Source: Flavobacterium oreochromis (GTDB lineage Bacteria; Bacteroidota; Bacteroidia; Flavobacteriales; Flavobacteriaceae). From it: 64,000 nt of DNA. The stretch covers positions 3,354,001-3,418,000 of the forward strand of contig NZ_CP067377.1 in NCBI RefSeq assembly GCF_019565455.1. The letters run 5' to 3'. Positions 1 to 64,000 of this stretch are shown here, piece by piece (position 1 is the first letter of the stretch; every line of letters starts with the position of its first letter). The notes under the pieces were generated by a model. That model was given only the letters and a program-made list of their open reading frames with translations, had not been told where the DNA came from and did not search any database. The position numbers and the translations under genes were made by a program.

Positions 1-550
1 CTTGTATACGCACTTCTCTAGTTAAACGACGAACTGTTTCCATATTGTGCGATACAACTTCTGGATTAGCTTCTATAATTCTGTCTATATTACGTTCAAC
101 TCCCTGAAAATCGGGAATTAATGTTTCTAAAGTTGTCTGAGGATTCATCCTACGAATTGCCTTAATTGTCTCTGCCCAAATAATAGACCCCATATCTTTA
201 ATATCATCACGATCAACGCTAGTAATAACAGCATGTTTAATTTTCATGATTTTAATAGAACGTGCTACTTTTTCTGGTTCATCCCATTCAATGTCCTCTG
301 GACGTCCTGTTTTTACACCACAGAAACCACAAGATCTTGTACAAACATTTCCTAAAATCATAAAAGTAGCAGTCCCTTCTCCCCAACATTCTCCCATGTT
401 AGGACAACTTCCTGAAGTACAAATTGTATTAAGTTTATACTTATCTACCAATCCTCTAAGCTCTGTATATTTTTGACCAATAGGAAGTTTTACTTTAAGC
501 CATTTAGGTTTTCCTGTTGGGAGTATATTTGAAGTATTTATTGTATCCAT
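1..550 (-). CDS. lipA: Lipoyl synthase, 5' part (runs off the window)
   Basis: Radical SAM enzyme that inserts two sulfurs into octanoyl groups on lipoyl-domain proteins. Reading from ATG at 550, the first 183 codons are present and the C-terminus lies beyond base 1. Visible are the auxiliary-cluster cysteines of the family, [12 protein letters not shown] (C44, C49, C55), and the radical SAM motif CTRSCGFC (C70, C74, C77), followed by [10 protein letters not shown], as expected of LipA. There is no upstream partner on the same strand within the window. A lipoamide dehydrogenase gene lies at the far end of the window, but nothing links the two here. The identification rests on two diagnostic cysteine motifs and is secure. 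Confidence 0.95.
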
Positions 551-578
551 TCTTTGATTTATTTCGCTACAAAGATAA

Positions 579-920
579 TCATTGTTCTAAATAATAATAT
601 TTCGTCTCTGTGTTAAAATAAGCTAAAAATATCACCTCATCAAAAATACCTCTTTTTATAAAATCTTCATATAAATTTCTCCCTCTTTCCCTAATCCCAA
701 TTTTAAATTTACCAATATGAAGAAAAGGACTCAACGTAGTTAGTTTCACTTGAACTTTTTCACCTGGATTACAATATTTTTTATCTATAAATTCTTGAGG
801 AGCATCTCAGTCTCTACCATCATAAAAAAATTGCCCCCTGTACCCCGATGCTACAGCGGTTTTCCTTCCTCCTTCGGCTTCGGTTAAATAATAAATTTCG
901 GCTTCGAGGTGGGGTGTTGA
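579..920 (-). pseudogene. Relic of an EF-Tu domain III-like protein
   Basis: On the minus strand one frame reads LEAEIYYLTEAEGGRKTAV, SGYRGQFFYDGRD, a TGA stop (809-807), DAPQEFIDKKYCNPGEKV and then KFKIGIRERGRNL, ending at TGA 581-579. The EAEIY..LT..EGGR..., GYR.QF and IREGGR-type motifs are those of the third beta-barrel of elongation factor Tu. The internal stop falls where a tryptophan (TGG) would be expected from the flanking D-x-D context, and no start codon precedes the motif in frame. It is therefore a decayed gene, or the decayed end of a short EF-Tu-like paralogue, and not the real tuf gene. The GC-rich stretch at about 835-915 stands out from the AT-rich flanks. Confidence 0.6.
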
Positions 921-1034
921 AAATTATAATTCATTATTCAATTTCAAAATTCAAAGTTTTTGTATTTTCTCTAAAAAGGTAGGCTCATAATAAACTAGAG
1001 CCTACAAAAATTTCAATCGTAAATTCCTTTAATC

Positions 1035-1868
1035 TTATTTTCTACTTAAATATTTATACAAAAAAGACTCCTTTAAATAACGAATACATTCTTCTTTATT
1101 TTTCAAAACATCAAATACATTAATTTCATATTTTTGATTTCTGAATGAAAGATAGATTACAGTTGTTTTATCATTTTTAAATTCTATTTGTTCAATAGAA
1201 CCATTCATTTCTTCTAAAAATTTTTTAGCATCTTGGTTTTTTAAAATAGTTTCTGCAAGTTCTAACTCGTCATTACTCTGAGATCTCGTTGCCCAGTCTT
1301 TACACATTAAGTGATAATTGTATTCAAGAGCTCTTTTTATTAATTCAAAATTAGCTTTTTCATTATCTCCTAAATCATTATACAATCTATATTTTAAAAA
1401 AGCCAAATCTACTTTTTGGAAAATATAAGAAGTTAAACTTGTTGTATAAAAAACCAAATCATTATCTGCAATATTAGCATATTTTAATGCTTTTTGATAT
1501 CTTTTATTTTTGGCAAAAAAAGTTGCTAAGTTTGTTGTAGAATAGTACCTATAATTTTTAAATGGTTTTCCTATTTGGTTATTCAATGCTTTATCTTTTA
1601 CTTTTGATTTCTTTATTTTTTCATAAGCTTCCAATAACTTTTTTTCATTATTTGCCTCAATATAATACCATTGAATATTTTGCATCGTTGTGCCAAAAGT
1701 AGCCGTAGAATCATTAGCTTTTGAAATAATATCTTCCCAAACTCTAAGTGCCTTTTCTTTTTGCCCTTCGTTATAATATTTATTCCCTACATCAATTAAG
1801 GAATCTAAATCTGTTTGAGAATAAACACTCGTAACAAATAAGAATACAATAGCAATAATTTTCTTCAT
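1035..1868 (-). CDS. Secreted TPR-like hypothetical protein
   Basis: A protein of about 277 residues. It starts with a signal peptide, MKKIIAIVFLFVTSVYSQ, so the ATG at 1868 is preferred over an upstream ATG at 1892 that would add eight residues before the signal. The N-terminal third contains a tetratricopeptide-like helix pair (LIDVGNKYYNEGQKEKALRVWEDII). A second one lies mid-protein (ATFFAKNKRYQKALKYANIAD), which suggests a helical scaffold. The C-terminal part is a small domain without a recognised motif. The export signal places it in the periplasm or beyond. It is a single gene: the IS element begins about 50 bases upstream of its start and may separate it from its original promoter. 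Function unknown. Confidence 0.75.
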   Translation of the reverse strand: MKKIIAIVFLFVTSVYSQTDLDSLIDVGNKYYNEGQKEKALRVWEDIISKANDSTATFGTTMQNIQWYYIEANNEKKLLEAYEKIKKSKVKDKALNNQIGKPFKNYRYYSTTNLATFFAKNKRYQKALKYANIADNDLVFYTTSLTSYIFQKVDLAFLKYRLYNDLGDNEKANFELIKRALEYNYHLMCKDWATRSQSNDELELAETILKNQDAKKFLEEMNGSIEQIEFKNDKTTVIYLSFRNQKYEINVFDVLKNKEECIRYLKESFLYKYLSRK

Positions 1869-1909
1869 ACCTAATGACTTTAAAACGTACAAATCTATTC
1901 AAAAACAAT

Positions 1910-2839
1910 AATTAATTCAAGTTGCTAGTTGATTGATTTACTTAATTGTAATCCGAATACAAACAATGTTAGTTTTATTAGAAATCCATCCAAGGTAACA
2001 GTATGTATGGTTCTTGGAAATAATTTTTTAATATCGCTGATAGTTGTTTCTACTCTTTTTCTCATTTTTAATTTCTCTATTTTTTGTTCTAAAGTATCGA
2101 TTCTTTTGGAATTAGATTTTCGTTGAATTTTTAAAGAAATACATTTTCTTTCAAAAGCAGCATCTTCCAAACCATAATCTAAATAAGCACTATCGCCATA
2201 AATTGAGGCTTCAACAGGTAATTTATCTATCATTTTCCCAAGAGCTTTTGCATCAGCTGTTTTTCCTGGTGTGAAATGAAAAGCAATTGGAATTCCATCT
2301 TTTGTAGTTACTAATTGTACTTTAACTCCATAAAAATAATTTCTCATACTGGCTGTGTATCCTCTCCACTTCTTTTCTTTTACTATTTTACAATTTGCGA
2401 TTCTCATATTATTACATATAGCAACTGGAAAAGAATCAATGATATACTGCATTTCGCAGCAAAAATCTTTAAAATAACAACTTACAATTTCAAACAATTC
2501 ATAAAGAAGCTTCCCTATTTTATGAAGACGTCTGTTAAATCTGCTTTTTTCTAACATATTAGGAATAAATCCATATTGCTTCATAAATTGGATAGCGGAG
2601 CTATGATTACCATAAAAACTTGTTGAAGAAACAATTGCTGTTAGAATAATCTCGCTATCACTTACTTGTCTTCTTATATCTTCTTTATGGTTAATTCCTT
2701 GTAAAATATCATCAATTAAACAAAAAATTGAAATAATTTTGTCTTTGCAAAGCATTGGTTTTGTTTATTGGTCAGCAAAACAAATTTACTTAACCTTTGC
2801 TTTGTTTTTTAATTTCATAACTAGCAACTTGAATTAATT
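1910..2839. mobile_element. IS982-type insertion sequence with 8-bp target duplication
   Basis: The element spans 1918-2831 (914 bp). Its ends are perfect 13-bp inverted repeats: CAAGTTGCTAGTT at 1918-1930 and AACTAGCAACTTG at 2819-2831. Both flanks carry AATTAATT (1910-1917 and 2832-2839), an 8-bp duplication that happens to be palindromic, so the inverted repeats appear to run on to 22 bp. It contains one intact transposase gene on the minus strand. The intact ends, duplication and gene suggest a recent, possibly still mobile copy. Confidence 0.85.
1925..2755 (-). CDS. IS982-family DDE transposase
   Basis: A 276-residue transposase that should cut and join the ends of the surrounding insertion sequence. 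The central catalytic region reads IIDSFPVAICNNMRI, the usual IS982 context of the first Asp. It is followed by KKWRGYTASMRNYFYGVKVQL, IPIAFHFTPGKTADAKAL and the second Asp region ASIYGDSAYLDYGLED, with a downstream Glu within RVETTISDIKK. Length matches the family. It starts at ATG 2755 about 60 bases inside the right end and stops just inside the left inverted repeat. No frameshift or stop interrupts it, so the gene looks functional. Confidence 0.88.
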   Translation of the reverse strand: MLCKDKIISIFCLIDDILQGINHKEDIRRQVSDSEIILTAIVSSTSFYGNHSSAIQFMKQYGFIPNMLEKSRFNRRLHKIGKLLYELFEIVSCYFKDFCCEMQYIIDSFPVAICNNMRIANCKIVKEKKWRGYTASMRNYFYGVKVQLVTTKDGIPIAFHFTPGKTADAKALGKMIDKLPVEASIYGDSAYLDYGLEDAAFERKCISLKIQRKSNSKRIDTLEQKIEKLKMRKRVETTISDIKKLFPRTIHTVTLDGFLIKLTLFVFGLQLSKSIN

Positions 2840-2968
2840 ACTAGTGAACAAAATTGAAAATCTTTTCTGTATATGAAGGGAATTAATAACAACCTTTTTT
2901 CTTTAAAAAATCGATTAATTCTAAAAGTAATAGCATTTCAATGCTCTTAATTAATCTTTAATAATTTA

Positions 2969-3009
2969 AGGAATTAAGCTTTTAATTTATTAAGCAAAAC
3001 TTAATTCCT
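2969..3009. repeat. AT-rich inverted repeat downstream of the M1/ABC fusion gene
   Basis: AGGAATTAAG (2969-2978) and CTTAATTCCT (3000-3009) are perfect 10-base inverted repeats around a 21-base loop. They lie 113 bases past the stop of the minus-strand fusion gene. It could be a weak terminator, but there is no U-tract. The rest of 2840-3121 shows nothing recognisable. Confidence 0.4.
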
Positions 3010-3121
3010 AAATAATCTTAATGGTCGAATTAATTAAGCGTTTACACTAAAATTAAGAGTGGCGAGTAATTTATCAAAGTGCTGAATATTATAGAAATAA
3101 GCCCAAAAAACTCTTAAAATT

Positions 3122-6100
3122 CTACTTCTCAAACAACTTCCCTATCTTTTTATGCCATTTTTTATCGGCAACGGCATACACTTCCGTCAGGAAATCGGTA
3201 GAAACAGGGTGGTAAGAATTATTTTTATACTTGTTTAAAAAATTACGCAAAGCAATATTCACTTTTTCTTCCCCTATCCATTGCGTAAGTTGGTACATAA
3301 CCACAGCTCCTTTTGAATAAGAAATATGAGGCATTTCGGGAGTAGTTTTAATCAACGGAAGATCTCCTTCAAAGCCTTTTTCATTTTCATAAATATCCTT
3401 ATGCATCGCAACCGATTTTGCTACTCGGGGTTTCCCATACATTTTTTTAAGTAACATTAGTTCAGTGTACATCGCTAGAGTTTCGGTGAGCAAAGGACTT
3501 CCTTCTCGGTTGTCTGGATCTATTTGAGCATTGCCCCACCACTGATGCGCTAGTTCGTGTCCTGCTAATTCGTTTATCACATCTTGCTGCTCATCGGCAG
3601 TAATATCGCAGTGAAATGCCATATTTTCAACCATATAAATCGTAGCTGGATAAGCTGTGGCATTAAATCCATTTGTAAAGCTTGAAATCTCGGCAAACCG
3701 AATCGTATCATAAGGATAAACTCCAAAATTCTTCTGACAATAATCCAGCGTAATTTTTGCATTTTTAATTAAATGAGCTACATTTTGATAATGATTAGGG
3801 TGATATAAAACCTCAATCATTTTACCTTTATGACGTTCTTTTTTAACCGCATAATCTGCCGACGAAATGGCAAATCTAAAAGGAATTTGATTGGCTTTGT
3901 ACAGCATCCTTTTACGATTGTTTTCTCGAATTGTTTCTACTAATTGCCCCACTCCTACCGCTGTTTGGTTTCCATCAGTGGTAATGGTCATTTCTAAATC
4001 AATCATTTCATTGCGTAAAGTTTTGGGGGCTTCTAACTTCAGTAATGCCGTTGGATTTCCTAAACCCAATCGTTTTCTCTCTACTTTATCTTCAATTTCG
4101 TTACTGCTATCGTATCCTATTTGCGGGTAATAACGACTAATACGCATAAAACTTCCGTTTTCTACAATTGCATTAAAAGATTGATGGTTATTCACGGGAT
4201 GCCATTGGTAGAAAATCGTAAAATCAAATTGCAAAGACTCTTTTGGTTGGAGGGCTTTGTCTAAATTTATGATTTGGCGGTGTTGGGTTACTTTTTGTTG
4301 GTTGGAAGAACTAGTTACTATCGCTTTTTCAATTGTAAAATCTTCTTGAAAATTGAACGCCACTTTTTCAATGGGTTTATTGGTTTTATTTTCAAGCCAA
4401 TACGTTCCGTGTATTCGGTAGGCATTAGAGGTTGGAAACAAATCTACTTGGGTAAGTACTTTAGTAATGGTAGGTTGCGGCATTTTTTGAAAAATTCGGA
4501 ACTGCTTTTCATATTGGGCTTGTGCCAAAAGTTGCGCTTCTTTGTCTTTAGGTTGGTACGCTTTTATTACCTGAAAACCCAACCAAAAACTGCAAACTAT
4601 TCCTAAAATTAAAACCCCTAAAAAACGGAAACTTCGAAATTTTTCTTTGGTGAGTTTGCTACTATAAATCAATACAAAAACTATCGAAAACCCAAAAAGC
4701 AATCGCTGGATGAATGCCCATTCATAGCTTCCAAAACCATTCATACCGCTATAATCGGCATTTAGTGTATATAAAAATTTAAGCAACGGATGCGTAATAA
4801 TTACTTTTCCTAAACTGGTGGTCATCAGTACTAAAACAATTGCCGATACTGCCAATGCAACATAACGCTGTGGTATCATCCGCTGAAAAACAAGCGCAAT
4901 TCCGCTCACTAATACCAAAGGGAAAGTCGTAAAAATAAATAATCGACTATAGACAGCGATTTCGATTGGATAATGATAAAACCATTGAAATATCATTCCT
5001 TCAATACCTAAAATAACTGACAACAAAATAGCCACTAGAGATAAAGTACACCATAAAGTCGAGAATCGCAAAGTACTATGCGCTGTAGTATTTTCAAAAA
5101 AATTAAATTGGGAAACTTGACTACGCCAATACAAATCGTGCGCATAAAATGTTATAGCCAATACACCTAATCCGTAAAAATTTTGGATAATTGTTGATAA
5201 GATCAGCCCTGAAGTAGCATAACGTTGTGGGATGCGAATTCCTTTTTCAATTTCGGCATACATTTCCATTCCAACAGCAAAAAGCAAACTCAGTACAATT
5301 ACGACAAACGGAATTCCTTTTAAAACATATTTTAAATTTAGTTGCACGAAAGAAAAAAAAGCTTGTCGTTGGGCTTTGAAATCATAAGCTGTTTTCGCAT
5401 TAGGAATAATTATAAAATTGGTTTTAGAAACGATTTCTACTGCTTTTTTGACTTTACTTTTTGACTGAGGTTGCCAATTGAATCGCTTAATCACCCAATA
5501 AAGACTACCTAAACATAAAAGGGCAATCACCAATCTATTTCCTAATAAAATTCCAGTCAAAGAAAGTAATTCGCTATTTTTTTCACCGACCGATAAACCT
5601 GCTGTTTGATAAAAAAAGGCTGAAATCCCAAAAGGATCAAGTATTGCCGACCACATTTGTGTGCTTTCTGATTGTGGCATTTGATTGGCCATAAAAGGCG
5701 AACCTGAAAACACCAAGGCAACCATATAAAGTACATACAAAAGCAATCCGCTTACATAAACCAGCATTTTATTTTGGGTTAACCACGACACTAAAGTTGT
5801 TGTTACTGCCACAAGTAAAACATTAACTATTGTAAGCGTTACGAAAGGCAATACAAAATACAACAGATGAAAACCTGCATCTTTTGAACCTGTTGCTGAT
5901 AATGTTCTACCTATAAAAAAACTCAACGCAAACAAAGAAGTGTAAATAACACTAATACTGAAAATGGAAAAGAATCGGCTCCATAAGAATTGTGTTTTAG
6001 GAATGGGCAGCGAAAAATAAATAAGTTCAAAATGATTATCTTTTTCTTTCATTGCCATTTGTGCAGTAAAAAAAGTACCAAAGAAAATACCTGTCAAACT

Positions 6101-6274
6101 CAAAAAACCTGTAATAAATGCAACTTGATAACTTCCGTTATAACACAAACCTTCACTTAAAGTAAATCGGGCTGCTTTCCCTGCAAAAATCCCAAAACCA
6201 ACCAGAATCAGTATTCCTAAAAGAGATTTTTTAGTCAAATACGATTTCAAATCAAATGTAATCACGCTTTTCAT
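3122..6274 (-). CDS. ABC-2 type permease fused to an M1 family aminopeptidase
   Basis: A 1050-residue fusion. The N-terminal half (about 1-580) has some twelve hydrophobic segments in two sets and resembles an ABC-2 export permease (KSVITFDLKSYLTKKSLLGI, EKDNHFELIYFSLPIPKTQFLWSRF). The C-terminal part (about 600-1050) is an M1 zinc peptidase with HELAHQWWGN, giving HExxH at residues 906-910, and a downstream ETLAMY whose Glu (931) is the likely third zinc ligand, two residues further away than in classical M1 enzymes. SYSKGAVVMYQL also fits the family. It overlaps the ATPase gene by four bases (ATGA), so the two form one transporter. The substrate is unknown; export coupled to peptide processing is an inference. 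Fusions of this kind are typical of Bacteroidota. Confidence 0.9.
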   Translation of the reverse strand: MKSVITFDLKSYLTKKSLLGILILVGFGIFAGKAARFTLSEGLCYNGSYQVAFITGFLSLTGIFFGTFFTAQMAMKEKDNHFELIYFSLPIPKTQFLWSRFFSIFSISVIYTSLFALSFFIGRTLSATGSKDAGFHLLYFVLPFVTLTIVNVLLVAVTTTLVSWLTQNKMLVYVSGLLLYVLYMVALVFSGSPFMANQMPQSESTQMWSAILDPFGISAFFYQTAGLSVGEKNSELLSLTGILLGNRLVIALLCLGSLYWVIKRFNWQPQSKSKVKKAVEIVSKTNFIIIPNAKTAYDFKAQRQAFFSFVQLNLKYVLKGIPFVVIVLSLLFAVGMEMYAEIEKGIRIPQRYATSGLILSTIIQNFYGLGVLAITFYAHDLYWRSQVSQFNFFENTTAHSTLRFSTLWCTLSLVAILLSVILGIEGMIFQWFYHYPIEIAVYSRLFIFTTFPLVLVSGIALVFQRMIPQRYVALAVSAIVLVLMTTSLGKVIITHPLLKFLYTLNADYSGMNGFGSYEWAFIQRLLFGFSIVFVLIYSSKLTKEKFRSFRFLGVLILGIVCSFWLGFQVIKAYQPKDKEAQLLAQAQYEKQFRIFQKMPQPTITKVLTQVDLFPTSNAYRIHGTYWLENKTNKPIEKVAFNFQEDFTIEKAIVTSSSNQQKVTQHRQIINLDKALQPKESLQFDFTIFYQWHPVNNHQSFNAIVENGSFMRISRYYPQIGYDSSNEIEDKVERKRLGLGNPTALLKLEAPKTLRNEMIDLEMTITTDGNQTAVGVGQLVETIRENNRKRMLYKANQIPFRFAISSADYAVKKERHKGKMIEVLYHPNHYQNVAHLIKNAKITLDYCQKNFGVYPYDTIRFAEISSFTNGFNATAYPATIYMVENMAFHCDITADEQQDVINELAGHELAHQWWGNAQIDPDNREGSPLLTETLAMYTELMLLKKMYGKPRVAKSVAMHKDIYENEKGFEGDLPLIKTTPEMPHISYSKGAVVMYQLTQWIGEEKVNIALRNFLNKYKNNSYHPVSTDFLTEVYAVADKKWHKKIGKLFEK

Positions 6275-7151
6275 TTCTCGATCGTTTTAGTGTGTAACTG
6301 ATAAAAATAAACTTCCTCGAGTGTGGGTTGCACAGCTTCAAATTGAGGTAAAACCTCTTCCGAAACTACTTGAGCATACAACTGTCCCCCTGCATATTGC
6401 GAAGAAATCATTTGGAAATCTTTTTGAAAAGAGGTTTGTTCATTGGGACTGATTTTCTTACGCCAAATTTTACCTTCTAAATCTCTAACCAAATCATTAG
6501 GACTTCCTTGAAGAATTACTTTTCCGCCTTTGATAATAGCCATTTGGGCGCATAAATGTTGGACATCTTCTACCAAGTGGGTGGAAAGAATGATAATTTT
6601 TTCGTTGCCAATTTCGGCTAACAAACCATTAAACCGATTACGCTCTTCGGGATCCAAACCCGCTGTAGGTTCATCTACAATAATAATTGATGGATTCCCT
6701 AACAAGGCTTGGGCTACTCCAAATCGCTGACGCATTCCTCCTGAAAATGTCGCCACTTCTTTGTTTCGGTGTGCAGTTAAATTGACTTTTTCCAATAAGG
6801 CCAAAATTTGATTTTTGCGTTCTTTTTATCGGATACCCCTTTTAAAATAGCCAAATGATTCAACAAATCATAAGCCGAAACTTTAGGATATACTCCAAAA
6901 TCCTGAGGCAAAAATCCAAGACGTTCCTGAAGGTATCTTGGGTTTTCAAGTACATTGACCCCATTGAAAAAAATTTCCCCCGAATCGACACATTGCAAGC
7001 CGACTATAGTTCGCATTAAACTCGACTTTCCAGCCCCATTAGGCCCTAATAAACCAAACATTCCGTTGGTAATTTCAAGCGATACCTCCTGTAAAGCTTG
7101 CACTCCGTTACTGTACGTTTTTTGGAGATTTTTGATGATTAAACTGTTCAT
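6271..7151 (-). CDS. ABC transporter ATP-binding protein (frameshifted)
   Basis: Reconstructed from ATG 7151. The first part carries Walker A (LLGPNGAGKSS) and the Q-loop region (LGFLPQDFGVYPKVSAYDLL). After a one-base loss in the T-run at 6823-6827 the frame continues with NLTAHRNKEVATFSGGMRQR (ABC signature SGGMRQR), Walker B (IIIVDEPTAGLDP) and the switch histidine (STHLVED). The span of 881 bases is one short of a multiple of three. The restored protein would be about 293 residues, normal for the family. The stop overlaps the start of the permease/M1 fusion, so it should energise that exporter. As written the sequence gives a truncated, inactive product; a homopolymer error is likely. Confidence 0.85.
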
Positions 7152-7183
7152 TTTTTGATGATTTATGATGATTGTTGTTTTAC

Positions 7184-7228
7184 ACCTGACAGGTTTTTGA
7201 AACCCGACAAGTATAAAACCTGTCAGGT
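7184..7228. repeat. Paired palindromic repeat ACCTGACAGGT/ACCTGTCAGGT
   Basis: ACCTGACAGGT (7184-7194) and ACCTGTCAGGT (7218-7228) are reverse complements and each is itself nearly palindromic. They sit just upstream of the ABC ATPase start, between it and the XRE gene. This may be a small repeat-family element or a binding site for a dimeric regulator. Confidence 0.5.
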
Positions 7229-7289
7229 TTAAGCAAAACACTCCCTATCGGGCTTTCACCGATGTTTGCATTTTACCAATAAACTCTTA

Positions 7290-7496
7290 TTATTCAGCTA
7301 CATACTCTATAATGTCACCAGGCTGACAATCGAGTGCTTTACAAATAGCTTCGAGAGTATCAAACCGAAGCCCCTTAGCTTTTCCCGTTTTGAGTATGGA
7401 TAAATTCACGGTAGTAATACCTACTTTTTCAGCTAGCTCCTTCGATTGCATTTTTCGTTTGGCAAGCATCACATCTATATTTACAATAATAGGCAT
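7290..7496 (-). CDS. XRE-family HTH transcriptional regulator (YozG-like)
   Basis: A 68-residue single-domain Cro/C1-type helix-turn-helix protein. KSKELAEKVGITTVNLSILKTG-like helices occupy about residues 17-38 (here QSKELAEKVGITTVNLSIL), followed by FDTLEAICKALDCQPGDIIEY, the standard C-terminal end of this small subfamily. It lies three bases downstream of a DUF2975 membrane protein gene. This pairing recurs in many genomes, and the two presumably act as one regulatory module. The target is unknown. Confidence 0.88.
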   Translation of the reverse strand: MPIIVNIDVMLAKRKMQSKELAEKVGITTVNLSILKTGKAKGLRFDTLEAICKALDCQPGDIIEYVAE

Positions 7497-7499
7497 AAC

Positions 7500-8015
7500 T
7501 TAAATGTATAAATCTTGTTCGTTTTGCAAATGTACACCTTGCGCAAAAATAGCATACATAAAAAGAATAAAGACGCCCATAATAGCGTGAGCAATAACCA
7601 TTACTAAAAACGGAAAATCTTCTATTGACACCACCGCCCAAACGATGATTAACAAAGGATAAACAATCAAATTAAATAAATAAAAATACTTTAAGTTGGT
7701 CATTCCTTGCACAGTAAACAAACGCTCCTGTTTAAAGGTACTAAAAACACCACTCAGCACCCAAAAAAACAAACCATAAAGGCCTATTCCTAAAACCATT
7801 TCTGTTACATAGTTAAAAGTAAACTCCGTTCCCAATAAAAGAGGAAAATCCGAAAAAGGTAAATTAATCGCAAAACGTTTCGCATCAAGCATTTGCAAAT
7901 TGGGTAATTTAAACAAGGTACTCACTAACACAAATAACGAAGTAAGTAGATACCCAACTGCCACTATTCGTACTATATAAAAAAGAAATTGGGCTATTAT
8001 TTTTACTAATTTCAT
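7500..8015 (-). CDS. DUF2975 integral membrane protein
   Basis: A 171-residue protein with four predicted membrane spans: residues about 8-32, 69-91, 108-130 and 138-160. The family features are the second half, with LKYFYLFNLIVYPLLIIVW, and the C-terminal IFAQGVHLQNEQDLYI, which is typical of DUF2975 (xxGxxLxxEQDLxI). It is the first gene of a two-gene unit with the XRE regulator three bases downstream. The biochemical role is not established; a membrane sensor or partner for the regulator is an inference from the conserved pairing. Confidence 0.82.
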   Translation of the reverse strand: MKLVKIIAQFLFYIVRIVAVGYLLTSLFVLVSTLFKLPNLQMLDAKRFAINLPFSDFPLLLGTEFTFNYVTEMVLGIGLYGLFFWVLSGVFSTFKQERLFTVQGMTNLKYFYLFNLIVYPLLIIVWAVVSIEDFPFLVMVIAHAIMGVFILFMYAIFAQGVHLQNEQDLYI

Positions 8016-8151
8016 ATTCGATTTATTTTAATTAACACTACAAATATAATAATTAATTAAAATAAAACGATAATTTTTTAAAATATTTACATAACAAAAT
8101 TTCATTTGAAAATATTATTTATATTTATAAAAAAATCAAATTCAAGGGAAT

Positions 8152-8511
8152 ATGTTAAAAATTGATAATATTGAAATAACCGATGAAAAGTTATCTGGTA
8201 ATTGTTGTGGAAAAGAGAAAAACTACAAATGTTATAACTTAACTGAATTTAATGCAAAAAATTCAAAAATAGAAATTGACAACGCTATAATAGCTGTTAG
8301 TTATTTTCCAGACAAGAATATGTCCGAAAAACTTTTCTTTGCAGAATATTTTACAGATTACAACAATTTCAAGAAAATTGACAAAGTTTTTCCAAATTTC
8401 CATACTAAAATAATACCTTTAAAAGGGGATGATTTAAAACAAATAGATAAAATAATACAAGATTTAGAAAAAACTTTTTTAAAAAAATATTTTTGGATAT
8501 TAAAAAAATAA
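8152..8511 (+). CDS. Small cytoplasmic hypothetical protein
   Basis: A 119-residue protein with no signal peptide and no membrane segment. It begins MLKIDNIEITDEKLSGNCCGKE, with a CC pair near residues 18-19 and another Cys at residue 27, and ends in a lysine-rich helix. No family was recognised. It precedes the trp operon, and the trp promoter overlaps its last codons. Low GC and no frameshift. The length, the ATG and an absence of overlapping alternatives support it as a real gene, but with modest certainty. Confidence 0.6.
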   Translation: MLKIDNIEITDEKLSGNCCGKEKNYKCYNLTEFNAKNSKIEIDNAIIAVSYFPDKNMSEKLFFAEYFTDYNNFKKIDKVFPNFHTKIIPLKGDDLKQIDKIIQDLEKTFLKKYFWILKK

Positions 8512-8524
8512 TTCTATACATTTG
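8492..8524 (+). promoter_or_regulatory. Putative trp operon promoter
   Basis: TTTG (8492-8495), a 21-base spacer and TACATTTG (8517-8524) match the Bacteroidota consensus TTTG...TAnnTTTG with proper spacing. They lie just upstream of the leader peptide. The -33 element falls inside the 3' end of the preceding gene. Confidence 0.6.
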
Positions 8525-8551
8525 CAACATACAAAACGTACACATAAAAAA

Positions 8552-8608
8552 ATGCAAAATATTTTAAACAATACTTGGTGGTGGAACAACTTACGTCAAA
8601 CGTCGTGA
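8552..8608 (+). CDS. trpL: trp operon leader peptide with three consecutive Trp codons
   Basis: An 18-codon reading frame, MQNILNNTWWWNNLRQTS, starts at ATG 8552 and stops at TGA 8606-8608. Codons 9-11 (8576-8584) are TGG TGG TGG. Its position between the promoter and a terminator hairpin upstream of trpE makes it a transcription attenuation leader: scarce charged tRNA-Trp would stall the ribosome on these codons. The stop codon lies inside a segment that can pair with the terminator region. No other protein-level function is expected. Confidence 0.88.
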   Translation: MQNILNNTWWWNNLRQTS

Positions 8609-8680
8609 GCGGTACCAGCTATGTAAAGTTTAAATAAACATATACAATAAAGGCTTGTCAATCACGACAAGCCTTTTTTT
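8602..8680 (+). terminator. trp attenuator: terminator hairpin and competing antiterminator
   Basis: The terminator stem is AAGGCTTGTC (8650-8659) with GACAAGCCTT (8666-8675), a 6-base loop and a T-run to 8680. A competing pairing exists: GTCGTGA at 8602-8608, the end of trpL including its stop, is fully complementary to TCACGAC at 8662-8668 in the loop and 3' arm. A ribosome stalled at the Trp codons would leave 8602-8608 free and block the terminator. A ribosome reaching the stop would cover it and allow termination. The mechanism is inferred from these pairings and the known logic of trp attenuation. Confidence 0.82.
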
Positions 8681-8715
8681 ATTGATTAAATTTTAAAAAA
8701 TTGAAACAAACATCT

Positions 8716-10116
8716 ATGAACACATACATTTTAAAAACATCTTTTAAACAAGTCCTTGCCGACACGATTACGCCGGTTAGTATTTATTTAAAACTTAGGG
8801 ATAAATTCCCGCATAGTATCTTACTGGAAAGTAATGACTATCATACTAACGATAATAGCTTCTCGTACATTTGTTGTAACCCTATTGCGAGTATCAAGGT
8901 GGAAAACGAAACGATTACTTCTTCTTTTCCTGACGGAACTTTGGTTGTAAAACCTATTACTGATAAAAAAGAAGTTATTTTGGCTATCCAAGATTTTAAA
9001 GATAGTTTTCAAACAGATAAAAGTAATTTCAAATTTATTACTAATGGACTTTTTGGTTTTACTACTTACGATGCCGTTCGCTATTTTGAAAAAACAGCCA
9101 TTACCCCTAAAGAAGGAAATTTGAATTTACCCGATTTGCAATATAGTGTTTATCAAAATGTGATTGCCATCAATCACTTTAAAAATGAGGCTTATCTATT
9201 TTGTCACAACACAACTGGCATCGATAATTTAGCCGAAATTGAACAATACATCCAATCTAAAACTTTTGCTTCTTATAGCTTTACTCGCGAGGGAGCCATA
9301 AACTCTAACTTAACGGATGCGCTTTTTAAAGAGCAAGTAGCACAAGCCAAAAAACATTGTGCACGTGGCGATGTATTCCAGTTGGTTTTATCCCGTCGGT
9401 TTTCACAAAAATTTAAAGGCGACGAATTTAATGTGTATCGCGCTTTACGAAGCATAAACCCCTCTCCTTACCTATTTTATTTTGATTATGGTAATTTCAA
9501 AATTATGGGTTCGTCTCCCGAGGCACAAATTATCATTCAAAATCGCAAAGCCGAAATTCACCCAATAGCAGGGACTTTTAAACGTACAGGTGACGATGAA
9601 AAAGATGCGCAATTAGCCAAAGAACTTTCGGAAGATCCTAAAGAAAATAGCGAACACGTAATGCTGGTTGATTTAGCACGTAACGATTTGAGTCGCAACG
9701 GTCATCAAGTACAAGTGGAAAAATACAGAGAAGTGCAGTATTTCTCACACGTAATTCATTTGGTTTCCAAAGTTACCAGTCAGTTGCACGAATCAGCAAC
9801 CACGATGCAAGTCGTAGCCGATACTTTTCCTGCAGGTACGCTTTCGGGTGCTCCTAAACACAAAGCCTTACAGTTAATTGACGATATTGAAAACATCAAC
9901 CGTTCGTTTTACGGAGGTGCCATAGGTGTAATGGATTTTGAAGGTAATTTTAACCACGCCATAATGATTCGAACATTTATCAGTCTGAATCACGAACTGC
10001 ATTTCCAAGCCGGAGCAGGAATTGTAAATGATTCGGTGGAAGAAAATGAAAAAAATGAGGTGTTTAACAAATTAGCAGCGTTGAATAAGGCGTTGGAGTT
10101 GGCGGAAACGATATAA
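8716..10116 (+). CDS. trpE: Anthranilate synthase component I
   Basis: The 466-residue large subunit makes anthranilate from chorismate, using ammonia supplied by TrpG. The C-terminal chorismate-binding domain is clear: RGDVFQLVLSRRFSQKF, PSPYLFYFDYGNFKIMGSSPE, PIAGTFKRTGDD, SEDPKENSEHVMLVDLARND, and near the end AGAGIVNDSVEENEKNE. The N-terminal region ends a regulatory domain of the usual size. ATG 8716 is preferred over an in-frame TTG at 8701, since NTYILKTSFKQ is the normal family start. It is the first structural gene after the attenuator. Its base composition is richer in G and C than that of the genes after 16.5 kb. Confidence 0.96.
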   Translation: MNTYILKTSFKQVLADTITPVSIYLKLRDKFPHSILLESNDYHTNDNSFSYICCNPIASIKVENETITSSFPDGTLVVKPITDKKEVILAIQDFKDSFQTDKSNFKFITNGLFGFTTYDAVRYFEKTAITPKEGNLNLPDLQYSVYQNVIAINHFKNEAYLFCHNTTGIDNLAEIEQYIQSKTFASYSFTREGAINSNLTDALFKEQVAQAKKHCARGDVFQLVLSRRFSQKFKGDEFNVYRALRSINPSPYLFYFDYGNFKIMGSSPEAQIIIQNRKAEIHPIAGTFKRTGDDEKDAQLAKELSEDPKENSEHVMLVDLARNDLSRNGHQVQVEKYREVQYFSHVIHLVSKVTSQLHESATTMQVVADTFPAGTLSGAPKHKALQLIDDIENINRSFYGGAIGVMDFEGNFNHAIMIRTFISLNHELHFQAGAGIVNDSVEENEKNEVFNKLAALNKALELAETI

Positions 10117-10144
10117 GCCTCCCAAACCCTCCAAAGGAGGGCTT
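10117..10144 (+). repeat. REP-like palindromic element between trpE and trpG
   Basis: It starts directly after the trpE stop codon. CCCTCC-AAA-GGAGGG forms a hairpin within the 28-base element. It belongs to the same family as the elements at 15534-15563 and 15661-15690 and faces an inverted, more divergent relative in the trpG coding sequence. Confidence 0.75.
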
Positions 10145-10168
10145 AAGAGCAACTAAAAATAAAAGATT

Positions 10169-10783
10169 ATGAATACACAACATACAAATATTCCCCCTTT
10201 GGGGGCTAGGGGGCGAATCCTAGTCATAGATAATTACGATAGTTTTACTTACAACCTAGTGCATTACTTGGAGGATCTAAATTGTGAAGTAACGGTATAT
10301 CGCAACGATGAGTTCGAATTAGAAGAAGTTGAAAAGTTCGATAAAATTCTTCTTTCACCTGGCCCTGGTATTCCTGATGAGGCGGGTTTACTAAAAAAAG
10401 TAATTGAAAAATATGCTCCTACAAAAAGCATTCTTGGGGTTTGTTTAGGTCAACAAGCAATAGGAGAAGTTTTTGGTGGGCATCTAACCAATTTAGAAAA
10501 AGTATATCACGGGGTAGCCACAAAAGTTACATTAACTCATCCTGACGAGGTACTTTTTAGAGATCTACCTCAAGAATTTGAAGTGGGTCGTTACCATTCG
10601 TGGGTGGTAGCAAATGAAAACTTTCCAGCGGTTTTGGAGGTTACTTCGGTAGATGAAAACGGACAAATAATGTCGTTAAAGCATAAAACGTATGAAGTGC
10701 GTGGGGTGCAATACCATCCTGAAAGTGTGTTGACTCCGTTGGGTAAAAAAATATTGGAGAATTGGGTGAATTGGCGTGGGTAA
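10169..10783 (+). CDS. trpG: Anthranilate synthase component II, glutamine amidotransferase
   Basis: A 204-residue class I glutamine amidotransferase that hydrolyses glutamine and feeds ammonia to TrpE. The catalytic Cys92 lies in GVCLGQQAIGE and the His183/Glu185 pair in YHPESVL; the oxyanion motif is LSPGPG. Family members normally start directly with a sequence like MKILVIDNYDSFTYN. Here that is preceded by MNTQHTNIPPLGARGR, part of which is translated from a GC-rich repeat element at 10191-10214. The start at ATG 10169 fits the operon spacing, and no later ATG precedes ILVIDNYDSF, so the repeat really appears to be translated. Confidence 0.95.
   Translation: MNTQHTNIPPLGARGRILVIDNYDSFTYNLVHYLEDLNCEVTVYRNDEFELEEVEKFDKILLSPGPGIPDEAGLLKKVIEKYAPTKSILGVCLGQQAIGEVFGGHLTNLEKVYHGVATKVTLTHPDEVLFRDLPQEFEVGRYHSWVVANENFPAVLEVTSVDENGQIMSLKHKTYEVRGVQYHPESVLTPLGKKILENWVNWRG
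10191..10214 (+). repeat. GC-rich palindromic element inside the trpG coding region
   Basis: CCCCCTTTGGGGG (10193-10205) followed by CTAGGGGG. It lies in frame at the 5' end of trpG and encodes PPLGARG. It resembles, in inverted orientation, the element before the trpG start. Confidence 0.65.
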
Positions 10784-10785
10784 TA

Positions 10786-11056
10786 GGTACACAGAGTCAC
10801 ACAAAGTCCTTTCACAAAGTCAAAGAAGTTTTTAAACATTGTGAAACGTTGTGAAAAACATTGTGAAACATTGTGCTCCTTGTAGGTACACAGAGTCACA
10901 CAAAGTCAAAGAAGTTTTTAAACATTGTGAAACGTTGTGAAAAACGTTGTGAAACATTGTGCTCCTTGTAGGTACACAGAGTCACACAAAGTCAAAGAAG
11001 TTTTTAAACATTGTGAAACGCTGTGAAAACGTTGTGAAACATTGTGCTCCTTGTAG
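10786..11056 (+). repeat. Three tandem repeats (99, 86 and 86 bp) between trpG and trpD
   Basis: Units start at 10786, 10885 and 10971 with GGTACACAGAGTCACAC. Each continues through AAAGTCAAAGAAGTTTTTAA and then several copies of (A)ACATTGTGAAACGTTGTG, and ends GTGCTCCTTGTA. The first unit has an extra 13 bases. Within a unit CACAAAGT and ATTGTG/CTTTGTG-like segments are partly self-complementary, so the transcript may fold. The AAAGTCAxAGAAGT...TTTTAAA...TTGTGAAAC core is shared with the array before trpF, so the two are one repeat family. The rest of the gap to trpD (11057-11093) is AT-rich and featureless. Confidence 0.85.
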
Positions 11057-11093
11057 CATCACAAAACAAAAAAATTTAATTAAATAAAATCCA

Positions 11094-12089
11094 ATGAAAT
11101 CAACACTTAATAAATTATTCCAACACGAAACGCTGTCACAAGCTGAGGCGTACCAAATATTAGTTAACATCTCACACGGACAATACAATCCGAGCCAAAT
11201 TGCCTCGTTTCTAACCGTATTTATGATGCGCCCTATTACCATTAACGAGCTGGCAGGTTTCCGTCAAGCATTATTAGAACTATGTATTCCTGTCAATTTC
11301 TCGGCTTATGAAGCTATAGATTTATGCGGAACAGGCGGCGATGGTAAAGACACGTTTAATATTTCAACCTTAGCTTCGTTTATTTCGGCGGGTGCAGGTG
11401 TTAAAGTGGCTAAACACGGAAACTACGGCGTTTCTTCTATCTCTGGATCGAGTAACGTAATGGAAAACTTAGGCGTAAAATTTAGCAATGACTCTGATTA
11501 TCTTACAAAATGCATCGAAGAAGCAAATATTGCCATTTTGCACGCACCGCTTTTCCACCCGGCGATGAAGCAAGTAGCTCCTATCCGTAAAGAATTAGGT
11601 GTAAAAACCTTCTTCAATATGTTAGGTCCTATGGTGAATCCGAGTTTCCCTAAACACCAAATGGTGGGTGTCTTCAATTTAGAATTAGCACGTATGTATG
11701 CGTATTTGTACCAAAATACCGAAACCAATTTTACCATTTTACACGGATTAGATGGTTATGACGAAATATCGTTAACGAATGATACTAAAGTCATTTCTCG
11801 CCAAAAAGAACAAATCCTAAAACCCGAAGATTTTGAGGTGACGAAACTAAATGCAATCGATATTGCTGGAGGAACTACTGTAGAAGAATCGGCTAAGTTA
11901 TTCTATGAAATTCTATCAGGCAACGGAAGCACAGCACAAAATAATGTAGTTTGTGCAAACGCCGCACTTGCCATTGCTACGGTAAATAACTGCTCGATAA
12001 ATGAAGGCTTTGCCCTAGCAAAAGAAAGTCTTGAAAGCGGAAAGGCATTGGAGAAGCTGAAAAAGTTACAATTATTGAGTGAAAAGTGA
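11094..12089 (+). CDS. trpD: Anthranilate phosphoribosyltransferase
   Basis: The 331-residue enzyme joins anthranilate and phosphoribosyl pyrophosphate. The hallmark glycine-rich PRPP site is CGTGGDGKDTFNISTLASF, followed by KHGNYGVSSISGSSNVMENLG, the anthranilate site FFNMLGPMVNPSFPKHQMVGV, and HGLDGYDEISL. It is a stand-alone enzyme not fused to TrpG. The last codons (LLSEK) run into a low-complexity AAAGTGAAGAGTAAAGAG tract that continues past the stop, so the extreme C-terminus may have been shaped by a repeat. Confidence 0.96.
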   Translation: MKSTLNKLFQHETLSQAEAYQILVNISHGQYNPSQIASFLTVFMMRPITINELAGFRQALLELCIPVNFSAYEAIDLCGTGGDGKDTFNISTLASFISAGAGVKVAKHGNYGVSSISGSSNVMENLGVKFSNDSDYLTKCIEEANIAILHAPLFHPAMKQVAPIRKELGVKTFFNMLGPMVNPSFPKHQMVGVFNLELARMYAYLYQNTETNFTILHGLDGYDEISLTNDTKVISRQKEQILKPEDFEVTKLNAIDIAGGTTVEESAKLFYEILSGNGSTAQNNVVCANAALAIATVNNCSINEGFALAKESLESGKALEKLKKLQLLSEK

Positions 12090-12149
12090 AAAGTGAAGAG
12101 TAAAGAGCTAGTAGTATTAAATGTAATGTTCATTATTCTGCACTCTCCA

Positions 12150-12192
12150 AACAACTAATCACTAATTACTTTTCACTAATCACTAATCACTT
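12150..12192 (+). repeat. Low-complexity CTAATCACTAAT repeat between trpD and trpC
   Basis: Several copies of AATCACTAAT with ACTTTTCACT. The reverse complement of this tract appears at the 3' end of trpF (about 14213-14245), so it is a dispersed repeat and not a unique spacer. No terminator or promoter is visible. Confidence 0.55.
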
Positions 12193-12199
12193 AATAAAA

Positions 12200-12985
12200 A
12201 TGACCATCCTAGACAAAATAATAGCAGATAAAAAAAGAGAAGTCGAGCTAAAAAAGCGTTTGATTTCGGCGAGTCAATTAGAAGGATTTCCTTTATTTGG
12301 TTCTGCGACAAAATCATTAAGTAAAAATTTAAAAAACAATGTATTGGGCATTATCGCCGAGCATAAGCGTCGGTCGCCATCAAAACCAGTGATTAATCAA
12401 AGTCTTTCGGTCGATGAAGTCGCAATGGGATATCAAAATGCAGGCGCTTCAGGAATTTCAGTTTTAACCGATGGAAAATATTTTGGAGGTTCACTCGATG
12501 ATTTACTTTTAGCAAAATCCGCTACTTCTATCCCTATCCTTCGCAAAGAATTTATCATTGACGAATACCAATTGGTAGAAGCCAAAGCTTATGGCGCTGA
12601 TGTAATTTTATTAATCGCAGCCGTATTAAGTCGGGAAGAAATAAAACATTTATCAGAGTTCGCCCAATCTCTAGCCTTAGAGGTTTTATTAGAAGTGCAT
12701 AATGAGGAAGAACTAGAGAAATCAATTATGCCAAGTTTAGATATGATAGGCGTAAATAATCGTAATTTAAAAACCTTTGAGGTGAGTTTGGATTTCAGTA
12801 AAGAACTTGCTCCAAAAATCCCGAACGAATTCGTAAAAGTATCAGAAAGCGGTATCAGCCACATTGATGCTATTAAAGAATTACAACCTTATGGTTATCA
12901 AGGATTTTTAATAGGCGAAAACTTTATGAAAACGGATAATCCAGAACTAGCATTGAAAGAATTTATGAATCAATATGAACAATAA
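12200..12985 (+). CDS. trpC: Indole-3-glycerol phosphate synthase
   Basis: A 261-residue TIM-barrel enzyme that closes the indole ring of CdRP. Visible family elements: MTILDKIIADKKREVELKK at the N-terminus, the catalytic IIAEHKRRSPSKP (Glu and Lys of the first strand), GASGISVLTDGKYFGGSLDDL, ILRKEFIIDEYQ (catalytic Lys), EVLLEVHNEEEL, IGVNNRNLKTF and SESGI near the end. It is separate from TrpF, unlike the enterobacterial fusion. Its stop codon abuts the first unit of a five-copy repeat array. Confidence 0.96.
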   Translation: MTILDKIIADKKREVELKKRLISASQLEGFPLFGSATKSLSKNLKNNVLGIIAEHKRRSPSKPVINQSLSVDEVAMGYQNAGASGISVLTDGKYFGGSLDDLLLAKSATSIPILRKEFIIDEYQLVEAKAYGADVILLIAAVLSREEIKHLSEFAQSLALEVLLEVHNEEELEKSIMPSLDMIGVNNRNLKTFEVSLDFSKELAPKIPNEFVKVSESGISHIDAIKELQPYGYQGFLIGENFMKTDNPELALKEFMNQYEQ

Positions 12986-13593
12986 AATATCAGTTACACA
13001 ATGTCACACCAAGTAAAGCACAAAGTCACAGAAGTATTTTAAAAAACTTTGTGAAACATCGTGTTAAACTTTGTGTTCAAAAAAAGAAATGGCAATAAAA
13101 ATCAAAATATCAGTTACACAACATCACACCAAGTTACAGAAGTATTTTAAAAAACTTTGTGAAACATCGTGTTAAACTTTGAGAAACTTTGTGTTCCAAA
13201 AAAAGAAATGGCAATAAAAATCAAAATATGAGTTCCACAATGTCACACTAAGTAAAGCACAAAGTCACAGAAGTATTTTAAAAAACTTTGTGAAACATCG
13301 TGTTAAACTTTGTGTTCCAAAAAAGAAATGGCAATAAAAATCAAAATATCAGTTACACAACGTCACACCAAGTTACAGAAGTATTTTAAAAAACTTTGTG
13401 AAACATCGTGTTAAACTTTGAGAAACTTTGTGTTCCAAAAAAAGAAATGGCAATAAAAATCAAAATATCAGTTACACAATGTCACACCAAGTAAAGCACA
13501 AAGTCACAGAAGTATTTTAAAAAACTTTGTGAAACATCGTGTTAAACTTTGAGAAACTTTGTGTTCCAAAAAAAAGAAATGGCAATAAAAATA
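12984..13593 (+). repeat. Five tandem repeats (about 120 bp) containing copies of the trpF start
   Basis: Units begin with AAAATAT at 12984, 13104, 13223, 13343 and 13462, with lengths 120, 119, 120, 119 and 132. They alternate between a version with GTAAAGCACAAAGTCAC and one with AAGTTACAG and an extra GAGAAACTTTG; the last is a hybrid. Each unit ends with AAAGAAATGGCAATAAAA and a few more codons, the same bases as the trpF ribosome-binding region and first codons. Decoy ATGs lie at 13089, 13208, 13328 and 13447 and open frames of 28, 7, 28 and 15 codons beginning MAIKIKI. The array probably grew by unequal duplication that included the gene's 5' end. Confidence 0.92.
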
Positions 13594-14235
13594 AAAATAT
13601 GCGGAATGAAATACCCTGAAAACATTCAGGAGATCGCTTCATTGCAACCCGATTATCTCGGATTTATTTTCTATGAGAAAAGTGCTCGAAACGTTGAAAT
13701 CAATACACTTCCAACACTTCCAGAAAACATTCAAAAAGTGGGTGTTTTTGTAAATGCTACAGTAGAAGAAATCAAAAGTAAAATAAATCAGTACGATTTA
13801 GATGTCCTTCAATTACACGGAAATGAATCGGTTGCCTTTTGCAAAGAAGTACAAGCTTACGTGGAAACCCTTCCGAAAAAGATATCCTTAATCAAAGTCT
13901 TTTCGGTGGGTGAAACTTTCGATTTTAGCACCTTACTTCCGTATGAAGCAGTTTGCGATTACTTCTTATTTGATACCAAAGGAAAACAACACGGAGGTAA
14001 CGGAATAACTTTCGATTGGAAACTCTTAGACAACTACCCCTCTGAAAAACCTTTCTTTTTGAGTGGAGGCATCGGAATAAATGAATTAGAAGAAGTAAAA
14101 CAGTTCTTAAAAAGCACAAAAGCACGATGGTGCCACGCATTAGATATCAATAGCCAATTAGAAATTGAACCAGGGTTGAAATACTTTCCAGCTTGCAAGA
14201 AATTTATTGAGGAGTTAGTGATTAGTGAAGAGTGA
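13579..14235 (+). CDS. trpF: Phosphoribosylanthranilate isomerase
   Basis: A 218-residue TIM-barrel isomerase (PRA to CdRP). It starts MAIKIKICGMKYPENI, in which Cys8 of KICGM is the catalytic base. GFIFYEKSARNV, VGVFVNAT, LQLHGNE, the catalytic Asp in FLFDTKGKQHGGNG, and FLSGGIG follow. ATG 13579 gives the family start; upstream in-frame TTG codons belong to the repeat array. The five preceding repeat units each carry a copy of this start, so initiating ribosomes face four decoys. The last residues (EELVISEE) are encoded by a dispersed repeat that runs on past the stop. Confidence 0.95.
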   Translation: MAIKIKICGMKYPENIQEIASLQPDYLGFIFYEKSARNVEINTLPTLPENIQKVGVFVNATVEEIKSKINQYDLDVLQLHGNESVAFCKEVQAYVETLPKKISLIKVFSVGETFDFSTLLPYEAVCDYFLFDTKGKQHGGNGITFDWKLLDNYPSEKPFFLSGGIGINELEEVKQFLKSTKARWCHALDINSQLEIEPGLKYFPACKKFIEELVISEE

Positions 14236-14330
14236 AAAGTAATTAGATGTGTTCAGTATTCAGTTATCAGTGTTCAGTTAGAAAAACTTTAAACTTGAAA
14301 CCTGAAACTTGAAACCTGAAACTTGAAACA
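14213..14330 (+). repeat. Low-complexity repeats from the trpF 3' end to trpB
   Basis: AGTGATTAGTGAAGAGTGAA (from about 14217) overlaps the trpF stop. Then come TTCAGT-type units (14251-14279) and three AAACTTGAAACCTG-type units (14291-14329). The array ends about 20 bases before the trpB ATG. No terminator is seen. Confidence 0.6.
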
Positions 14331-14350
14331 AAAAAATATAAAAATATAAA

Positions 14351-15532
14351 ATGAAATATAACGTTAACGAAAAAGGATTTTACGGCGAATTTGGAGGGGC
14401 ATTTGTTCCTGAAATGTTGTATCCTAATGTGGAAGAATTACGCCAACAGTATTTAAATATCATTGAAAGTGAAGAATTTAAAGCCGAGTATATAGCTTTA
14501 TTGCAAGAGTATGTAGGCCGACCAACGCCCTTATATTTAGCGCAAAATTTATCCAAACAATTCGGAGCCAAGATTTATTTAAAAAGAGAAGATTTGTGTC
14601 ATACAGGCGCACATAAAGTTAATAATACCATTGGTCAAATTTTACTTGCCAAGCGTTTAGGCAAACATCGAATCATTGCCGAAACAGGTGCTGGTCAACA
14701 CGGTGTGGCAACGGCAACCGTATGTGCTTTGATGGGCTTGCAATGTATTGTGTATATGGGCGAAATCGACATCAAGCGTCAAGCACCTAACGTAGCTCGT
14801 ATGAAAATGCTAGGTGCCGAAGTTAGACCTGCAACCTCGGGCTCAAAAACCTTAAAAGATGCTACCAACGAAGCCATACGCGACTGGATTAACAATCCGT
14901 TAGACACTTTTTACATCATAGGATCTGTAGTAGGACCTCATCCCTACCCTGATATGGTAGCGCGTTTTCAAAGTATTATTTCCGAAGAAATAAAAAAACA
15001 ATTACTCGAAAAAGAAGGTCGCGAAACCCCAGATTATGTGATTGCTTGTGTAGGCGGAGGTAGTAATGCCGCTGGAGCATTTTACCATTTTTTAGATAGT
15101 GAAAAAGTACAATTAATCGCCGTAGAAGCCGCTGGAAAAGGAATTCATTCAGGAGAAAGCGCAGCGACTTCGGTATTAGGGAAAGAAGGTATCATTCACG
15201 GAAGCAAAACCTTGTTGATGCAAACCGAAGACGGACAAATTACAGAACCTTATTCTATCTCAGCGGGACTCGATTACCCAGGCGTAGGGCCTTTACACGC
15301 GCATTTATTCAAAAGCGGACGCGCCACTTTTATGTCGGCTACCGATGACGAAGCAATGCAAGCTGGTCTAAACCTTTGTAAACAAGAAGGTATTATCCCC
15401 GCCATAGAAAGTTCGCACGCTTTGGCGGTACTCAACCAGAAACAATTTAAACCCGAAGATATTGTGGTGATTAACCTCTCTGGACGAGGCGACAAAGATT
15501 TGAATACGTATATTGATTATTTTAAACTTTAA
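14351..15532 (+). CDS. trpB: Tryptophan synthase beta chain
   Basis: A 393-residue PLP enzyme joining indole and serine. [21 protein letters not shown] is the standard N-terminus. Lys89 in [12 protein letters not shown] should hold PLP, Glu111 in AETGAGQHG is the catalytic acid, and the phosphate loop is [10 protein letters not shown]. The monovalent-cation and C-terminal region contains [14 protein letters not shown] and [11 protein letters not shown]. It pairs with TrpA, encoded 81 bases downstream, in the alpha2-beta2 complex with an indole tunnel. A 30-base palindromic element begins two bases after its stop. Confidence 0.97.
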
Positions 15533-15533
15533 A

Positions 15534-15563
15534 GCCTCCCCAACCCCTCCAAAGGAGGGGCTT
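15534..15563 (+). repeat. REP-like element between trpB and trpA (left arm of a 30-bp inverted pair)
   Basis: GCCTCCCCAACCCCTCC (15534-15550) followed by AAAGGAGGGGCTT. It contains the hairpin CCCCTCC-AAA-GGAGGGG. The whole 30 bases are the exact reverse complement of 15661-15690 in the trpA coding sequence, on the other side of the trpA start codon. Confidence 0.9.
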
Positions 15564-15613
15564 AACTGTATGCAACAATTCATCTAAATAAATATCATAT
15601 ATAAATTAAAACA

Positions 15614-16414
15614 ATGAATAGAATAAACAATCTTTTTACATCAAAAATAAACGCAACAACAAGCCCCTCCTTTGGAGGGGTTGGGGAGGCTGTTCTTTCC
15701 CTTTATTTTACCGCAGGTTTCCCCAACCTAAACGACACCGTAACCATTATCGAGACCTTAGAAAAAAACGGAGTCGATATGATCGAAATAGGTTTGCCTT
15801 TTAGCGACCCATTGGCCGATGGTCCCACCATACAAGAAAGTTCGACCATTGCACTAGAAAACGGAATGACTGCTGCCCTACTTTTCGAGCAATTAAAAAA
15901 CATTCGAAAATCCGTTTCTATCCCTTTATTAATTATGGGATATTTTAACCCAATGATGCAATATGGTGTCGAAAAATTTTGTCAGAAATGTGCCGAAATA
16001 GGTATCGATGGTTTAATTATCCCCGACCTTCCTCTGGACATTTACGAAGCCGAATACAAAAGCATTTTCGAAAAATATAAGATAACCAACATCTTTTTGA
16101 TTACCCCACAAACAACCGAAACCCGCATTCGCCAGATTGATGCCTTATCTAACGGATTTATCTATATGGTAAGTACCGCGAGTGTTACAGGAAATCAAAC
16201 AGGATTTGGCACCGCCCAAATGGAGTATTTTGAGCGCATTGCTGCTATGAATTTAAAGAACCCACAAATTGTTGGTTTTGGTATTTCAGACAAGGAAACG
16301 TTTCAACAAGCGACTACGTACCAAAAGGGCGCGATTATAGGTAGTGCGTTTATTAAGTATTTGAGAGTGAATGGAGTGAATGGGATAGATGATTTTGTGA
16401 AATTGTTGCGATGA
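15614..16414 (+). CDS. trpA: Tryptophan synthase alpha chain with repeat-derived N-terminal insertion
   Basis: A 266-residue TIM-barrel lyase that splits indole-3-glycerol phosphate. The catalytic residues are Glu58 (EIGLPFSDP) and Asp69 (PLADGPTIQ), against positions 49 and 60 in the Salmonella enzyme. The nine-residue offset matches an N-terminal insertion: residues 16-26, SPSFGGVGEA and flank, are translated from a 30-base palindromic repeat at 15661-15690. The barrel then starts normally with LSLYFTAGFPNLNDT. The C-terminus has VSTASVTG, VGFGIS and GAIIGSAFIKYL. It is the last gene of the operon and is followed by a terminator. Confidence 0.96.
   Translation: MNRINNLFTSKINATTSPSFGGVGEAVLSLYFTAGFPNLNDTVTIIETLEKNGVDMIEIGLPFSDPLADGPTIQESSTIALENGMTAALLFEQLKNIRKSVSIPLLIMGYFNPMMQYGVEKFCQKCAEIGIDGLIIPDLPLDIYEAEYKSIFEKYKITNIFLITPQTTETRIRQIDALSNGFIYMVSTASVTGNQTGFGTAQMEYFERIAAMNLKNPQIVGFGISDKETFQQATTYQKGAIIGSAFIKYLRVNGVNGIDDFVKLLR
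15661..15690 (+). repeat. REP-like element inside trpA (right arm of the 30-bp inverted pair)
   Basis: A 30-base exact reverse complement of 15534-15563. It lies in frame near the trpA 5' end, adds the peptide SPSFGGVGEA, and contains the local hairpin CCCCTCC-TTT-GGAGGGG. Confidence 0.9.
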
Positions 16415-16421
16415 AGGAAAT

Positions 16422-16448
16422 GCCTGAATTTTTTTCAGGCTTTTTTTT
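16422..16448 (+). terminator. Intrinsic terminator of the trp operon
   Basis: Stem GCCTGAA (16422-16428) with TTCAGGC (16434-16440), a five-T loop, and a T-run from 16441. It begins eight bases after the trpA stop. The following 16449-16579 is AT-rich spacer between convergent genes. Confidence 0.88.
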
Positions 16449-16579
16449 ATAAAATATACTTTTAACAGCTAATTACTAAATATTCTCCTTGAATTTATAA
16501 TAAAAAAACTTCCAAAAACATCAACAAAACACTTATTCTATAAGCATTATAACAAACACTTTGTATTTATAAACTTATT

Positions 16580-19500
16580 TTATATAACCTCAATCCTTAA
16601 ATTAGGATTTCCAAACAAGTGCATTGCTAGTCTCCCTTCTGCTACATAATATGCGTTTGAATTTGACTCTTTGTATCTTGCTAATTCATTATTGGCATAA
16701 AAAACTGCTTCACTTATATAAACACCTGTTTTAAATTTTTTAATAAACTCATCAAACCAAAACTCGGGGATAGTAACTTCTAATCCCCAACATGGAGCAA
16801 TTACACTCTTATATCCTAGTTCTATAATTTCATGCACCAACGAAATAACGCTATTAGAGAAAAAGTTTTTATCCATTTTACCAGAATGACAAACAAATAA
16901 TATTGCTACATCACCCTTGCCAAACAATACCTTATTCGAGATTATCGCACTGTAGTTTTCTTGACTCTCATAGATAGCTTTAAACGATGACCCATTTAAT
17001 TCTCCATGAGCAAAGAAAATATTTATATTTGAATCTATTGACTCTAAATCGATACTAGTTATTGTTTTTACATTATTTACTTCTAAAACAGGTTTTAATT
17101 TCTCATAACCATAACTTATTGCAGGGTCTGCTGCTTCTAATGGAACCCAACAAGTAGAAGTAAAATCTTTCTTTATTATAAATTCTTTATTATTTTCAAT
17201 AAACCACTCTAATAAAATTACATTAGTTAATTTATATTTTGAACCTAGAAAATCTCCATTGTCTACTATCAAATTAATTGGATAATTAATTAAATCTAAA
17301 CTTGTTGAAATTAAAATTTCATCATATTCAAAGTTTAACTCCAAATTTGTAAAAGATAAGTCATTTAGGAGTTTGTTATAAGCACTTTCTTGTTCACTAA
17401 TATCAAAATAATTCTTAGAATTAAAGTAAAAATTTTCTTTATTCTTGAGCCAACTATTCATCTTATCAGCATTCCATTCTCTTGGCTTTCTTATCAAAAA
17501 ATCTCCGCCAGAATTTATCAATAAATAGTAAACTTCTTTATTTGATTCAAACAAATAAACATAAAGCTGATTTTCTTTTATCTTAATTTTACTTTTGATA
17601 AATTCAAAATAATTATCAATAAAATTTAAATCACTATTATCCTGTATAAATGGTACTAGAGTATTTTTTTCAAAATATGAGTTCTTATAAATTAGTCTAA
17701 TGTCATTTGCAATTAAACCAGATAACAAAATGCTTTCAATGTCATTGTTTGTTATTCCTTGTTGAATAAGATTATGCATATCTAATTCGAGGTTTTGATT
17801 TTCAAAAATATAATCAGAAAATGATATAGTATTTAATGATTTTTTTATGGCTTCTATAAAATTATTTTTCAGATTTTCATCAGAAAAATGTTTTTCTTTT
17901 ATTGGTAAGAAATATTCTTGGTCTACTTTACTTTCAAGTAACTCAATGAATTTATCTACATCAAATTTTTCGTTTACAAAACCATCATTAATTAACCTCT
18001 TGATATTGTAAAAATAATTTAACCAAGGTAAAATCCCCTTTTCTTTATACTTAAGAATTTTGTTAACACTTTTGTTAAAATAAGTAAAAGAATCTTCAAT
18101 TAACGAATCCCTATTTTTGATATTTGCATTTAAAAATGCTGATAAGTAATAACTTAAATGAATTTTTTGTTCATCATAGTCTTTAAGTTTGATTGATTTT
18201 AGAAAGTTAAAAACACTTTTAATTAAATGGGTTGAATAAATATTTCTTGAGAATTTTAAGATATTAAAAAACACTTCAACAATTTCTGAATAAGTTAAGT
18301 TTTCTTCAATCGATAATGAAGTTATATATAAACATCCATAAACAGTTGCATCAAATATATTTTTCTGTTGTTCAGAACATAAAAATAGAATTCCCCAACC
18401 TCTATAAACTTTTTTTTCTTGAATTGAAATTAAGAGAATTTCTTCTGAAAGGTTTCTGGCTGTTTGATAATGATTGTTAAAATTCAATGCAGATATAATA
18501 TTGTTAACAGCACTATAAAATTCAAAATGTAAAAAATATTTTTCCTTAAAATTTTTTATAATACTCAATGATAATAAAAAATTTTGAAAATCATCAGGAG
18601 AATATCTGGTAATTGTAACAGTAGATAATATTTTAAGATTAAAAGTTATTATCTGTTTTTCTTCAATTTTGGTAAAAATTGAATCTGATTTAAATTCCGA
18701 AATTCTAATTAAATTTTTATCCCCAATTAATTTATCCATTAATTTCATAACATTATCACTTTCAAATTTTACGGTATTAAAAGTTTTTGTACTCTTAATT
18801 TTTATACCTCCGAGTTCATTCAGTGTATTAGTAAAATAATGAATTAAATGGGCAAATCCTCTTATATTAATTTTTTGAAAAGACCTTGAAATTTCAAATC
18901 TATTCAAGCTAAAGTCATATTTACAGTGAGCTAATAAATTAAAAATATCCGTTAAATAATATTGAATGGATTTATCAATTTTTTTAATTTCATTATCATT
19001 ATAAGAATTATAATATTGCTCTTTTAACACAGAATTCAGTTGATGAATTTTAGCTTCAATATTTTCATTTTCATCCACATAATCACAAACATCAATATAT
19101 AATTGCATTAAAGTTGAATTAGGGAAAACAGAAACCTCTTTCCAATATAGTTTATTTAATATTTCAACAACTGGTAAAGGATTATATTGAAAATTAATAA
19201 AAACATCATTAAACTCATCCTCATTTTCATAGTATCTAAATTTATTGTAGATAGAAGTTTTTTGATTTTTAGAATTATAATTTATCCTTGCTCTTTGAAA
19301 TTCCCCAGTTACAAAATAATTTTTCAGTAATCTCTTATCAAAGACACTTATTCCATTTAGAAACATTCCTGAAAAAAGAGAATAGTTTATTAACACTATT
19401 GGCAAAATACTTTTGATATCATTTGATTCCTTTAAAAATTCTATTTTTCCTGGAATCCTCTCAATGTGTTCATTTATATAATTTAGCGAAATAGCAATCT

Positions 19501-20881
19501 CAGAGAATTCAATAGGCATTTTCTCTAATAGAACAATTTCAATTAGCAGTATGTAATCTCTTAGCTCATAAATAATATTATTCTCAAATCCTTTTTCATT
19601 GTTTTCTATCAAATCAAATTTATATCCATTGTCTATATTTAGTCCTTCAATTAATTCATTTTTAAAACTAAGTATTTGATCTTCTATTTTAACATTAACA
19701 TATTCAAAAATGCTTTCTAACAATAAATCAACATTTGGTGAACTTAATAAGGAAAATGATAAATATATTGTTTCATCAAAACAAAATAATGGTTTTCTCC
19801 AAAAATAAGGCTCTTTGTCTGTCTCTGTTATTGCATCAATAATTTTACCAATGGAATCTTTTTCTACGGAGCTTAAATAAAATATTGCATCTATTAAATC
19901 TTGTTTTTTTATTTTGTACGCCAGTGAATTATTTTCTGCATTAAAGTGTTTTCTAATTTGATGATTAATAATTCTTTCTATGTAAATTATTATTTGATAA
20001 ATATCTATTAATTTCAAATTATCAAAGTAAGAAAGAATTATGTTTTCAATATATTTATCTGTTTTTAAATACCTAGAAAAATCCAATGATTCATTATCAT
20101 CTTGTTGATTAGATTTTTTAAATTGTACATTACAAATATTGCCTTTTACAACTTCTAAGTCTAGTATGGTGTTCTTAATAAAATTGAATTTTTTATTATG
20201 TTTATGTGTAAATGCCCTATATTCATTGATATGATTTCTATCTCTTATATCTGAAGTAGTTATAAAAGTTTTAATTTTTTTGAATTCTTCTGAAATTGTA
20301 ATTTTCGTTTTGTTAAATTCTTCATCAATCAATATTGAACCTCTTTCTTCTATAAGAATTTCGTAGAAAGATTTAAAGCTATGTAAATTACTTGCAAAGT
20401 GCCATACTACATAAAAATTTTTCTCTTCTTCAGGTAAACATTTTTTTATATCCTGCTTACTTTTAAGATAATTCTCAAGTATAAATATTAATATATTAAG
20501 AATATCACCTCCTCTCTCCAAGATATCTTTTGCATTAATCTCAACATTTTCATTATTATTATATTTTATAAAAGCAAGACTCTCAGTATTAATAGATAAA
20601 GTTTCTCCTTCAAGAGCTTGCTTAAAAATATCAGAGTATGCTTTTAGTTGAATCTGGTTTATAGAATTGTATATAAAGTCTAAGATTTCTTGTTTATTAC
20701 TAAATGTAGAGAAAACACTTAATATTTTATTTACACTTTTTACATATATGTTATTGCATTCTATAGAGAAATTTATAAAATCCTGATTTTCTTTATTTAT
20801 GCTTTGAAAATCTATTTTCTGAAGTATTTCATCTGTTTTAAAATCAAACGAAAATGGATTTGGAAATTCGATTTCTATCAT
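16580..20881 (-). CDS. Large CHAT-domain (caspase-like) protease
   Basis: A 1433-residue protein without signal peptide. Its last roughly 200 residues form a CHAT domain, a caspase/separase-type cysteine protease fold. The catalytic histidine is His1292 (NIFFAHGELNG) and the cysteine Cys1331 (AILFVCHSGK), 39 residues apart. Then follow GYKSVIAPCWGLEV, YISEAVFYANNELARY and a terminal MHLFGNPNLRI, all normal CHAT features. The first 1200 residues are Asn-, Ile- and Lys-rich and mostly alpha-helical. I recognise no named domain in them; degenerate helical repeats are possible. It is a monocistronic gene in an accessory stretch beside gene relics. CHAT proteases with long helical N-terminal parts act in bacterial immunity and cell-death systems. 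That role is an inference here, as are the trigger and substrate. The frame is intact over 4.3 kb. Confidence 0.85.
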   Translation of the reverse strand: MIEIEFPNPFSFDFKTDEILQKIDFQSINKENQDFINFSIECNNIYVKSVNKILSVFSTFSNKQEILDFIYNSINQIQLKAYSDIFKQALEGETLSINTESLAFIKYNNNENVEINAKDILERGGDILNILIFILENYLKSKQDIKKCLPEEEKNFYVVWHFASNLHSFKSFYEILIEERGSILIDEEFNKTKITISEEFKKIKTFITTSDIRDRNHINEYRAFTHKHNKKFNFIKNTILDLEVVKGNICNVQFKKSNQQDDNESLDFSRYLKTDKYIENIILSYFDNLKLIDIYQIIIYIERIINHQIRKHFNAENNSLAYKIKKQDLIDAIFYLSSVEKDSIGKIIDAITETDKEPYFWRKPLFCFDETIYLSFSLLSSPNVDLLLESIFEYVNVKIEDQILSFKNELIEGLNIDNGYKFDLIENNEKGFENNIIYELRDYILLIEIVLLEKMPIEFSEIAISLNYINEHIERIPGKIEFLKESNDIKSILPIVLINYSLFSGMFLNGISVFDKRLLKNYFVTGEFQRARINYNSKNQKTSIYNKFRYYENEDEFNDVFINFQYNPLPVVEILNKLYWKEVSVFPNSTLMQLYIDVCDYVDENENIEAKIHQLNSVLKEQYYNSYNDNEIKKIDKSIQYYLTDIFNLLAHCKYDFSLNRFEISRSFQKINIRGFAHLIHYFTNTLNELGGIKIKSTKTFNTVKFESDNVMKLMDKLIGDKNLIRISEFKSDSIFTKIEEKQIITFNLKILSTVTITRYSPDDFQNFLLSLSIIKNFKEKYFLHFEFYSAVNNIISALNFNNHYQTARNLSEEILLISIQEKKVYRGWGILFLCSEQQKNIFDATVYGCLYITSLSIEENLTYSEIVEVFFNILKFSRNIYSTHLIKSVFNFLKSIKLKDYDEQKIHLSYYLSAFLNANIKNRDSLIEDSFTYFNKSVNKILKYKEKGILPWLNYFYNIKRLINDGFVNEKFDVDKFIELLESKVDQEYFLPIKEKHFSDENLKNNFIEAIKKSLNTISFSDYIFENQNLELDMHNLIQQGITNNDIESILLSGLIANDIRLIYKNSYFEKNTLVPFIQDNSDLNFIDNYFEFIKSKIKIKENQLYVYLFESNKEVYYLLINSGGDFLIRKPREWNADKMNSWLKNKENFYFNSKNYFDISEQESAYNKLLNDLSFTNLELNFEYDEILISTSLDLINYPINLIVDNGDFLGSKYKLTNVILLEWFIENNKEFIIKKDFTSTCWVPLEAADPAISYGYEKLKPVLEVNNVKTITSIDLESIDSNINIFFAHGELNGSSFKAIYESQENYSAIISNKVLFGKGDVAILFVCHSGKMDKNFFSNSVISLVHEIIELGYKSVIAPCWGLEVTIPEFWFDEFIKKFKTGVYISEAVFYANNELARYKESNSNAYYVAEGRLAMHLFGNPNLRIEVI

Positions 20882-21210
20882 TTTATTATTTTTTCATTTT
20901 ATTTGATGTAAAATATTTAAATCAAAAATACATTATGGTTTCAAGTAAAAATAATATATACTGATGCAGAGAGCAAAAAAATCTATAATTAAATAGTAAG
21001 TTTTTTTAATATACTAAATAGTATTTTATTTGTTTGTTAGTAAAATTTAAGTATTTAATTCTCCGTTTAGCAAGAAGCACAAATTATACACAACAAAATA
21101 ATTGCAACTAGTAATCTGTGTCCACAACAGTAGCACATAAAGTAATTTATCCATCAAAAAAAAAAAATTAAAAAACTCGCTTACAACCATTTCCACAAAT
21201 CCCACTAAAT
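20882..21210. other. AT-rich gap upstream of the CHAT gene
   Basis: On the minus strand TATTTTTG (20930-20923) matches the -7 element TAnnTTTG and would give a short leader of about 35 bases for the CHAT gene; no convincing -33 element was found. An A-run lies at about 21159. Nothing else was recognised except the start of the 25-base repeat at 21187. Confidence 0.35.
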
Positions 21211-21211
21211 A
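21187..21211. repeat. 25-base repeat, copy 1
   Basis: CCATTTCCACAAATCCCACT followed by AAATA. It matches 22928-22952 at 24 of 25 positions. Read on the minus strand it encodes FSGICGNG, and the other copy FSGIRGNG, each running to a stop within about seven codons. It may be the decayed 3' end of a duplicated gene. The element ends at the first base of the relic start codon at 21211. Confidence 0.6.
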
Positions 21212-21474
21212 TGAAATCCTTATTAAAAGATTTACATCAAGCAGCTACCATTTTATCTAAATATACAGGAGGTTATTCAGTGAAATATACCTCAGCGGAA
21301 GCATTTCATAAAGACCTTGTAAACAAAATACAAAAGCTATAAGGCGGTGATAAAAGTGTACTACCCCAATTATGGCATTGGTTTGCTCCTACTTGTCAAT
21401 GGGATGATTATGTTGGTGATGTTGCATTAGGGGAACAACTATTTCAAAAGTTAGAAAGGTTAGTAAAAACTTGA
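21211..21474 (+). pseudogene. Small hypothetical gene with in-frame stop (relic)
   Basis: ATG 21211 opens 43 codons (MKSLLKDLHQAATILSKYTG...), then TAA at 21340-21342. The same frame then continues for 43 more codons (GGDKSVLPQLWHWFAPTCQW...LFQKLERLVKT) to TGA 21472-21474. Together they would make a compact protein of about 87 residues with a Trp-rich centre. A second, shorter and more decayed copy of the C-terminal half lies at 22338-22417, which supports the reading that this was once a coding sequence. Family not recognised. Confidence 0.6.
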
Positions 21475-21561
21475 TAAATCTAACACCTATTTCTTATTCA
21501 TTTAACGAATTAATTATATTTTAGTTTTTATATAAACAAACAAAAAAGCTTTAAAATAGAA

Positions 21562-22128
21562 ATGAGAAAAATAATTTTAATATACTTTTCAATCATAAGT
21601 ATTTCTTGTAAGAACAAAAACATATCTGAAATAACCGACAAGAATCATATTGTTTCAGATAAAGAAATTTATAGTTTTTTGAGTTCTATTTTAAAGAATC
21701 AAACGAAATCCATTACAAAATGTAATAATGATGATGTTCTTGAATTTGTTCAAGAAAATAAAGAATTGAAGAGTATGCTCACTGAAAAAGATTTGGTGTA
21801 TATAAAAAAACAAATAGGAAACGAAAATAAATTCTCTATTAATTCAGAATATTTAAATGATTACGATGTTATTCCAGAAGGAAAATTAAAAAAAATGTTT
21901 CGTGAAAATAGAAATCTAAACACTTTTTGGAAAGAATTTGAAAACGAATATGAAACTGAATCGTTTTTTTCTATAAGCTTGCCAATATTCTCATTAAACA
22001 AAGAAATTGTAATAATCACTACTGAAGTTTTACATAAAGAAGGATTTAAAGCTCGAGGAAAACAAGTTTATAGAAAAGTAAATGGAGAATGGAAACTTTA
22101 TAAAAATTTCACAACATCAATCAGCTAA
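21562..22128 (+). CDS. Lipoprotein of unknown function
   Basis: A 188-residue protein. The N-terminus MRKIILIYFSIISISCKNKN is a lipoprotein signal with a lipobox-like SISC; the Cys at 16 would be lipidated, leaving the protein in the outer or inner membrane. The mature part is charged. Its C-terminal half (PIFSLNKEIVIITTEVLHKE...GKQVYRKVNGEWKLYKN) looks like a beta-rich domain such as those of small Bacteroidota lipoproteins that monitor or bind ligands. No family was assigned. It is a single gene between two relic-containing gaps. Confidence 0.7.
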   Translation: MRKIILIYFSIISISCKNKNISEITDKNHIVSDKEIYSFLSSILKNQTKSITKCNNDDVLEFVQENKELKSMLTEKDLVYIKKQIGNENKFSINSEYLNDYDVIPEGKLKKMFRENRNLNTFWKEFENEYETESFFSISLPIFSLNKEIVIITTEVLHKEGFKARGKQVYRKVNGEWKLYKNFTTSIS

Positions 22129-22204
22129 AATAATTAAAACTCATTATTAAAGTAATAACATAAAATGAGTTTCGAAGCAATAGTAATACAGAATATATAT
22201 AACC

Positions 22205-22330
22205 ATAAAAACAAATTAAAAAGAAAAGACGCTTCGTGCCTCAGCGTGACAAGATTGCGTGTAGAGGTATCGAACTTTTTTACCCTACAGTTTGTCAATC
22301 TGACGCAGGAAGATTCTAAAAAAGCTTAAC
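22205..22330. repeat. Degenerate dispersed repeat (MITE-core-like)
   Basis: TGCCTCAGCGTGACAAGATT (22230-22249) and ACAGTTTGTCAATCTGACGC (22288-22307), followed by AGGAAGATTCT. Similar cores (CAGTTTGTCACTCCGACG..., GAAGTGACAAGATTT) occur inside the element at 31829-31965, but the AAAGAGG...TCC ends are not recognisable here. Probably a decayed copy. Confidence 0.45.
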
Positions 22331-22337
22331 TTGATTG

Positions 22338-22417
22338 CAATGCTTACTTCTCAATGGGATGATTTTGTTGGTGCTGTTGCATTAGGTGAACAACTATTTT
22401 AAAAGTTAGAAAGATTG
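22338..22417 (+). pseudogene. Second relic of the small gene at 21211
   Basis: In one frame it reads AMLTSQWDDFVGAVALGEQLF, stop, KLERL, against TCQWDDYVGDVALGEQLFQKLERL in the first relic. The first half of the gene is missing. This shows an old duplication or replacement around the lipoprotein gene. Confidence 0.6.
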
Positions 22418-22525
22418 TTTTCAATCGAAGATAGCTAACCGTGGTAGAAAATATTTATAAGTTAAAGCGAAATATACTTTGATAGCTAGTTTTAAACTAT
22501 ATTTGAAACCAATAAAAAACAAATA

Positions 22526-22852
22526 ATGGAATATTTAATAATAACTTTTTGTGCAATTATATTTTTAATATCAATCATAATGTTTATCAAATTATTAAGT
22601 GGAAAAGTTATTCTAGAAACTAAAGCTGAATATACTAATCATACTTTAATCATTGAAAAAACAGGTTATTATTCACTTTGGGTATTTGGTGAAATTTTTA
22701 CGAACCCTGATTTAGAAAAATTCAACACTAAAATTACTGATGAAAAATTTAAAAAAATTTTGGAGATACCTGCTTTATTCAGACCAACTGTAACTGATGT
22801 GGAAACAGGATCTCTGCAATTAAAATATTTTTATTTTACAAAAGTGATTTAA
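22526..22852 (+). CDS. Small single-pass membrane protein, hypothetical
   Basis: 108 residues. The N-terminus MEYLIITFCAIIFLISIIMFIKLL is one membrane span. The remaining 80 residues form a soluble domain with alternating hydrophobic strands (VILETKAEYTNHTLIIEKTGYYSLWVFGEIF) and would face the periplasm or cytoplasm. No family recognised. The frame is clean and the start is the only plausible one. It lies alone between the relic and the acetyltransferase gene. Confidence 0.6.
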   Translation: MEYLIITFCAIIFLISIIMFIKLLSGKVILETKAEYTNHTLIIEKTGYYSLWVFGEIFTNPDLEKFNTKITDEKFKKILEIPALFRPTVTDVETGSLQLKYFYFTKVI

Positions 22853-22927
22853 TTTATTTTTACCAATAAAAACAGGACACAAAATATATCTTAACTTCAA
22901 AAATCAAATTAAAAGTAATCCTTAGAG

Positions 22928-22952
22928 CCATTTCCACGAATCCCACTAAATA
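22928..22952. repeat. 25-base repeat, copy 2
   Basis: CCATTTCCACGAATCCCACT followed by AAATA; 24 of 25 positions match 21187-21211. On the minus strand it reads FSGIRGNGSKDYF and then a stop. Confidence 0.6.
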
Positions 22953-23014
22953 CACTAGCCCGTTGTAGTAATGATTTTTAAAAAAAGCTTTTTAAATAAT
23001 CTAATGAAATAATA

Positions 23015-23644
23015 ATGAAAAAAATTGACTTAGCTAACTGGAAAAGAAAAGAACATTTTGAATTTTTCTCTAAAATGACCAGTCCAATTTTCGGAATAGT
23101 TACCGAAGTTGACTGCGATGAATGCTATAAGAATTCTAAAAAGAATGGCAAATCTTTCTTTGCAATGTATTTACATAAATCAATGATTGCTGTTAACTCT
23201 GTTAACGAACTAAAATATAGGATTATTGAGGATGAAATAATAGAATTCGAAAAAATTCATGCAGGAATAACTATAGGAAGAGATGATGAAACTTTTGGCT
23301 TTGGTTTTGTTAATTTTTCTCAAGATTTTGAAACTTTTAATATCGAATTACAAAATGAAATTTTAGCTGTTAAAAGTTGTTCTGGTTTAAGACTTAATGA
23401 TGATGATATTAAAAAAGATTTAATCAGACATTCAACTGTTCCTTGGAATTCATTTAGTGGATTACTACACCCAACTAATTTTTATCAAAAAGAATCTGTC
23501 CCAAAAATTACTTTTGGAAAGTTTACAATTAGAGAAGGGAAAAAAATGCTTCCTATTTCTATAGAAGCTCATCATGGATTAGTGGATGGTTTTCATATTG
23601 CAAAGTATTTAAATGAATTCCAAAATCAACTTAATAAAGAATAA
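23015..23644 (+). CDS. Chloramphenicol acetyltransferase-like protein (CatA family)
   Basis: A 209-residue trimeric-type acetyltransferase that would transfer acetyl from acetyl-CoA to a hydroxyl acceptor. The start KKIDLANWKRKEHFEFFSKM matches CatA enzymes (D..W.R..HF..F). The active-site motif is AHHGLVDGFHIAKYL (consensus HHxxxDGxH), preceded by the substrate loop WNSFSGLLHPTNFY and FGKFTIREGKKMLPIS. The catalytic histidine is present. Whether chloramphenicol is the substrate cannot be decided from sequence, since some CAT-like proteins have diverged. It is a single gene in the accessory region, consistent with acquisition. Confidence 0.82.
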   Translation: MKKIDLANWKRKEHFEFFSKMTSPIFGIVTEVDCDECYKNSKKNGKSFFAMYLHKSMIAVNSVNELKYRIIEDEIIEFEKIHAGITIGRDDETFGFGFVNFSQDFETFNIELQNEILAVKSCSGLRLNDDDIKKDLIRHSTVPWNSFSGLLHPTNFYQKESVPKITFGKFTIREGKKMLPISIEAHHGLVDGFHIAKYLNEFQNQLNKE

Positions 23645-23701
23645 TAGCTACTACTGATAAAAGTGATAACTCAAAACTTTTATTAAAGAACATAAAAAAC
23701 G

Positions 23702-23729
23702 ACCTCTTTAAAAGTTTTTTTAGAGAGGT
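23702..23729. terminator. Possible bidirectional terminator between convergent genes
   Basis: ACCTCT (23702-23707) and AGAGGT (23724-23729) enclose an A-run and T-run that extend the pairing. It lies between the acetyltransferase gene and proC, which converge. The remaining bases to 23914 are AT-rich without further features. Confidence 0.45.
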
Positions 23730-23914
23730 TACTATTCAAATAACAAAAAACAAATATTTTGAAACACTTCTTTGTTTCTATTATTTTAATAATTCTTCAC
23801 AAAATTCCTCCCTCTGTAATAATAGAAGTGATTACAACTAATTTTCTATTAACATTTGTTTTAAAATTGATCTTTAACAATAGTACAATATTATAAATTT
23901 CTTAAATACATTAT

Positions 23915-24714
23915 TTAGTCTCCTAACTCTATTGCTCTTTGATTTGCTTTTTTAATAGCCATAGCTACAATAGAATTCAAATTACTTTGATCAAAAACTG
24001 AAATTGCTTGCTCTGTTGTACCTCCTTTAGAAGCTACTTTTTTATCAACTCATCATTAGATAATCCAAAAGAAGCTTGTAAATTAACTGCTCCTAAAAAA
24101 GTTTGATGTACTAATAATTCTGCTTCAGCTGTAGAAAATCCCAATTCTTGAGCTACTTTTATCATAGCATTCATAAAATAAAAAACATAGGCTGGTCCGC
24201 TACCTGAAACAGCAGTTGCAGGATTAAGCATTTCTTCATTTTCAACATAAATAGATTTTCCTGTCGTATTAATCAAATTTTGAATAATAAATAGATCTTT
24301 TCTATCTGTTTTATCTGACGCTGAAAAAACAGTCATTCCTTGTCCTATTTGAGTTCCTAAATTAGGCATAGAACGTACTATTTTATCTACTTTTAACAAA
24401 TGAGTTATTTTTTTAATAGAAACACCAGCCATAACAGATAAAACAATCGTTTGCTTATTTAGTTTTCCTTCTAAGACCTGTGCTACTTTTTCAAATTCTT
24501 GTGGTTTTACTGCTAATATAACAATATCTATATCTTGGTTAAAAGGAAAGTTATCTATAGAAAAATTATCTAAGGGAATTGAAAAACAATCCTGAATTTT
24601 TGGCAATGTACGAGTGTAAACAAAGATATCTTCTTTTTTTATAAAATGTGATTTTATAAAACTCCCAACAAAAGTTTTTCCTAAATTACCATAACCTACT
24701 ATTGCTATTTTCAT
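23915..24714 (-). CDS. proC: Pyrroline-5-carboxylate reductase (frameshifted)
   Basis: Last step of proline synthesis, using NAD(P)H. The N-terminus MKIAIVGYGNLGKTFVGSF is the Rossmann loop; VILAVKPQEFEKVAQVL, VMAGVSI, VRSMPNLGTQIGQGMTVF and AVSGSGPAYVFYFMNAM are typical ProC motifs. After SNDELIKK the frame breaks in the T-run at 24038-24043. One base restored continues it with ASKGGTTEQAISVFDQSN...AIKKANQRAIELGD to the stop at 23915, the normal family end. The full protein would be about 266 residues. The 800-base span is one short of a codon multiple. Confidence 0.88.
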
Positions 24715-24764
24715 TCTTCCTATTGTTTAAAATTAAGTAAATTCTAAATAGTAAAATTTAATAC

Positions 24765-25384
24765 TTAAAAAATTTCAATACTTCCTTTTCCTTCGCGAAT
24801 TACTTCTGGTTCTGAACCTGATAAATCAATTACGGTTGAAGCATGATTATCACCATAACCACCATCAATAACTAAATCAACGATATTTTGCCACTTTTCA
24901 AAAATTAACTCAGGATCTGTTGTATATTCAATAATTTCATCCTCATCATGAATTGAGGTAGAAACAATAGGGTTTCCTAATTGTTTTACTATTTCAATAG
25001 CTATTGTATTATCAGGTACTCGAATACCTACTGTTGTTCTTTTTTAAACTCTTTTGGTAAATTATTGTTACCTGGCAAAATAAAAGTATATGGTCCTGGT
25101 AATGCTCTCTTTAAAATTTTAAAAGTAGATGTATCTATTTGTTTTATATAATCTGATATATGGCTTAGATCACTACATACAAATGAAAAATTTGCTTTTT
25201 CTAATTTTACTCCTTTAATTTTAGCAATTCGTTCTAAAGCTTTACTATTTGTAATATCACATCCTAAACCATAAACAGTATCCGTTGGATAAATTATAAG
25301 TCCGCCTTCTTTTAGAACTTTAATAACTTTTGCTATTTCCTTTTCATTAGGATTTTGAGGATAAATCTTTAGAAACTGAGCCAT
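24765..25384 (-). CDS. YciO/Sua5-YrdC family protein (frameshifted)
   Basis: A YrdC-like RNA-binding fold. [20 protein letters not shown] then [17 protein letters not shown] is the shared Sua5/YciO start; [11 protein letters not shown] follows. A one-base loss in the T-run at 25040-25045 breaks the frame after KEFKK. The restored frame reads [30 protein letters not shown], and ends [11 protein letters not shown] at 24765, giving about 206 residues. [12 protein letters not shown] favours the YciO branch over the TsaC branch, which is represented by a second gene at 44979. The function of YciO is less clear than that of TsaC. Confidence 0.8.
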
Positions 25385-25599
25385 ATTTTTTTTATTGATA
25401 TAGAGTTATAGTATAATAAACTTAAAAGATCAAAATTAAGTTAAAATTATTTCTTTTTTTATTTTATAAAATAAACTAAAAAGTCCTGTTTAAAAATTAT
25501 GATAAAAAAGGGATCCAAAAAAATCAAAACTTTATGTTTTCCAAAACATGAGAAGATCAAACTAGAGATTTATTTTTTTAGAAACCTTTTTTACACTAT

Positions 25600-26695
25600 T
25601 TATTCTTGTTTTTGCCCCATCATCATTAAATAAGCTTTTAAAAATGAATCTAGATTACCATTCATAACACCATCTACATCACTGGTTTCATACTGAGTCC
25701 TAACATCTTTTATTAATTTATAAGGGTGCATTACATAATTTCTAATTTGAGAGCCCCATTCAATTTTCATTTTACTAGCTTCTATATCAGCTCTTTGTTC
25801 TAATCGCTTTTTTAACTCTATTTCATATAACTGTGAACGCAACATCTGCATCGCTCTTTCTCGGTTATCATGTTGAGATCGTGTTTCAGAACATTGAATT
25901 TGAATCCCTGTTGGCTTATGTAATAATTGAACTTTTGTTTCTACCTTATTAACATTTTGACCTCCTGCCCCACTTGAACGAGCTGTGGTTATTTCTATAT
26001 CAGCAGGGCTAATTTCTATTTCAATAGTATCATCTACTAGAGGGTAAACATAAACTGATGCAAATGAGGTATGACGTTTAGCATTGCTATCAAATGGGGA
26101 AATACGAACTAAACGATGCACTCCATTTTCTCCCTTAAGATAACCAAAAGCAAATTCTCCTTCAAATTCTAAAGTAACGGTTTTAATTCCTGCTACATCT
26201 CCTTCTTGAAAGTTTAATTCTTTGACTTTGTATCCATTTTTTTCTCCCCACATTAGATACATACGCATGAGCATACTCGCCCAATCACAACTTTCTGTTC
26301 CTCCTGCTCCAGCTGTAATCTGTAAAACTGCACTCATTACATCTCCTTCATCTGAAAGCATATTACGGAATTCAATATTTTCTATATGCTCTGTAGTTTG
26401 AAAATAAAGATCATCCAGCTCTTCTTCCGAAAATTCTCCTTCTTTATAAAAATCAAATGCTATTTGAAGCTCATCAGCCAATTCAATGGCTTTATTATAA
26501 TCTTCAACCCATTTCTTTTTTGAGCGTAAATTTCTTACAATAACTTCTGCTTCTTTTGGATTATTCCAAAAATCTGGAGCAAATGTTTTTTCTTCTTCAT
26601 TTGTAATTTCAATTATTTTGGCATCTATGTCAAAGATACCTCCTCAACGCACCTAGGCGTTCTACAATACCTTTAATTTGATCGGCATTTGTCAT
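25600..26695 (-). CDS. prfB: Peptide chain release factor 2, with programmed +1 frameshift
   Basis: RF2 releases peptides at UGA and UAA. ATG 26695 starts a 21-codon segment ([21 protein letters not shown]) that ends at an in-frame TGA (26632-26630). A +1 shift there continues with [17 protein letters not shown] and on through the body, for about 364 residues in total, the normal RF2 length. The stop-recognition motif SPF ([15 protein letters not shown]) and the hydrolysis motif GGQ ([14 protein letters not shown]) are present. The broken frame is thus functional autoregulation and not an error. A simple reading from the internal ATG at 26481 would lose the N-terminal domain. Confidence 0.95.
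26629..26644 (-). promoter_or_regulatory. RF2 programmed frameshift site
   Basis: Minus-strand AGGAGG TAT CTT TGA C, from 26644 down to 26629: a Shine-Dalgarno-like hexamer three bases before the slippery CTT and the in-frame TGA. It differs from the E. coli site (AGGGGG TAT CTT TGA C) at one base. Low RF2 leads to a pause at UGA and a +1 shift. Confidence 0.95.
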
Positions 26696-26739
26696 AATAA
26701 ATTTCTATTTTTGGAGTTTTTAAAAAAAAATTAAAATAC

Positions 26740-26747
26740 TATTTTTG
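26740..26747 (+). promoter_or_regulatory. Putative -7 promoter element of the threonine aldolase gene
   Basis: TATTTTTG matches TAnnTTTG about 70 bases before ATG 26820. TTTG at 26710-26713 could be the -33 element, though the 26-base spacer is long. Confidence 0.4.
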
Positions 26748-26819
26748 TATTTACTTGGAACATCATCTGTAAATATACAGAGTTCTTTCCTAAGCAAAAG
26801 TACCAATCCTTTTATAATT

Positions 26820-27845
26820 ATGGAAATAAATTTGGTAAGTGATACCGTTACAAAGCCTACACAAGAAATGCTACATGCTATGTACAATGCAAAAGTAGGT
26901 GATGATGTATATAAACAAGATCCAACAGTTAATGCTCTAGAAAATAAAGTTGCCAATTTATTTGGTATGGAAGCTGCATTATTTTTTCCATCTGGTACTA
27001 TGGCAAATCAAACAGCCTTGAAATTAAATACACAACCAGGAGATGAAATTATTTGTGATCGCTGGTCTCATATTTATTTATATGAAGCAGGTGGAACCGC
27101 TTTTAATAGTGGTTGTTCATTAAATTTAATTGAAGGACAACGAGGCATGATACATGCAGATCAAGTACGGAAAGCAATTAACGATCCTGAATTTTATCAT
27201 GCCCCTAAAACAAGCCTAGTTAGCATAGAAAATACTACAAATAAAGGAGGTGGAGCTTGTTATGATGTTCAAACCTTGAAAGAAATAAAACAAGTTTGTA
27301 TTCAAAACAATCTGAAATATCACTTAGATGGTGCTCGTATTTGGAATGCTTTAGTTGCTAAAGGACAATCTCCTAGACAATTTGGAGAATTATTTGACAC
27401 CATATCTGTATGCCTCTCAAAAGGATTAGGAGCTCCTATAGGATCTTTATTAATTTCAGATGAGAGAACGATAAAAAGGGCTCTTCGAATTCGTAAAATA
27501 TTTGGTGGTGGTATGCGTCAATCAGGCTATTTAGCAGCTGCTGGTATTTATGCTTTAGACAATCACTTTGAACGATTAAAAATAGATCATAAAAGAGCGG
27601 AAGAACTTGCAATAATGCTTAAGCAATTACCTTGGGTAGCCTCTGTAGAGCCTGTAGAAACAAATATTGTCATCTTTTCTATTCAACCTTATTTAGATGA
27701 AAAAATGATACTTGAAAAACTTAAAAGTAGAGCTATACACATCAGTTCAATGGGACAAGGAAAATTGCGTATGGTAACACATTTAGATTACCGTCAAGTA
27801 ATGCACGAATACGTTTTAGACATACTCCCAAAAGTCCCTATGTGA
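26820..27845 (+). CDS. ltaE: Low-specificity L-threonine aldolase
   Basis: A 341-residue fold-type I PLP enzyme that splits threonine or allo-threonine into glycine and acetaldehyde. [18 protein letters not shown] is the family N-terminus (LxSDTxTxPT), so ATG 26820 is the start and not ATG 26745. [38 protein letters not shown], the PLP-lysine motif [14 protein letters not shown], and [18 protein letters not shown] are all present. It is transcribed away from prfB; the two may share a promoter region. Intact, with no frameshift. Confidence 0.94.
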
Positions 27846-27846
27846 A

Positions 27847-28865
27847 TTAATTATATTTTAATTGTGTTTGATTTCTGATTAATTTATAAAAGAAAGTTTC
27901 TACTTTTGTATAAAATAATATTGATATTAAATTTATGATTACAAAAATGGTCCAGTAACCAAAATATTTATGAAAGAAATCATATAAAATTCCCAAATGA
28001 ATTAAATAAAAAGCATAAGAACTTTTACCTAAAATTTGGATTATTTGAGTTGATAAAAATTTACTAATAATCGTTTTTTCTCTAATTAACCCTATAAAAA
28101 GAGGTGTAAAACAAAATAATGGAAAAAAATCGTATTTATAATTTTTCCTACCAAAAGATCATTCCCATATAATCCAGCTGTTGGCTTTAAATATACTAAC
28201 CAAAAAATACCTAAGAAAGTAAATAAAGTCCCAATATAAGTCATATTTTTAGACTGTTTTTCTTTATTCCTTTTTATAAATGATGCTAGATGTATCCCTG
28301 AAAAAAATTCAAAACATCTACCAAAAAAGGTAAAATCTAGCATAAAAGTAATATCATTTCTATAAAAAATTAGTCCTAATAAAATACTAATAATAGGTAA
28401 GAAATAAACAAAAAAATTTCTTTTCTTAATAAGAAAAAAGGAGCTAATAAATAAAAAAATTCTTCTACAGTTAACGACCAACTTTGAGCTATACCTGTAA
28501 ATTTTAAGTTATTAAAAAAACCTTTTATAAAAGTTATGTTTGATAAATATATTTCAGCATTAAATACATTAGTTTTATAAGATGTATACAAAAAAGTAAG
28601 AGTAGTCAGAATAAAAAAACTAGGATAAATTCTTGCAAATCTATTTATAAAGTATGATTTCCATATTACCTTTTCATCAAAATATCGATTCGCAATCAAA
28701 AATCCGCTTAAAAAAAGAATAATGTCACGCCAACATGTAATTCTGTAAAAAAATCATATATAAATGGTAATGATTTTCTATTTGAAATTGGATTAAAGTG
28801 ATGAAAAAAACCATACTGGCAGCAATAAAGCGTATTCCTGTTAAACTAGGATAATATTCTTTCAT
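27847..28865 (-). CDS. Acyltransferase family 3 membrane protein (several frameshifts)
   Basis: Reconstruction from ATG 28865 gives MKEYYPSLTGIRFIAASMVF, FFTELHVGVTLFFFLSGFLI, SYFINRFARIYPSF, SWSLTVEEFFYLLAPFF, and eventually SYAFYLIHLGILY near the end at 27847. The (P)xLxGIRFIA, SGFLI, NR.ARIYP and SLTVE.(F)YLL motifs define the O-acyltransferase family that acylates surface sugars or lipids, with ten or so membrane spans. Four one-base losses in T/A-runs, near 28800, 28710, 28440 and 28150, break the frame; restoring four bases gives 341 codons. With so many in one gene, either decay or poor consensus is possible. Confidence 0.75.
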
Positions 28866-28980
28866 TAGTCATTTCTATTTCTTTTTTATCTTTCTATAAA
28901 ACACTAATTATTTAAAGTAAAAAGAGGGTATCGAGTTTATTTTAAGATAGCTCCTACATAATTATCAAGATTAAATAATA

Positions 28981-31069
28981 CTATTTTTTTTGATATTGTT
29001 TTAATTTAAGAATTTTAGAAACTGTTTGATAATTCGCAATCGTCTCTTTCTCTAATTGATTATCTAAAACTTTTTTAGGAATTTCATCATACATAATCTG
29101 AAACTCTTTTGGTAAAGCTGATGGTTGCAGAACTAAATCAAATTGTTTCACCTTTTGCTTAGGTGAAATAATTGTAAGTATATTATTTTTTATATAACCA
29201 AGATCTTGATAAGTTGCTATAAAAGCCCTTGGTTTATAACTCAAAGAATAAACATCTTGTCCATAAAACTTACTTGTATAACTAAAACCTAATCTCCCTA
29301 ATAATGTAGGCATAATATCTATTTGTGACATTAAAATTGGATTTATAGTTCCTTTTTTATTAGGCTCAAATATCATAGCAGGTATACGATATTTATCCAT
29401 TGGCAATTCTGTTTTTCCAGCACTTGATGCACAATGGTCTGCAATAATAACAAAAACGGTATTATTATACCAACTTTGCTTTTTTGCTTTATTAAAAAAT
29501 TGGCGCAATGCGTAATCTGTATATTTAACCCCTCCTTCACGCGATTTTGCATCATTTGGAATATCAATTTTACCCGCTGGATAAGTAAAAGGTCTATGAT
29601 TACTTACCGTCATCCAATGATTAAAAAAAGGTTTTCCTGACTTAGCTTCTTCATTCATTACTTGAATTGCTTTTTTAGCCATATCTTCGTCACAAACCCC
29701 CAAACATTTGAAAAGGTTATGTCAGTAGATTTGAATGTTTTCTTATCAACTATTTCATAACCATTTCCTCCAAAAAAATCTTCCATATTATCAAAATAAG
29801 CATCTCCTCCGTATAAATATTTTACGGTATATCCTTTTTCTTTAAAAACACTACCTGTAGAAAATTTATTTTTATTATCTTTTCTTTTTACAATACTTTC
29901 TCCTGGTGATGGAGGAAGACATAAAGTTACGGCTTCTAATCCTCTAATTGTTCTATTTCCAACTGCATATAAATTAGTAAACTGCGTACTCTGAACAGCT
30001 AAACTATCTAAAAAAGGAGTAACATTAAGCTGATTTCCATAACATTTCATAAAATCAGCACTCAAACTTTCAATTGTTATCAATACTACATTTTTCTTTG
30101 TTTCTGGTAATTTAGAGATAATTGTTCTTTGAGACGTTTCTTCTTTCAAATCTCCTAATTGTTCTTTTAATAATGTAAATGCTTCATTTTGGGGAATAGT
30201 CTTATAAAATTTTTGATAATCTAATTCACTATTCATAAATGCTAAATAAAAACGATACAGTCCATTTGCTTGCAATTCATTAACAAAAACATTTGAAGAA
30301 GTTTCTTGTTTAACTAAAATAGGAATTACTAAAACACCAATAAAAGTTAAAAAAATATAAGCTAGAGTTGACTTCAATTTATCTTGAACAGAAGGAAGTT
30401 TATTTAAAAAATTAGAAGATTTTTTCACAATTCTATATGTAAAAAAAACAGTAATCAATCCAACAGCAGTAAACAATGGAACAATAGGATACGATTCCAT
30501 TATATTCTTTATTACTTCATTTGTATAAACTAAGTAATCAACAGCTATAAAATTATAACGGACACCAAATTCATTCCAAAAAAGAATTCACTAATGGTAT
30601 TTTGCACTATGATAAGAACCACAATGAAAACCGTTATTGAAAATAAAATAGTACGTATTAGGGTTCTATGCTTAGGAAGAAAAAGCATTAACCCAAAGAA
30701 TAAAGTCTTAAGGGCAATAAAAGTTATACCTATTTCAGGTAAAACACCTCCGTATTCGTTTAAAATTGTGTTACCAAAACTTACATAAAATAAAAGGACA
30801 CAAAAGGATCCAAAAAGAATGTATCCCCAAGGTTTTTTATATTTATCATTAGATAAAAATAATAAATACAGCCATAGTAAGCCCGAAGCAATAGTAAAAA
30901 CAAAAAAATCAGAAATTAATCCTGTTAGAAAAATTTTCCCTAATTCTTTCCAAGTAAAACTAGTAGAAGTAATAGGATGAAATAAGAGTATAATTCTTAA
31001 AATAAAGTTACTAAGTAAAAATAGATTTAATAGCTGTTTGTAGGGCGACTTTTTTTCAAAAAAATTCAT
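28981..31069 (-). CDS. LtaS-like sulfatase-fold membrane protein (two frameshifts)
   Basis: The N-terminal part (from ATG 31069) has about five membrane spans. The extracytoplasmic domain resembles lipoteichoic acid synthase and related phosphoglycerol transferases: VVLITIESLSADFMKCYGN (metal site), the nucleophile region AVGNRTIRGLEAV with its Thr, FFNHWMTVSNHRPFTYP, and VFVIIADHCASS with metal-binding Asp-His. Breaks near 30590 and 29700 each need one added base; the corrected gene has 697 codons. In Gram-negatives such enzymes transfer phosphoglycerol or phosphoethanolamine groups to envelope glycans; the substrate here is not known. It precedes the acyltransferase gene on the same strand and the two may work together. 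Confidence 0.8.
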
Positions 31070-31128
31070 TGTTTTTTAAATTTTGGCAAAATTAACTATT
31101 AATTTTGGCATAGTATAAATTTTAGATA

Positions 31129-31611
31129 ATGAATTCTGCACATTTACATTTATTGATCAATCACTTTCCTATTATTGGATTATTTTTTGGTATAATTATT
31201 TTAATTTATGGAATTTTCAAAAGAAATCATTTAGTTTTGAATATTGCTTATATGATTTTAATTTTTTCAATGGTAACCGGAAAATTATCGATGATTACAG
31301 GGGATAAAGCAGAAGATTTTATAGAAAAAATGAATAACTTTTCCAATAACTTAATTGAAATTCATGAAGAAAAGGCAGAAATCTTTATGAAAATTATGTA
31401 TATACTGGGCGTAACATCTATTATAGGATTAATTGCTAACAACAAAAAGCATTCTAAAACACATTTAATAGCAATTTTAATATTAATTACAGGAACAATA
31501 GGAATAATTCTTTCACAACCAGTAGGTACATCTGGTGGAAAAATTCATCATAATGAAATTAATGAAAATCTATCCAATACAAGTAAATCTAAACCGAAAA
31601 TAATGAGGTAA
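31129..31611 (+). CDS. DUF2231-like four-helix membrane protein
   Basis: 160 residues with four membrane helices at about 6-28, 36-56, 85-104 and 109-128. The start, NSAHLHLLINHFPIIGLFFG, has the HxHxLxNHxP pattern seen in DUF2231-type proteins, whose histidines may bind heme or metal. A charged loop (KAEDFIEKMNNF...EIHEEKAEIFMK) separates helices 2 and 3. Function unknown. It lies upstream of and divergent to the LtaS-like gene, with TAATTTTG (31100-31107) as a possible -7 element. Confidence 0.7.
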   Translation: MNSAHLHLLINHFPIIGLFFGIIILIYGIFKRNHLVLNIAYMILIFSMVTGKLSMITGDKAEDFIEKMNNFSNNLIEIHEEKAEIFMKIMYILGVTSIIGLIANNKKHSKTHLIAILILITGTIGIILSQPVGTSGGKIHHNEINENLSNTSKSKPKIMR

Positions 31612-31828
31612 TTTATAAATTGCAACTTGTTTATAATTTTAATTACAAACAAAAGTATCATCTTAAAACTAAATTTTTCAAACAAGGTAACTTATAAAGC
31701 TATCATTATATTTCAAATATAAAAAGCAATTATCTTCAATATTAAAATTGATCCTTTTTCATCACAATTCATTTAGTTTAAAACGTAAACTAAAATATTA
31801 GAACTTAAAAAATAAACTTTTAAAATTC
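31612..31828. other. AT-rich gap, first part
   Basis: Nothing recognised between the DUF2231-like gene and the inverted-repeat element at 31829. Confidence 0.4.
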
Positions 31829-31965
31829 AAAGAGGTTGTCCTAAAAGTAAAAAATCAACACACAGTTTGTCACTCCGACGTAAGGAGGAGTCTTATAATC
31901 AGTACTATGTGATTTCTCCCTTTGGTCGAAGTGACAAGATTTCGGACTTTTTGGAGAGCCTCTTT
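31829..31965. repeat. MITE-like inverted-repeat element, copy 1 (137 bp)
   Basis: The left end AAAGAGGTTGTCCTAAAAGT (31829-31848) and the reverse complement of the right end, AAAGAGGCTCTCCAAAAAGT (31946-31965), match at 17 of 20 positions. The core carries CAGTTTGTCACTCCGACG and GAAGTGACAAGATTT, which can themselves pair. There is no coding capacity. Related elements lie at 48135-48270 and 56090-56222. Confidence 0.75.
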
Positions 31966-32021
31966 ATTTTCAATCTATAGTACAAATAAAAAACAAAAAT
32001 TTGAATTTTTACTCAAAAATG

Positions 32022-32057
32022 AATGAACGTTCATTTATTTTTTTAATTTTACACAGT
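32022..32057 (+). promoter_or_regulatory. Palindromic operator, TetR-type
   Basis: AATGAACGTTCATT (32022-32035) is a perfect 14-base palindrome of the kind bound by TetR/AcrR dimers (TGAAxxxxTTCA). AT-rich TTTAATTTTACAC follows at 32041-32053 and could be the -7 region. It stands 218 bases before the catalase-like gene. No TetR gene is visible in the window. Confidence 0.5.
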
Positions 32058-32252
32058 GAATTTTTCAGTAAACAAAGAAAAAGAAGCAATTAAAACAATA
32101 TAAGTATAAACTTCTTTTGAAGTACTTAATTACTTATACATAATACAATTCAAAAGAATGATTGTACACTATAAAAAATGAAATATTACTTTTTAATAAA
32201 ATTTAAAAAATAATACACTCTGAGATTAATCAAAATATTTTAAATAAAAATA

Positions 32253-33230
32253 ATGAGCGAACAAGAACTAATATTAAATATGCAAACTATTCTCCAAGAA
32301 AAAATGGAGAAAGATTATGCTAAAGGTAAAACTGAAAGAGATGCACATCCTAGATCTTTAGGATTATTAAAAGCTAATTTCAAGATTATAAAAAACTTAC
32401 CAATAGATTTACAAGTAGGCATATTTCAACCTGGTAAAATTTATAAATCTTTTGTAAGAATATCTAATGCTAGTGGAAAAGTACAATCTGATAAAGAAAA
32501 AGATATCAGAGGTTTTGCTATGAAACTTATTGAAATAGAAGGAAAACGTTTTGATACTACTGAAAGTCATACGCAAGATTTTTTAATGATATCTCATCCT
32601 ACAATGCCTCTTGGCACTATAAAACTTTTTAGAGACGCTATATATTATGCAGTAAAATGGAATCCTTTGATTTTAGCAATGAAAATGTTTTTTACTGGTA
32701 ATGGCAAAATTTTGAAAGAACTCAATAATGCTAAAAAAAATCAGACAAGCCCATTAGACTTAACTTATTGGAGTACAACACCCTATATGTATGGAGATAA
32801 ACAAATAAAGTTTAGGATAGTTCCTACCTCCAATACTAAAAGCGAATTACCAAAAGTTCTTAGTGAAAATTATCTAACTGAAAATATGATAACGCATCTT
32901 CAAAAGGATATTGCAACATTTGATTTTTTTATTCAGCCTTTCAGTGATGAAATAAATACTCCTATAGAAAATGCTGGAATTGAATGGAATAGTCCTTTTA
33001 TAAAAGTTGCAGAAATAGAAATTCCTATTCAAAATTTTAATACAGAAGAACGTTTTGATCTTGCTGAACAGTTATCATTTTCCCCATCTAATTCATTAGA
33101 AGCCCATAGACCAATTGGAGGAATAAACCGTGCTAGAATAGAGATTTATAAAGCTTTATCAAAATTTCGTCATGAACGAGATAATAAACCTATAATAGAA
33201 CCGACAATAAATGATCTTAATTTTAAATAA
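32253..33230 (+). CDS. Catalase-family (SrpA/y4iL-like) heme protein
   Basis: A 325-residue catalase-fold protein lacking the long extra domains of classical catalases. The N-terminal stretch HPRSLGLLKANFKI, SFVRISNASGKVQSDKEKDIRGFAMKL (equivalent of the R-F-S...D-x-RGFA motif) and SHTQDFLMISHPTMPL match the family. Near the C-terminus, FSPSNSLEAHRPIGGINRARIEIYKALSKFRHE replaces the usual heme-ligand helix (R...Y). It may act on organic peroxides instead of H2O2, as known for some relatives. It is the first gene of a three-gene set with DoxX and DUF2834 genes 14 and 10 bases apart. Confidence 0.8.
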   Translation: MSEQELILNMQTILQEKMEKDYAKGKTERDAHPRSLGLLKANFKIIKNLPIDLQVGIFQPGKIYKSFVRISNASGKVQSDKEKDIRGFAMKLIEIEGKRFDTTESHTQDFLMISHPTMPLGTIKLFRDAIYYAVKWNPLILAMKMFFTGNGKILKELNNAKKNQTSPLDLTYWSTTPYMYGDKQIKFRIVPTSNTKSELPKVLSENYLTENMITHLQKDIATFDFFIQPFSDEINTPIENAGIEWNSPFIKVAEIEIPIQNFNTEERFDLAEQLSFSPSNSLEAHRPIGGINRARIEIYKALSKFRHERDNKPIIEPTINDLNFK

Positions 33231-33244
33231 TAATTATTCTAACA

Positions 33245-33658
33245 ATGAACAAATTTAAATCAATTAGTTTCATAGTATTACGCTATTTACTTGCGCTATT
33301 TATGATAAATGCTGGTGCTCAACACTTTATTAAACCTGATTTTTATACTCCTTTTGTTCCTGATTTTCTTCCTTTTAAAGGATTTATTATACTCGGATCA
33401 GGGATTATAGAATTAGCTTTAGGTATCTTATTACTTTTAAAGAACAATTTAGCAAAATATGCAGGATTGGGAATTTTTATATTAATGCTAGTCTTTTTAC
33501 CTATACATATTAAAGATGTATTAGTTGAAAATCCTTCTATAGGATCTCATAAATTAGCTATCATACGCTTACCTTTCCAATTTATATTTTTAGCTTGGTC
33601 ATGGGGTATTTGGAACCATTTAAAAAAACAAAACGAAACTTCAGAAAATAAACAATAA
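33245..33658 (+). CDS. DoxX family membrane protein
   Basis: 137 residues with four membrane helices. RYLLALFMINAGAQHFIKPDFYTPFVPDFLP and GSGIIELALGILLLLKN fit DoxX/DUF4267-like proteins (GxxHF..P.FY..IVP..LP). Such proteins often accompany redox or stress enzymes; here a catalase-like protein is encoded 14 bases upstream. A precise function is not known. Confidence 0.8.
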   Translation: MNKFKSISFIVLRYLLALFMINAGAQHFIKPDFYTPFVPDFLPFKGFIILGSGIIELALGILLLLKNNLAKYAGLGIFILMLVFLPIHIKDVLVENPSIGSHKLAIIRLPFQFIFLAWSWGIWNHLKKQNETSENKQ

Positions 33659-33668
33659 AACAAACCGT

Positions 33669-33998
33669 ATGAAAAGAAAACATATCTATTTATTATTAAG
33701 TATCTTGGGAATTTGCTACACTTGGTTTTTTAATATTCAATATTTTCAAACAGCAGTGGATCCTTCTCTTCTAAATTTCTTTAGAGATGCAAAATGTAGT
33801 CTTCCTGCACAATCACTAGAAGCAGATTTAAAGGTAGTAGTTCTAACGTTCTTTGCTTTTTACATTCCTGATGCTATCCGTTTGAAAATTAAATATTGGT
33901 GGACTTTAATTCCTCTCACTTTTTTAATTGCTGTCGCTTTTACATTTCCTTTTTATTTATTTCTAAGAGAATTAGCTCTTGAAAAAGAAAATAATTAA
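33669..33998 (+). CDS. DUF2834 membrane protein
   Basis: 109 residues, about three membrane helices. LLSILGICYTWFFNIQYF, SLLNFFRDAKCSLPAQSLEADLKVV and FAFYIPDAIRLKIKYWW are characteristic of DUF2834 (Y.W..N..F....G.....F......N..A.....D). It is the third gene of the catalase-like operon, starting ten bases after the DoxX stop. Function unknown. Confidence 0.78.
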   Translation: MKRKHIYLLLSILGICYTWFFNIQYFQTAVDPSLLNFFRDAKCSLPAQSLEADLKVVVLTFFAFYIPDAIRLKIKYWWTLIPLTFLIAVAFTFPFYLFLRELALEKENN

Positions 33999-34072
33999 TA
34001 TGTTAAATACAAAAAACATCTTGTTATACTTACTTCAAGATCAAACAAACAAAACGTAACAAACTAATAACT

Positions 34073-34124
34073 GTTGCACAACTATAGAATTATATAAAAA
34101 CATTTTAATTCAGAGTTGTGCAAC
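34073..34124. repeat. Inverted repeat GTTGCACAAC ... GTTGTGCAAC
   Basis: GTTGCACAAC (34073-34082) and GTTGTGCAAC (34115-34124) pair perfectly, and AATT-rich flanks extend the stem imperfectly to about 17 pairs around a loop of roughly 20 bases. It follows the DUF2834 gene and could be its transcript end, or a small repeat element. Confidence 0.5.
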
Positions 34125-34195
34125 TCATTATTTTCATAATACAAAAACTATAATTCTACCTTAGAAACTTATTATTAGCATTTAAAAAATATAAA

Positions 34196-34836
34196 ATGAA
34201 AAAAACTGCTATCATACTTGGAGCCACAGGACTTACTGGAAGTTATTTATTAAAATTATTATTAACAAGTGAAAATTATGAAAAAGTAAAAATATTTACG
34301 CGAAAAAGTACTGGTATAAAACACCCAAAGTTAGATGAAATTACAGGAGATATTCTTCATTTGGAGAAATATTCTAAAGATTTTAAAGCAGATGAAGTTT
34401 TTGTTGTATTGGTACAACTAAAGCTCAAACACCTAATAAAGAAGAATATTTTGCTATTGATTATGGTATACCTGTTAATGCTGCTAAATTATGTGTACAA
34501 AACAACATTTCTACTTTTAGCGTAATTTCCGCCATTGGCGCCAACCCTAATTCATCTGTTTTTTATAGTCGCACTAAAGGTCTAATGGAGCAAACTATTT
34601 TACAGTACAAAATCCCTAACATACTTATTTATAGACCTTCCCTAATTTATGGAGAAAGAAGGGATAAACGTTTTATAGAAAATATTGCTAAATTATTAAT
34701 TAACGGATTACGATTTCTTTTGATAGGTAAAATGAAAAAGTACCGTTCAATTACAGGTCAAGAATTAGCTAAAAATTTATTTTTAGGTACTAAAAAAACA
34801 GGGCATAAAATCATTGAAAGAGATTTTTTTGTATAA
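34196..34836 (+). CDS. NAD(P)-binding Rossmann-fold oxidoreductase (frameshifted)
   Basis: MKKTAIILGATGLTGSYLLK is a GxTGxxG nucleotide-binding start of atypical short-chain reductases (NAD(P)H-binding, YwnB/HTATIP2-like). The frame breaks in a T-run near 34400 inside DEVFCCIGTT. One restored base continues it with KAQTPNKEEYFAIDYGIPVNAA, SVISAIGANPNSSVFYSRTKG (Ser and Y-x-x-x-K) and LIYRPSLIYGERRDKR. The corrected length is 213 residues. The motif set matches putative oxidoreductases that read redox state or reduce quinones; the substrate is not determinable. Confidence 0.8.
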
Positions 34837-34939
34837 TAAATAAAAGAATTCAAAAAAGATATAGTTAAATTATTTTTAAACACTTCCTTGGATAAAGAAC
34901 AAAAAATTACATTTTAACTATATCTTCAAATTCAATAAT

Positions 34940-35458
34940 TTATTTAGCCCTAAAATCACTCAAATTATCTTTCATTTGTTCAATATGTCTTTGGGTATGA
35001 TGAATCATGAAATTTAACCAATCTACAATGGTCATATCTCCTATTTTAGGATGCTTATGAACCCTATTATCTACTAATACTTCACCTTTCTTTAGGGCAA
35101 TTTTAAAAGCTTCTCGTTCGTTAATAAAAACTTCTGTAAGAATAGTCATTTCTTTAAATTCTCCTTTTGGTAAAAGAAATTCAGGGGCTAAAATTTTTTG
35201 CTCTTTTCTTTTATCCATTAAACCTTCTCTTATTTTGTCATTTCCAACAATTTCAGTCTGAGTACTTATTGTAGAAGAAGGTTTCGAAATAATAGAAAAG
35301 ATAATTTGATCAGTTAAATAAACATGCTCTAAAATTTCGGGAATATTCCAATTTTCTTGCTTTTTAAAATTTCGTTCAGCTTCTGTTGTAGTATTTATGA
35401 AATTCAATATTTCATTAGTAGTATAATCCAATTGGAATATAATTTTTTCTAGATCCAT
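34940..35458 (-). CDS. DinB-like four-helix protein
   Basis: 172 residues starting MDLEKIIFQLDYTTNEILNF at ATG 35458; an upstream ATG at 35524 would overlap the panE stop and adds a basic, unlikely extension. Helices with NWNIPEILEHVYLTDQIIF and DWLNFMIHHTQRHIEQMKD give the three histidines (LEHV, IHH, RHI) of DinB-superfamily metal sites. Members serve as thiol-dependent hydrolases or transferases; the reaction is unknown here. It follows panE closely on the same strand. Confidence 0.75.
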   Translation of the reverse strand: MDLEKIIFQLDYTTNEILNFINTTTEAERNFKKQENWNIPEILEHVYLTDQIIFSIISKPSSTISTQTEIVGNDKIREGLMDKRKEQKILAPEFLLPKGEFKEMTILTEVFINEREAFKIALKKGEVLVDNRVHKHPKIGDMTIVDWLNFMIHHTQRHIEQMKDNLSDFRAK

Positions 35459-35513
35459 TTTTATATTTTTAAATTTATTATGATTTTTCCTTTTAAAAAC
35501 TCTTTGTAAATAT

Positions 35514-36439
35514 TTATTTATCAATAAGAATTTTATATAATTTTGAATATGTAGGGGTTTTTATTCCAAAATCCACCGCTGATTTAATGATGTATCCTGT
35601 TAATGTTTCTAATTCAGTATACTCTTTTTTATTTTTAAAATCATTGTGCATAGATGAAGTTGTATGATAAGGTAAAGATGAATATTTCATAAGAGTTTTT
35701 TCTGTTATATCTTTTGAAATAATAATACCTTTTGCTTGAGCTAGTATCTTTACCTCTTCTATTAATAATTTTATAGTTTCTAAGCTTTCAGATGTAGAAA
35801 TAACATCTCCAATACATCTATTATAATAACTAGTAGCTGTAGCAATAGGAGAAAGAAAAATAAATTTTTCCCAAATTATAGATAAAATATCTTGAGATAA
35901 AGTAGCTTGAATACCCGCTAGTTTCATTAACTTTTCAAAAAATATTAATTTATCATCTCTATATTCAACATCTCCAAAAAAAGAGTTTCAATATTACCTA
36001 TATTTTCAACTACACCTGCTTCTCTTAAACGTGAAACAATATATACACATCCTTCTAATACAATATTATTAGGATATTTTCTTTTTATTCGCTCTTTGCT
36101 ATTAACACCATTAAGTAAAGGGAGTAAAATAGTATGCTTAGCAATACATGGATCTAGTTGTAAAATTACATCATCAAGATCATAACTTTTAGTAGTTATG
36201 ATTATTAAATCTACTACTCCAAAATCAAATGAATTATCAGATGCAATAAAAGGTTTAGCAATAAAATCAGCTCCTTCTTTTAAAACAGTAAGCCCTTGAT
36301 TTTTAATAATTTTTAAATGTTCACCACGAGCTAAGAAATTAATTTCAATAGCATCACTATTATTAAAACAACTAGCTAACAATCCTCCAAAATATCCTCC
36401 AACCCCTCCTACTCCTGCTATCAATATTTTCGTTTTCAT
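35514..36439 (-). CDS. panE: 2-dehydropantoate 2-reductase (frameshifted)
   Basis: NADPH-dependent reduction of ketopantoate for pantothenate and CoA. The N-terminus MKTKILIAGVGGVGGYFGGL carries GxGxxG; VDLIIITTKSYDLDD, ILLPLLNGVNSKERI and LEGCVYIVSRL follow the family. The frame breaks in a T-run near 35980; restoring one base gives IGNIETLFFGD and then AGIQATLSQDILSIIWEKFIF, the catalytic lysine helix and the C-terminal domain (SSMHNDFKNKKEYTELETLTGY). The corrected length is 308 residues. SSM..D...K..TE is the substrate-binding motif. Confidence 0.85.
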
Positions 36440-36713
36440 ACATTAAAAAGATAATTTGATTAAGAAAAAATAGATATTAAATAAGCTCTTATAATCCTAC
36501 AAAAATCTTATTATTCACACAACGATTAAGCCTTCTTTTAAATCCAGAAGTTATTTATACCTTAAAGATAATAAAAATTTACATTTAAAAAATTTATTCA
36601 TTATTTTAGAAAAACATGAACAGTTTTACCTGATGGTAATATATTTCCAGAAGAAGAGCAAATAAAAATATTTATTCAAAAGAAAATTTTTATTCTTTAC
36701 CTTTGTTTAAAAA

Positions 36714-37684
36714 ATGAAAATGAAAATCTCCGTTGCATTATGCACCTATAACGGTGAAAAATATCTCAAGGAGCAAATCCTTTCTATATTAAATCAAACA
36801 AAAAAAGTAGATGAAATTATTATTTGTGATGATATATCTTCTGACAATACTTTTTCAATTATAAATAATTTTGCAAAAGAAAACCCTAATATTTTTAAAA
36901 TTTATAAAAATGAGAATAACCTTAAAAGTGTTAAAAATTTCGAAAAAGCAATAAATTTATGCAATGGAGATATTATTTTCTTATCAGATCAAGATGATAT
37001 ATGGTGTAATAACAAAGTAGAAGATTATATAAAATATTTTATAGAACATCCAGAAATCAATGTAATCGCATCAAACGGTTTTTATATAGATGAAAATTCT
37101 AAAAAGCATGAGATGTATTCTATATGGGATGTTCCTAAATTTTTAAAAGAAAAGAAAATAGATTTTAATTATCATCAATTAACTATACTAGGTAGAAATA
37201 TAGCTACTGGTGCATCAATGGCTTTTAGGAGAATTATAATTGAAGACATCTTACCTTTCCCTACAATAGATAATTTTCATCATGATGAGTGGATTGCTAT
37301 GATTACAAGTTCAAAAAATCAATTTAGCTTCTTAGATAAACAATACTTTTACTATAGAATACACAACAACCAACAAGTTGGAGGAGTTTTTATAAAAAAA
37401 ACAAATCTGAAAAACAAAAATTATTGGATATTTTTAATTTTGAAAGCCCTATTAATTCTTTCAATATATACAAGAAAAGAATAAGAAAACTAATTTCAAA
37501 TTATAAGCTAAATTCTGAATTAGAAAAAACAAATTTGAAACTAAGCTCCTTACTTAAAAGTAATAAAGAGATAATTATAAAACAATACCAACGTAATAAA
37601 AGACAAATGAAAAAAAAACATCCTATTAAATTTTTTTTACTATCTATTTCAGATAAAATACTAAATAAAAGAAATTTTGATTAA
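36714..37684 (+). CDS. Family 2 glycosyltransferase (frameshifted)
   Basis: GT-A fold sugar transferase. MKISVALCTYNGEKYLKEQI, IICDDISSDNTFSI, DIIFLSDQDDIWCNNKVED (DxD-like metal site) and FHHDEWIAMI are those of rhamnosyl- or galactosyl-type GT2 enzymes. One base is missing in an A-run near 37420. The restored frame continues into a Lys-rich C-terminal tail (NFESPINSFNIYKKRIRKLI ... ISDKILNKRNFD) to 37684, for a total of about 323 residues. First gene of the polysaccharide cluster, preceded by a 270-base AT-rich gap. Confidence 0.82.
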
Positions 37685-37763
37685 TGATAAAATTACCCCA
37701 AAATATTAAAAAGTAAAGAGATTACATTTTTTCATATATTTGAAAACTTAACAAATTCAAACA

Positions 37764-39197
37764 ATGTTATTCAACACTTTAGATTTCGCATTATTTTTAC
37801 CTTTAGTCTTTATTTTATATTGGTTTATAACTAATAACAATTTAAAATTACAGAATATTCTACTTTTAGTTGCTAGCTATTATTTTTATTCTTGCTGGGA
37901 CTGGAGGTTTTTATTTTTATTAATCTTTTCAACATTATTAGATTATTTTACTGGGTTAAAGATTGACAAATCAGTTTCTAGAAATAAAAAATTATTTTGG
38001 CTTTGGTTAAGTATCATAATAAATGCAGGCTTTTTAGGATTCTTCAAGTATTATAATTTTTTTGTTACTGAATTTACTCATCTAATTTCAGTTTTCGGAT
38101 ATCAAATCAATTCTTGGTCGCTAAAAATAATTTTACCTGTTGGAATATCTTTCTATACTTTTCATGGTTTATCATATGTTATTGACATTTACTATGGTAG
38201 AATAAAAGCAGAAAAAAATTTCGTAGATTACTCATTATTTGTGAGTTTTTTTCCTCTTTTAGTAGCAGGCCCTATTGAAAGAGCAACTCATTTATTACCA
38301 CAAATCAAAGTATCACGTAAATTTAATTATCACAAAAGTGTAGATGGTTTAAGACAAATATTATGGGGATTATTTAAAAAAATTGTTATTGCTGATCAAT
38401 GCGCCGAAATGGCCAACATCATTTTTGGAAACTATCAAGAATATTCAAGTATTAGTTTAATAGGTGGTGCTATCTTTTTTACTTTTCAAATTTATGGTGA
38501 TTTTTCTGGATATTCGGATATAGCTTTAGGAACAGCTCGATTATTTGGTATTGAACTACTCCGCAATTTTGCATTCCCATACTTTTCAAGAGATATAGCT
38601 GAATTCTGGAGAAGATGGCATATTTCATTATCTTCTTGGTTCAAAGATTATCTATATATACCACTTGGAGGTAGTAAAGGAGGGACTTTGATGCGTGTAA
38701 GAAATACTTTTATTATTTTTATTGTAAGTGGTTTTTGGCATGGAGCAAACTGGACTTTTATAGTTTGGGGATTACTTAATGCATTATACATTATACCATC
38801 TATTATTTTCAAAACGAATAGAAATTATTTAGAAATAGTTGCCAAAGGAAAATTATTACCCTCATTAAAAGAAAGTATTCAAATAACATCTACCTTTGCT
38901 TTAACCATTTTTGCGTGGATTTTCTTTAGATCCTTAGACATGAATAATGCTTTAAACTTTATCATTAGACTTTTTAGCTTTACAGAAGGATTGCACCTAA
39001 ATGTTAGAGAAGATCTTATTATTCCCATTATCATCTTCTTCTTAATAGAATGGATTGGAAGAGACCAAGAATATGCTATAGCAAATTTCGGTTTAAAATG
39101 GGCCTCATCACTCCGATATACATTTTATATAGCCATAATTATTTGTTTATTTTGGTTTGGAGGGAAAGAACAACAATTTATATATTTTGATTTTTAA
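37764..39197 (+). CDS. MBOAT family O-acyltransferase (AlgI/PatA-like)
   Basis: A 477-residue membrane protein with about 11 spans that passes acyl groups across the inner membrane for O-acetylation of a polysaccharide. MLFNTLDFALFLPLVFILYW is the family start. FPLLVAGPIERATHLLPQI, YGDFSGYSDIALGTARLFGI, EFWRRWHISLSSWFKDYLYIPLGGS and FIVSGFWHGANWTFIVWGL contain the catalytic His and the common signature. The next gene encodes an SGNH acetyl acceptor/transferase, so the pair forms the classical AlgI-AlgJ type module. Confidence 0.92.
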   Translation: MLFNTLDFALFLPLVFILYWFITNNNLKLQNILLLVASYYFYSCWDWRFLFLLIFSTLLDYFTGLKIDKSVSRNKKLFWLWLSIIINAGFLGFFKYYNFFVTEFTHLISVFGYQINSWSLKIILPVGISFYTFHGLSYVIDIYYGRIKAEKNFVDYSLFVSFFPLLVAGPIERATHLLPQIKVSRKFNYHKSVDGLRQILWGLFKKIVIADQCAEMANIIFGNYQEYSSISLIGGAIFFTFQIYGDFSGYSDIALGTARLFGIELLRNFAFPYFSRDIAEFWRRWHISLSSWFKDYLYIPLGGSKGGTLMRVRNTFIIFIVSGFWHGANWTFIVWGLLNALYIIPSIIFKTNRNYLEIVAKGKLLPSLKESIQITSTFALTIFAWIFFRSLDMNNALNFIIRLFSFTEGLHLNVREDLIIPIIIFFLIEWIGRDQEYAIANFGLKWASSLRYTFYIAIIICLFWFGGKEQQFIYFDF

Positions 39198-39239
39198 AAT
39201 CGTTTAATCTAAAAACAATATAGATTTATTTTTTAAATA

Positions 39240-40306
39240 ATGAAAAAATTAATTTTTAAAACCCTATTATTTTCCACTCCCTTTTTGTATCATTTATAGT
39301 ACTTAAGTATTTCTATATACATTATCAAGGAGATTTATTTAGATTAGGCTATTATACTCATAATTATAATTACGAGTGGAAAAAACTTTTCAATAGTGAT
39401 CAATATAAAAGAAAAAGACATTTTGATTTAGTTTCTGAAATAGACCTATCTAAAAAACATCAATATGATTTTTTAGCAATTGGAGACTCTTTCACAGAAC
39501 AAGGAGCTTATTCTCATCAAGATTTTTTAGCTGAATACACAGGAAAAAAAGTATTACAATTAGATCGTTTCTATCATGATAATCCTCTTGAAACCGTAAA
39601 ACGCCTTGCTAAAGGAGATTTTTTCGAAAAAATAAAGTGTAAATATATTATACTACAAAGTGTAGAAAGATACATTACCGAAAGAGGCTATTTTTTAGCC
39701 GATCAAAACAAAAATAATATTAATATTTCATCTCTTGATAGCATTAATGCTAAAAGAGAGAAAGATAAGGTAAATGAAAAATTAAATCTTGAATATAAAA
39801 TAAATTTCTTCTCAAAAGATGTTATAAGATTACCTCTTTATAATTTTTTGTATCTATTTAGTGATAATGCGTATATATCAAAAACATATCACGTAAAAAC
39901 TAATAAATCATTATTTAGTACAAATAATAATTTTTGTCTCTTTTACAAAGATGATTTAGATTTCAGAAAAAAAAGATGTGATAGAAGTGCTATAGAGCAA
40001 ACAAATAAATATTTAAATAATTTATCTAAAATATTAAACTCAAAAAATATAAAATTAATAACATTAATAAGTCCAGATAAATATGATATCTACTATCCAT
40101 ATTTTCAAAATAAAGATAAATATCCAGCCCCAATCTTCTTTAATATATTCAACTCTTTACCAAAAAATTATATATACTTAGACAGTAAGAGTATATTGAA
40201 AGAAGAAATAAATAAAGAGAAAGATGTTTACTTATTTGACGATACCCATTGGGGGGCATTAGCAGCAAAATCAATAGCTTTAAACATTAAGAAATTATTA
40301 AAATAA
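39240..40306 (+). CDS. SGNH/AlgJ-like O-acetyltransferase (frameshifted)
   Basis: From ATG 39240, MKKLIFKTLLFSTP begins a membrane anchor. The frame breaks after about 15 codons near 39285 and then continues uninterrupted to 40306. Visible in the main frame are LAIGDSFTEQG (SGNH block I with nucleophile Ser) and, near the C-terminus, LFDDTHWGALAAK (catalytic Asp and His), which define AlgJ/AlgX-like enzymes taking acetyl from the MBOAT partner. The 1067-base span is one short of a codon multiple. Likely envelope-facing and anchored. Confidence 0.8.
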
Positions 40307-40310
40307 AAAG

Positions 40311-41084
40311 ATGAAAATAAGTGTTTGCATGATTACCTATAATCATGAGAAATATATAAAACAAGCAATTGAAAGTGTTTTAATGCAAGTAACAGATTTT
40401 GATTTTGAATTAATAATCTCAAATGATAATTCTAATGACTATACGGATAAAGTAATCAATGATCTTTTAACATCTCATCCAAAAGCAAATAGAATAAAAT
40501 ATATTAAAAACCAACAAAATCTAGGTATGATGCTAAATTTTGTGCAGGCACTCCAAAACTGCCAAGGAGAATATGTTGCTTTATGTGAAGGTGATGATTA
40601 TTGGACAGACCCTAAAAAAATACAAAAACAAGTAGATTTTTTAGATAAAAATCCTAGTTTTTCAATTTGTTACCATTCAGTTGCTATTGATGACGGTACT
40701 ACAATTTCGGAAGATCACATTACTAAAAAAGTTAATGAACATACCACAATACATGATTTAGCTTTAGGAAATTACATACATACATGTTCAGTTGTTTATA
40801 GAAACAATTTATTTGTCAATTTTCCTGACTATTTTTATGATGCACCAGTTGGTGATTATTTTATACATCTCCTAAACGCTCAATACGGAGATATATATCA
40901 TATATCTGAAAAAATGGCGAATTACCGTATTCATAACTCTTCCTATTGGTCTAGTAAAGCTGATAAAGAACGAATTTCAATTTGGATTGAATTCTTAGAA
41001 AAAATAACCCCATTATTTAATACTGAAGTTCAATTAATTCTTAAAAAACAAATAGCTTCACATATCAAGAATAAAAAAAAATAG
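40311..41084 (+). CDS. Family 2 glycosyltransferase
   Basis: 257 residues. MKISVCMITYNHEKYIKQAI, ELIISNDNSNDYTDKV, GEYVALCEGDDYWTDPKKIQ (metal DxD as GDDYW) and VGDYFIHLLNAQYG are GT2 features, similar to enzymes adding hexoses in O-antigen or capsule synthesis. It begins five bases after the SGNH stop. The protein is clearly paralogous along its length to the product of the next gene (MANYRIHxSSYWS is shared), indicating a tandem duplication. Confidence 0.88.
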   Translation: MKISVCMITYNHEKYIKQAIESVLMQVTDFDFELIISNDNSNDYTDKVINDLLTSHPKANRIKYIKNQQNLGMMLNFVQALQNCQGEYVALCEGDDYWTDPKKIQKQVDFLDKNPSFSICYHSVAIDDGTTISEDHITKKVNEHTTIHDLALGNYIHTCSVVYRNNLFVNFPDYFYDAPVGDYFIHLLNAQYGDIYHISEKMANYRIHNSSYWSSKADKERISIWIEFLEKITPLFNTEVQLILKKQIASHIKNKKK

Positions 41085-41271
41085 CATTACGTGAAAGAAA
41101 AAAATAATTTTAGATAATATTAAAAGTGTTTTTTTAAAATAAATTAAAGGTTCTATTTACTTTTTACAATTGAAAACACCTCAAATATTTAAAATTCAAA
41201 GATTTAAATAAAATTCAAATCCATTCAAGCATATTTGCCGATCCATACAAAAAATATTATAAATAACTATA

Positions 41272-42078
41272 ATGATGAAAGTCAGTGTAAGTATGATTAC
41301 TTATAATCATGAAAATTATATAGCTCAAGCCATTGAAGCAGTTTTGATGCAAAAAACAAATTTTGAAGTTGAATTAGTAATATCTAATGATAATTCAACG
41401 GATAATACACATGAAATTATTAAAGACGTTATTGCAACCAATAATACTAATATTAAAATCAAATATTTTAATAATTTAGAAAACAAAGGAATGATGCCTA
41501 ACTTCATTCATAATTTAGAACACTGTGATGGCAATTATATTGCACTTTGTGATGGAGATGATTATTGGACTGATCCTTTAAAACTACAAAAACAGATTGA
41601 TCTTTTAGAATCTAATTTAAACATTGCAATTTGTTATCATCAAGTAAATTCAGATTATAATGGATCTATAACTGATTATACTTCTGATAAAGAGTCAATT
41701 ACTAGCATTAAAGATCTTGCTAAAGAAAATTATATTGTAAACTGCTCAGTAGTTTATAGGAATGGTTTAATTAATGAATTACCCAATTATTTTATTTCTT
41801 CTCCTATTGGTGATTATTTCTTACATTTGCTAAATGCAAGAAAAGGCGATATTTTCTATATAAAAGAAAAAATGGCTAATTATAGAATACATGACAGTTC
41901 TTACTGGTCTACAAAGAATTCTTTAGAACGTGCAGAAATTTTAAATAGGTTCATTACAAATATCAAACCTCATTTTAATCAAGAAATTCAAGATATACTA
42001 CAAATACAATTAGAAAAATTACCTAGAAGAAAAACTACTTTTTTTAAAAAAATATCAAATTTTTTATCAAGAAAATAG
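41272..42078 (+). CDS. Family 2 glycosyltransferase, tandem paralogue
   Basis: 268 residues. KVSVSMITYNHENYIAQAI, ELVISNDNSTDNTHEI, YIALCDGDDYWTDPLKLQKQ and IGDYFLHLLNARKGDIFYIKEKMANYRIH mirror the preceding enzyme almost motif for motif, with a slightly longer basic C-terminus (KLPRRKTTFFKKISNFLS). ATG 41275 is an alternative start. A 187-base AT-rich gap separates the two. It probably adds a second, related sugar linkage. Confidence 0.88.
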   Translation: MMKVSVSMITYNHENYIAQAIEAVLMQKTNFEVELVISNDNSTDNTHEIIKDVIATNNTNIKIKYFNNLENKGMMPNFIHNLEHCDGNYIALCDGDDYWTDPLKLQKQIDLLESNLNIAICYHQVNSDYNGSITDYTSDKESITSIKDLAKENYIVNCSVVYRNGLINELPNYFISSPIGDYFLHLLNARKGDIFYIKEKMANYRIHDSSYWSTKNSLERAEILNRFITNIKPHFNQEIQDILQIQLEKLPRRKTTFFKKISNFLSRK

Positions 42079-42081
42079 AAT

Positions 42082-43268
42082 ATGCACAATAAAAAAACCA
42101 TCCTAATGATTTGCTCATGGTTAGACTTTAAGAAAAATATTGGTGTATTTTTCTGGGAGCAAGCATATGCCCTTAGTGATGATTATATTTTTATTTTATG
42201 CTTTTTCAACAAAAAAAAATACAAATTAAAAGATATTTTTAAGTATAAAAAAACTGAAATTAAAAATCAAAAGATATATAATTTCATTGATTGCTATAGT
42301 GTTGAATATAATAATTTTTTATTTTTACCTAATTTTTTTAATTCTTTTTACTAAAAAGAAGCATAAAAAAATTTAAAAAAAAATTAAAAAATGAGGCAAA
42401 GCATATTGATTTAATACATGCTCAAAGTTTATTTAATGCTGGTATAAATGCTTATCACTATCAACAGAAAACTAATATCCCTTACATAATAACAGAACAT
42501 GATCAAATTACTTTACTAAACAAAACAAAATTAGACCTAAAATACGGAATAAAAGCATTTGAAAATTCAAAAGAAATTTTAGTTGTAAGTTCAGATAAAA
42601 TAAGACAATTTGCTACAAATAATTTTTTTAGAGATACTTTTTTAATAGTTGGAAATTCTATCGATTCAAAAAATATTTTTTCAGAAAGAAATTAAAACTA
42701 ATGATAAAAATTTTGTTATTACTACCGTAGGTGCATATTCGCTGCAAAAAGATCATAAAACTTTATTTAATGCTTTAAAAATATTAGACAAGCATAAATA
42801 TAATCAAAAAATTATATTCAAATGGATCGGATTCAATGGATGGGGTGTAGAAATGAATGAATACGTTAACAACTTAATAAAAGAATATAACTTAAAAAAC
42901 ATTCAAATTGAATTATTCCCTTTACTTGGAAGAAATGAATTAGCGAATCTGTTACAACATTCTGATTTATTTGTATTTTCAAGTTTAGTAGAAGGGATGC
43001 CAGTTTCAGTCCTAGAGGCATTAGCATGTGGGATACCTGTTGTTACGACACAATGTGGTGGAGTTGAAGAAATAATAAATGATGAAAATGGTATATTAGT
43101 ACAAGTTAAAGATTATGTCAATTTAGCTAAATCTATTGATAAATGTATAAAAAAGAGATTATTTTTGATAATAAAAAAATATCAAAAAATATTCTTGATA
43201 GATTTGAAAATAAAGCCTTTGCAAATAATTTAAAGAAAATTTATTCTGATGTCATCAAAAACAATTAA
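42082..43268 (+). CDS. Family 4 glycosyltransferase (three frameshifts)
   Basis: The N-terminal half begins MHNKKTILMICSWLDFKKNIG, followed after a break near 42350 by HLIHAQSLFNAGINAYHYQQ, IPYIITEHDQ and VVSSDKIRQF. After a break near 42690 comes the donor domain TTVGAYSLQKDHKTLFNALK, IELFPLLGRNELANLLQHSDLF, and the retaining GT4 signature SSLVEGMPVSVLEALACGIPVV with its E-x7-E. A last break near 43160 leads to ILDRFENKAFANNLKKIYSD. Breaks fall in A/T-runs. The corrected protein would be about 395 residues. The 3' end overlaps the aminotransferase gene by about 20 bases. Confidence 0.78.
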
Positions 43269-44334
43269 TGTTACCAAAACCTTCTTACCAGAACAAGAAG
43301 AATACATAAAATACCTTAATCGTGCTTGGGAAAAAGTGTGGCTAACAAATAGAGGTGAATTAACACTTGAGTTAGAAGAAAAGTTAAAAATATATTTAGG
43401 AGTTCACAATATTATTATAACTAATAATGGTACTATTCCTATTCAAATTGCATTAAAGATATTAGGTAATAATGGAGAAATAATCACTACTCCTTTTTCA
43501 TATGTAGCAACAACATCATCAATACTTTGGGAAAATTGCAAACCAGTTTTCGTAGATATTCATCCTGAATATTTAACTATTGATGAAACTAAAATTGAGG
43601 ATGCTATTACTCCAAATACGACGGCTATTCTTGCTACTCATGTTTTTGGCAACCCCTGTGCCGTGAATGAAATTGAAAGTATTGCAAAAAAACATAATCT
43701 TCATGTTATATATGATGCGGCTCATTCTTTTGGGGTAACGTATGAAAATCAGTCAATTTTTAACTTTGGTGATGTGAGTACTTGTAGTTTTCATGCTACA
43801 AAAATTTTTCACACAGGCGAAGGTGGTGCCATGATTTGCAACAATGATGAGTTAAACCACAAACTTTTTTATAGCCATAATTTTGGTCACAACGGCCCTT
43901 TAGATTTTCATGGTTTAGGAATTAACGCTAAAATTTCAGAACTGCAATCAGCAATGGGCTTAGCAGTATTTGATTCTATTGATCACATTTTTGAAGAACG
44001 AAAAAAAGTTGTTAAGTTTTATAATTCTCATTTAAATTTAGAAAAAATACAAGTTCTTAAAATCCGCGAAAATACTAATTGGAATTATAGTTATTATCCT
44101 GTTATTTTTAACTCAGAAAATACTCTATTAAAAGTTCAACAAGAATTAAGTAAACACAATGTAATACCTAGACGATATTTTTATCCATCATTAAATAAAA
44201 TAAATTATATAAATGGTAAAGAAATGCCTGTTTCAGAATCTATTGCAGCCTGTGTTTTATGCCTACCACTATACGTAGGCTTACAAGAAAATGAGTTAAA
44301 ATTAATCACATCAATCATCAATTCCATATGCTAA
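43249..44334 (+). CDS. DegT/DnrJ/EryC1-type sugar aminotransferase
   Basis: A 361-residue PLP enzyme that aminates a nucleotide-linked keto-sugar. WLTNRGELTLELEEKL, NNGTIPIQIALKILG, TTPFSYVATTSSILWENCKPVFVDI, VIYDAAHSFG and the PLP lysine in CSFHATKIFHTGEGGAMI are the family landmarks. Next to glycosyltransferases and a NeuD-like acetyltransferase, it likely makes an amino sugar that is then N-acetylated. The exact sugar (for example a 3-amino- or 4-amino-deoxyhexose) cannot be read from the sequence. Confidence 0.92.
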   Translation: MSSKTINVTKTFLPEQEEYIKYLNRAWEKVWLTNRGELTLELEEKLKIYLGVHNIIITNNGTIPIQIALKILGNNGEIITTPFSYVATTSSILWENCKPVFVDIHPEYLTIDETKIEDAITPNTTAILATHVFGNPCAVNEIESIAKKHNLHVIYDAAHSFGVTYENQSIFNFGDVSTCSFHATKIFHTGEGGAMICNNDELNHKLFYSHNFGHNGPLDFHGLGINAKISELQSAMGLAVFDSIDHIFEERKKVVKFYNSHLNLEKIQVLKIRENTNWNYSYYPVIFNSENTLLKVQQELSKHNVIPRRYFYPSLNKINYINGKEMPVSESIAACVLCLPLYVGLQENELKLITSIINSIC

Positions 44335-44974
44335 TTATAGGTGCTAGAGGTTTTGCTAAAGAGGTTTTAGAAATTATTCATCAATCTAATAACCTTCAAA
44401 ATGTAGCTTTTTTGACAATATAAATCCTGAAGTAATAGGCAATTTATATGAAGTTTTTCCTATTCTAAAATCTTTTGAAGAAGCAAAAGTATTTTTTGAA
44501 ACAAAAACAAATAAATTTACCATTGGAATTGGTAATCCCATTCTAAGAAAAAAAACCTTCGAAGCATTTACTGAATTAGGAGGACAATTTACCTCTACTA
44601 TAAGTCCAAAATCTTCAATTGGGAATTTTGGAAATACTATTGAAGATGGATGTAATATTATGACTGGTACAGTTATAACAAATGATGTGACAATAAAAAA
44701 AGGGAGCCTAATAAATTTAAATTGCACGATAGGTCATGACACTATAATTCAAGAATATGTTGAAATTTGTCCTGGTGTGAATATTTCTGGAAATTGTAAC
44801 ATTGGTTCCTATACGTTTATAGGTACAAATAGCACTATACTCCCCAAAATAACAATTGGCTCTAATGTAATTATTGCAGCTGGATCTGTTGTTACAAAGG
44901 ATATCCCTGATAATTGCATGGTTGCAGGTATCCCCGCAGTGATTAAAAAAGAAATAGCACCTTTAGAATTTTAA
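44328..44974 (+). CDS. NeuD/PglD-like sugar O/N-acetyltransferase (frameshifted)
   Basis: MLIIGARGFAKEVLEIIHQ is the typical N-terminal Rossmann-like PglD domain. One base is missing in a T-run near 44410. The restored frame reads NINPEVIGNLYEVFPILKSF and then a left-handed beta-helix of hexapeptide repeats (IGNFGNTIEDGCNI, INLNCTIGHDTIIQEYVEIC) with a catalytic His in IGHD, ending AGIPAVIKKE. The corrected length is about 215 residues. The start codon overlaps the aminotransferase stop (ATGCTAA), showing translational coupling: amination followed by acetylation of the same nucleotide sugar is the likely sequence. Confidence 0.85.
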
Positions 44975-44978
44975 AATT

Positions 44979-45545
44979 ATGGACATCAACACTGAAGTAC
45001 ACAATGCTTTTGAAGTCATTAAAAATGGAGGTATCATCCTATACCCTACCGATACCGTATGGGGAATAGGTTGTGATGCTACTAATCCCGAAGCTATTAA
45101 AAAAATTTATACTCTCAAACAACGAGAAGAAAGTAAGAGTATGATTGTTTTAGTAAATGGGGATCGTATGATACACAACATATTTAACAATATACCTGAA
45201 GTAGCTTGGCAAATTATGGATTTATCCGAAAAACCCACAACTTTAGTTCTAGATAACCCTAGAAATATAGCACCAAACATCATAGCAGAAGATAAAACCT
45301 TGGCCATGCGTGTGGTAAAAGAAGCTTTTTGTTTTAAATTAATGGAACGAATGAAAAAACCATTAGTTTCAACCTCTGCTAATATATCTAATCACCCTAC
45401 TCCCTTTTCTTTCAAAGAAATTAACCCCGAAATTATTAAAGGTGTAGACTATGTAGTAAATTTGCAACACGAAAAGATTTGCAATAAACCCTCTACCATC
45501 ATTAAAATAACGAATGATAGTCAGGTAAAAATTATTCGTAAATAA
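44979..45545 (+). CDS. tsaC: Threonylcarbamoyl-AMP synthase (TsaC/Sua5 type)
   Basis: 188 residues. GGIILYPTDTVWGIGCDATN, IKKIYTLKQREESKSMIVLV and LVSTSANISNHPTPFSF (STSAN motif) identify a YrdC-domain enzyme making threonylcarbamoyl-AMP for the t6A37 modification of ANN-decoding tRNAs. It lacks the C-terminal Sua5 domain, so it is of the short TsaC type. The STSANxSG-like motif is better kept here than in the paralogue at 24765, so this is the probable functional tRNA enzyme. It starts five bases after the acetyltransferase stop. Confidence 0.88.
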   Translation: MDINTEVHNAFEVIKNGGIILYPTDTVWGIGCDATNPEAIKKIYTLKQREESKSMIVLVNGDRMIHNIFNNIPEVAWQIMDLSEKPTTLVLDNPRNIAPNIIAEDKTLAMRVVKEAFCFKLMERMKKPLVSTSANISNHPTPFSFKEINPEIIKGVDYVVNLQHEKICNKPSTIIKITNDSQVKIIRK

Positions 45546-45610
45546 TTTATTCCAAATCTAAAGTTTAAAGAATTGTAAAAACTTTGAACTACATTTTTAA
45601 ACACATATTA

Positions 45611-47029
45611 ATGAATTATAAAAAACATTTAGATCACAAAATATTTGAAATTGTATCAGAAGCCGCTCAGTTACTAAACCTTGAATGTTATGTAATTGGT
45701 GGTTTTGTGCGAGATATTCTACTAAACCGTGACCATAAAAAAGACATCGACATAGTGGCTGTAGGTAGCGGTATTGATTTAGCCATAAAAGTATCCGAAT
45801 TAATTCCACATAATCCGAAAGTACAAGTTTTTAAGAACTATGGCACGGCTATGCTTCGTTTTGAAGATATCGATATCGAATTTGTTGGTGCTCGTAAAGA
45901 GAGTTACAATTTTGATAGTCGTAAACCAGTTGTTGAAAACGGAACTTTAAGAGATGATCAAGAACGAAGGGATTTTACTATAAATGCTTTAGCTTTTTCT
46001 TTAAACACAGATAATTTTGGAGATCTCATAGATCCTTTTGAAGGTGTTACAGATTTAAACAAAAAAATCATACGTACTCCATTAGATCCTGATATAACTT
46101 ACAGTGATGATCCTTTAAGAATGATGCGAGCTATTCGTTTTGCTTCACAACTAAACTTTGAAATTGAATTAGAATCCATAGAATCAATAAAAAGAAATAA
46201 AGATCGTATACACATCATTTCAGGAGAAAGAATTGTAGATGAATTAAATAAAATTTTACTCTCTACTAAGCCTTCTCTAGGTTTTTTATTACTACACCAA
46301 ACAGGACTGTTGGAAATTATTTTACCTGAATTAACAGCTTTAAATAACGTAGAGGAACTAGAAGGTCATACACATAAAAATAATTTTTATCACTCATTAG
46401 AGGTACTAGACAATATTTGTCCTAACACAGAAGATTTATGGTTAAGATGGTCTGCTTTATTACATGATATAGGAAAGGCACCAACTAAAAAATTTCATAA
46501 AAAGCAAGGATGGACTTTTCATGGCCATGAATTTTTAGGAGGCAAAATGGTAAAAAACATTTTTATCCGTTTGCATATGCCTCTAAATCATAAAATGAAA
46601 TTTGTACAAAAAATGGTTCAAATGAGTTCACGTCCTATTGTTTTAGCACAAGATATTGTAACAGATAGTGCGGTTAGAAGACTTGTTTTTGACGCAGGTG
46701 AAGATGTTGAAAATCTCATGACTTTATGCGAGGCAGATATAACTACTAAAAACCCAAAAAAATTTCAAAAATACCATAACAATTTCAAAATTGTTCGTGA
46801 AAAAATAATAGAAGTAGAAGAACGTGATCGCGTACGAGTTTTTCAACCTCCTATCACAGGAGAAGAAATTATGGAAATTTTCGATCTAAAACCTTCAAAA
46901 GAAATTGGTACATTAAAAGAAGCTGTAAAAGAAGCCATTTTAGAAGGTATAATCACTAATGAATACGAACCCGCTTTAGCTTTCGTTTTAGAAAAAGCGG
47001 AAAAAATGGGACTAAAAAGAATTAAATAA
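45611..47029 (+). CDS. cca: CCA-adding tRNA nucleotidyltransferase with HD domain
   Basis: About 472 residues. The class II nucleotidyltransferase head has YVIGGFVRDILLNRDHKKDIDIVAVG (GGxVRD and DxD metal site), followed by RRDFTINALAFS and DDPLRMMRAIRFA. The central HD domain reads LHDIGKAPTKKF...FHGHEFLGGK. It adds or repairs the 3'-CCA of tRNAs; Bacteroidota members of this length are annotated as CCA transferase with an HD domain. ATG 45611 is preferred over an upstream TTG. A gap of 65 bases follows tsaC, so two tRNA maturation genes are neighbours. Confidence 0.92.
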   Translation: MNYKKHLDHKIFEIVSEAAQLLNLECYVIGGFVRDILLNRDHKKDIDIVAVGSGIDLAIKVSELIPHNPKVQVFKNYGTAMLRFEDIDIEFVGARKESYNFDSRKPVVENGTLRDDQERRDFTINALAFSLNTDNFGDLIDPFEGVTDLNKKIIRTPLDPDITYSDDPLRMMRAIRFASQLNFEIELESIESIKRNKDRIHIISGERIVDELNKILLSTKPSLGFLLLHQTGLLEIILPELTALNNVEELEGHTHKNNFYHSLEVLDNICPNTEDLWLRWSALLHDIGKAPTKKFHKKQGWTFHGHEFLGGKMVKNIFIRLHMPLNHKMKFVQKMVQMSSRPIVLAQDIVTDSAVRRLVFDAGEDVENLMTLCEADITTKNPKKFQKYHNNFKIVREKIIEVEERDRVRVFQPPITGEEIMEIFDLKPSKEIGTLKEAVKEAILEGIITNEYEPALAFVLEKAEKMGLKRIK

Positions 47030-47109
47030 TCTTTACGTAAAATGATACATGATTTAAATCATACGTTTTGATAATTTTTTTTAATGATTTTGTATTTAAA
47101 AAAGATAAA

Positions 47110-48126
47110 ATGAAATTTATAAAAATAGCAAAAACGGCACTTATTTTAGTATATCTGGTTGTAATAGCTGGTGCTTTAGTTAGAATGACTGGATCCGGCA
47201 TGGGATGTCCAGACTGGCCAAAATGTTTTGGTTATTACATTCCTCCAACAAATATCCAGGAATTAACTTGGACTGAAAATAGATTATTTAAAAAAGGACA
47301 AGTTATAATTAAAGATAAACAATTACTTGTAGCCAAAGAAGATTGCATTACTGGCAAAAATTTTGATTCCAAACAATGGAATAAATATACTAAACATGAC
47401 TACGCTAAATTTAACCCTATTCATACTTGGGTTGAATATATCAATAGACTTTTTGGCGCATTATCAGGCTTTGCTTGTTTATTTATGGCTTTTTATTCTT
47501 TTAATTACTGGAACAAAAGCAGACTAATTCCTGTTTTATCATTGCTTGTTGTTTTTATGATGGGCTTTCAAGCTTGGCTTGGAGCTACCGTAGTATATTC
47601 TGTATTAAATCCCGTTAAAATAACTTTGCATATGGTAATGGCTTTAATTATCATAGCCTTCATCATTTACATAATTACTCTAGCTGATGCAAAATCTTAC
47701 TCAAAGAAATCAGATCTTACATTCCGAAATCTAATGTGGATCACTATTATCATGACATTTATACAAGTCATTTTAGGTACTCAAGTTAGACAATTCATAG
47801 ACGAACAAGTCAAATCAGGAATCGAAAATCCAACCTTATGGCTATCTAACCCAGAAGTAACGTTCTATATCCATAGAAGTTTTTCTATTTTAGTCTTAGT
47901 AACTAATCTTTTTTTATTCTTGAGAAATAGAAAACTAAGTCTTGGCTTTAAAGAAATGAATTGGGTATTACTATTATTAGTTCTTGAAATTCTTTCAGGA
48001 ATTTTTATATACTATATGAATTTCCCTTTTGGTTCACAAACAATACATCTTTTATTAGCATCTATACTTTTTGGAATTCAATTTTACATATTACTCCAAC
48101 TCAAACAAAAGAATATACCCAATTAA
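47110..48126 (+). CDS. ctaA: Heme A synthase (CtaA/COX15)
   Basis: A 338-residue eight-helix membrane enzyme that oxidises the C8 methyl of heme O to make heme A for cytochrome oxidase. ALVRMTGSGMGCPDWPKCFGYYIPP is the strongly conserved COX15 start. HTWVEYINRLFGALSG carries heme-ligand histidines, as do ITLHMVMALIIIAF, YIHRSFSILVLVTNL and TIHLLLAS. ATG 47110 is preferred over an in-frame TTG at 47068. Intact, in contrast to several neighbours. Confidence 0.93.
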   Translation: MKFIKIAKTALILVYLVVIAGALVRMTGSGMGCPDWPKCFGYYIPPTNIQELTWTENRLFKKGQVIIKDKQLLVAKEDCITGKNFDSKQWNKYTKHDYAKFNPIHTWVEYINRLFGALSGFACLFMAFYSFNYWNKSRLIPVLSLLVVFMMGFQAWLGATVVYSVLNPVKITLHMVMALIIIAFIIYIITLADAKSYSKKSDLTFRNLMWITIIMTFIQVILGTQVRQFIDEQVKSGIENPTLWLSNPEVTFYIHRSFSILVLVTNLFLFLRNRKLSLGFKEMNWVLLLLVLEILSGIFIYYMNFPFGSQTIHLLLASILFGIQFYILLQLKQKNIPN

Positions 48127-48134
48127 CTTAATAG

Positions 48135-48270
48135 AAAGAGGGTCTCCTAAAAGGCTGTAACTTTGCCCATTTTAACCTAAGAAAGAAATCACATAATAAC
48201 TCATTAGACTCCTCTTTCTTTCAGAGTGACAAATGGTACGTTTATTTTTTAGTTTTAGGACACCTTCTTT
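48135..48270. repeat. MITE-like inverted-repeat element, copy 2 (136 bp)
   Basis: The left end AAAGAGGGTCTCCTAAAA (48135-48152) and the reverse complement of the right end, AAAGAAGGTGTCCTAAAA (48253-48270), match at 16 of 18 positions. It carries AGACTCCTCTTTCTTTCAGAGTGACAAATGG-type core sequence at about 48209-48238. It fills most of the gap between ctaA and ftsE; 48271-48458 shows nothing further. Confidence 0.72.
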
Positions 48271-48458
48271 ATTATTTGTTTAAAAATAACAGATATACAA
48301 ACTAACTTTACCTAATAATTAAAAACTTAATACCTCTTACTTATAATCATATTATAAGATTCTTTTTGATAATAAATATCAAAAAGACAACATATTCTAA
48401 AAATTATTTTGAATACGAGACTTAAGTTATTATTTTTACCAAACTAAACATATATTTC

Positions 48459-49143
48459 ATGTCACACACTATATTATCACTCCAAAATGTAACTATCTAT
48501 CAAGAAGGAAATAAAATTCTATCAGATATCAACCTAAATGTTATTCCGGGAAGAGTTTATTTATATTATAGGTAAAACTGGCTCTGGAAAAAGTAGTTTA
48601 ATGAAAACACTTTATGCTGACTTACCCCTTACACAAGGTGAAGGTACTATAGTAGATTATGATTTACATGGGCTTGTAGACAACGATATTCCTTTTTTAA
48701 GACGAAAAATTGGAATTGTATTTCAAGATTTCAAACTACTTCCTGACAGAAGTATACATGCTAATTTATATTTTGTCCTAAAAGCTACTGGTTGGACAGA
48801 TGAATTAGACATGAGAGCAAAAATTGATGAAGTTTTAGAAAAAGTAGGTCTTATAAATTTAGCAAATAAAATGCCTCATCAATTATCAGGAGGAGAACAA
48901 CAACGCGTAGCTATTGCTCGTGCATTATTAAACGATCCTGATTTAATATTAGCAGATGAACCAACAGGTAACTTAGATCCTCAAACTAGTATGGAAGTTA
49001 TGGAAGTTCTTCGTAAAATTAATCAAAATGGAAAAACAATTTTAATGGCTACACACGATTATGCGCTATTAATGAAATACCCTTCTAAAACATTAAAATG
49101 TGAAGATGGAGCTATTTTTGAAGTAGTACAAAAAACCGCCTAA
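48459..49143 (+). CDS. ftsE: Cell-division ATPase FtsE (frameshifted)
   Basis: An ABC ATPase which with FtsX controls peptidoglycan hydrolysis at the division site. ATG 48459 gives [20 protein letters not shown]. An extra base near 48553 breaks the frame before Walker A ([19 protein letters not shown]). The rest is uninterrupted: [17 protein letters not shown] (FtsE-type Q-loop), [21 protein letters not shown] (signature), [16 protein letters not shown] (Walker B) and MATHDYALL. The FQDFKLL and GNLDP sequences are typical of FtsE. ftsX does not follow in this window. The corrected length is about 228 residues. Confidence 0.85.
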
Positions 49144-49144
49144 A

Positions 49145-50987
49145 ATGATTAAACATATTTTCCTGTTATCACTTTTCTTATTTCCTTATCTATCAAAAGC
49201 CCAAGAAGAAAAGACATTCAATATCCGATATCAAAATTATTTAAAAGGTGATATTCATTTTATTGCTAATACTGTTATCGGGAAAAAATCGGGAAAAATG
49301 CTAATGAAGCCTATAATAAAGTAAATTCTAGTGCAAAATTAAATGATGAAATTACTATGTCTTATATAGACATAGATGAAGATTCTCAAACTTTTTCATC
49401 TAGTTCAGCTACATTAGAACCTATTCATTCAAATGATAAAATTATTTTTGCGGGACTATATTGGTCTGCCACATTGCCTAATAGAGACAAATCAACACAA
49501 CCTATCTCCGAAATATTAATTAAAACACCACAGTCTGAAAAGTATTTTACAATAAATGGAGATATTATATATGATGCAAAAGAACATGATAAGCACAATA
49601 CAAATAGTCCTTACCTATGCTTTTCAGAAATAACTAACGAGGTTAAAAAAAATCCTTGGGGAACTTATACTATAGCGAATATTCAAGCTTCTCAAGAAAA
49701 AATAGAAGGAGGAAGTGCTGCTGGTTGGGTTCTTTATATTGTTTATGAATCTGATTTAGAACCCTATCATCAAATCAGTTTATATGATGGCTTTTCATAT
49801 ATCTATAATAAACCCGTTGAAATCCATTTTAAAGACTTTATTACACCAAAAACAGGAAAAATTATACCAAAACTTACCGTAGCAGCATTAGAAGGAGACT
49901 TAAATATCGAAGGAGATAATTTAAGAATAAATACCTCTAATACTAATAAATGGTCATATATTGGGAATTCTATACGAAACGGACAAAACATATTTAATAG
50001 TAAAATCACTTATTATGATACTGATTTTCAAAAAAGAACACCCGCTTCTTTAAATACTTTAGGATATGACGTTTTTTTAGATAAAATACAAACAAAGGAA
50101 CTTTCTTTTAGTAATATTGATCAAGTTAATTTAAAAATAAGTTCTTTAGGTGATAAATTTTATGTAACGAATATAGGTTTTAGTATTGAAGTAAGTGAAG
50201 AATTTGCTAGAAAAAACCCCCCCTTTTCATCTACTACAAATTCAACTATAAAGACAAAACTAGAAATAGCAGAAACAATAAATAGAATTCCAGTTGATAC
50301 AACTTCTCCAAAAAAAACTATAATTGAAAAAAAACAAATACGATTAATCAATCAATAGCTACAATACATAACCGAAAACCAAAAGAAATAAAAACTTATT
50401 TATTTAATTCTAACGTAGCTCCTGAAGGTTATTATATAATTGCCAATGCTTATCAAAATATAAATTATGCTAATGATTTTGCAAACAAAATAAACAACAA
50501 AAAAATTAAACCCTTTATCTTTAAAAATCCAGATAATCAGTTACATTATTTGACTTTAAATCATTATAAATCACAAATAGAAGCAGAAAAAGCCTATTAT
50601 AACAATATAAACAATACGTATTTTCAAGAATATTGGATTGCTAAAATTCAACATATCAATAATCCCCTATCAAGTTCTTACAAAAATACAAATAGGATTG
50701 AAAAAGAAATTGCAACTATAAAAATCAACAATTCTAATTCTACTTTAAAAAAAGGTTATTATTTAGTTTCTAATGTGTTTGAAATTCGAACAAATGCTTC
50801 AAAATACATAGACTTATTAAAAAAAAGAGGCTTTACCCCTTCTTATTTTATTAATCCAAAAAACCAATATTATTATACTTATCTTGATTATTATACTGAT
50901 TTAGAAAAAATAAAAATTGATTATTTTTCTAATTATAACAATCGTTTTTTTGATGAATATTGGATTATGGAAGTTACAATAGAATAA
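49145..50987 (+). CDS. Secreted adhesin-like protein with C-terminal SPOR-like domain (two frameshifts)
   Basis: MIKHIFLLSLFLFPYLSKAQ is a signal peptide. The frame breaks near 49285 (one A missing). Then a beta-rich region follows: SNDKIIFAGLYWSATLP, NPWGTYTIANIQASQEKIEGG, SAAGWVLYIVYESDLEPYHQ and LYDGFSYIYN, resembling the extracellular domain of large surface and gliding-type proteins in this phylum. Another break near 50335 leads into IATIHNRKPKEIKTYLFNSN and two SPOR-like repeats (EGYYIIANAYQNINYANDFAN, KGYYLVSNVFEIRTNASKYI). SPOR domains bind denuded peptidoglycan, which fits a position next to ftsE. The corrected length is about 614 residues. The role is an inference. Confidence 0.65.
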
Positions 50988-51055
50988 TAAAACTGACAAA
51001 TATCATTTTAGATCCCTTTACTGTAGACTACCTTTGATTATGTAAATCATTAGGT

Positions 51056-52419
51056 ATGTCAACATCATTAATACAGAAATACAACGTTCCTGGTCCTCGA
51101 TACACTAGTTATCCTACTGTACCCTATTGGGAAGATCAGGAATTTACTGTTAAAGAATGGACAAAAACAGTATTAAAATCATTTCAAGAAAGTAATCAAA
51201 AAGAAGGTATAAGCTTATATATTCACCTTCCTTTTTGTGAAAGCCTTTGTACTTTTTGTGGTTGCCACAAACGTATTACTAAACGTCATGAAGTAGAAAA
51301 GCCTTATATAGAAGCTGTATTAAAAGAATGGAGTTTATATTGTAATCTCTTTGCAGAAACGCCAATTATAAAAGAAATTCACTTAGGAGGAGGTACTCCT
51401 ACCTTCTTCTCTAATGAAAACCTTACATTTCTTATTAATGGAATTTTGTCAAAAGCAAAAATAGCTCCAGATCATGAATTCAGCTTTGAAGGACATCCTA
51501 ATAATACAACTCGAGCACATTTACAAACTCTTTATGATTTAGGATTTCGTAGAGTAAGTTTTGGTGTTCAGGATTATAGTGAACAAGTTCAAAAAGCAAT
51601 TAATAGAATACAACCTTTTCAAAATGTAGCAAAAGTTACTTTATGGGCAAGAGAAATAGGATATACCTCTATATCACATGACCTAGTTTTTGGTCTTCCT
51701 TTTCAAGGAGTTGAAAATATAGTAGACACTATTGAAAAAACAAAATCGCTTTTACCTGAACGATTAGCCTTTTATAGTTATGCACATGTTCCTTGGATAA
51801 AAGGTAATGGACAACGAGGATTTAATGATGAGGATGTACCTAAGGATGAAGAAAAAAGAACATTATACGAAATAGGAAAACAACTTTTACATAAAAAAGG
51901 ATATCACGAAATTGGAATGGATCATTTTGCTCGAAAAAAGATTCACTCTATGTCGCTTCACAAGAAGGAAAACTGCATCGTAACTTTATGGGATATACAG
52001 CTTCTAAAACTCAATTAATGATTGGACTAGGAATTTCTTCCATTAGTGACAGTTGGTATAGTTTTGCTCAAAATGAAAAAACAATTGAAGAATATTATAC
52101 CGCTTTATCAAATAATGAACTACCTATTTGTAAAGGTCATATACTATCAAAAGAAGATTTAATCATTCGTAAGCATATACTAAATATAATGTGTCAATTT
52201 ACCACTTCATGGGATACAAACCATTTATTTCTAAAAGATATCCCTTCTATTCTTGACCAATTAAAAGAAATGGAATTAGACGGATTAGTTATTCTTCAAC
52301 CCAATGCAATAACTGTAACTGAAAAAGGGAAACCTTTTGTCCGTAACATTTGCATGGCATTTGATTTAAGATTAAAAAGAAAAACACCGCAAAGACAATT
52401 ATTTTCTATGACTATTTAA
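51056..52419 (+). CDS. hemN: Oxygen-independent coproporphyrinogen III oxidase (frameshifted)
   Basis: Radical SAM enzyme of heme synthesis. KYNVPGPRYTSYPTVPYWE is the HemN N-terminus, IHLPFCESLCTFCGC holds the CxxxCxxC cluster motif with the extra Cys, and IHLGGGTPTFFSNE, FEGHPNNTT and RRVSFGVQDYSEQVQKAI are family features. The frame breaks in the A-run at 51934-51939 within FARKNDSL. The restored frame reads LHRNFMGYTASKTQLMIGLGISSISD, the substrate-proximal HemN motif, to the end. The corrected length is about 454 residues. HNFxGYTT-like sequence supports HemN and not HemW. Confidence 0.92.
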
Positions 52420-52530
52420 ATTCAATTAACCAAAATTTTATCTATTAAATATTTCTACATTTAATTTATAATTTTAAAAATTATAATAACCAAAATAAAT
52501 TTAAATTTGTCATTATTATATATATAAAAC

Positions 52531-53187
52531 ATGAAAAAAATAACATTAGGCTTAGGAATTCTTTTATGTATTATAAGCTGCAAAAAAGAAGTTACCACTG
52601 AAACTAATAATTCAATTAAAAATGATACACTTGTAAGTGTAGATAGTATAACAAAAAATGAAGAAAACAATGATCAAGCTATAGAAAAAGCAAGTAATAC
52701 TTATACTTACAAAGCTTTAGATGGTAAGAACTACTCTTTTTATTATACAGAAAAAGAAGGAAAAAGAGTAGTTATAATAACATTAGATGAAAAAGAATTA
52801 GTTACATTATCGCAAAAACAAGCATGGGCTAAAGGAGCTATTTACCAAGATAGTAAATATACTCTAGAAAGCAATGGAGATAAAGCGATATTAAAAATAG
52901 ATGATAAAGATCAAAAACTTGTTTTATTAAGTCCTCTAAATTCAATAGCTATTAACAATCAAGATAAAGATGATCAAATTGAATTAGCATACATCAATAC
53001 AGAAAAATTACATTTATTACGTATTACTAAATCTGGAAAATCAACTATATACACTCAAGTAGAAGCTTGGTCTAAAGGTGCTAACTATGTAAATGGAACT
53101 GATACTATACATTGTCAATCTAATCAAAAACCAACTCTCATTACAATAAAATCTAATGGGAAAGAGACTAATTATTTTGAAAAATAA
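52531..53187 (+). CDS. MliC-like lipoprotein with duplicated segment
   Basis: 218 residues. MKKITLGLGILLCIISCKKE is a lipoprotein signal with Cys17. After a charged linker, YKALDGKNYSFYYTEKEG, TLSQKQAWAKGAIYQDSKYTL and NGDKAILKIDDKDQ resemble the MliC/PliC lysozyme-inhibitor fold. A second, weaker copy appears in QVEAWSKGANYVNGTDTIHC. Such proteins protect peptidoglycan from c-type lysozyme; the assignment rests on motif likeness only. It is followed by a strong terminator. Confidence 0.6.
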   Translation: MKKITLGLGILLCIISCKKEVTTETNNSIKNDTLVSVDSITKNEENNDQAIEKASNTYTYKALDGKNYSFYYTEKEGKRVVIITLDEKELVTLSQKQAWAKGAIYQDSKYTLESNGDKAILKIDDKDQKLVLLSPLNSIAINNQDKDDQIELAYINTEKLHLLRITKSGKSTIYTQVEAWSKGANYVNGTDTIHCQSNQKPTLITIKSNGKETNYFEK

Positions 53188-53204
53188 ACTTAAAATCTCT
53201 TAAA

Positions 53205-53250
53205 TAAAAGCAGAAGGTTGTATTAAAATTAATACAACCTTCTGCTTTTA
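53205..53250. terminator. Strong perfect-stem terminator
   Basis: A 21-base stem: 53205-53225 pairs perfectly with 53230-53250 around a four-base loop; the core is AGCAGAAGGTTGTATTA. It starts 17 bases after the lipoprotein stop, and the T-rich end fits rho-independent termination in either direction. Confidence 0.85.
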
Positions 53251-53316
53251 TAAGATAACTATTTTAAAAAAAACATAAAGACCTATCATCTTTAATATAT
53301 TTGAATAAAAAAATAC

Positions 53317-53324
53317 TATTTTTG
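53317..53324 (+). promoter_or_regulatory. Putative -7 promoter element of the DHH gene
   Basis: TATTTTTG matches TAnnTTTG, six bases before ATG 53330. This implies a nearly leaderless transcript or use of ATG 53333. TTTG at 53300-53303 is rather close for a -33 element. Confidence 0.35.
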
Positions 53325-53329
53325 GCATT

Positions 53330-54339
53330 ATGATGAATGCAAATGAAATTATAGCTATAAAAAACTTATTAGCTACCCCAAAAAATATTACGATTATACC
53401 TCATCGCAATCCAGATGGTGATGCTATGGGTTCAACTTTAGGATTATGTCATATTTTAAAACAATTAGGACATAAAACCATCGTAATGGCTCCAAATGAT
53501 TTTCCAAGTTTTTTAGCTTGGTTACCTGGCTCAGAAGAAGTATTAATCTATGAAAAAGAAATTCAACATTGTCAAGAACAACTCAACTTGTCAGATATAA
53601 TTTTCACACTTGATTTTAACGCCTTACACAGAACAGGTGATTTAATGGAAAGCTTTTTGTTAACACTTAACAAAACCTTTATCATGATTGATCACCATCA
53701 ATTACCCGATTCTTACGCGCTTTACAAATATTCTGATACATCTATGAGTTCTACCTGCGAAATGGTTTATCATTTTATTCACTTCATGGGATATGACAAT
53801 TTAATTAATAGTACTGTAGCAACCTGTATTTATACAGGATTAGTAACTGACACAGGATCCTTTAGATTTTCTTCTACAACCAGTACCACACACGAAGTAG
53901 CTTCTGATTTAATAAAAAAGGAATTAGAAATGCTGAAATACACAACAACCTTTTTGATACTAGTTCTTATAACAGACTACAATTATTAGGTAAAGCTTTA
54001 CAAAATATGCAATTAATGCAAGATTATAAAACATCTTATATTACATTAAATCAAGAAGAATTAAATCATTTCTCTCATCAAAAAGGAGATACAGAAGGTT
54101 TTGTAAATTATGGACTAAGCATAAAAGGAATAGACTTTACAGCTATTTTCATAGAAAACAAAGAAGAAGGAATTATTAAAATTTCATTCCGTTCTCAAGG
54201 AGATTTTGATGTTAATCAATTTGCCCGAAATTATTTTAATGGAGGCGGGCATTTAAATGCAGCAGGAGGTAAATCAACTTTGAGTTTAAAAGAAACTGTA
54301 AATCAATTTATAAGTATTGTTAAAGAAATAAGAAAATGA
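53330..54339 (+). CDS. DHH/DHHA1 phosphoesterase, NrnA-like (frameshifted)
   Basis: Degrades nanoRNA or cyclic dinucleotide products. ITIIPHRNPDGDAMGSTLGL (DHH family motif I), FTLDFNALHRTGD, IMIDHHQLPD (DHH motif) and CIYTGLVTDTGSFRF follow in order. The frame breaks in the A-run at 53914-53919; the restored frame reads GIRNAEIHNNLFDTSSYNRLQLLGKA and then the DHHA1 domain with ISFRSQGDFDVNQFARNYF and NGGGHLNAAGGKS. The corrected length is 336 residues. It overlaps gldI by four bases (ATGA), so the two are coupled. Confidence 0.88.
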
Positions 54340-54932
54340 AAACATTAAGAATCATTACATTCATAGTCCTTAGCATGAATTTAGTTACTTGCTGTACTCA
54401 AAAACAAGAAGCTAGAAGACCTATATCGCATAAGACAGGGGAATTTATGAAACAATCAATTGATCGCAACAAAAAGTTAAATAAAAACGAAGAAGAAATC
54501 ATTATCAATATTATAAAAAAAGATACTGCTCACGAATATACTACCTCTAAAAAAGGCTATTGGTACTTTTATAACACTAAAAATACAACAGAGCAACCTA
54601 AACCTATTAAAGGTGACATTGCTTTTTTTGACTATGAAATAAAAGATATAAAAGGAAAAATAATTTATACTCAAACTGAGTTAAAACCACAAACCTATAA
54701 AGTAGATCAACAAGATTTCATAAAAGGTCTTCAAGATGGAATAAAATTAATGCAAAAAGGTGAAAAAGTGACTTTCTTATTACCATCCCATTTAGCTTTT
54801 GGATATCATGGTGACAATAATAAAATAGGAATTAATCAACCTTTAATTTGTACCGTTACACTTAATGACATCAAAAAAGAACAAAATAATAAAACAGTTA
54901 CTCCATCAGATATAAATAAAAATAATAACTAA
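54336..54932 (+). CDS. gldI: Gliding-motility peptidyl-prolyl isomerase lipoprotein
   Basis: 198 residues. MKTLRIITFIVLSMNLVTCC is a lipoprotein signal (Cys19/20). QEARRPISHKTGEFMKQSIDRNKKL is the region typical of GldI, and the C-terminal FKBP domain shows KGDIAFFDYEIKDIKGKIIY, VDQQDFIKGLQDGIKLMQKGEKVTFLLP and HLAFGYHGDNNKIG. In flavobacteria GldI is needed for gliding and type IX secretion, presumably as a periplasmic folding factor. It lies between the DHH gene and a second isomerase gene. Confidence 0.88.
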   Translation: MKTLRIITFIVLSMNLVTCCTQKQEARRPISHKTGEFMKQSIDRNKKLNKNEEEIIINIIKKDTAHEYTTSKKGYWYFYNTKNTTEQPKPIKGDIAFFDYEIKDIKGKIIYTQTELKPQTYKVDQQDFIKGLQDGIKLMQKGEKVTFLLPSHLAFGYHGDNNKIGINQPLICTVTLNDIKKEQNNKTVTPSDINKNNN

Positions 54933-54950
54933 AACCAATTATTAACTAAA

Positions 54951-56072
54951 ATGAAAAAAATGATAAGTTTATTTTTAAGTCTTTTTACTTTTTTATTTTC
55001 TTTCTCATCTTGCAATTCAAAAGGTGAAAAACAAACAGGAGAAGGATTATTTGCTGAAATAGAAACAAATAAAGGCAAAATTGTAGTACAATTAGAATTT
55101 GAAAAAACGCCTATTACTGTAGCTAATTTTGTTTCTTTAGTAGAGGGTAAAAACCCTATGGTGAATACAAAATACGCAGGAAAACCTTTTTATAACGGTC
55201 TAAAATTTCATCGTGTAATTCAAGACTTTATGATTCAAGGTGGTGATCCTGATGGAAACGGAAGTGGTGGACCTGGATACAAATTTAAAGATGAAATAGT
55301 ACCTGATTTAAAACATACAGGCCCTGGAATACTTTCTATGGCTAATGCTGGACCTGGTACAAATGGTAGCCAATTTTTCATCACTCATAAAGCAACTCCA
55401 TGGTTAGACGGTCGTCATACCGTATTTGGCCATGTTATAACAGGACAAGATATAGTAAATAAAATTGCTCAAGATGATACAATAAACAAAATAACCATCA
55501 TAAGAAAAGGAACTAATGCTAAAAAATTTGATGCAGCAAAAGTTTTTAAAGAAAGTGTAGATAAACAAATAAAAGCGCAAAAAGAAATAGAAGCTAAACT
55601 ATTAAAAGTTAAAGCTGACAAAACAGCTTACTTTGCTCAAACAAAAGCAAACGCTAGCAAATCAGATACAGGATTATTATATAACATAATTTCTAAAGGA
55701 ACTGGTAAAAAACCTGAAACAGGATCTACAGTATATGTGCACTACGCAGGTTATTTTGAAGATGGAACCTTATTTGATACTAGCTATGAAAAAGTAGCAA
55801 AAGATTTTGGAAAATTAGATGAACGTAGAGCAGCAGCTAAAGCATATCAACCATTTCCTTTTCAAGCAGGAAAAAAAGAAGGCTTAATACCTGGTTTCTT
55901 AGAAGGATTAGAAAAAATGAATATTGGAGACAAAGCTGTTTTATTTATTCCTTCTAACCTAGGTTATGGTGCACAAGGAGCTGGTGGAGTAATTCCGCCT
56001 AATACTAATTTAGTTTTTGAGCTAGAGTTATTAGACAAAATGCCTGTTGATACACCTACTACTAATAAATAA
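54951..56072 (+). CDS. Cyclophilin-FKBP fusion peptidyl-prolyl isomerase lipoprotein
   Basis: 373 residues. The signal [13 protein letters not shown] gives a lipidated Cys. Residues about 35-190 form a cyclophilin domain ([61 protein letters not shown]). A helical linker ([20 protein letters not shown]) joins an FKBP domain (about 225-365: [65 protein letters not shown]). It combines two unrelated isomerase folds in one chain. It is 18 bases after gldI and probably in the same operon; envelope protein folding is the likely role. Confidence 0.92.
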
Positions 56073-56089
56073 AATATACAAATCATTAC

Positions 56090-56222
56090 AGAGGAGGTCC
56101 TAAAAGTCTATAATCTTATTATTTCTTTTAAAGTAAGATTTTATATAATACTGATTATAAAACTCTTAGTTTAATATAAATCATAGATTTTACCTTGATT
56201 TTTTACTTTTGGGATCCCCTCT
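56090..56222. repeat. MITE-like inverted-repeat element, copy 3 (133 bp)
   Basis: The left end AGAGGAGGTCCTAAAAGT (56090-56107) and the reverse complement of the right end, AGAGGGGATCCCAAAAGT (56205-56222), match at 15 of 18 positions. The core has diverged from the copies at 31829 and 48135. It occupies nearly half of the 56073-56374 gap; the rest is AT-rich promoter DNA for the AraC gene. Confidence 0.68.
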
Positions 56223-56374
56223 TTTAAGTTAAATAAACTAACTTCTATCTTTAAAAAGTAAACTTTCACTCCTCCTAATTTCTTCAAAATAATTCGTTTC
56301 ATAAAAACTTTAAAAAAAACAACTATCTAATATTTACAAAATCTATTAAAATTAGTTTTTTAAACTTTGTCGTT

Positions 56375-57283
56375 ATGAATAACGAAGACAATCAAAATAT
56401 CATCAACGAATATCATTTAAACAGGCATCAACCAAACAAACCCCAATTTGCCACTTATGATCTTCACGAATATATCAATAAACATAAAGAACATACCACA
56501 AAGCCTCATATTCATAGTTATTATCAAATTATTTGGTTTCAAGAGGGTCAAGGAGAACATTTTGTAGATTTCAAATCACATAAAGTGGTAAATGACACTG
56601 TTTTTTTTATTGCTAAAAATCAGGTGCATTATTTTGATGACAATGTTGATTATAAAGGAATTTTACTACATTTCAATGAAGACTTTTTAGTACAAAAAGA
56701 AAGTGAAACCGATTTCTTTTTAAAATACAATTTGTTTAACAACCCTTACCAGAATCCTTATTGTACTATTTCAGACCAAACCAATGTTTTACTAAGCGAT
56801 TATATCCAATTAATACAGAAAGAAGCAGCAGATCAAGAAGATTTTGGTAAAGAAGAAATTTTAAGAGCTTATTTAAAGTCATTTCTTATTCAAATTCAAC
56901 GTAAAAAAAACATTTGCGAAAAAACACGAAAAGAAACACCTTTTATCCTTGATGATAAACGTGTTCAGTTTATAAAATTCATCAATCTTGTTGACCAAAA
57001 TTATACCAAAGGGCTTTCTGTTTCTGAATATGCATCCTTGTTAATGATATCATCTAGAACATTATCTGATCTTACACAACAACTAATTAATAAAACGCCT
57101 TTACAAATCATTCAAGAACGAATTATACTTGAATCTCAACGTTTATTACTTCACTCAGAACTCAATGTAACCCAAATAGGGTATCGATTAGGTTTTGAAG
57201 ATCCTTCTTATTTTGTTAAGTTTTTTAAAAAACATGCAAATATGTCCCCTTCTGAGTTTAGAAAATCTATAACAACAAGTTAA
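56375..57283 (+). CDS. AraC-family transcriptional regulator
   Basis: 302 residues. The N-terminal cupin sensor shows TTKPHIHSYYQIIWFQEGQGEHFVD and VVNDTVFFIAKNQVHYFDD. The C-terminal pair of helix-turn-helices is LSVSEYASLLMISSRTLSDL and VTQIGYRLGFEDPSYFVKFFKKHANMSPSEFRK, the AraC signature. It likely activates a nearby gene in response to a small ligand. The next gene on the same strand, a DJ-1-like protein 750 bases away, is the natural candidate target. Confidence 0.92.
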   Translation: MNNEDNQNIINEYHLNRHQPNKPQFATYDLHEYINKHKEHTTKPHIHSYYQIIWFQEGQGEHFVDFKSHKVVNDTVFFIAKNQVHYFDDNVDYKGILLHFNEDFLVQKESETDFFLKYNLFNNPYQNPYCTISDQTNVLLSDYIQLIQKEAADQEDFGKEEILRAYLKSFLIQIQRKKNICEKTRKETPFILDDKRVQFIKFINLVDQNYTKGLSVSEYASLLMISSRTLSDLTQQLINKTPLQIIQERIILESQRLLLHSELNVTQIGYRLGFEDPSYFVKFFKKHANMSPSEFRKSITTS

Positions 57284-57334
57284 ACCAAAGGTAACTATTT
57301 AGCCAAATAGATTTTTTACGCCACAAATAAATAA

Positions 57335-57452
57335 ACCATTAAGAATTAAGTTTTTTTAAGTTGTTATGTGAAAATTGCGTTGAGCACTACTTAATTTTCT
57401 TATAATGTCATTAGCTAAGCACAAAGCTTTTATAGCCTTAATTCTAAATGGT
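57335..57452. repeat. Inverted-repeat element of a second family (118 bp)
   Basis: ACCATTAAGAATTAAG (57335-57350) and CTTAATTCTAAATGGT (57437-57452) are inverted with one mismatch. The inner part contains TTAAGTTGTTATGTG and AGCTAAGCACAAAGC. Non-coding and MITE- or REP-like; unrelated in sequence to the AAAGAGG...TCC family. Confidence 0.6.
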
Positions 57453-58033
57453 AAAAATCATTAATAGCTATGCTTAAGTTAAGATATTATTTGTTAGATA
57501 ATTTTCTTAAACCAACTAATAAAAAAATACCTGAATAGTTACAACCAAAGCAACCTTTAGAATTTTTACCGCTAAAAATGCTTTTAGTTTAAAAAAGTAT
57601 TTTTGTTGTCCTCGAAGTACTAAAATACAGCTGTGGGAAAAAATTTCAATGTATTTTCAACTTCTTTGCTATTTTAAGCTTCATCACAAAATCTTACACA
57701 TAATTGTCTTAAAATAGTTTACAATGAGTTAGCTTCTAATTCTAGTAGTACTAAACCCTTATATTTTACTTCCCTTCAAAACATCTTATAAGACAAGTAA
57801 ATGCCCATTTCTTAAAATTACCATTCTTTTTCGATTTTGTCCATTTTACAGGATTCATAAACTCAAGACCTTTGTAATGTAATATTAAAACAAAGAAAAA
57901 TGGAAATTAAAAACACTTCTTAGACACGTAAAAACGATAAGACATTTCTTATATAATACCCAAGAACAAGATTTAGTAACACTTGTTTTTCAAAAAAATA
58001 CTTAAAAAAATAACAATTAAAATTTCAAAAAAA
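57453..58033. other. Long gap before the DJ-1-like gene
   Basis: AT-rich, with no reading frame or relic I can support. The GTCCATTTTACAGGATTCAT stretch near 57838 could hold AraC-type binding sites before the gene at 58034. No terminator is apparent. Confidence 0.35.
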
Positions 58034-58810
58034 ATGAAAACATTATTAAAAAAAATAACCTTATTAGCTTTTATCTTCTTAGGATTATCTATCCAAGCTC
58101 AAAACACTTCTTATAAAGTTAACAAACAAAAAAGAGTATTGTTAATCATGAGTTCTTATGATGATATGGGAATTAGTGGAAAACAAACAGGCTCATGGTT
58201 TACTGAACTAGCAGCACCTTATTACATTCTTACTGATGCAGGTTATGAAGTAGTTCTTGCCTCTCCTAATGGTGGTGCAGCACCTATCGATTTACTAAGT
58301 ATGAAAGCTCCATTTACCACGCCATACACAGATAAATTTTTGAACGACCCTGTAGCGATGTTTGCAGCTAAAACAACTAGAAAACTTCGCAATATAGATT
58401 ATAACACTTTTGACGCAGTTTTCTTCCCAGGCGGTTATGGTTTATTAACAGACTTAGCTTCTGATCAATATGTAATTAAACTAATTAGAGATTTTTATGA
58501 GTCTGGACGTCCTATAGCTATGGTTTGTCATGCACCAGCTATTTTAAGAGATGTAAAATTAACAAATGGAAAATATTTAGTTGAAGGTAAAAACCTAACT
58601 GGATTCAAAGATGCTGAGGATGCTGAAATTGAACTTGACAGACATTTATTATTCTCCCTTGAACAAGAATTAAAAAGAAGAGGTGCAAACTATAAAAGTG
58701 TTGCAAACTGGCAGCCAAATGTAGTAGTAGATGGTCCGTTAATGACTGGACAAAGTCCTGCATCGGCAGCTCCATTAGCTGAAACACTAAAAGAACGATT
58801 AAGAAAATAA
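58034..58810 (+). CDS. Exported DJ-1/PfpI (HSP31-like) family protein
   Basis: About 258 residues. MKTLLKKITLLAFIFLGLSI followed by QAQ is a signal peptide; this ATG (58034) is preferred over 57983, which would place a basic extension before it. KQKRVLLIMSSYDDMGISGKQTGSWFTELAAPYYIL, VFFPGGYGLLTDL and the nucleophile elbow AMVCHAPAIL (Cys) match the HchA/Hsp31-like class I glutaminase-fold proteins, which act as glyoxalases, deglycases or chaperones. An exported form is less common. The AraC regulator upstream may control it. Confidence 0.85.
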   Translation: MKTLLKKITLLAFIFLGLSIQAQNTSYKVNKQKRVLLIMSSYDDMGISGKQTGSWFTELAAPYYILTDAGYEVVLASPNGGAAPIDLLSMKAPFTTPYTDKFLNDPVAMFAAKTTRKLRNIDYNTFDAVFFPGGYGLLTDLASDQYVIKLIRDFYESGRPIAMVCHAPAILRDVKLTNGKYLVEGKNLTGFKDAEDAEIELDRHLLFSLEQELKRRGANYKSVANWQPNVVVDGPLMTGQSPASAAPLAETLKERLRK

Positions 58811-58838
58811 TAAAAATTAATAATTAAATAAATAGCAA

Positions 58839-58955
58839 CATGTTATACAAAAACAAAAAAGAGTATTACTAGTTATGACTTTAGTAGATGAACTAGGAAT
58901 TAGTGGAAAACAAACAGGTACTTGGTTTACAGAATTAGCAGTGCCTTATTTATAA
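58839..58955 (+). pseudogene. Truncated second copy of the DJ-1-like gene
   Basis: In one frame it reads KQKRVLLVMTLVDELGISGK then QTGTWFTELAVPYL and TAA 58953-58955, matching the N-terminal domain of the preceding gene without its signal peptide. A one-base break after ATG 58839 is also present. It is a remnant of a tandem paralogue. Confidence 0.75.
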
Positions 58956-59023
58956 CTCTAAAATTTCTGAAATAGTTTACAATAAATAGCAATAATACAT
59001 TTAAATGATGGCTTAAAACAAAA

Positions 59024-59054
59024 TCCCGAAAAGAATTTTAACTTCCTTTCGGGA
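59024..59054 (-). terminator. Terminator of the YiaA-like gene
   Basis: TCCCGAAA (59024-59031) pairs with TTTCGGGA (59047-59054). On the minus strand it is followed by TTTTGTTTT, 29 bases past the stop of the gene at 59083. Confidence 0.7.
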
Positions 59055-59082
59055 CGATGTATTTTAACGTTAAAATTGCTAA

Positions 59083-59475
59083 CTATCTAGAAAAACTAGC
59101 ATTATCACGAGTGTTTTTTTGAACTGAAATTGCACCAAAAATAGCTAGTAAAAAACCGAAGACATAAAATCCTTTTTCACTTGGTAAAAGAGTTGCATTC
59201 CACAAACCTACAGCAAGTAACAAAATAGCCAGAAGTGTAGTAAACCAGCAAAGTCCATAATAAATATTCGTTACTGGTATATTTTCTAATCTATCTCTAA
59301 CAGCTTTTTGTAAAGATATAACGGCAAATATTCCAAACATTAAAATTGAAAAATAATATCCTTTTTCATTTAATTGCATTTGAGCTCTAGCAAGTCCTAC
59401 TAGATACCCCGTCATACCTACTCCTAAAGCCGCCCAAGAAGCAGCTATAAAAGCAATTGAAGTTTTTTGTTGCAT
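59083..59475 (-). CDS. YiaA/YiaB-type two-helix-domain inner membrane protein
   Basis: 130 residues with four membrane helices as two tandem two-helix units: about 7-28 and 41-57, then 74-92 and 103-119. Each unit ends in a conserved charged motif, SLQKAVRDR and SVQKNTRDN. This duplicated K-x-x-RD pattern and GYY/GFY turns (NEKGYYFSILMFGIFA, SEKGFYVFGFLLAIFG) define the YiaAB family. Function unknown. Its start lies about 14 bases after the end of the S9 peptidase gene on the same strand. Confidence 0.85.
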   Translation of the reverse strand: MQQKTSIAFIAASWAALGVGMTGYLVGLARAQMQLNEKGYYFSILMFGIFAVISLQKAVRDRLENIPVTNIYYGLCWFTTLLAILLLAVGLWNATLLPSEKGFYVFGFLLAIFGAISVQKNTRDNASFSR

Positions 59476-59488
59476 GATTTATTTGTTT

Positions 59489-61658
59489 TATTTTTTTCAA
59501 ATATACATCAAAATAATCAGCAATTTTAGCATACATATGAATTCGATCCCTTCCTCCTACATTATGCTCATGATTAGGATATAAAAAATAATCTACCTGT
59601 TTTCCTGCTTTAATACATGCTTCAATAAAATTCATACTATTTTGCTGTACAACAACAGGGTCTTGCGCTCCATGAATAATTAACAAACGTCCTTTTAAAT
59701 TTTTAGCTTTATCTAATAAAGAAGTTTTTGCATAACCTTCAGGATTCTCTTGTGGGGTATCCATATATCGTTCACCATACATAACTTCATAATATTTCCA
59801 ATCAATAACTGGTCCACCTGCAACACCTACTTTAAAGGTATCAACTTGACTCGTCATCAAACTTGTTGTCATAAATCCGCCAAAGCTCCATCCAAAAACG
59901 CCTATCCTTTCTTTATCTACAAATGATTTTGATTTTAAGAATTTAACCCCTTCCATTTGATCAGCCATTTCATTTACTCCTAACTGACGATGGTTTACAT
60001 CACAGAATTTTTTTCCGCGAGAATCACTACCTCTGTTATCAAGTGTAAATACTACATAACCATTTTGTGCCATATAATAATCAAAATAACCTGCGCCTCC
60101 TAACCAACGATTATTAACTAATTGAGCATGTGAACCTCCATAAACATATATCATCACAGGATATTTTTTAGTAGCATCAAAATTGGCTGGATAAATAATT
60201 CTTCCATTTAAAGGTGTTTTTCCATCAGCAGAAGTAATTGTCACTAACTCCATTTTTGGCATATCCATTTTTCCTTGAAAAGGATCATTTGCTTTTAGCA
60301 ATTCGACTTCTTTTTTTGATTTAATATCAATAACTGAAATTTCATTAGGAGTTTTAATATTACTGTATTGATCTAAAACCATAGTTCCATCCGAAGAAAC
60401 AGAAGCTGTATGAGTTCCCGATATAGTAGTTAATTGTATCGTTTTCCCTGATTTTAAATCAACTTGATATAACTGACGATCTAAACCATTATTAGCTGTT
60501 CCAATATAGTTAATCTTTTCTGATTTAGAGTCAAAACCTAAAAATTCTTTAACGACTACATCATTATAACCTAAGTTTTTTAACAAATTACCATCCGTAT
60601 CATACAAATACATTTGATTAAATCCATTAAAATCCGTTTGATAAATAAACTGAGAAAAATTATTAGGCACAAAAATTAATGGATGTTGTGGTTCTATCCA
60701 AGTAGAAGCTTTTTCTTCAAACAAGGTCTTCACAAAATTACCTGTCTGTACATCATATTTATTAAATTTTAAATGATTTTGCTCTCGATTCAAAACACCT
60801 ATAAATATGTACTTGCCTGTTGGTTCCCAAGAAACCATGGTTAAATATTGATCTTTTGGTTCACCCGTTTTAACTACTACTTTTTTACCAGTAGCTACAT
60901 CAAAAACAACTAAGGTTACATTTTCACTTGTCATACCCGCCATTGGATATTTAATATCTTTATTAACGGCTTCTGGTTCGTTCCAATTAGTTAAAGGATA
61001 ATTAGCTACCATCGTTTCATCTTTACGATAATAAGCTAATTGTGTTCCTGATTGATTCCACCACATACCAGTATCTATACCAAATTCCTGACGATGTACA
61101 TAATCAGAACCATTTACAATCCCTTTATCTATATCATTAGTAACATCTACTATATTTCCTGAAGGAGTTGTAATTTTTATATTATTTTCTTTTAACCAAG
61201 CTACATTGCCATTAGAAGCAAATTTTGCTTGATTACCTTCATTACTATAGGTAATAACATTTACAATATTTTTAGTAATAACATTATAAGTAACCTTATA
61301 GTTATTTTTTTTACCTGCTATTTCTGTTTCAAATGTATCAATAGATTTCCATTCTATAACGACTGGGAAACTTCTTAATGAAAACTCATCTGAATTTATA
61401 TTAGTCTTTAAGGCTGTTTCAAATTCAGCTTTTGTAGCTAAAACTGCTTCTTTCCACCCATTAGAACTATTTTTTTCTAATAAGCTTGAAAAATCTGAAC
61501 TTAAATAAGTAATTGCTTTCGGAATTTTTACGCCATTGTTGTGCTAATTGTGTAGTGGGTGCAAACTTTCTTCCCCCTGTAACAGTCTCCTCAATAGTTA
61601 ACTTTTGCGCAAATGTCATACCTCCAATCAAAAGCAAACTAAAAGTGTATTTTTTCAT
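59489..61658 (-). CDS. S9 family (dipeptidyl peptidase IV-like) serine protease (frameshifted)
   Basis: MKKYTFSLLLIGGMTFAQ is a signal peptide; LTIEETVTGGRKFAP follows. An indel near 61530 shifts the frame, after which an uninterrupted stretch runs through the beta-propeller (GMWWNQSGTQLAYYRKDE, NYPLTNWNEPEAVN) into the hydrolase domain. There the nucleophile is Ser in GVFGWSFGGFMTTSLM, and the acid and base are GAQDPVVVQQNS and PNHEHNV. It removes X-Pro dipeptides in the periplasm or outside. The stop is lost in an A-run near 59495, so the written frame reads on into the YiaA gene; the natural end is probably at 59489. Length about 720 residues, as in DPP IV. Confidence 0.88.
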
Positions 61659-61788
61659 TAATTATTTCTTTTTTAAATTATTTCCAAAAATAAGAATACT
61701 TAATAAGTTAAAATATTATTTAAAAGTTTTAGTTTTTTTTTCGGCATATCAATATAAAACAATAATTTTAACGAAAATTTTTAAACAA

Positions 61789-62241
61789 ATGGATGTCATA
61801 GATAAAAAATTATTGAAATTACTTCAAGAAGATAGTAAACAAACAACAAAGGAACTTTCTGGAAAACTTAATTTATCAGTTACCGCTGTTTATGAACGTA
61901 TAAAGAAATTAGAAAAAGATGGTACTATCAAAAAATACGTTGCATTAGTAGATCGAAAAAAAATAAACAAAAGCTATGTTGTTTTTTGTCATATTAAATT
62001 AGTACAACATAATCACGAATTTATTGCTGATTTTGAAAATGCAATATTAAAGTTAGATGAAGTATTAGAATGCTTTCATGTCAGCGGTGATTATGATTAT
62101 ATTTTAAAAATTTGCGTTGCAGATATGGAGGAATATAGAGAATTTATGGTAACGAAACTTACTTCTATTAAACATATTGGAAGTACCCATTCTTCATTTA
62201 TGATTGGAGAAGTAAAAAGTACAACTGTTTATGATATTTAA
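61789..62241 (+). CDS. Lrp/AsnC family transcriptional regulator
   Basis: 150 residues. The N-terminal winged helix-turn-helix is MDVIDKKLLKLLQEDSKQTT-KELSGKLNLSVTAVYERIKKLE, and the C-terminal RAM ligand domain is LECFHVSGDYDYILKICVADMEEYREF. ATG 61789 gives the family start; longer readings from 61513 are in the antisense of the peptidase gene. It is transcribed away from the S9 peptidase gene, and control of that gene or of amino-acid metabolism is plausible but not shown. Confidence 0.92.
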   Translation: MDVIDKKLLKLLQEDSKQTTKELSGKLNLSVTAVYERIKKLEKDGTIKKYVALVDRKKINKSYVVFCHIKLVQHNHEFIADFENAILKLDEVLECFHVSGDYDYILKICVADMEEYREFMVTKLTSIKHIGSTHSSFMIGEVKSTTVYDI

Positions 62242-62581
62242 AAGAACCCTATACTATTTACTTACAGTTAATTAAAAAAGATTCAATATTCAAACTGCAA
62301 TCAGTTTGAAATTTTATAATTAAAAACAGTATCATTTTTTAATTTACTTTAATCAAACAATGCAGTAATACAATAAAGAACAAACAATTTTATAACTAGT
62401 TAATTCAAGATAAAATGATTCTAAAAATCATGAAACCTTGTTAATATGAAGTTTTCATACATAAAAACATAATCACTCACTACTTAGATTAAAATTAAAT
62501 ATCACAAATTATCTGATTTTTTTCTATTATAAATTGTTAATTTTGTAACCAACTTTTTTAAAACAACATAAAATATATATT
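62242..62581 (+). promoter_or_regulatory. Gap upstream of lpdA with a putative -7 element
   Basis: TAATTTTG at 62538-62545 matches TAnnTTTG, 37 bases before ATG 62582; no clear TTTG at -33. The rest of the gap is AT-rich, with no reading frame or repeat recognised. Confidence 0.4.
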
Positions 62582-63985
62582 ATGAGCTCATTTGACGTAG
62601 TTGTAATAGGTTCAGGCCCTGGAGGATATGTAGCAGCAATTCGTTGTGCACAATTAGGAATGAAAACGGCTATTATTGAAAAATATGCCACTCTTGGAGG
62701 TACCTGTCTAAACGTAGGCTGTATACCTTCAAAAGCATTATTAGCTTCTTCACATCATTATGAAGAATTACAACACTTTACAGATCATGGAATTGAAGTA
62801 TCAGGTGATATCAAGATTAACCTTCAAAAAATGATCGAACGTAAACAATCTGTAGTTGATCAGACTTGTGGTGGGGTTAAATTTTTAATGGACAAAAACA
62901 ACATTACTGTATTTCAAGGTGTTGGATCATTTGAAAATGCAACTACTTTAAACATAACAAAAGAAGATGGTTCTATTGAAAAAATTGAAGCAAAAAACAC
63001 AATCGTTGCTACAGGCTCAAAACCATCAAGTTTGCCATTTATTAAAATTGACAAAGAAAGAATCATTACCTCTACTGAAGCATTAAAATTACCTGAAGTC
63101 CCTAAGCATTTAATCATTATTGGTGGTGGTGTAATTGGCCTAGAACTAGGTCAAGTCTATCTACGATTAGGAGCTCAAGTATCAGTAGTTGAATTTATGG
63201 ACAGAATTATTCCTGGTATGGATGGTGCTTTATCAAAAGAACTGACTAAAGTATTAAAAAAACAAGGAATGAAATTCTATACTTCACATAAAGTAAAAGA
63301 AGTTTCTCGTAATGGAAATGAAGTAGTTGTAAAAGCAGATAATGCAAAAGGACAAGAAATTGTACTTGAAGGAGATTACGCCTTAGTAGCAGTAGGACGC
63401 CGCCCTTATACTGATGGATTAAATTCTGAAAAAGCAGGTATAAAACTTACAGAAAGAGGACAAATAGAAGTAAATGACCATCTACAAACCTCTACTCCTA
63501 ACATATATGCTATTGGTGATGTCGTTCGAGGAGCAATGTTAGCTCACAAAGCAGAAGAAGAAGGTGTTATGGTAGCAGAATACCTAGCAGGTCAAAAACC
63601 TCATATTGATTACAATTTAATCCCTGGAGTGGTTTATACTTGGCCTGAAGTTTCTGCTGTAGGAAAAACAGAAGAACAATTAAAAACTGAAGGTAAAAAC
63701 TATAAAGTTGGAACCTTCCCATTCAAAGCTTTAGGACGTGCTCGCGCAAGTGCTGATACTGATGGTTTTGTTAAAATTTTAGCTGATGCTAATACAGATG
63801 AAGTATTAGGTATACACATGATTGGAGCTCGTGCTGCTGATTTAATAGCAGAAGCTGTTACTGCTATGGAATTCCGCGCAAGTGCAGAAGACATATCAAG
63901 AATGTCACATGCTCACCCTACTTTTTCAGAAGCAATCAAAGAAGCTGCTTTAGATGCTACTGGTAAAAGAGCATTACATATATAA
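62582..63985 (+). CDS. lpdA: Dihydrolipoyl dehydrogenase (E3)
   Basis: A 467-residue FAD enzyme that reoxidises dihydrolipoamide in 2-oxoacid dehydrogenase and glycine-cleavage complexes. The FAD loop is VVIGSGPGGYVAAIRCAQLG. The redox disulfide is in GGTCLNVGCIPSKALL (Cys at about 41 and 46). The NAD site is IIGGGVIGLELGQVYLRLGA, and IYAIGDVVRGAMLAHKAEEEG is the second FAD motif. The C-terminal His-Glu active-site pair lies in SHAHPTFSEAIKEAA. Intact. No E1 or E2 genes adjoin it in this window. Confidence 0.96.
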   Translation: MSSFDVVVIGSGPGGYVAAIRCAQLGMKTAIIEKYATLGGTCLNVGCIPSKALLASSHHYEELQHFTDHGIEVSGDIKINLQKMIERKQSVVDQTCGGVKFLMDKNNITVFQGVGSFENATTLNITKEDGSIEKIEAKNTIVATGSKPSSLPFIKIDKERIITSTEALKLPEVPKHLIIIGGGVIGLELGQVYLRLGAQVSVVEFMDRIIPGMDGALSKELTKVLKKQGMKFYTSHKVKEVSRNGNEVVVKADNAKGQEIVLEGDYALVAVGRRPYTDGLNSEKAGIKLTERGQIEVNDHLQTSTPNIYAIGDVVRGAMLAHKAEEEGVMVAEYLAGQKPHIDYNLIPGVVYTWPEVSAVGKTEEQLKTEGKNYKVGTFPFKALGRARASADTDGFVKILADANTDEVLGIHMIGARAADLIAEAVTAMEFRASAEDISRMSHAHPTFSEAIKEAALDATGKRALHI

Positions 63986-64000
63986 AAACTATCCACTTAA

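Follow-up and report, generated by a model that had tools for sequence, protein, structure and literature searches.

Tandem copies of the trpF start region between trpC and trpF of Flavobacterium oreochromis, and their probable origin in a dispersed inverted-repeat element

The window analysed here, a stretch of 64,000 nucleotides from the Flavobacterium oreochromis genome (assembled as a single contig of 3,540,003 bases), contains a trp operon in which trpC (indole-3-glycerol phosphate synthase; 12200-12985, forward strand) is separated by a spacer of 593 nt from trpF (phosphoribosylanthranilate isomerase; 13579-14235, forward strand). The trpF open frame is free of defects, and its family match is strong (E 1.6e-44), yet falls under the equivalog cut-offs; the nearest named TrpF, from F. 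columnare, stands at 65%, and the 90% cluster of this protein has 10 member sequences. An earlier note had described five head-to-tail units between the two genes, at 12984-13593, and re-reading of the coordinates and units confirmed them. All five lie on the forward strand. Units 1 (12984-13103) and 3 (13223-13342) are of form A, 120 bp long, with 11-12 bp missing from the 3′ arm; units 2 (13104-13222) and 4 (13343-13461) are of form B, 119 bp long, with 12 bp missing from the 5′ arm; unit 5 (13462-13593) is full length, at 132 bp, and ends in the real start region of trpF. At these boundaries unit 1 starts within the trpC stop codon (TAA, 12983-12985).

Tandem Repeats Finder (TRF) reports the array with a period of 239 bp (97% match, score 1101), that is, as two-unit blocks repeated. 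A TRF survey of the window and 40 stretches of 20 kb (period at least 40, score at least 80), in which genes were predicted ORFs of at least 90 aa rather than annotation and the start scored for trpF was a TTG at 13549, found no other array holding a predicted ORF start, or within 30 nt of one, in these 864,000 bases of the genome. By this measure the array is well outside chance expectation. The TTG itself lies within unit 5, in frame with trpF, and would lengthen TrpF by 10 residues.

Each unit closes with a copy of the trpF start, and the four start-like ATGs placed ahead of the gene by the earlier note (13089, 13208, 13328 and 13447) do stand in a context nearly identical to that of trpF, the best second-start match in the window reaching 23 of 24 bases. 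The frames that they open, all on the forward strand, begin with MAIKIKI and stop inside the array: 28 codons in the first (13089-13175; MAIKIKISVTQHHTKLQKYFKKLCETSC), seven in the second (13208-13231; MAIKIKI), 28 in the third (13328-13414) and 15 in the fourth (13447-13494), whose stop is separated from the trpF ATG by 84 nt. The units have diverged at other positions, yet the ATGs and their A-rich lead-ins are intact in all five, as would also be expected from selection for decoys; the changes among units are too few to test this. Codon 5 is ATC in the decoys versus ATA in trpF, and in four relatives with MA-type starts it is ATC in three and ATT in one. Over other loci of the genus with isoleucine at this position there are 12 ATA, 11 ATT and 5 ATC codons. 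Because ATA is thus commoner than ATC across the genus, the idea that codon 5 proves an older trpF state in the decoys was dropped, and this codon does not appear to settle the direction of copying between decoys and gene.

The core of each unit is a dispersed CACAAAGT/ACTTTGTG inverted-repeat element, which in unit 5 occupies 13470-13567 of the forward strand (boundaries set by hand). In 11 aligned single copies, each arm consists of CACAAAGT-like octamers spaced about 11 bp from one another, a pattern that the opposite arm mirrors, and the whole element measures about 89-103 bp. The unit core recurs outside the trp operon of the same genome, at two loci (L006 and L007) and in the gyrA region. 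Across the genus, the 132-nt unit was matched in 98 of 398 genomes, own included (E ≤ 1e-3), in a search that scored two candidate stretches per genome and so missed many copies; a few genomes, for example G148, G028, G247 and G295, match only at the A-rich end of the unit. Within the trp operon, a related element forms another array (86 bp × 2.8; 10813-11056, forward strand) between trpG and trpD, which contains no gene start. By eye, all six junctions of the operon (E-G, G-D, D-C, C-F, F-B and B-A; 10117-15613) show repeat-like sequence of at least three sorts: the CACAAAGT element, 7-bp runs and CCTCCAAAGGAGG-type inverted repeats. A sub-threshold Rfam match to MIR7533 at 15533-15691 on the reverse strand (47.7 bits against a gathering score of 230) comes perhaps from an intergenic inverted repeat there.

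The same junction was read in relatives. A search of 150 genomes of the genus, own included and one per species, found trpF in 102, which leaves 101 other trpC-trpF junctions, all read with script-chosen start codons. In 29 of these the genes overlap or abut, 10 have gaps of 1-10 nt, 29 of 31-100 nt and 33 of 101-229 nt (39 at 10 nt or less; 62 at 31-229 nt). In 27 of the 59 gaps of at least 45 nt there is an inverted repeat that surpasses 98 of 100 shuffles, in the remaining 32 there is none at this level, and several repeat families can be recognised in the gaps by eye. These gaps are a place of repeat build-up. In these 59 testable gaps, the other 42 being shorter, no second trpF start was found (best partial match 17 of 24 bases). 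At L021, L057, L058, L063, L122 and others, a GGGAGGGCTGGG-type repeat reaches the trpF start, and the nearest start picked by the script is a GTG. Outside the genus, a Paludibacter MAG (L048) has a trpC-trpF gap of 719 nt, apparently with an inserted gene.

Related elements also stand ahead of gyrA. The gyrA set comprises 20 rows, three of them second fetches, and thus 17 distinct loci with at least two arms; in 12 of these the projected 3′ end of the element lies 3-4 nt ahead of the gyrA ATG, and in the other five at 9, 10, 12, 12 and 61 nt. Since the end of the element adjoins the next start, a duplication that reaches slightly past the element copies the start codon with it, and a dispersed element abutting the next start is the simplest account of the decoys, one that calls for no selection. 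In one genome (G120; L096/L206), a four-unit array of the element stands before gyrA with an A-rich ATG in each of its four linkers, none being the gyrA start, and ATG-bearing arrays may thus recur. Each G120 linker holds a short frame, and by eye the changes between linkers are mostly at third positions. For start capture at gyrA itself the indications are weak: in the orthologous L086, L099 and L084, the inner-flank value was equalled in 19, 24 and 32 of 1000 shuffles; for L088 the figures were 40 and 387 of 1000, and in L087 and L208 capture was not indicated at all. Given this mixed outcome, decayed copies of the gyrA start are not used here to argue that decoys decay in general. The gyrB-gyrA junction of relatives also holds, by eye, various inserted frames.

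The trp array carries traces of how it may have arisen. The heptamer AAAATAT occurs on the forward strand at both breakpoints, on the left at 12984-12990 in the trpC stop region and on the right at 13594-13600 in codons 6-8 of trpF; this microhomology could be incidental, and it would be enough for slippage or mispairing. Together with the dimer periodicity, it supports the origin by slippage or unequal exchange that the earlier note had put forward. That note had also seen two alternating versions of the unit, which stands, and a hybrid in the last unit, which is better read otherwise. The stretch absent from form B occurs in units 1, 3 and 5 and the stretch absent from form A in units 2, 4 and 5, so that both are found together only in unit 5. 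Both are also found in copies from other species, among which L084, L086, L088 and L090 have GTAAAGCACAAAGTCAC, or a sequence close to it, together with the longer 3′ arm. Because copies of other species hold both stretches, the comparison suggests that unit 5 is the ancestral full-length form and that A and B are deletion derivatives whose dimer was duplicated.

We therefore regard an expansion of repeats, with the decoy ATGs as passengers, as the probable explanation of the locus as a whole. A dispersed intergenic inverted-repeat element would have come to lie between trpC and trpF, ending a few bases ahead of the trpF ATG, and AAAATAT at the trpC end would have mispaired with AAAATAT in codons 6-8 of trpF, duplicating the whole segment in tandem. 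Since that segment runs from the end of trpC into codons 6-8 of trpF, each new copy would carry along the trpF start and first codons. Deletions of 11-12 bp, in the 3′ arm of some copies and the 5′ arm of others, would then have given forms A and B, and the A-B pair would have been duplicated again to yield A-B-A-B-full length. The decoy ATGs would be passengers that probably receive some initiation, and trpF, which retains its own complete start, most likely works independently, so that the effect of the array on TrpF would be weak or nil.

The main alternative is that of the earlier note, in which ribosomes start at the decoys and stop before trpF, and the number of copies tunes TrpF relative to TrpC or couples translation along the mRNA. 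What speaks for it is that the context of the trpF start has been copied almost base for base. Furthermore, initiation in Flavobacterium johnsoniae is described as independent of Shine-Dalgarno pairing and favoured by adenines at -3, -6, -12 and -13 and by low structure (PMC6847099). All five starts of the array, decoys and trpF alike, share an A at -6 and runs of 6-8 A, with G at -3 and bases other than A at -12 and -13; of the favoured adenines, then, only -6 is common to all of them, which counts against the decoys. The predicted mean unpaired probability over -20 to +15 is 0.71, 0.56, 0.68 and 0.61 for the four decoys and 0.68 for trpF, against a local background of 0.49 (sd 0.09), and by this measure the accessibility of the decoy ATGs seems broadly similar to that of the trpF ATG. 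The stricter probability that -3 to +5 is wholly unpaired is uneven, at 0.35, 0.02, 0.30 and 0.12 for the decoys and 0.18 for trpF. Because their context almost equals that of trpF and they are predicted to be accessible, some initiation at the decoys is plausible, and least so at decoy 2.

An influence of such initiation on TrpF is a different matter. The decoy frames neither overlap nor approach the trpF start, their stops lying 84-403 nt before its ATG, a distance too long for ordinary stop-start coupling. To our knowledge there is no fixed ratio between TrpF and TrpC, which are consecutive enzymes. The trpF start is single at the 59 testable junctions among the 101 others of the genus, and an element that abuts start codons in dispersed positions explains the decoys without selection. 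We thus consider it improbable that the array is a device for setting TrpF output, an effect for which the analysis gave no support; most likely it reflects how such repeats expand, rather than being a proven means of control.

Another reading, slightly less probable still, takes the element as an RNA hairpin that stabilises or processes the intercistronic mRNA, with each copy adding to the effect. The arms do pair in register, with 70% of cells paired versus 25-52% when slid (a result favoured by the use of unit 5 as the source of the structure), and units 1, 3 and 5 are predicted to fold at -17.3, -17.3 and -19.0 kcal/mol. Against shuffled sequences, however, these three units have z values of -1.34, -1.20 and -1.00, and units 2 and 4, in which the predicted hairpin is weak or absent, have +1.39 and +1.26, so that the folds are not clearly better than those of shuffles. 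A double change occurs in one of the 28 pairs of the element, a number that 491 of 500 shuffles reach, and in one of the 13 pairs of the RNAalifold model. The proposal of a conserved hairpin was given up on these grounds, and the weak or absent hairpin of two units and the lack of covariation in the element's pairing tell against a regulatory role for the array as well. Since the palindrome has a clear register, shows no covariation and folds not clearly better than shuffles, it fits a putative DNA-level element rather than a selected RNA structure.

It is also unlikely, a shade more so than the hairpin, that the decoy frames act against polarity by holding ribosomes on the 593-nt spacer and so shielding trpF-trpB-trpA from transcription termination: the frames cover 246 of the 593 nt (87 + 24 + 87 + 48), which leaves the greater part uncovered, and by eye comparable sets of repeated frames are absent at other operon junctions. 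Assemblers fail at repeats, yet a wrong copy number or a false array is very improbable in a single 3.54-Mb contig whose units have private differences and two indel forms. A trp leader or riboswitch was set aside as well: no Rfam family matches 12984-13593 (a search of 8000-17000 gave three matches up to E 1, two of them below their gathering scores), and the decoy peptides contain no tryptophan. Known leader control of trp genes likewise places short upstream frames ahead of a trp gene (RF01692), whereas these frames lie inside the operon. A Bacteroid-trp leader of that family (77.2 bits) is present at 8532-8659, ahead of trpE, with a leader frame that has three consecutive Trp codons.

Tandem duplications that arise through mispairing of short repeats are familiar from VNTR-like loci. 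The array shares with these its head-to-tail units, its breakpoint microhomology and its higher-order dimer, and differs in that the unit includes the start region of a gene. Heptamer repeats of the TAACTGA type, from Beggiatoaceae, Cyanobacteria and some Bacteroidetes, are likewise intergenic and often close to start codons, and are tandem 7-bp direct units with no inverted arms (PMC4679880), compared with a unit of about 120 bp that includes a start codon here. Tandem TAACTGA is found in none of the five units, and a single reverse-strand copy (TCAGTTA) occurs in units 1, 2, 4 and 5. Between trpF and trpB, at 14248-14330, runs that resemble the TAACTGA repeats of PMC4679880 can be seen by eye (TCAGTTA/TCAGTGT and AAACTTG/AAACCTG). 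A CRISPR-like array elsewhere in the genome (L259, 7156-7850) has a 66-bp period, about 10 copies and, by eye, a repeat of about 36 nt.

In manner of life, the nearest known kind is the REP sequences with their RAYT genes (TnpA-REP), which are likewise dispersed intergenic inverted repeats beside a small gene with a nuclease-like product (PMC6006769). The present element, also a dispersed intergenic palindrome, differs in its length of about 89-103 bp, its arms of octamer runs, its lack of a constant GT[AG]G foot and the gene that it flanks, GxxExxY. With boundaries set by hand, a GTAG start is found in two of the 11 aligned elements, and the other starts are GGTA, GTAA, GTAT, GGTG, GAGC and AGTT. 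For Y1_Tnp (PF01797), the genome has one match above the cut-off (L302) and one below it among the pair L302 and L303; at these two loci the best score of an element arm is 13 each, within the shuffles (maxima 20 and 16), compared with 29 (maximum 18) at the GxxExxY locus described below. With the foot in two of 11 elements and no element arm at the Y1_Tnp loci, assignment to the RAYT systems was rejected. The sole Y1_Tnp gene above the cut-off, that of L302, seems by eye to be flanked by an inverted repeat of its own, with GTGCCCACAA.

At the gyrB-gyrA junction of this genome (L225; G000:C1, about 2464314), a GxxExxY gene (TIGR04256; Pfam PF13366, PDDEXK_3, E 1.2e-40) has the element of the trp array on either side, and downstream of the gene two copies match the trp region with E values of 1.5e-4 and 9.5e-4. 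The other GxxExxY gene of this genome (L226; G000:C1:1281233-1281577, reverse strand) is flanked by another repeat, with GCCACAGATGCACAGATG on one side and its inverted copy on the other. Genes of this family were found in 121 of 150 genomes of the genus, own included, with up to 12 matches each. Thirty-two loci were taken (the two own and the 30 best-scoring), of which 30 had usable flanks, L236 and L240 being left out. The flanks are inverted copies of each other in 21 of the 30 (a level attained by no more than 2 of 200 shuffles; median z of 8.3), with nine failing; some of the loci are orthologues, so that independent events are fewer than 21. Control ORFs of 100-260 aa, drawn from the own-genome sample only, gave a comparable result in 3 of 150 cases (at most 1 of 100 shuffles), or in 14 of 150 at 5 of 100 or fewer, with a median z of -0.1. 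An initial comparison of matched with mismatched flanks (medians 19.75 and 10.5, with only 8 of 30 loci above the 95th percentile of mismatched) was replaced by these shuffles and controls, since one and the same repeat family was present in many of the mismatched pairs.

At gyrA an element arm and a GxxExxY gene tend to be found together: among L175-204 one has both and 29 neither; among L205-224, which are own and hand-picked loci selected partly for element hits, six have both and 14 neither; and among 14 element-picked loci 12 have both and two the arm only, three places being shared between two of the three sets. A tentative model would be that inverted-repeat cassettes of GxxExxY genes, whose products are PD-(D/E)XK-like, colonise operon junctions in Flavobacterium much as REPs do with RAYTs. 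The GxxExxY protein or a partner would cut and spread them; a copy inserted between a stop and the next start would have its A-rich end become an initiation region, and gene-less copies, as between trpC and trpF, would expand into arrays of start sites. If the cassette reading holds, the trp copies would be gene-less members of that family; that the GxxExxY protein moves the repeats is our inference. In the literature searched, mostly at the level of titles and abstracts and with few subscription journals, no function was described for the GxxExxY family, and neither these repeats nor start capture nor a GxxExxY partner of the repeats was reported.

By itself the array is a modest finding with a broader lead, and the GxxExxY result, although a side product, may be the weightier of the two. 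The locus points to a simple way for a translation start to become multiplied upstream of itself, namely when an intergenic repeat that abuts the start codon is duplicated. The array would also serve as a natural multi-start leader for testing Shine-Dalgarno-independent initiation in Bacteroidota. Finally, the inverted repeats that flank GxxExxY genes point to a possible mobile cassette, and provide a lead on a common protein family.
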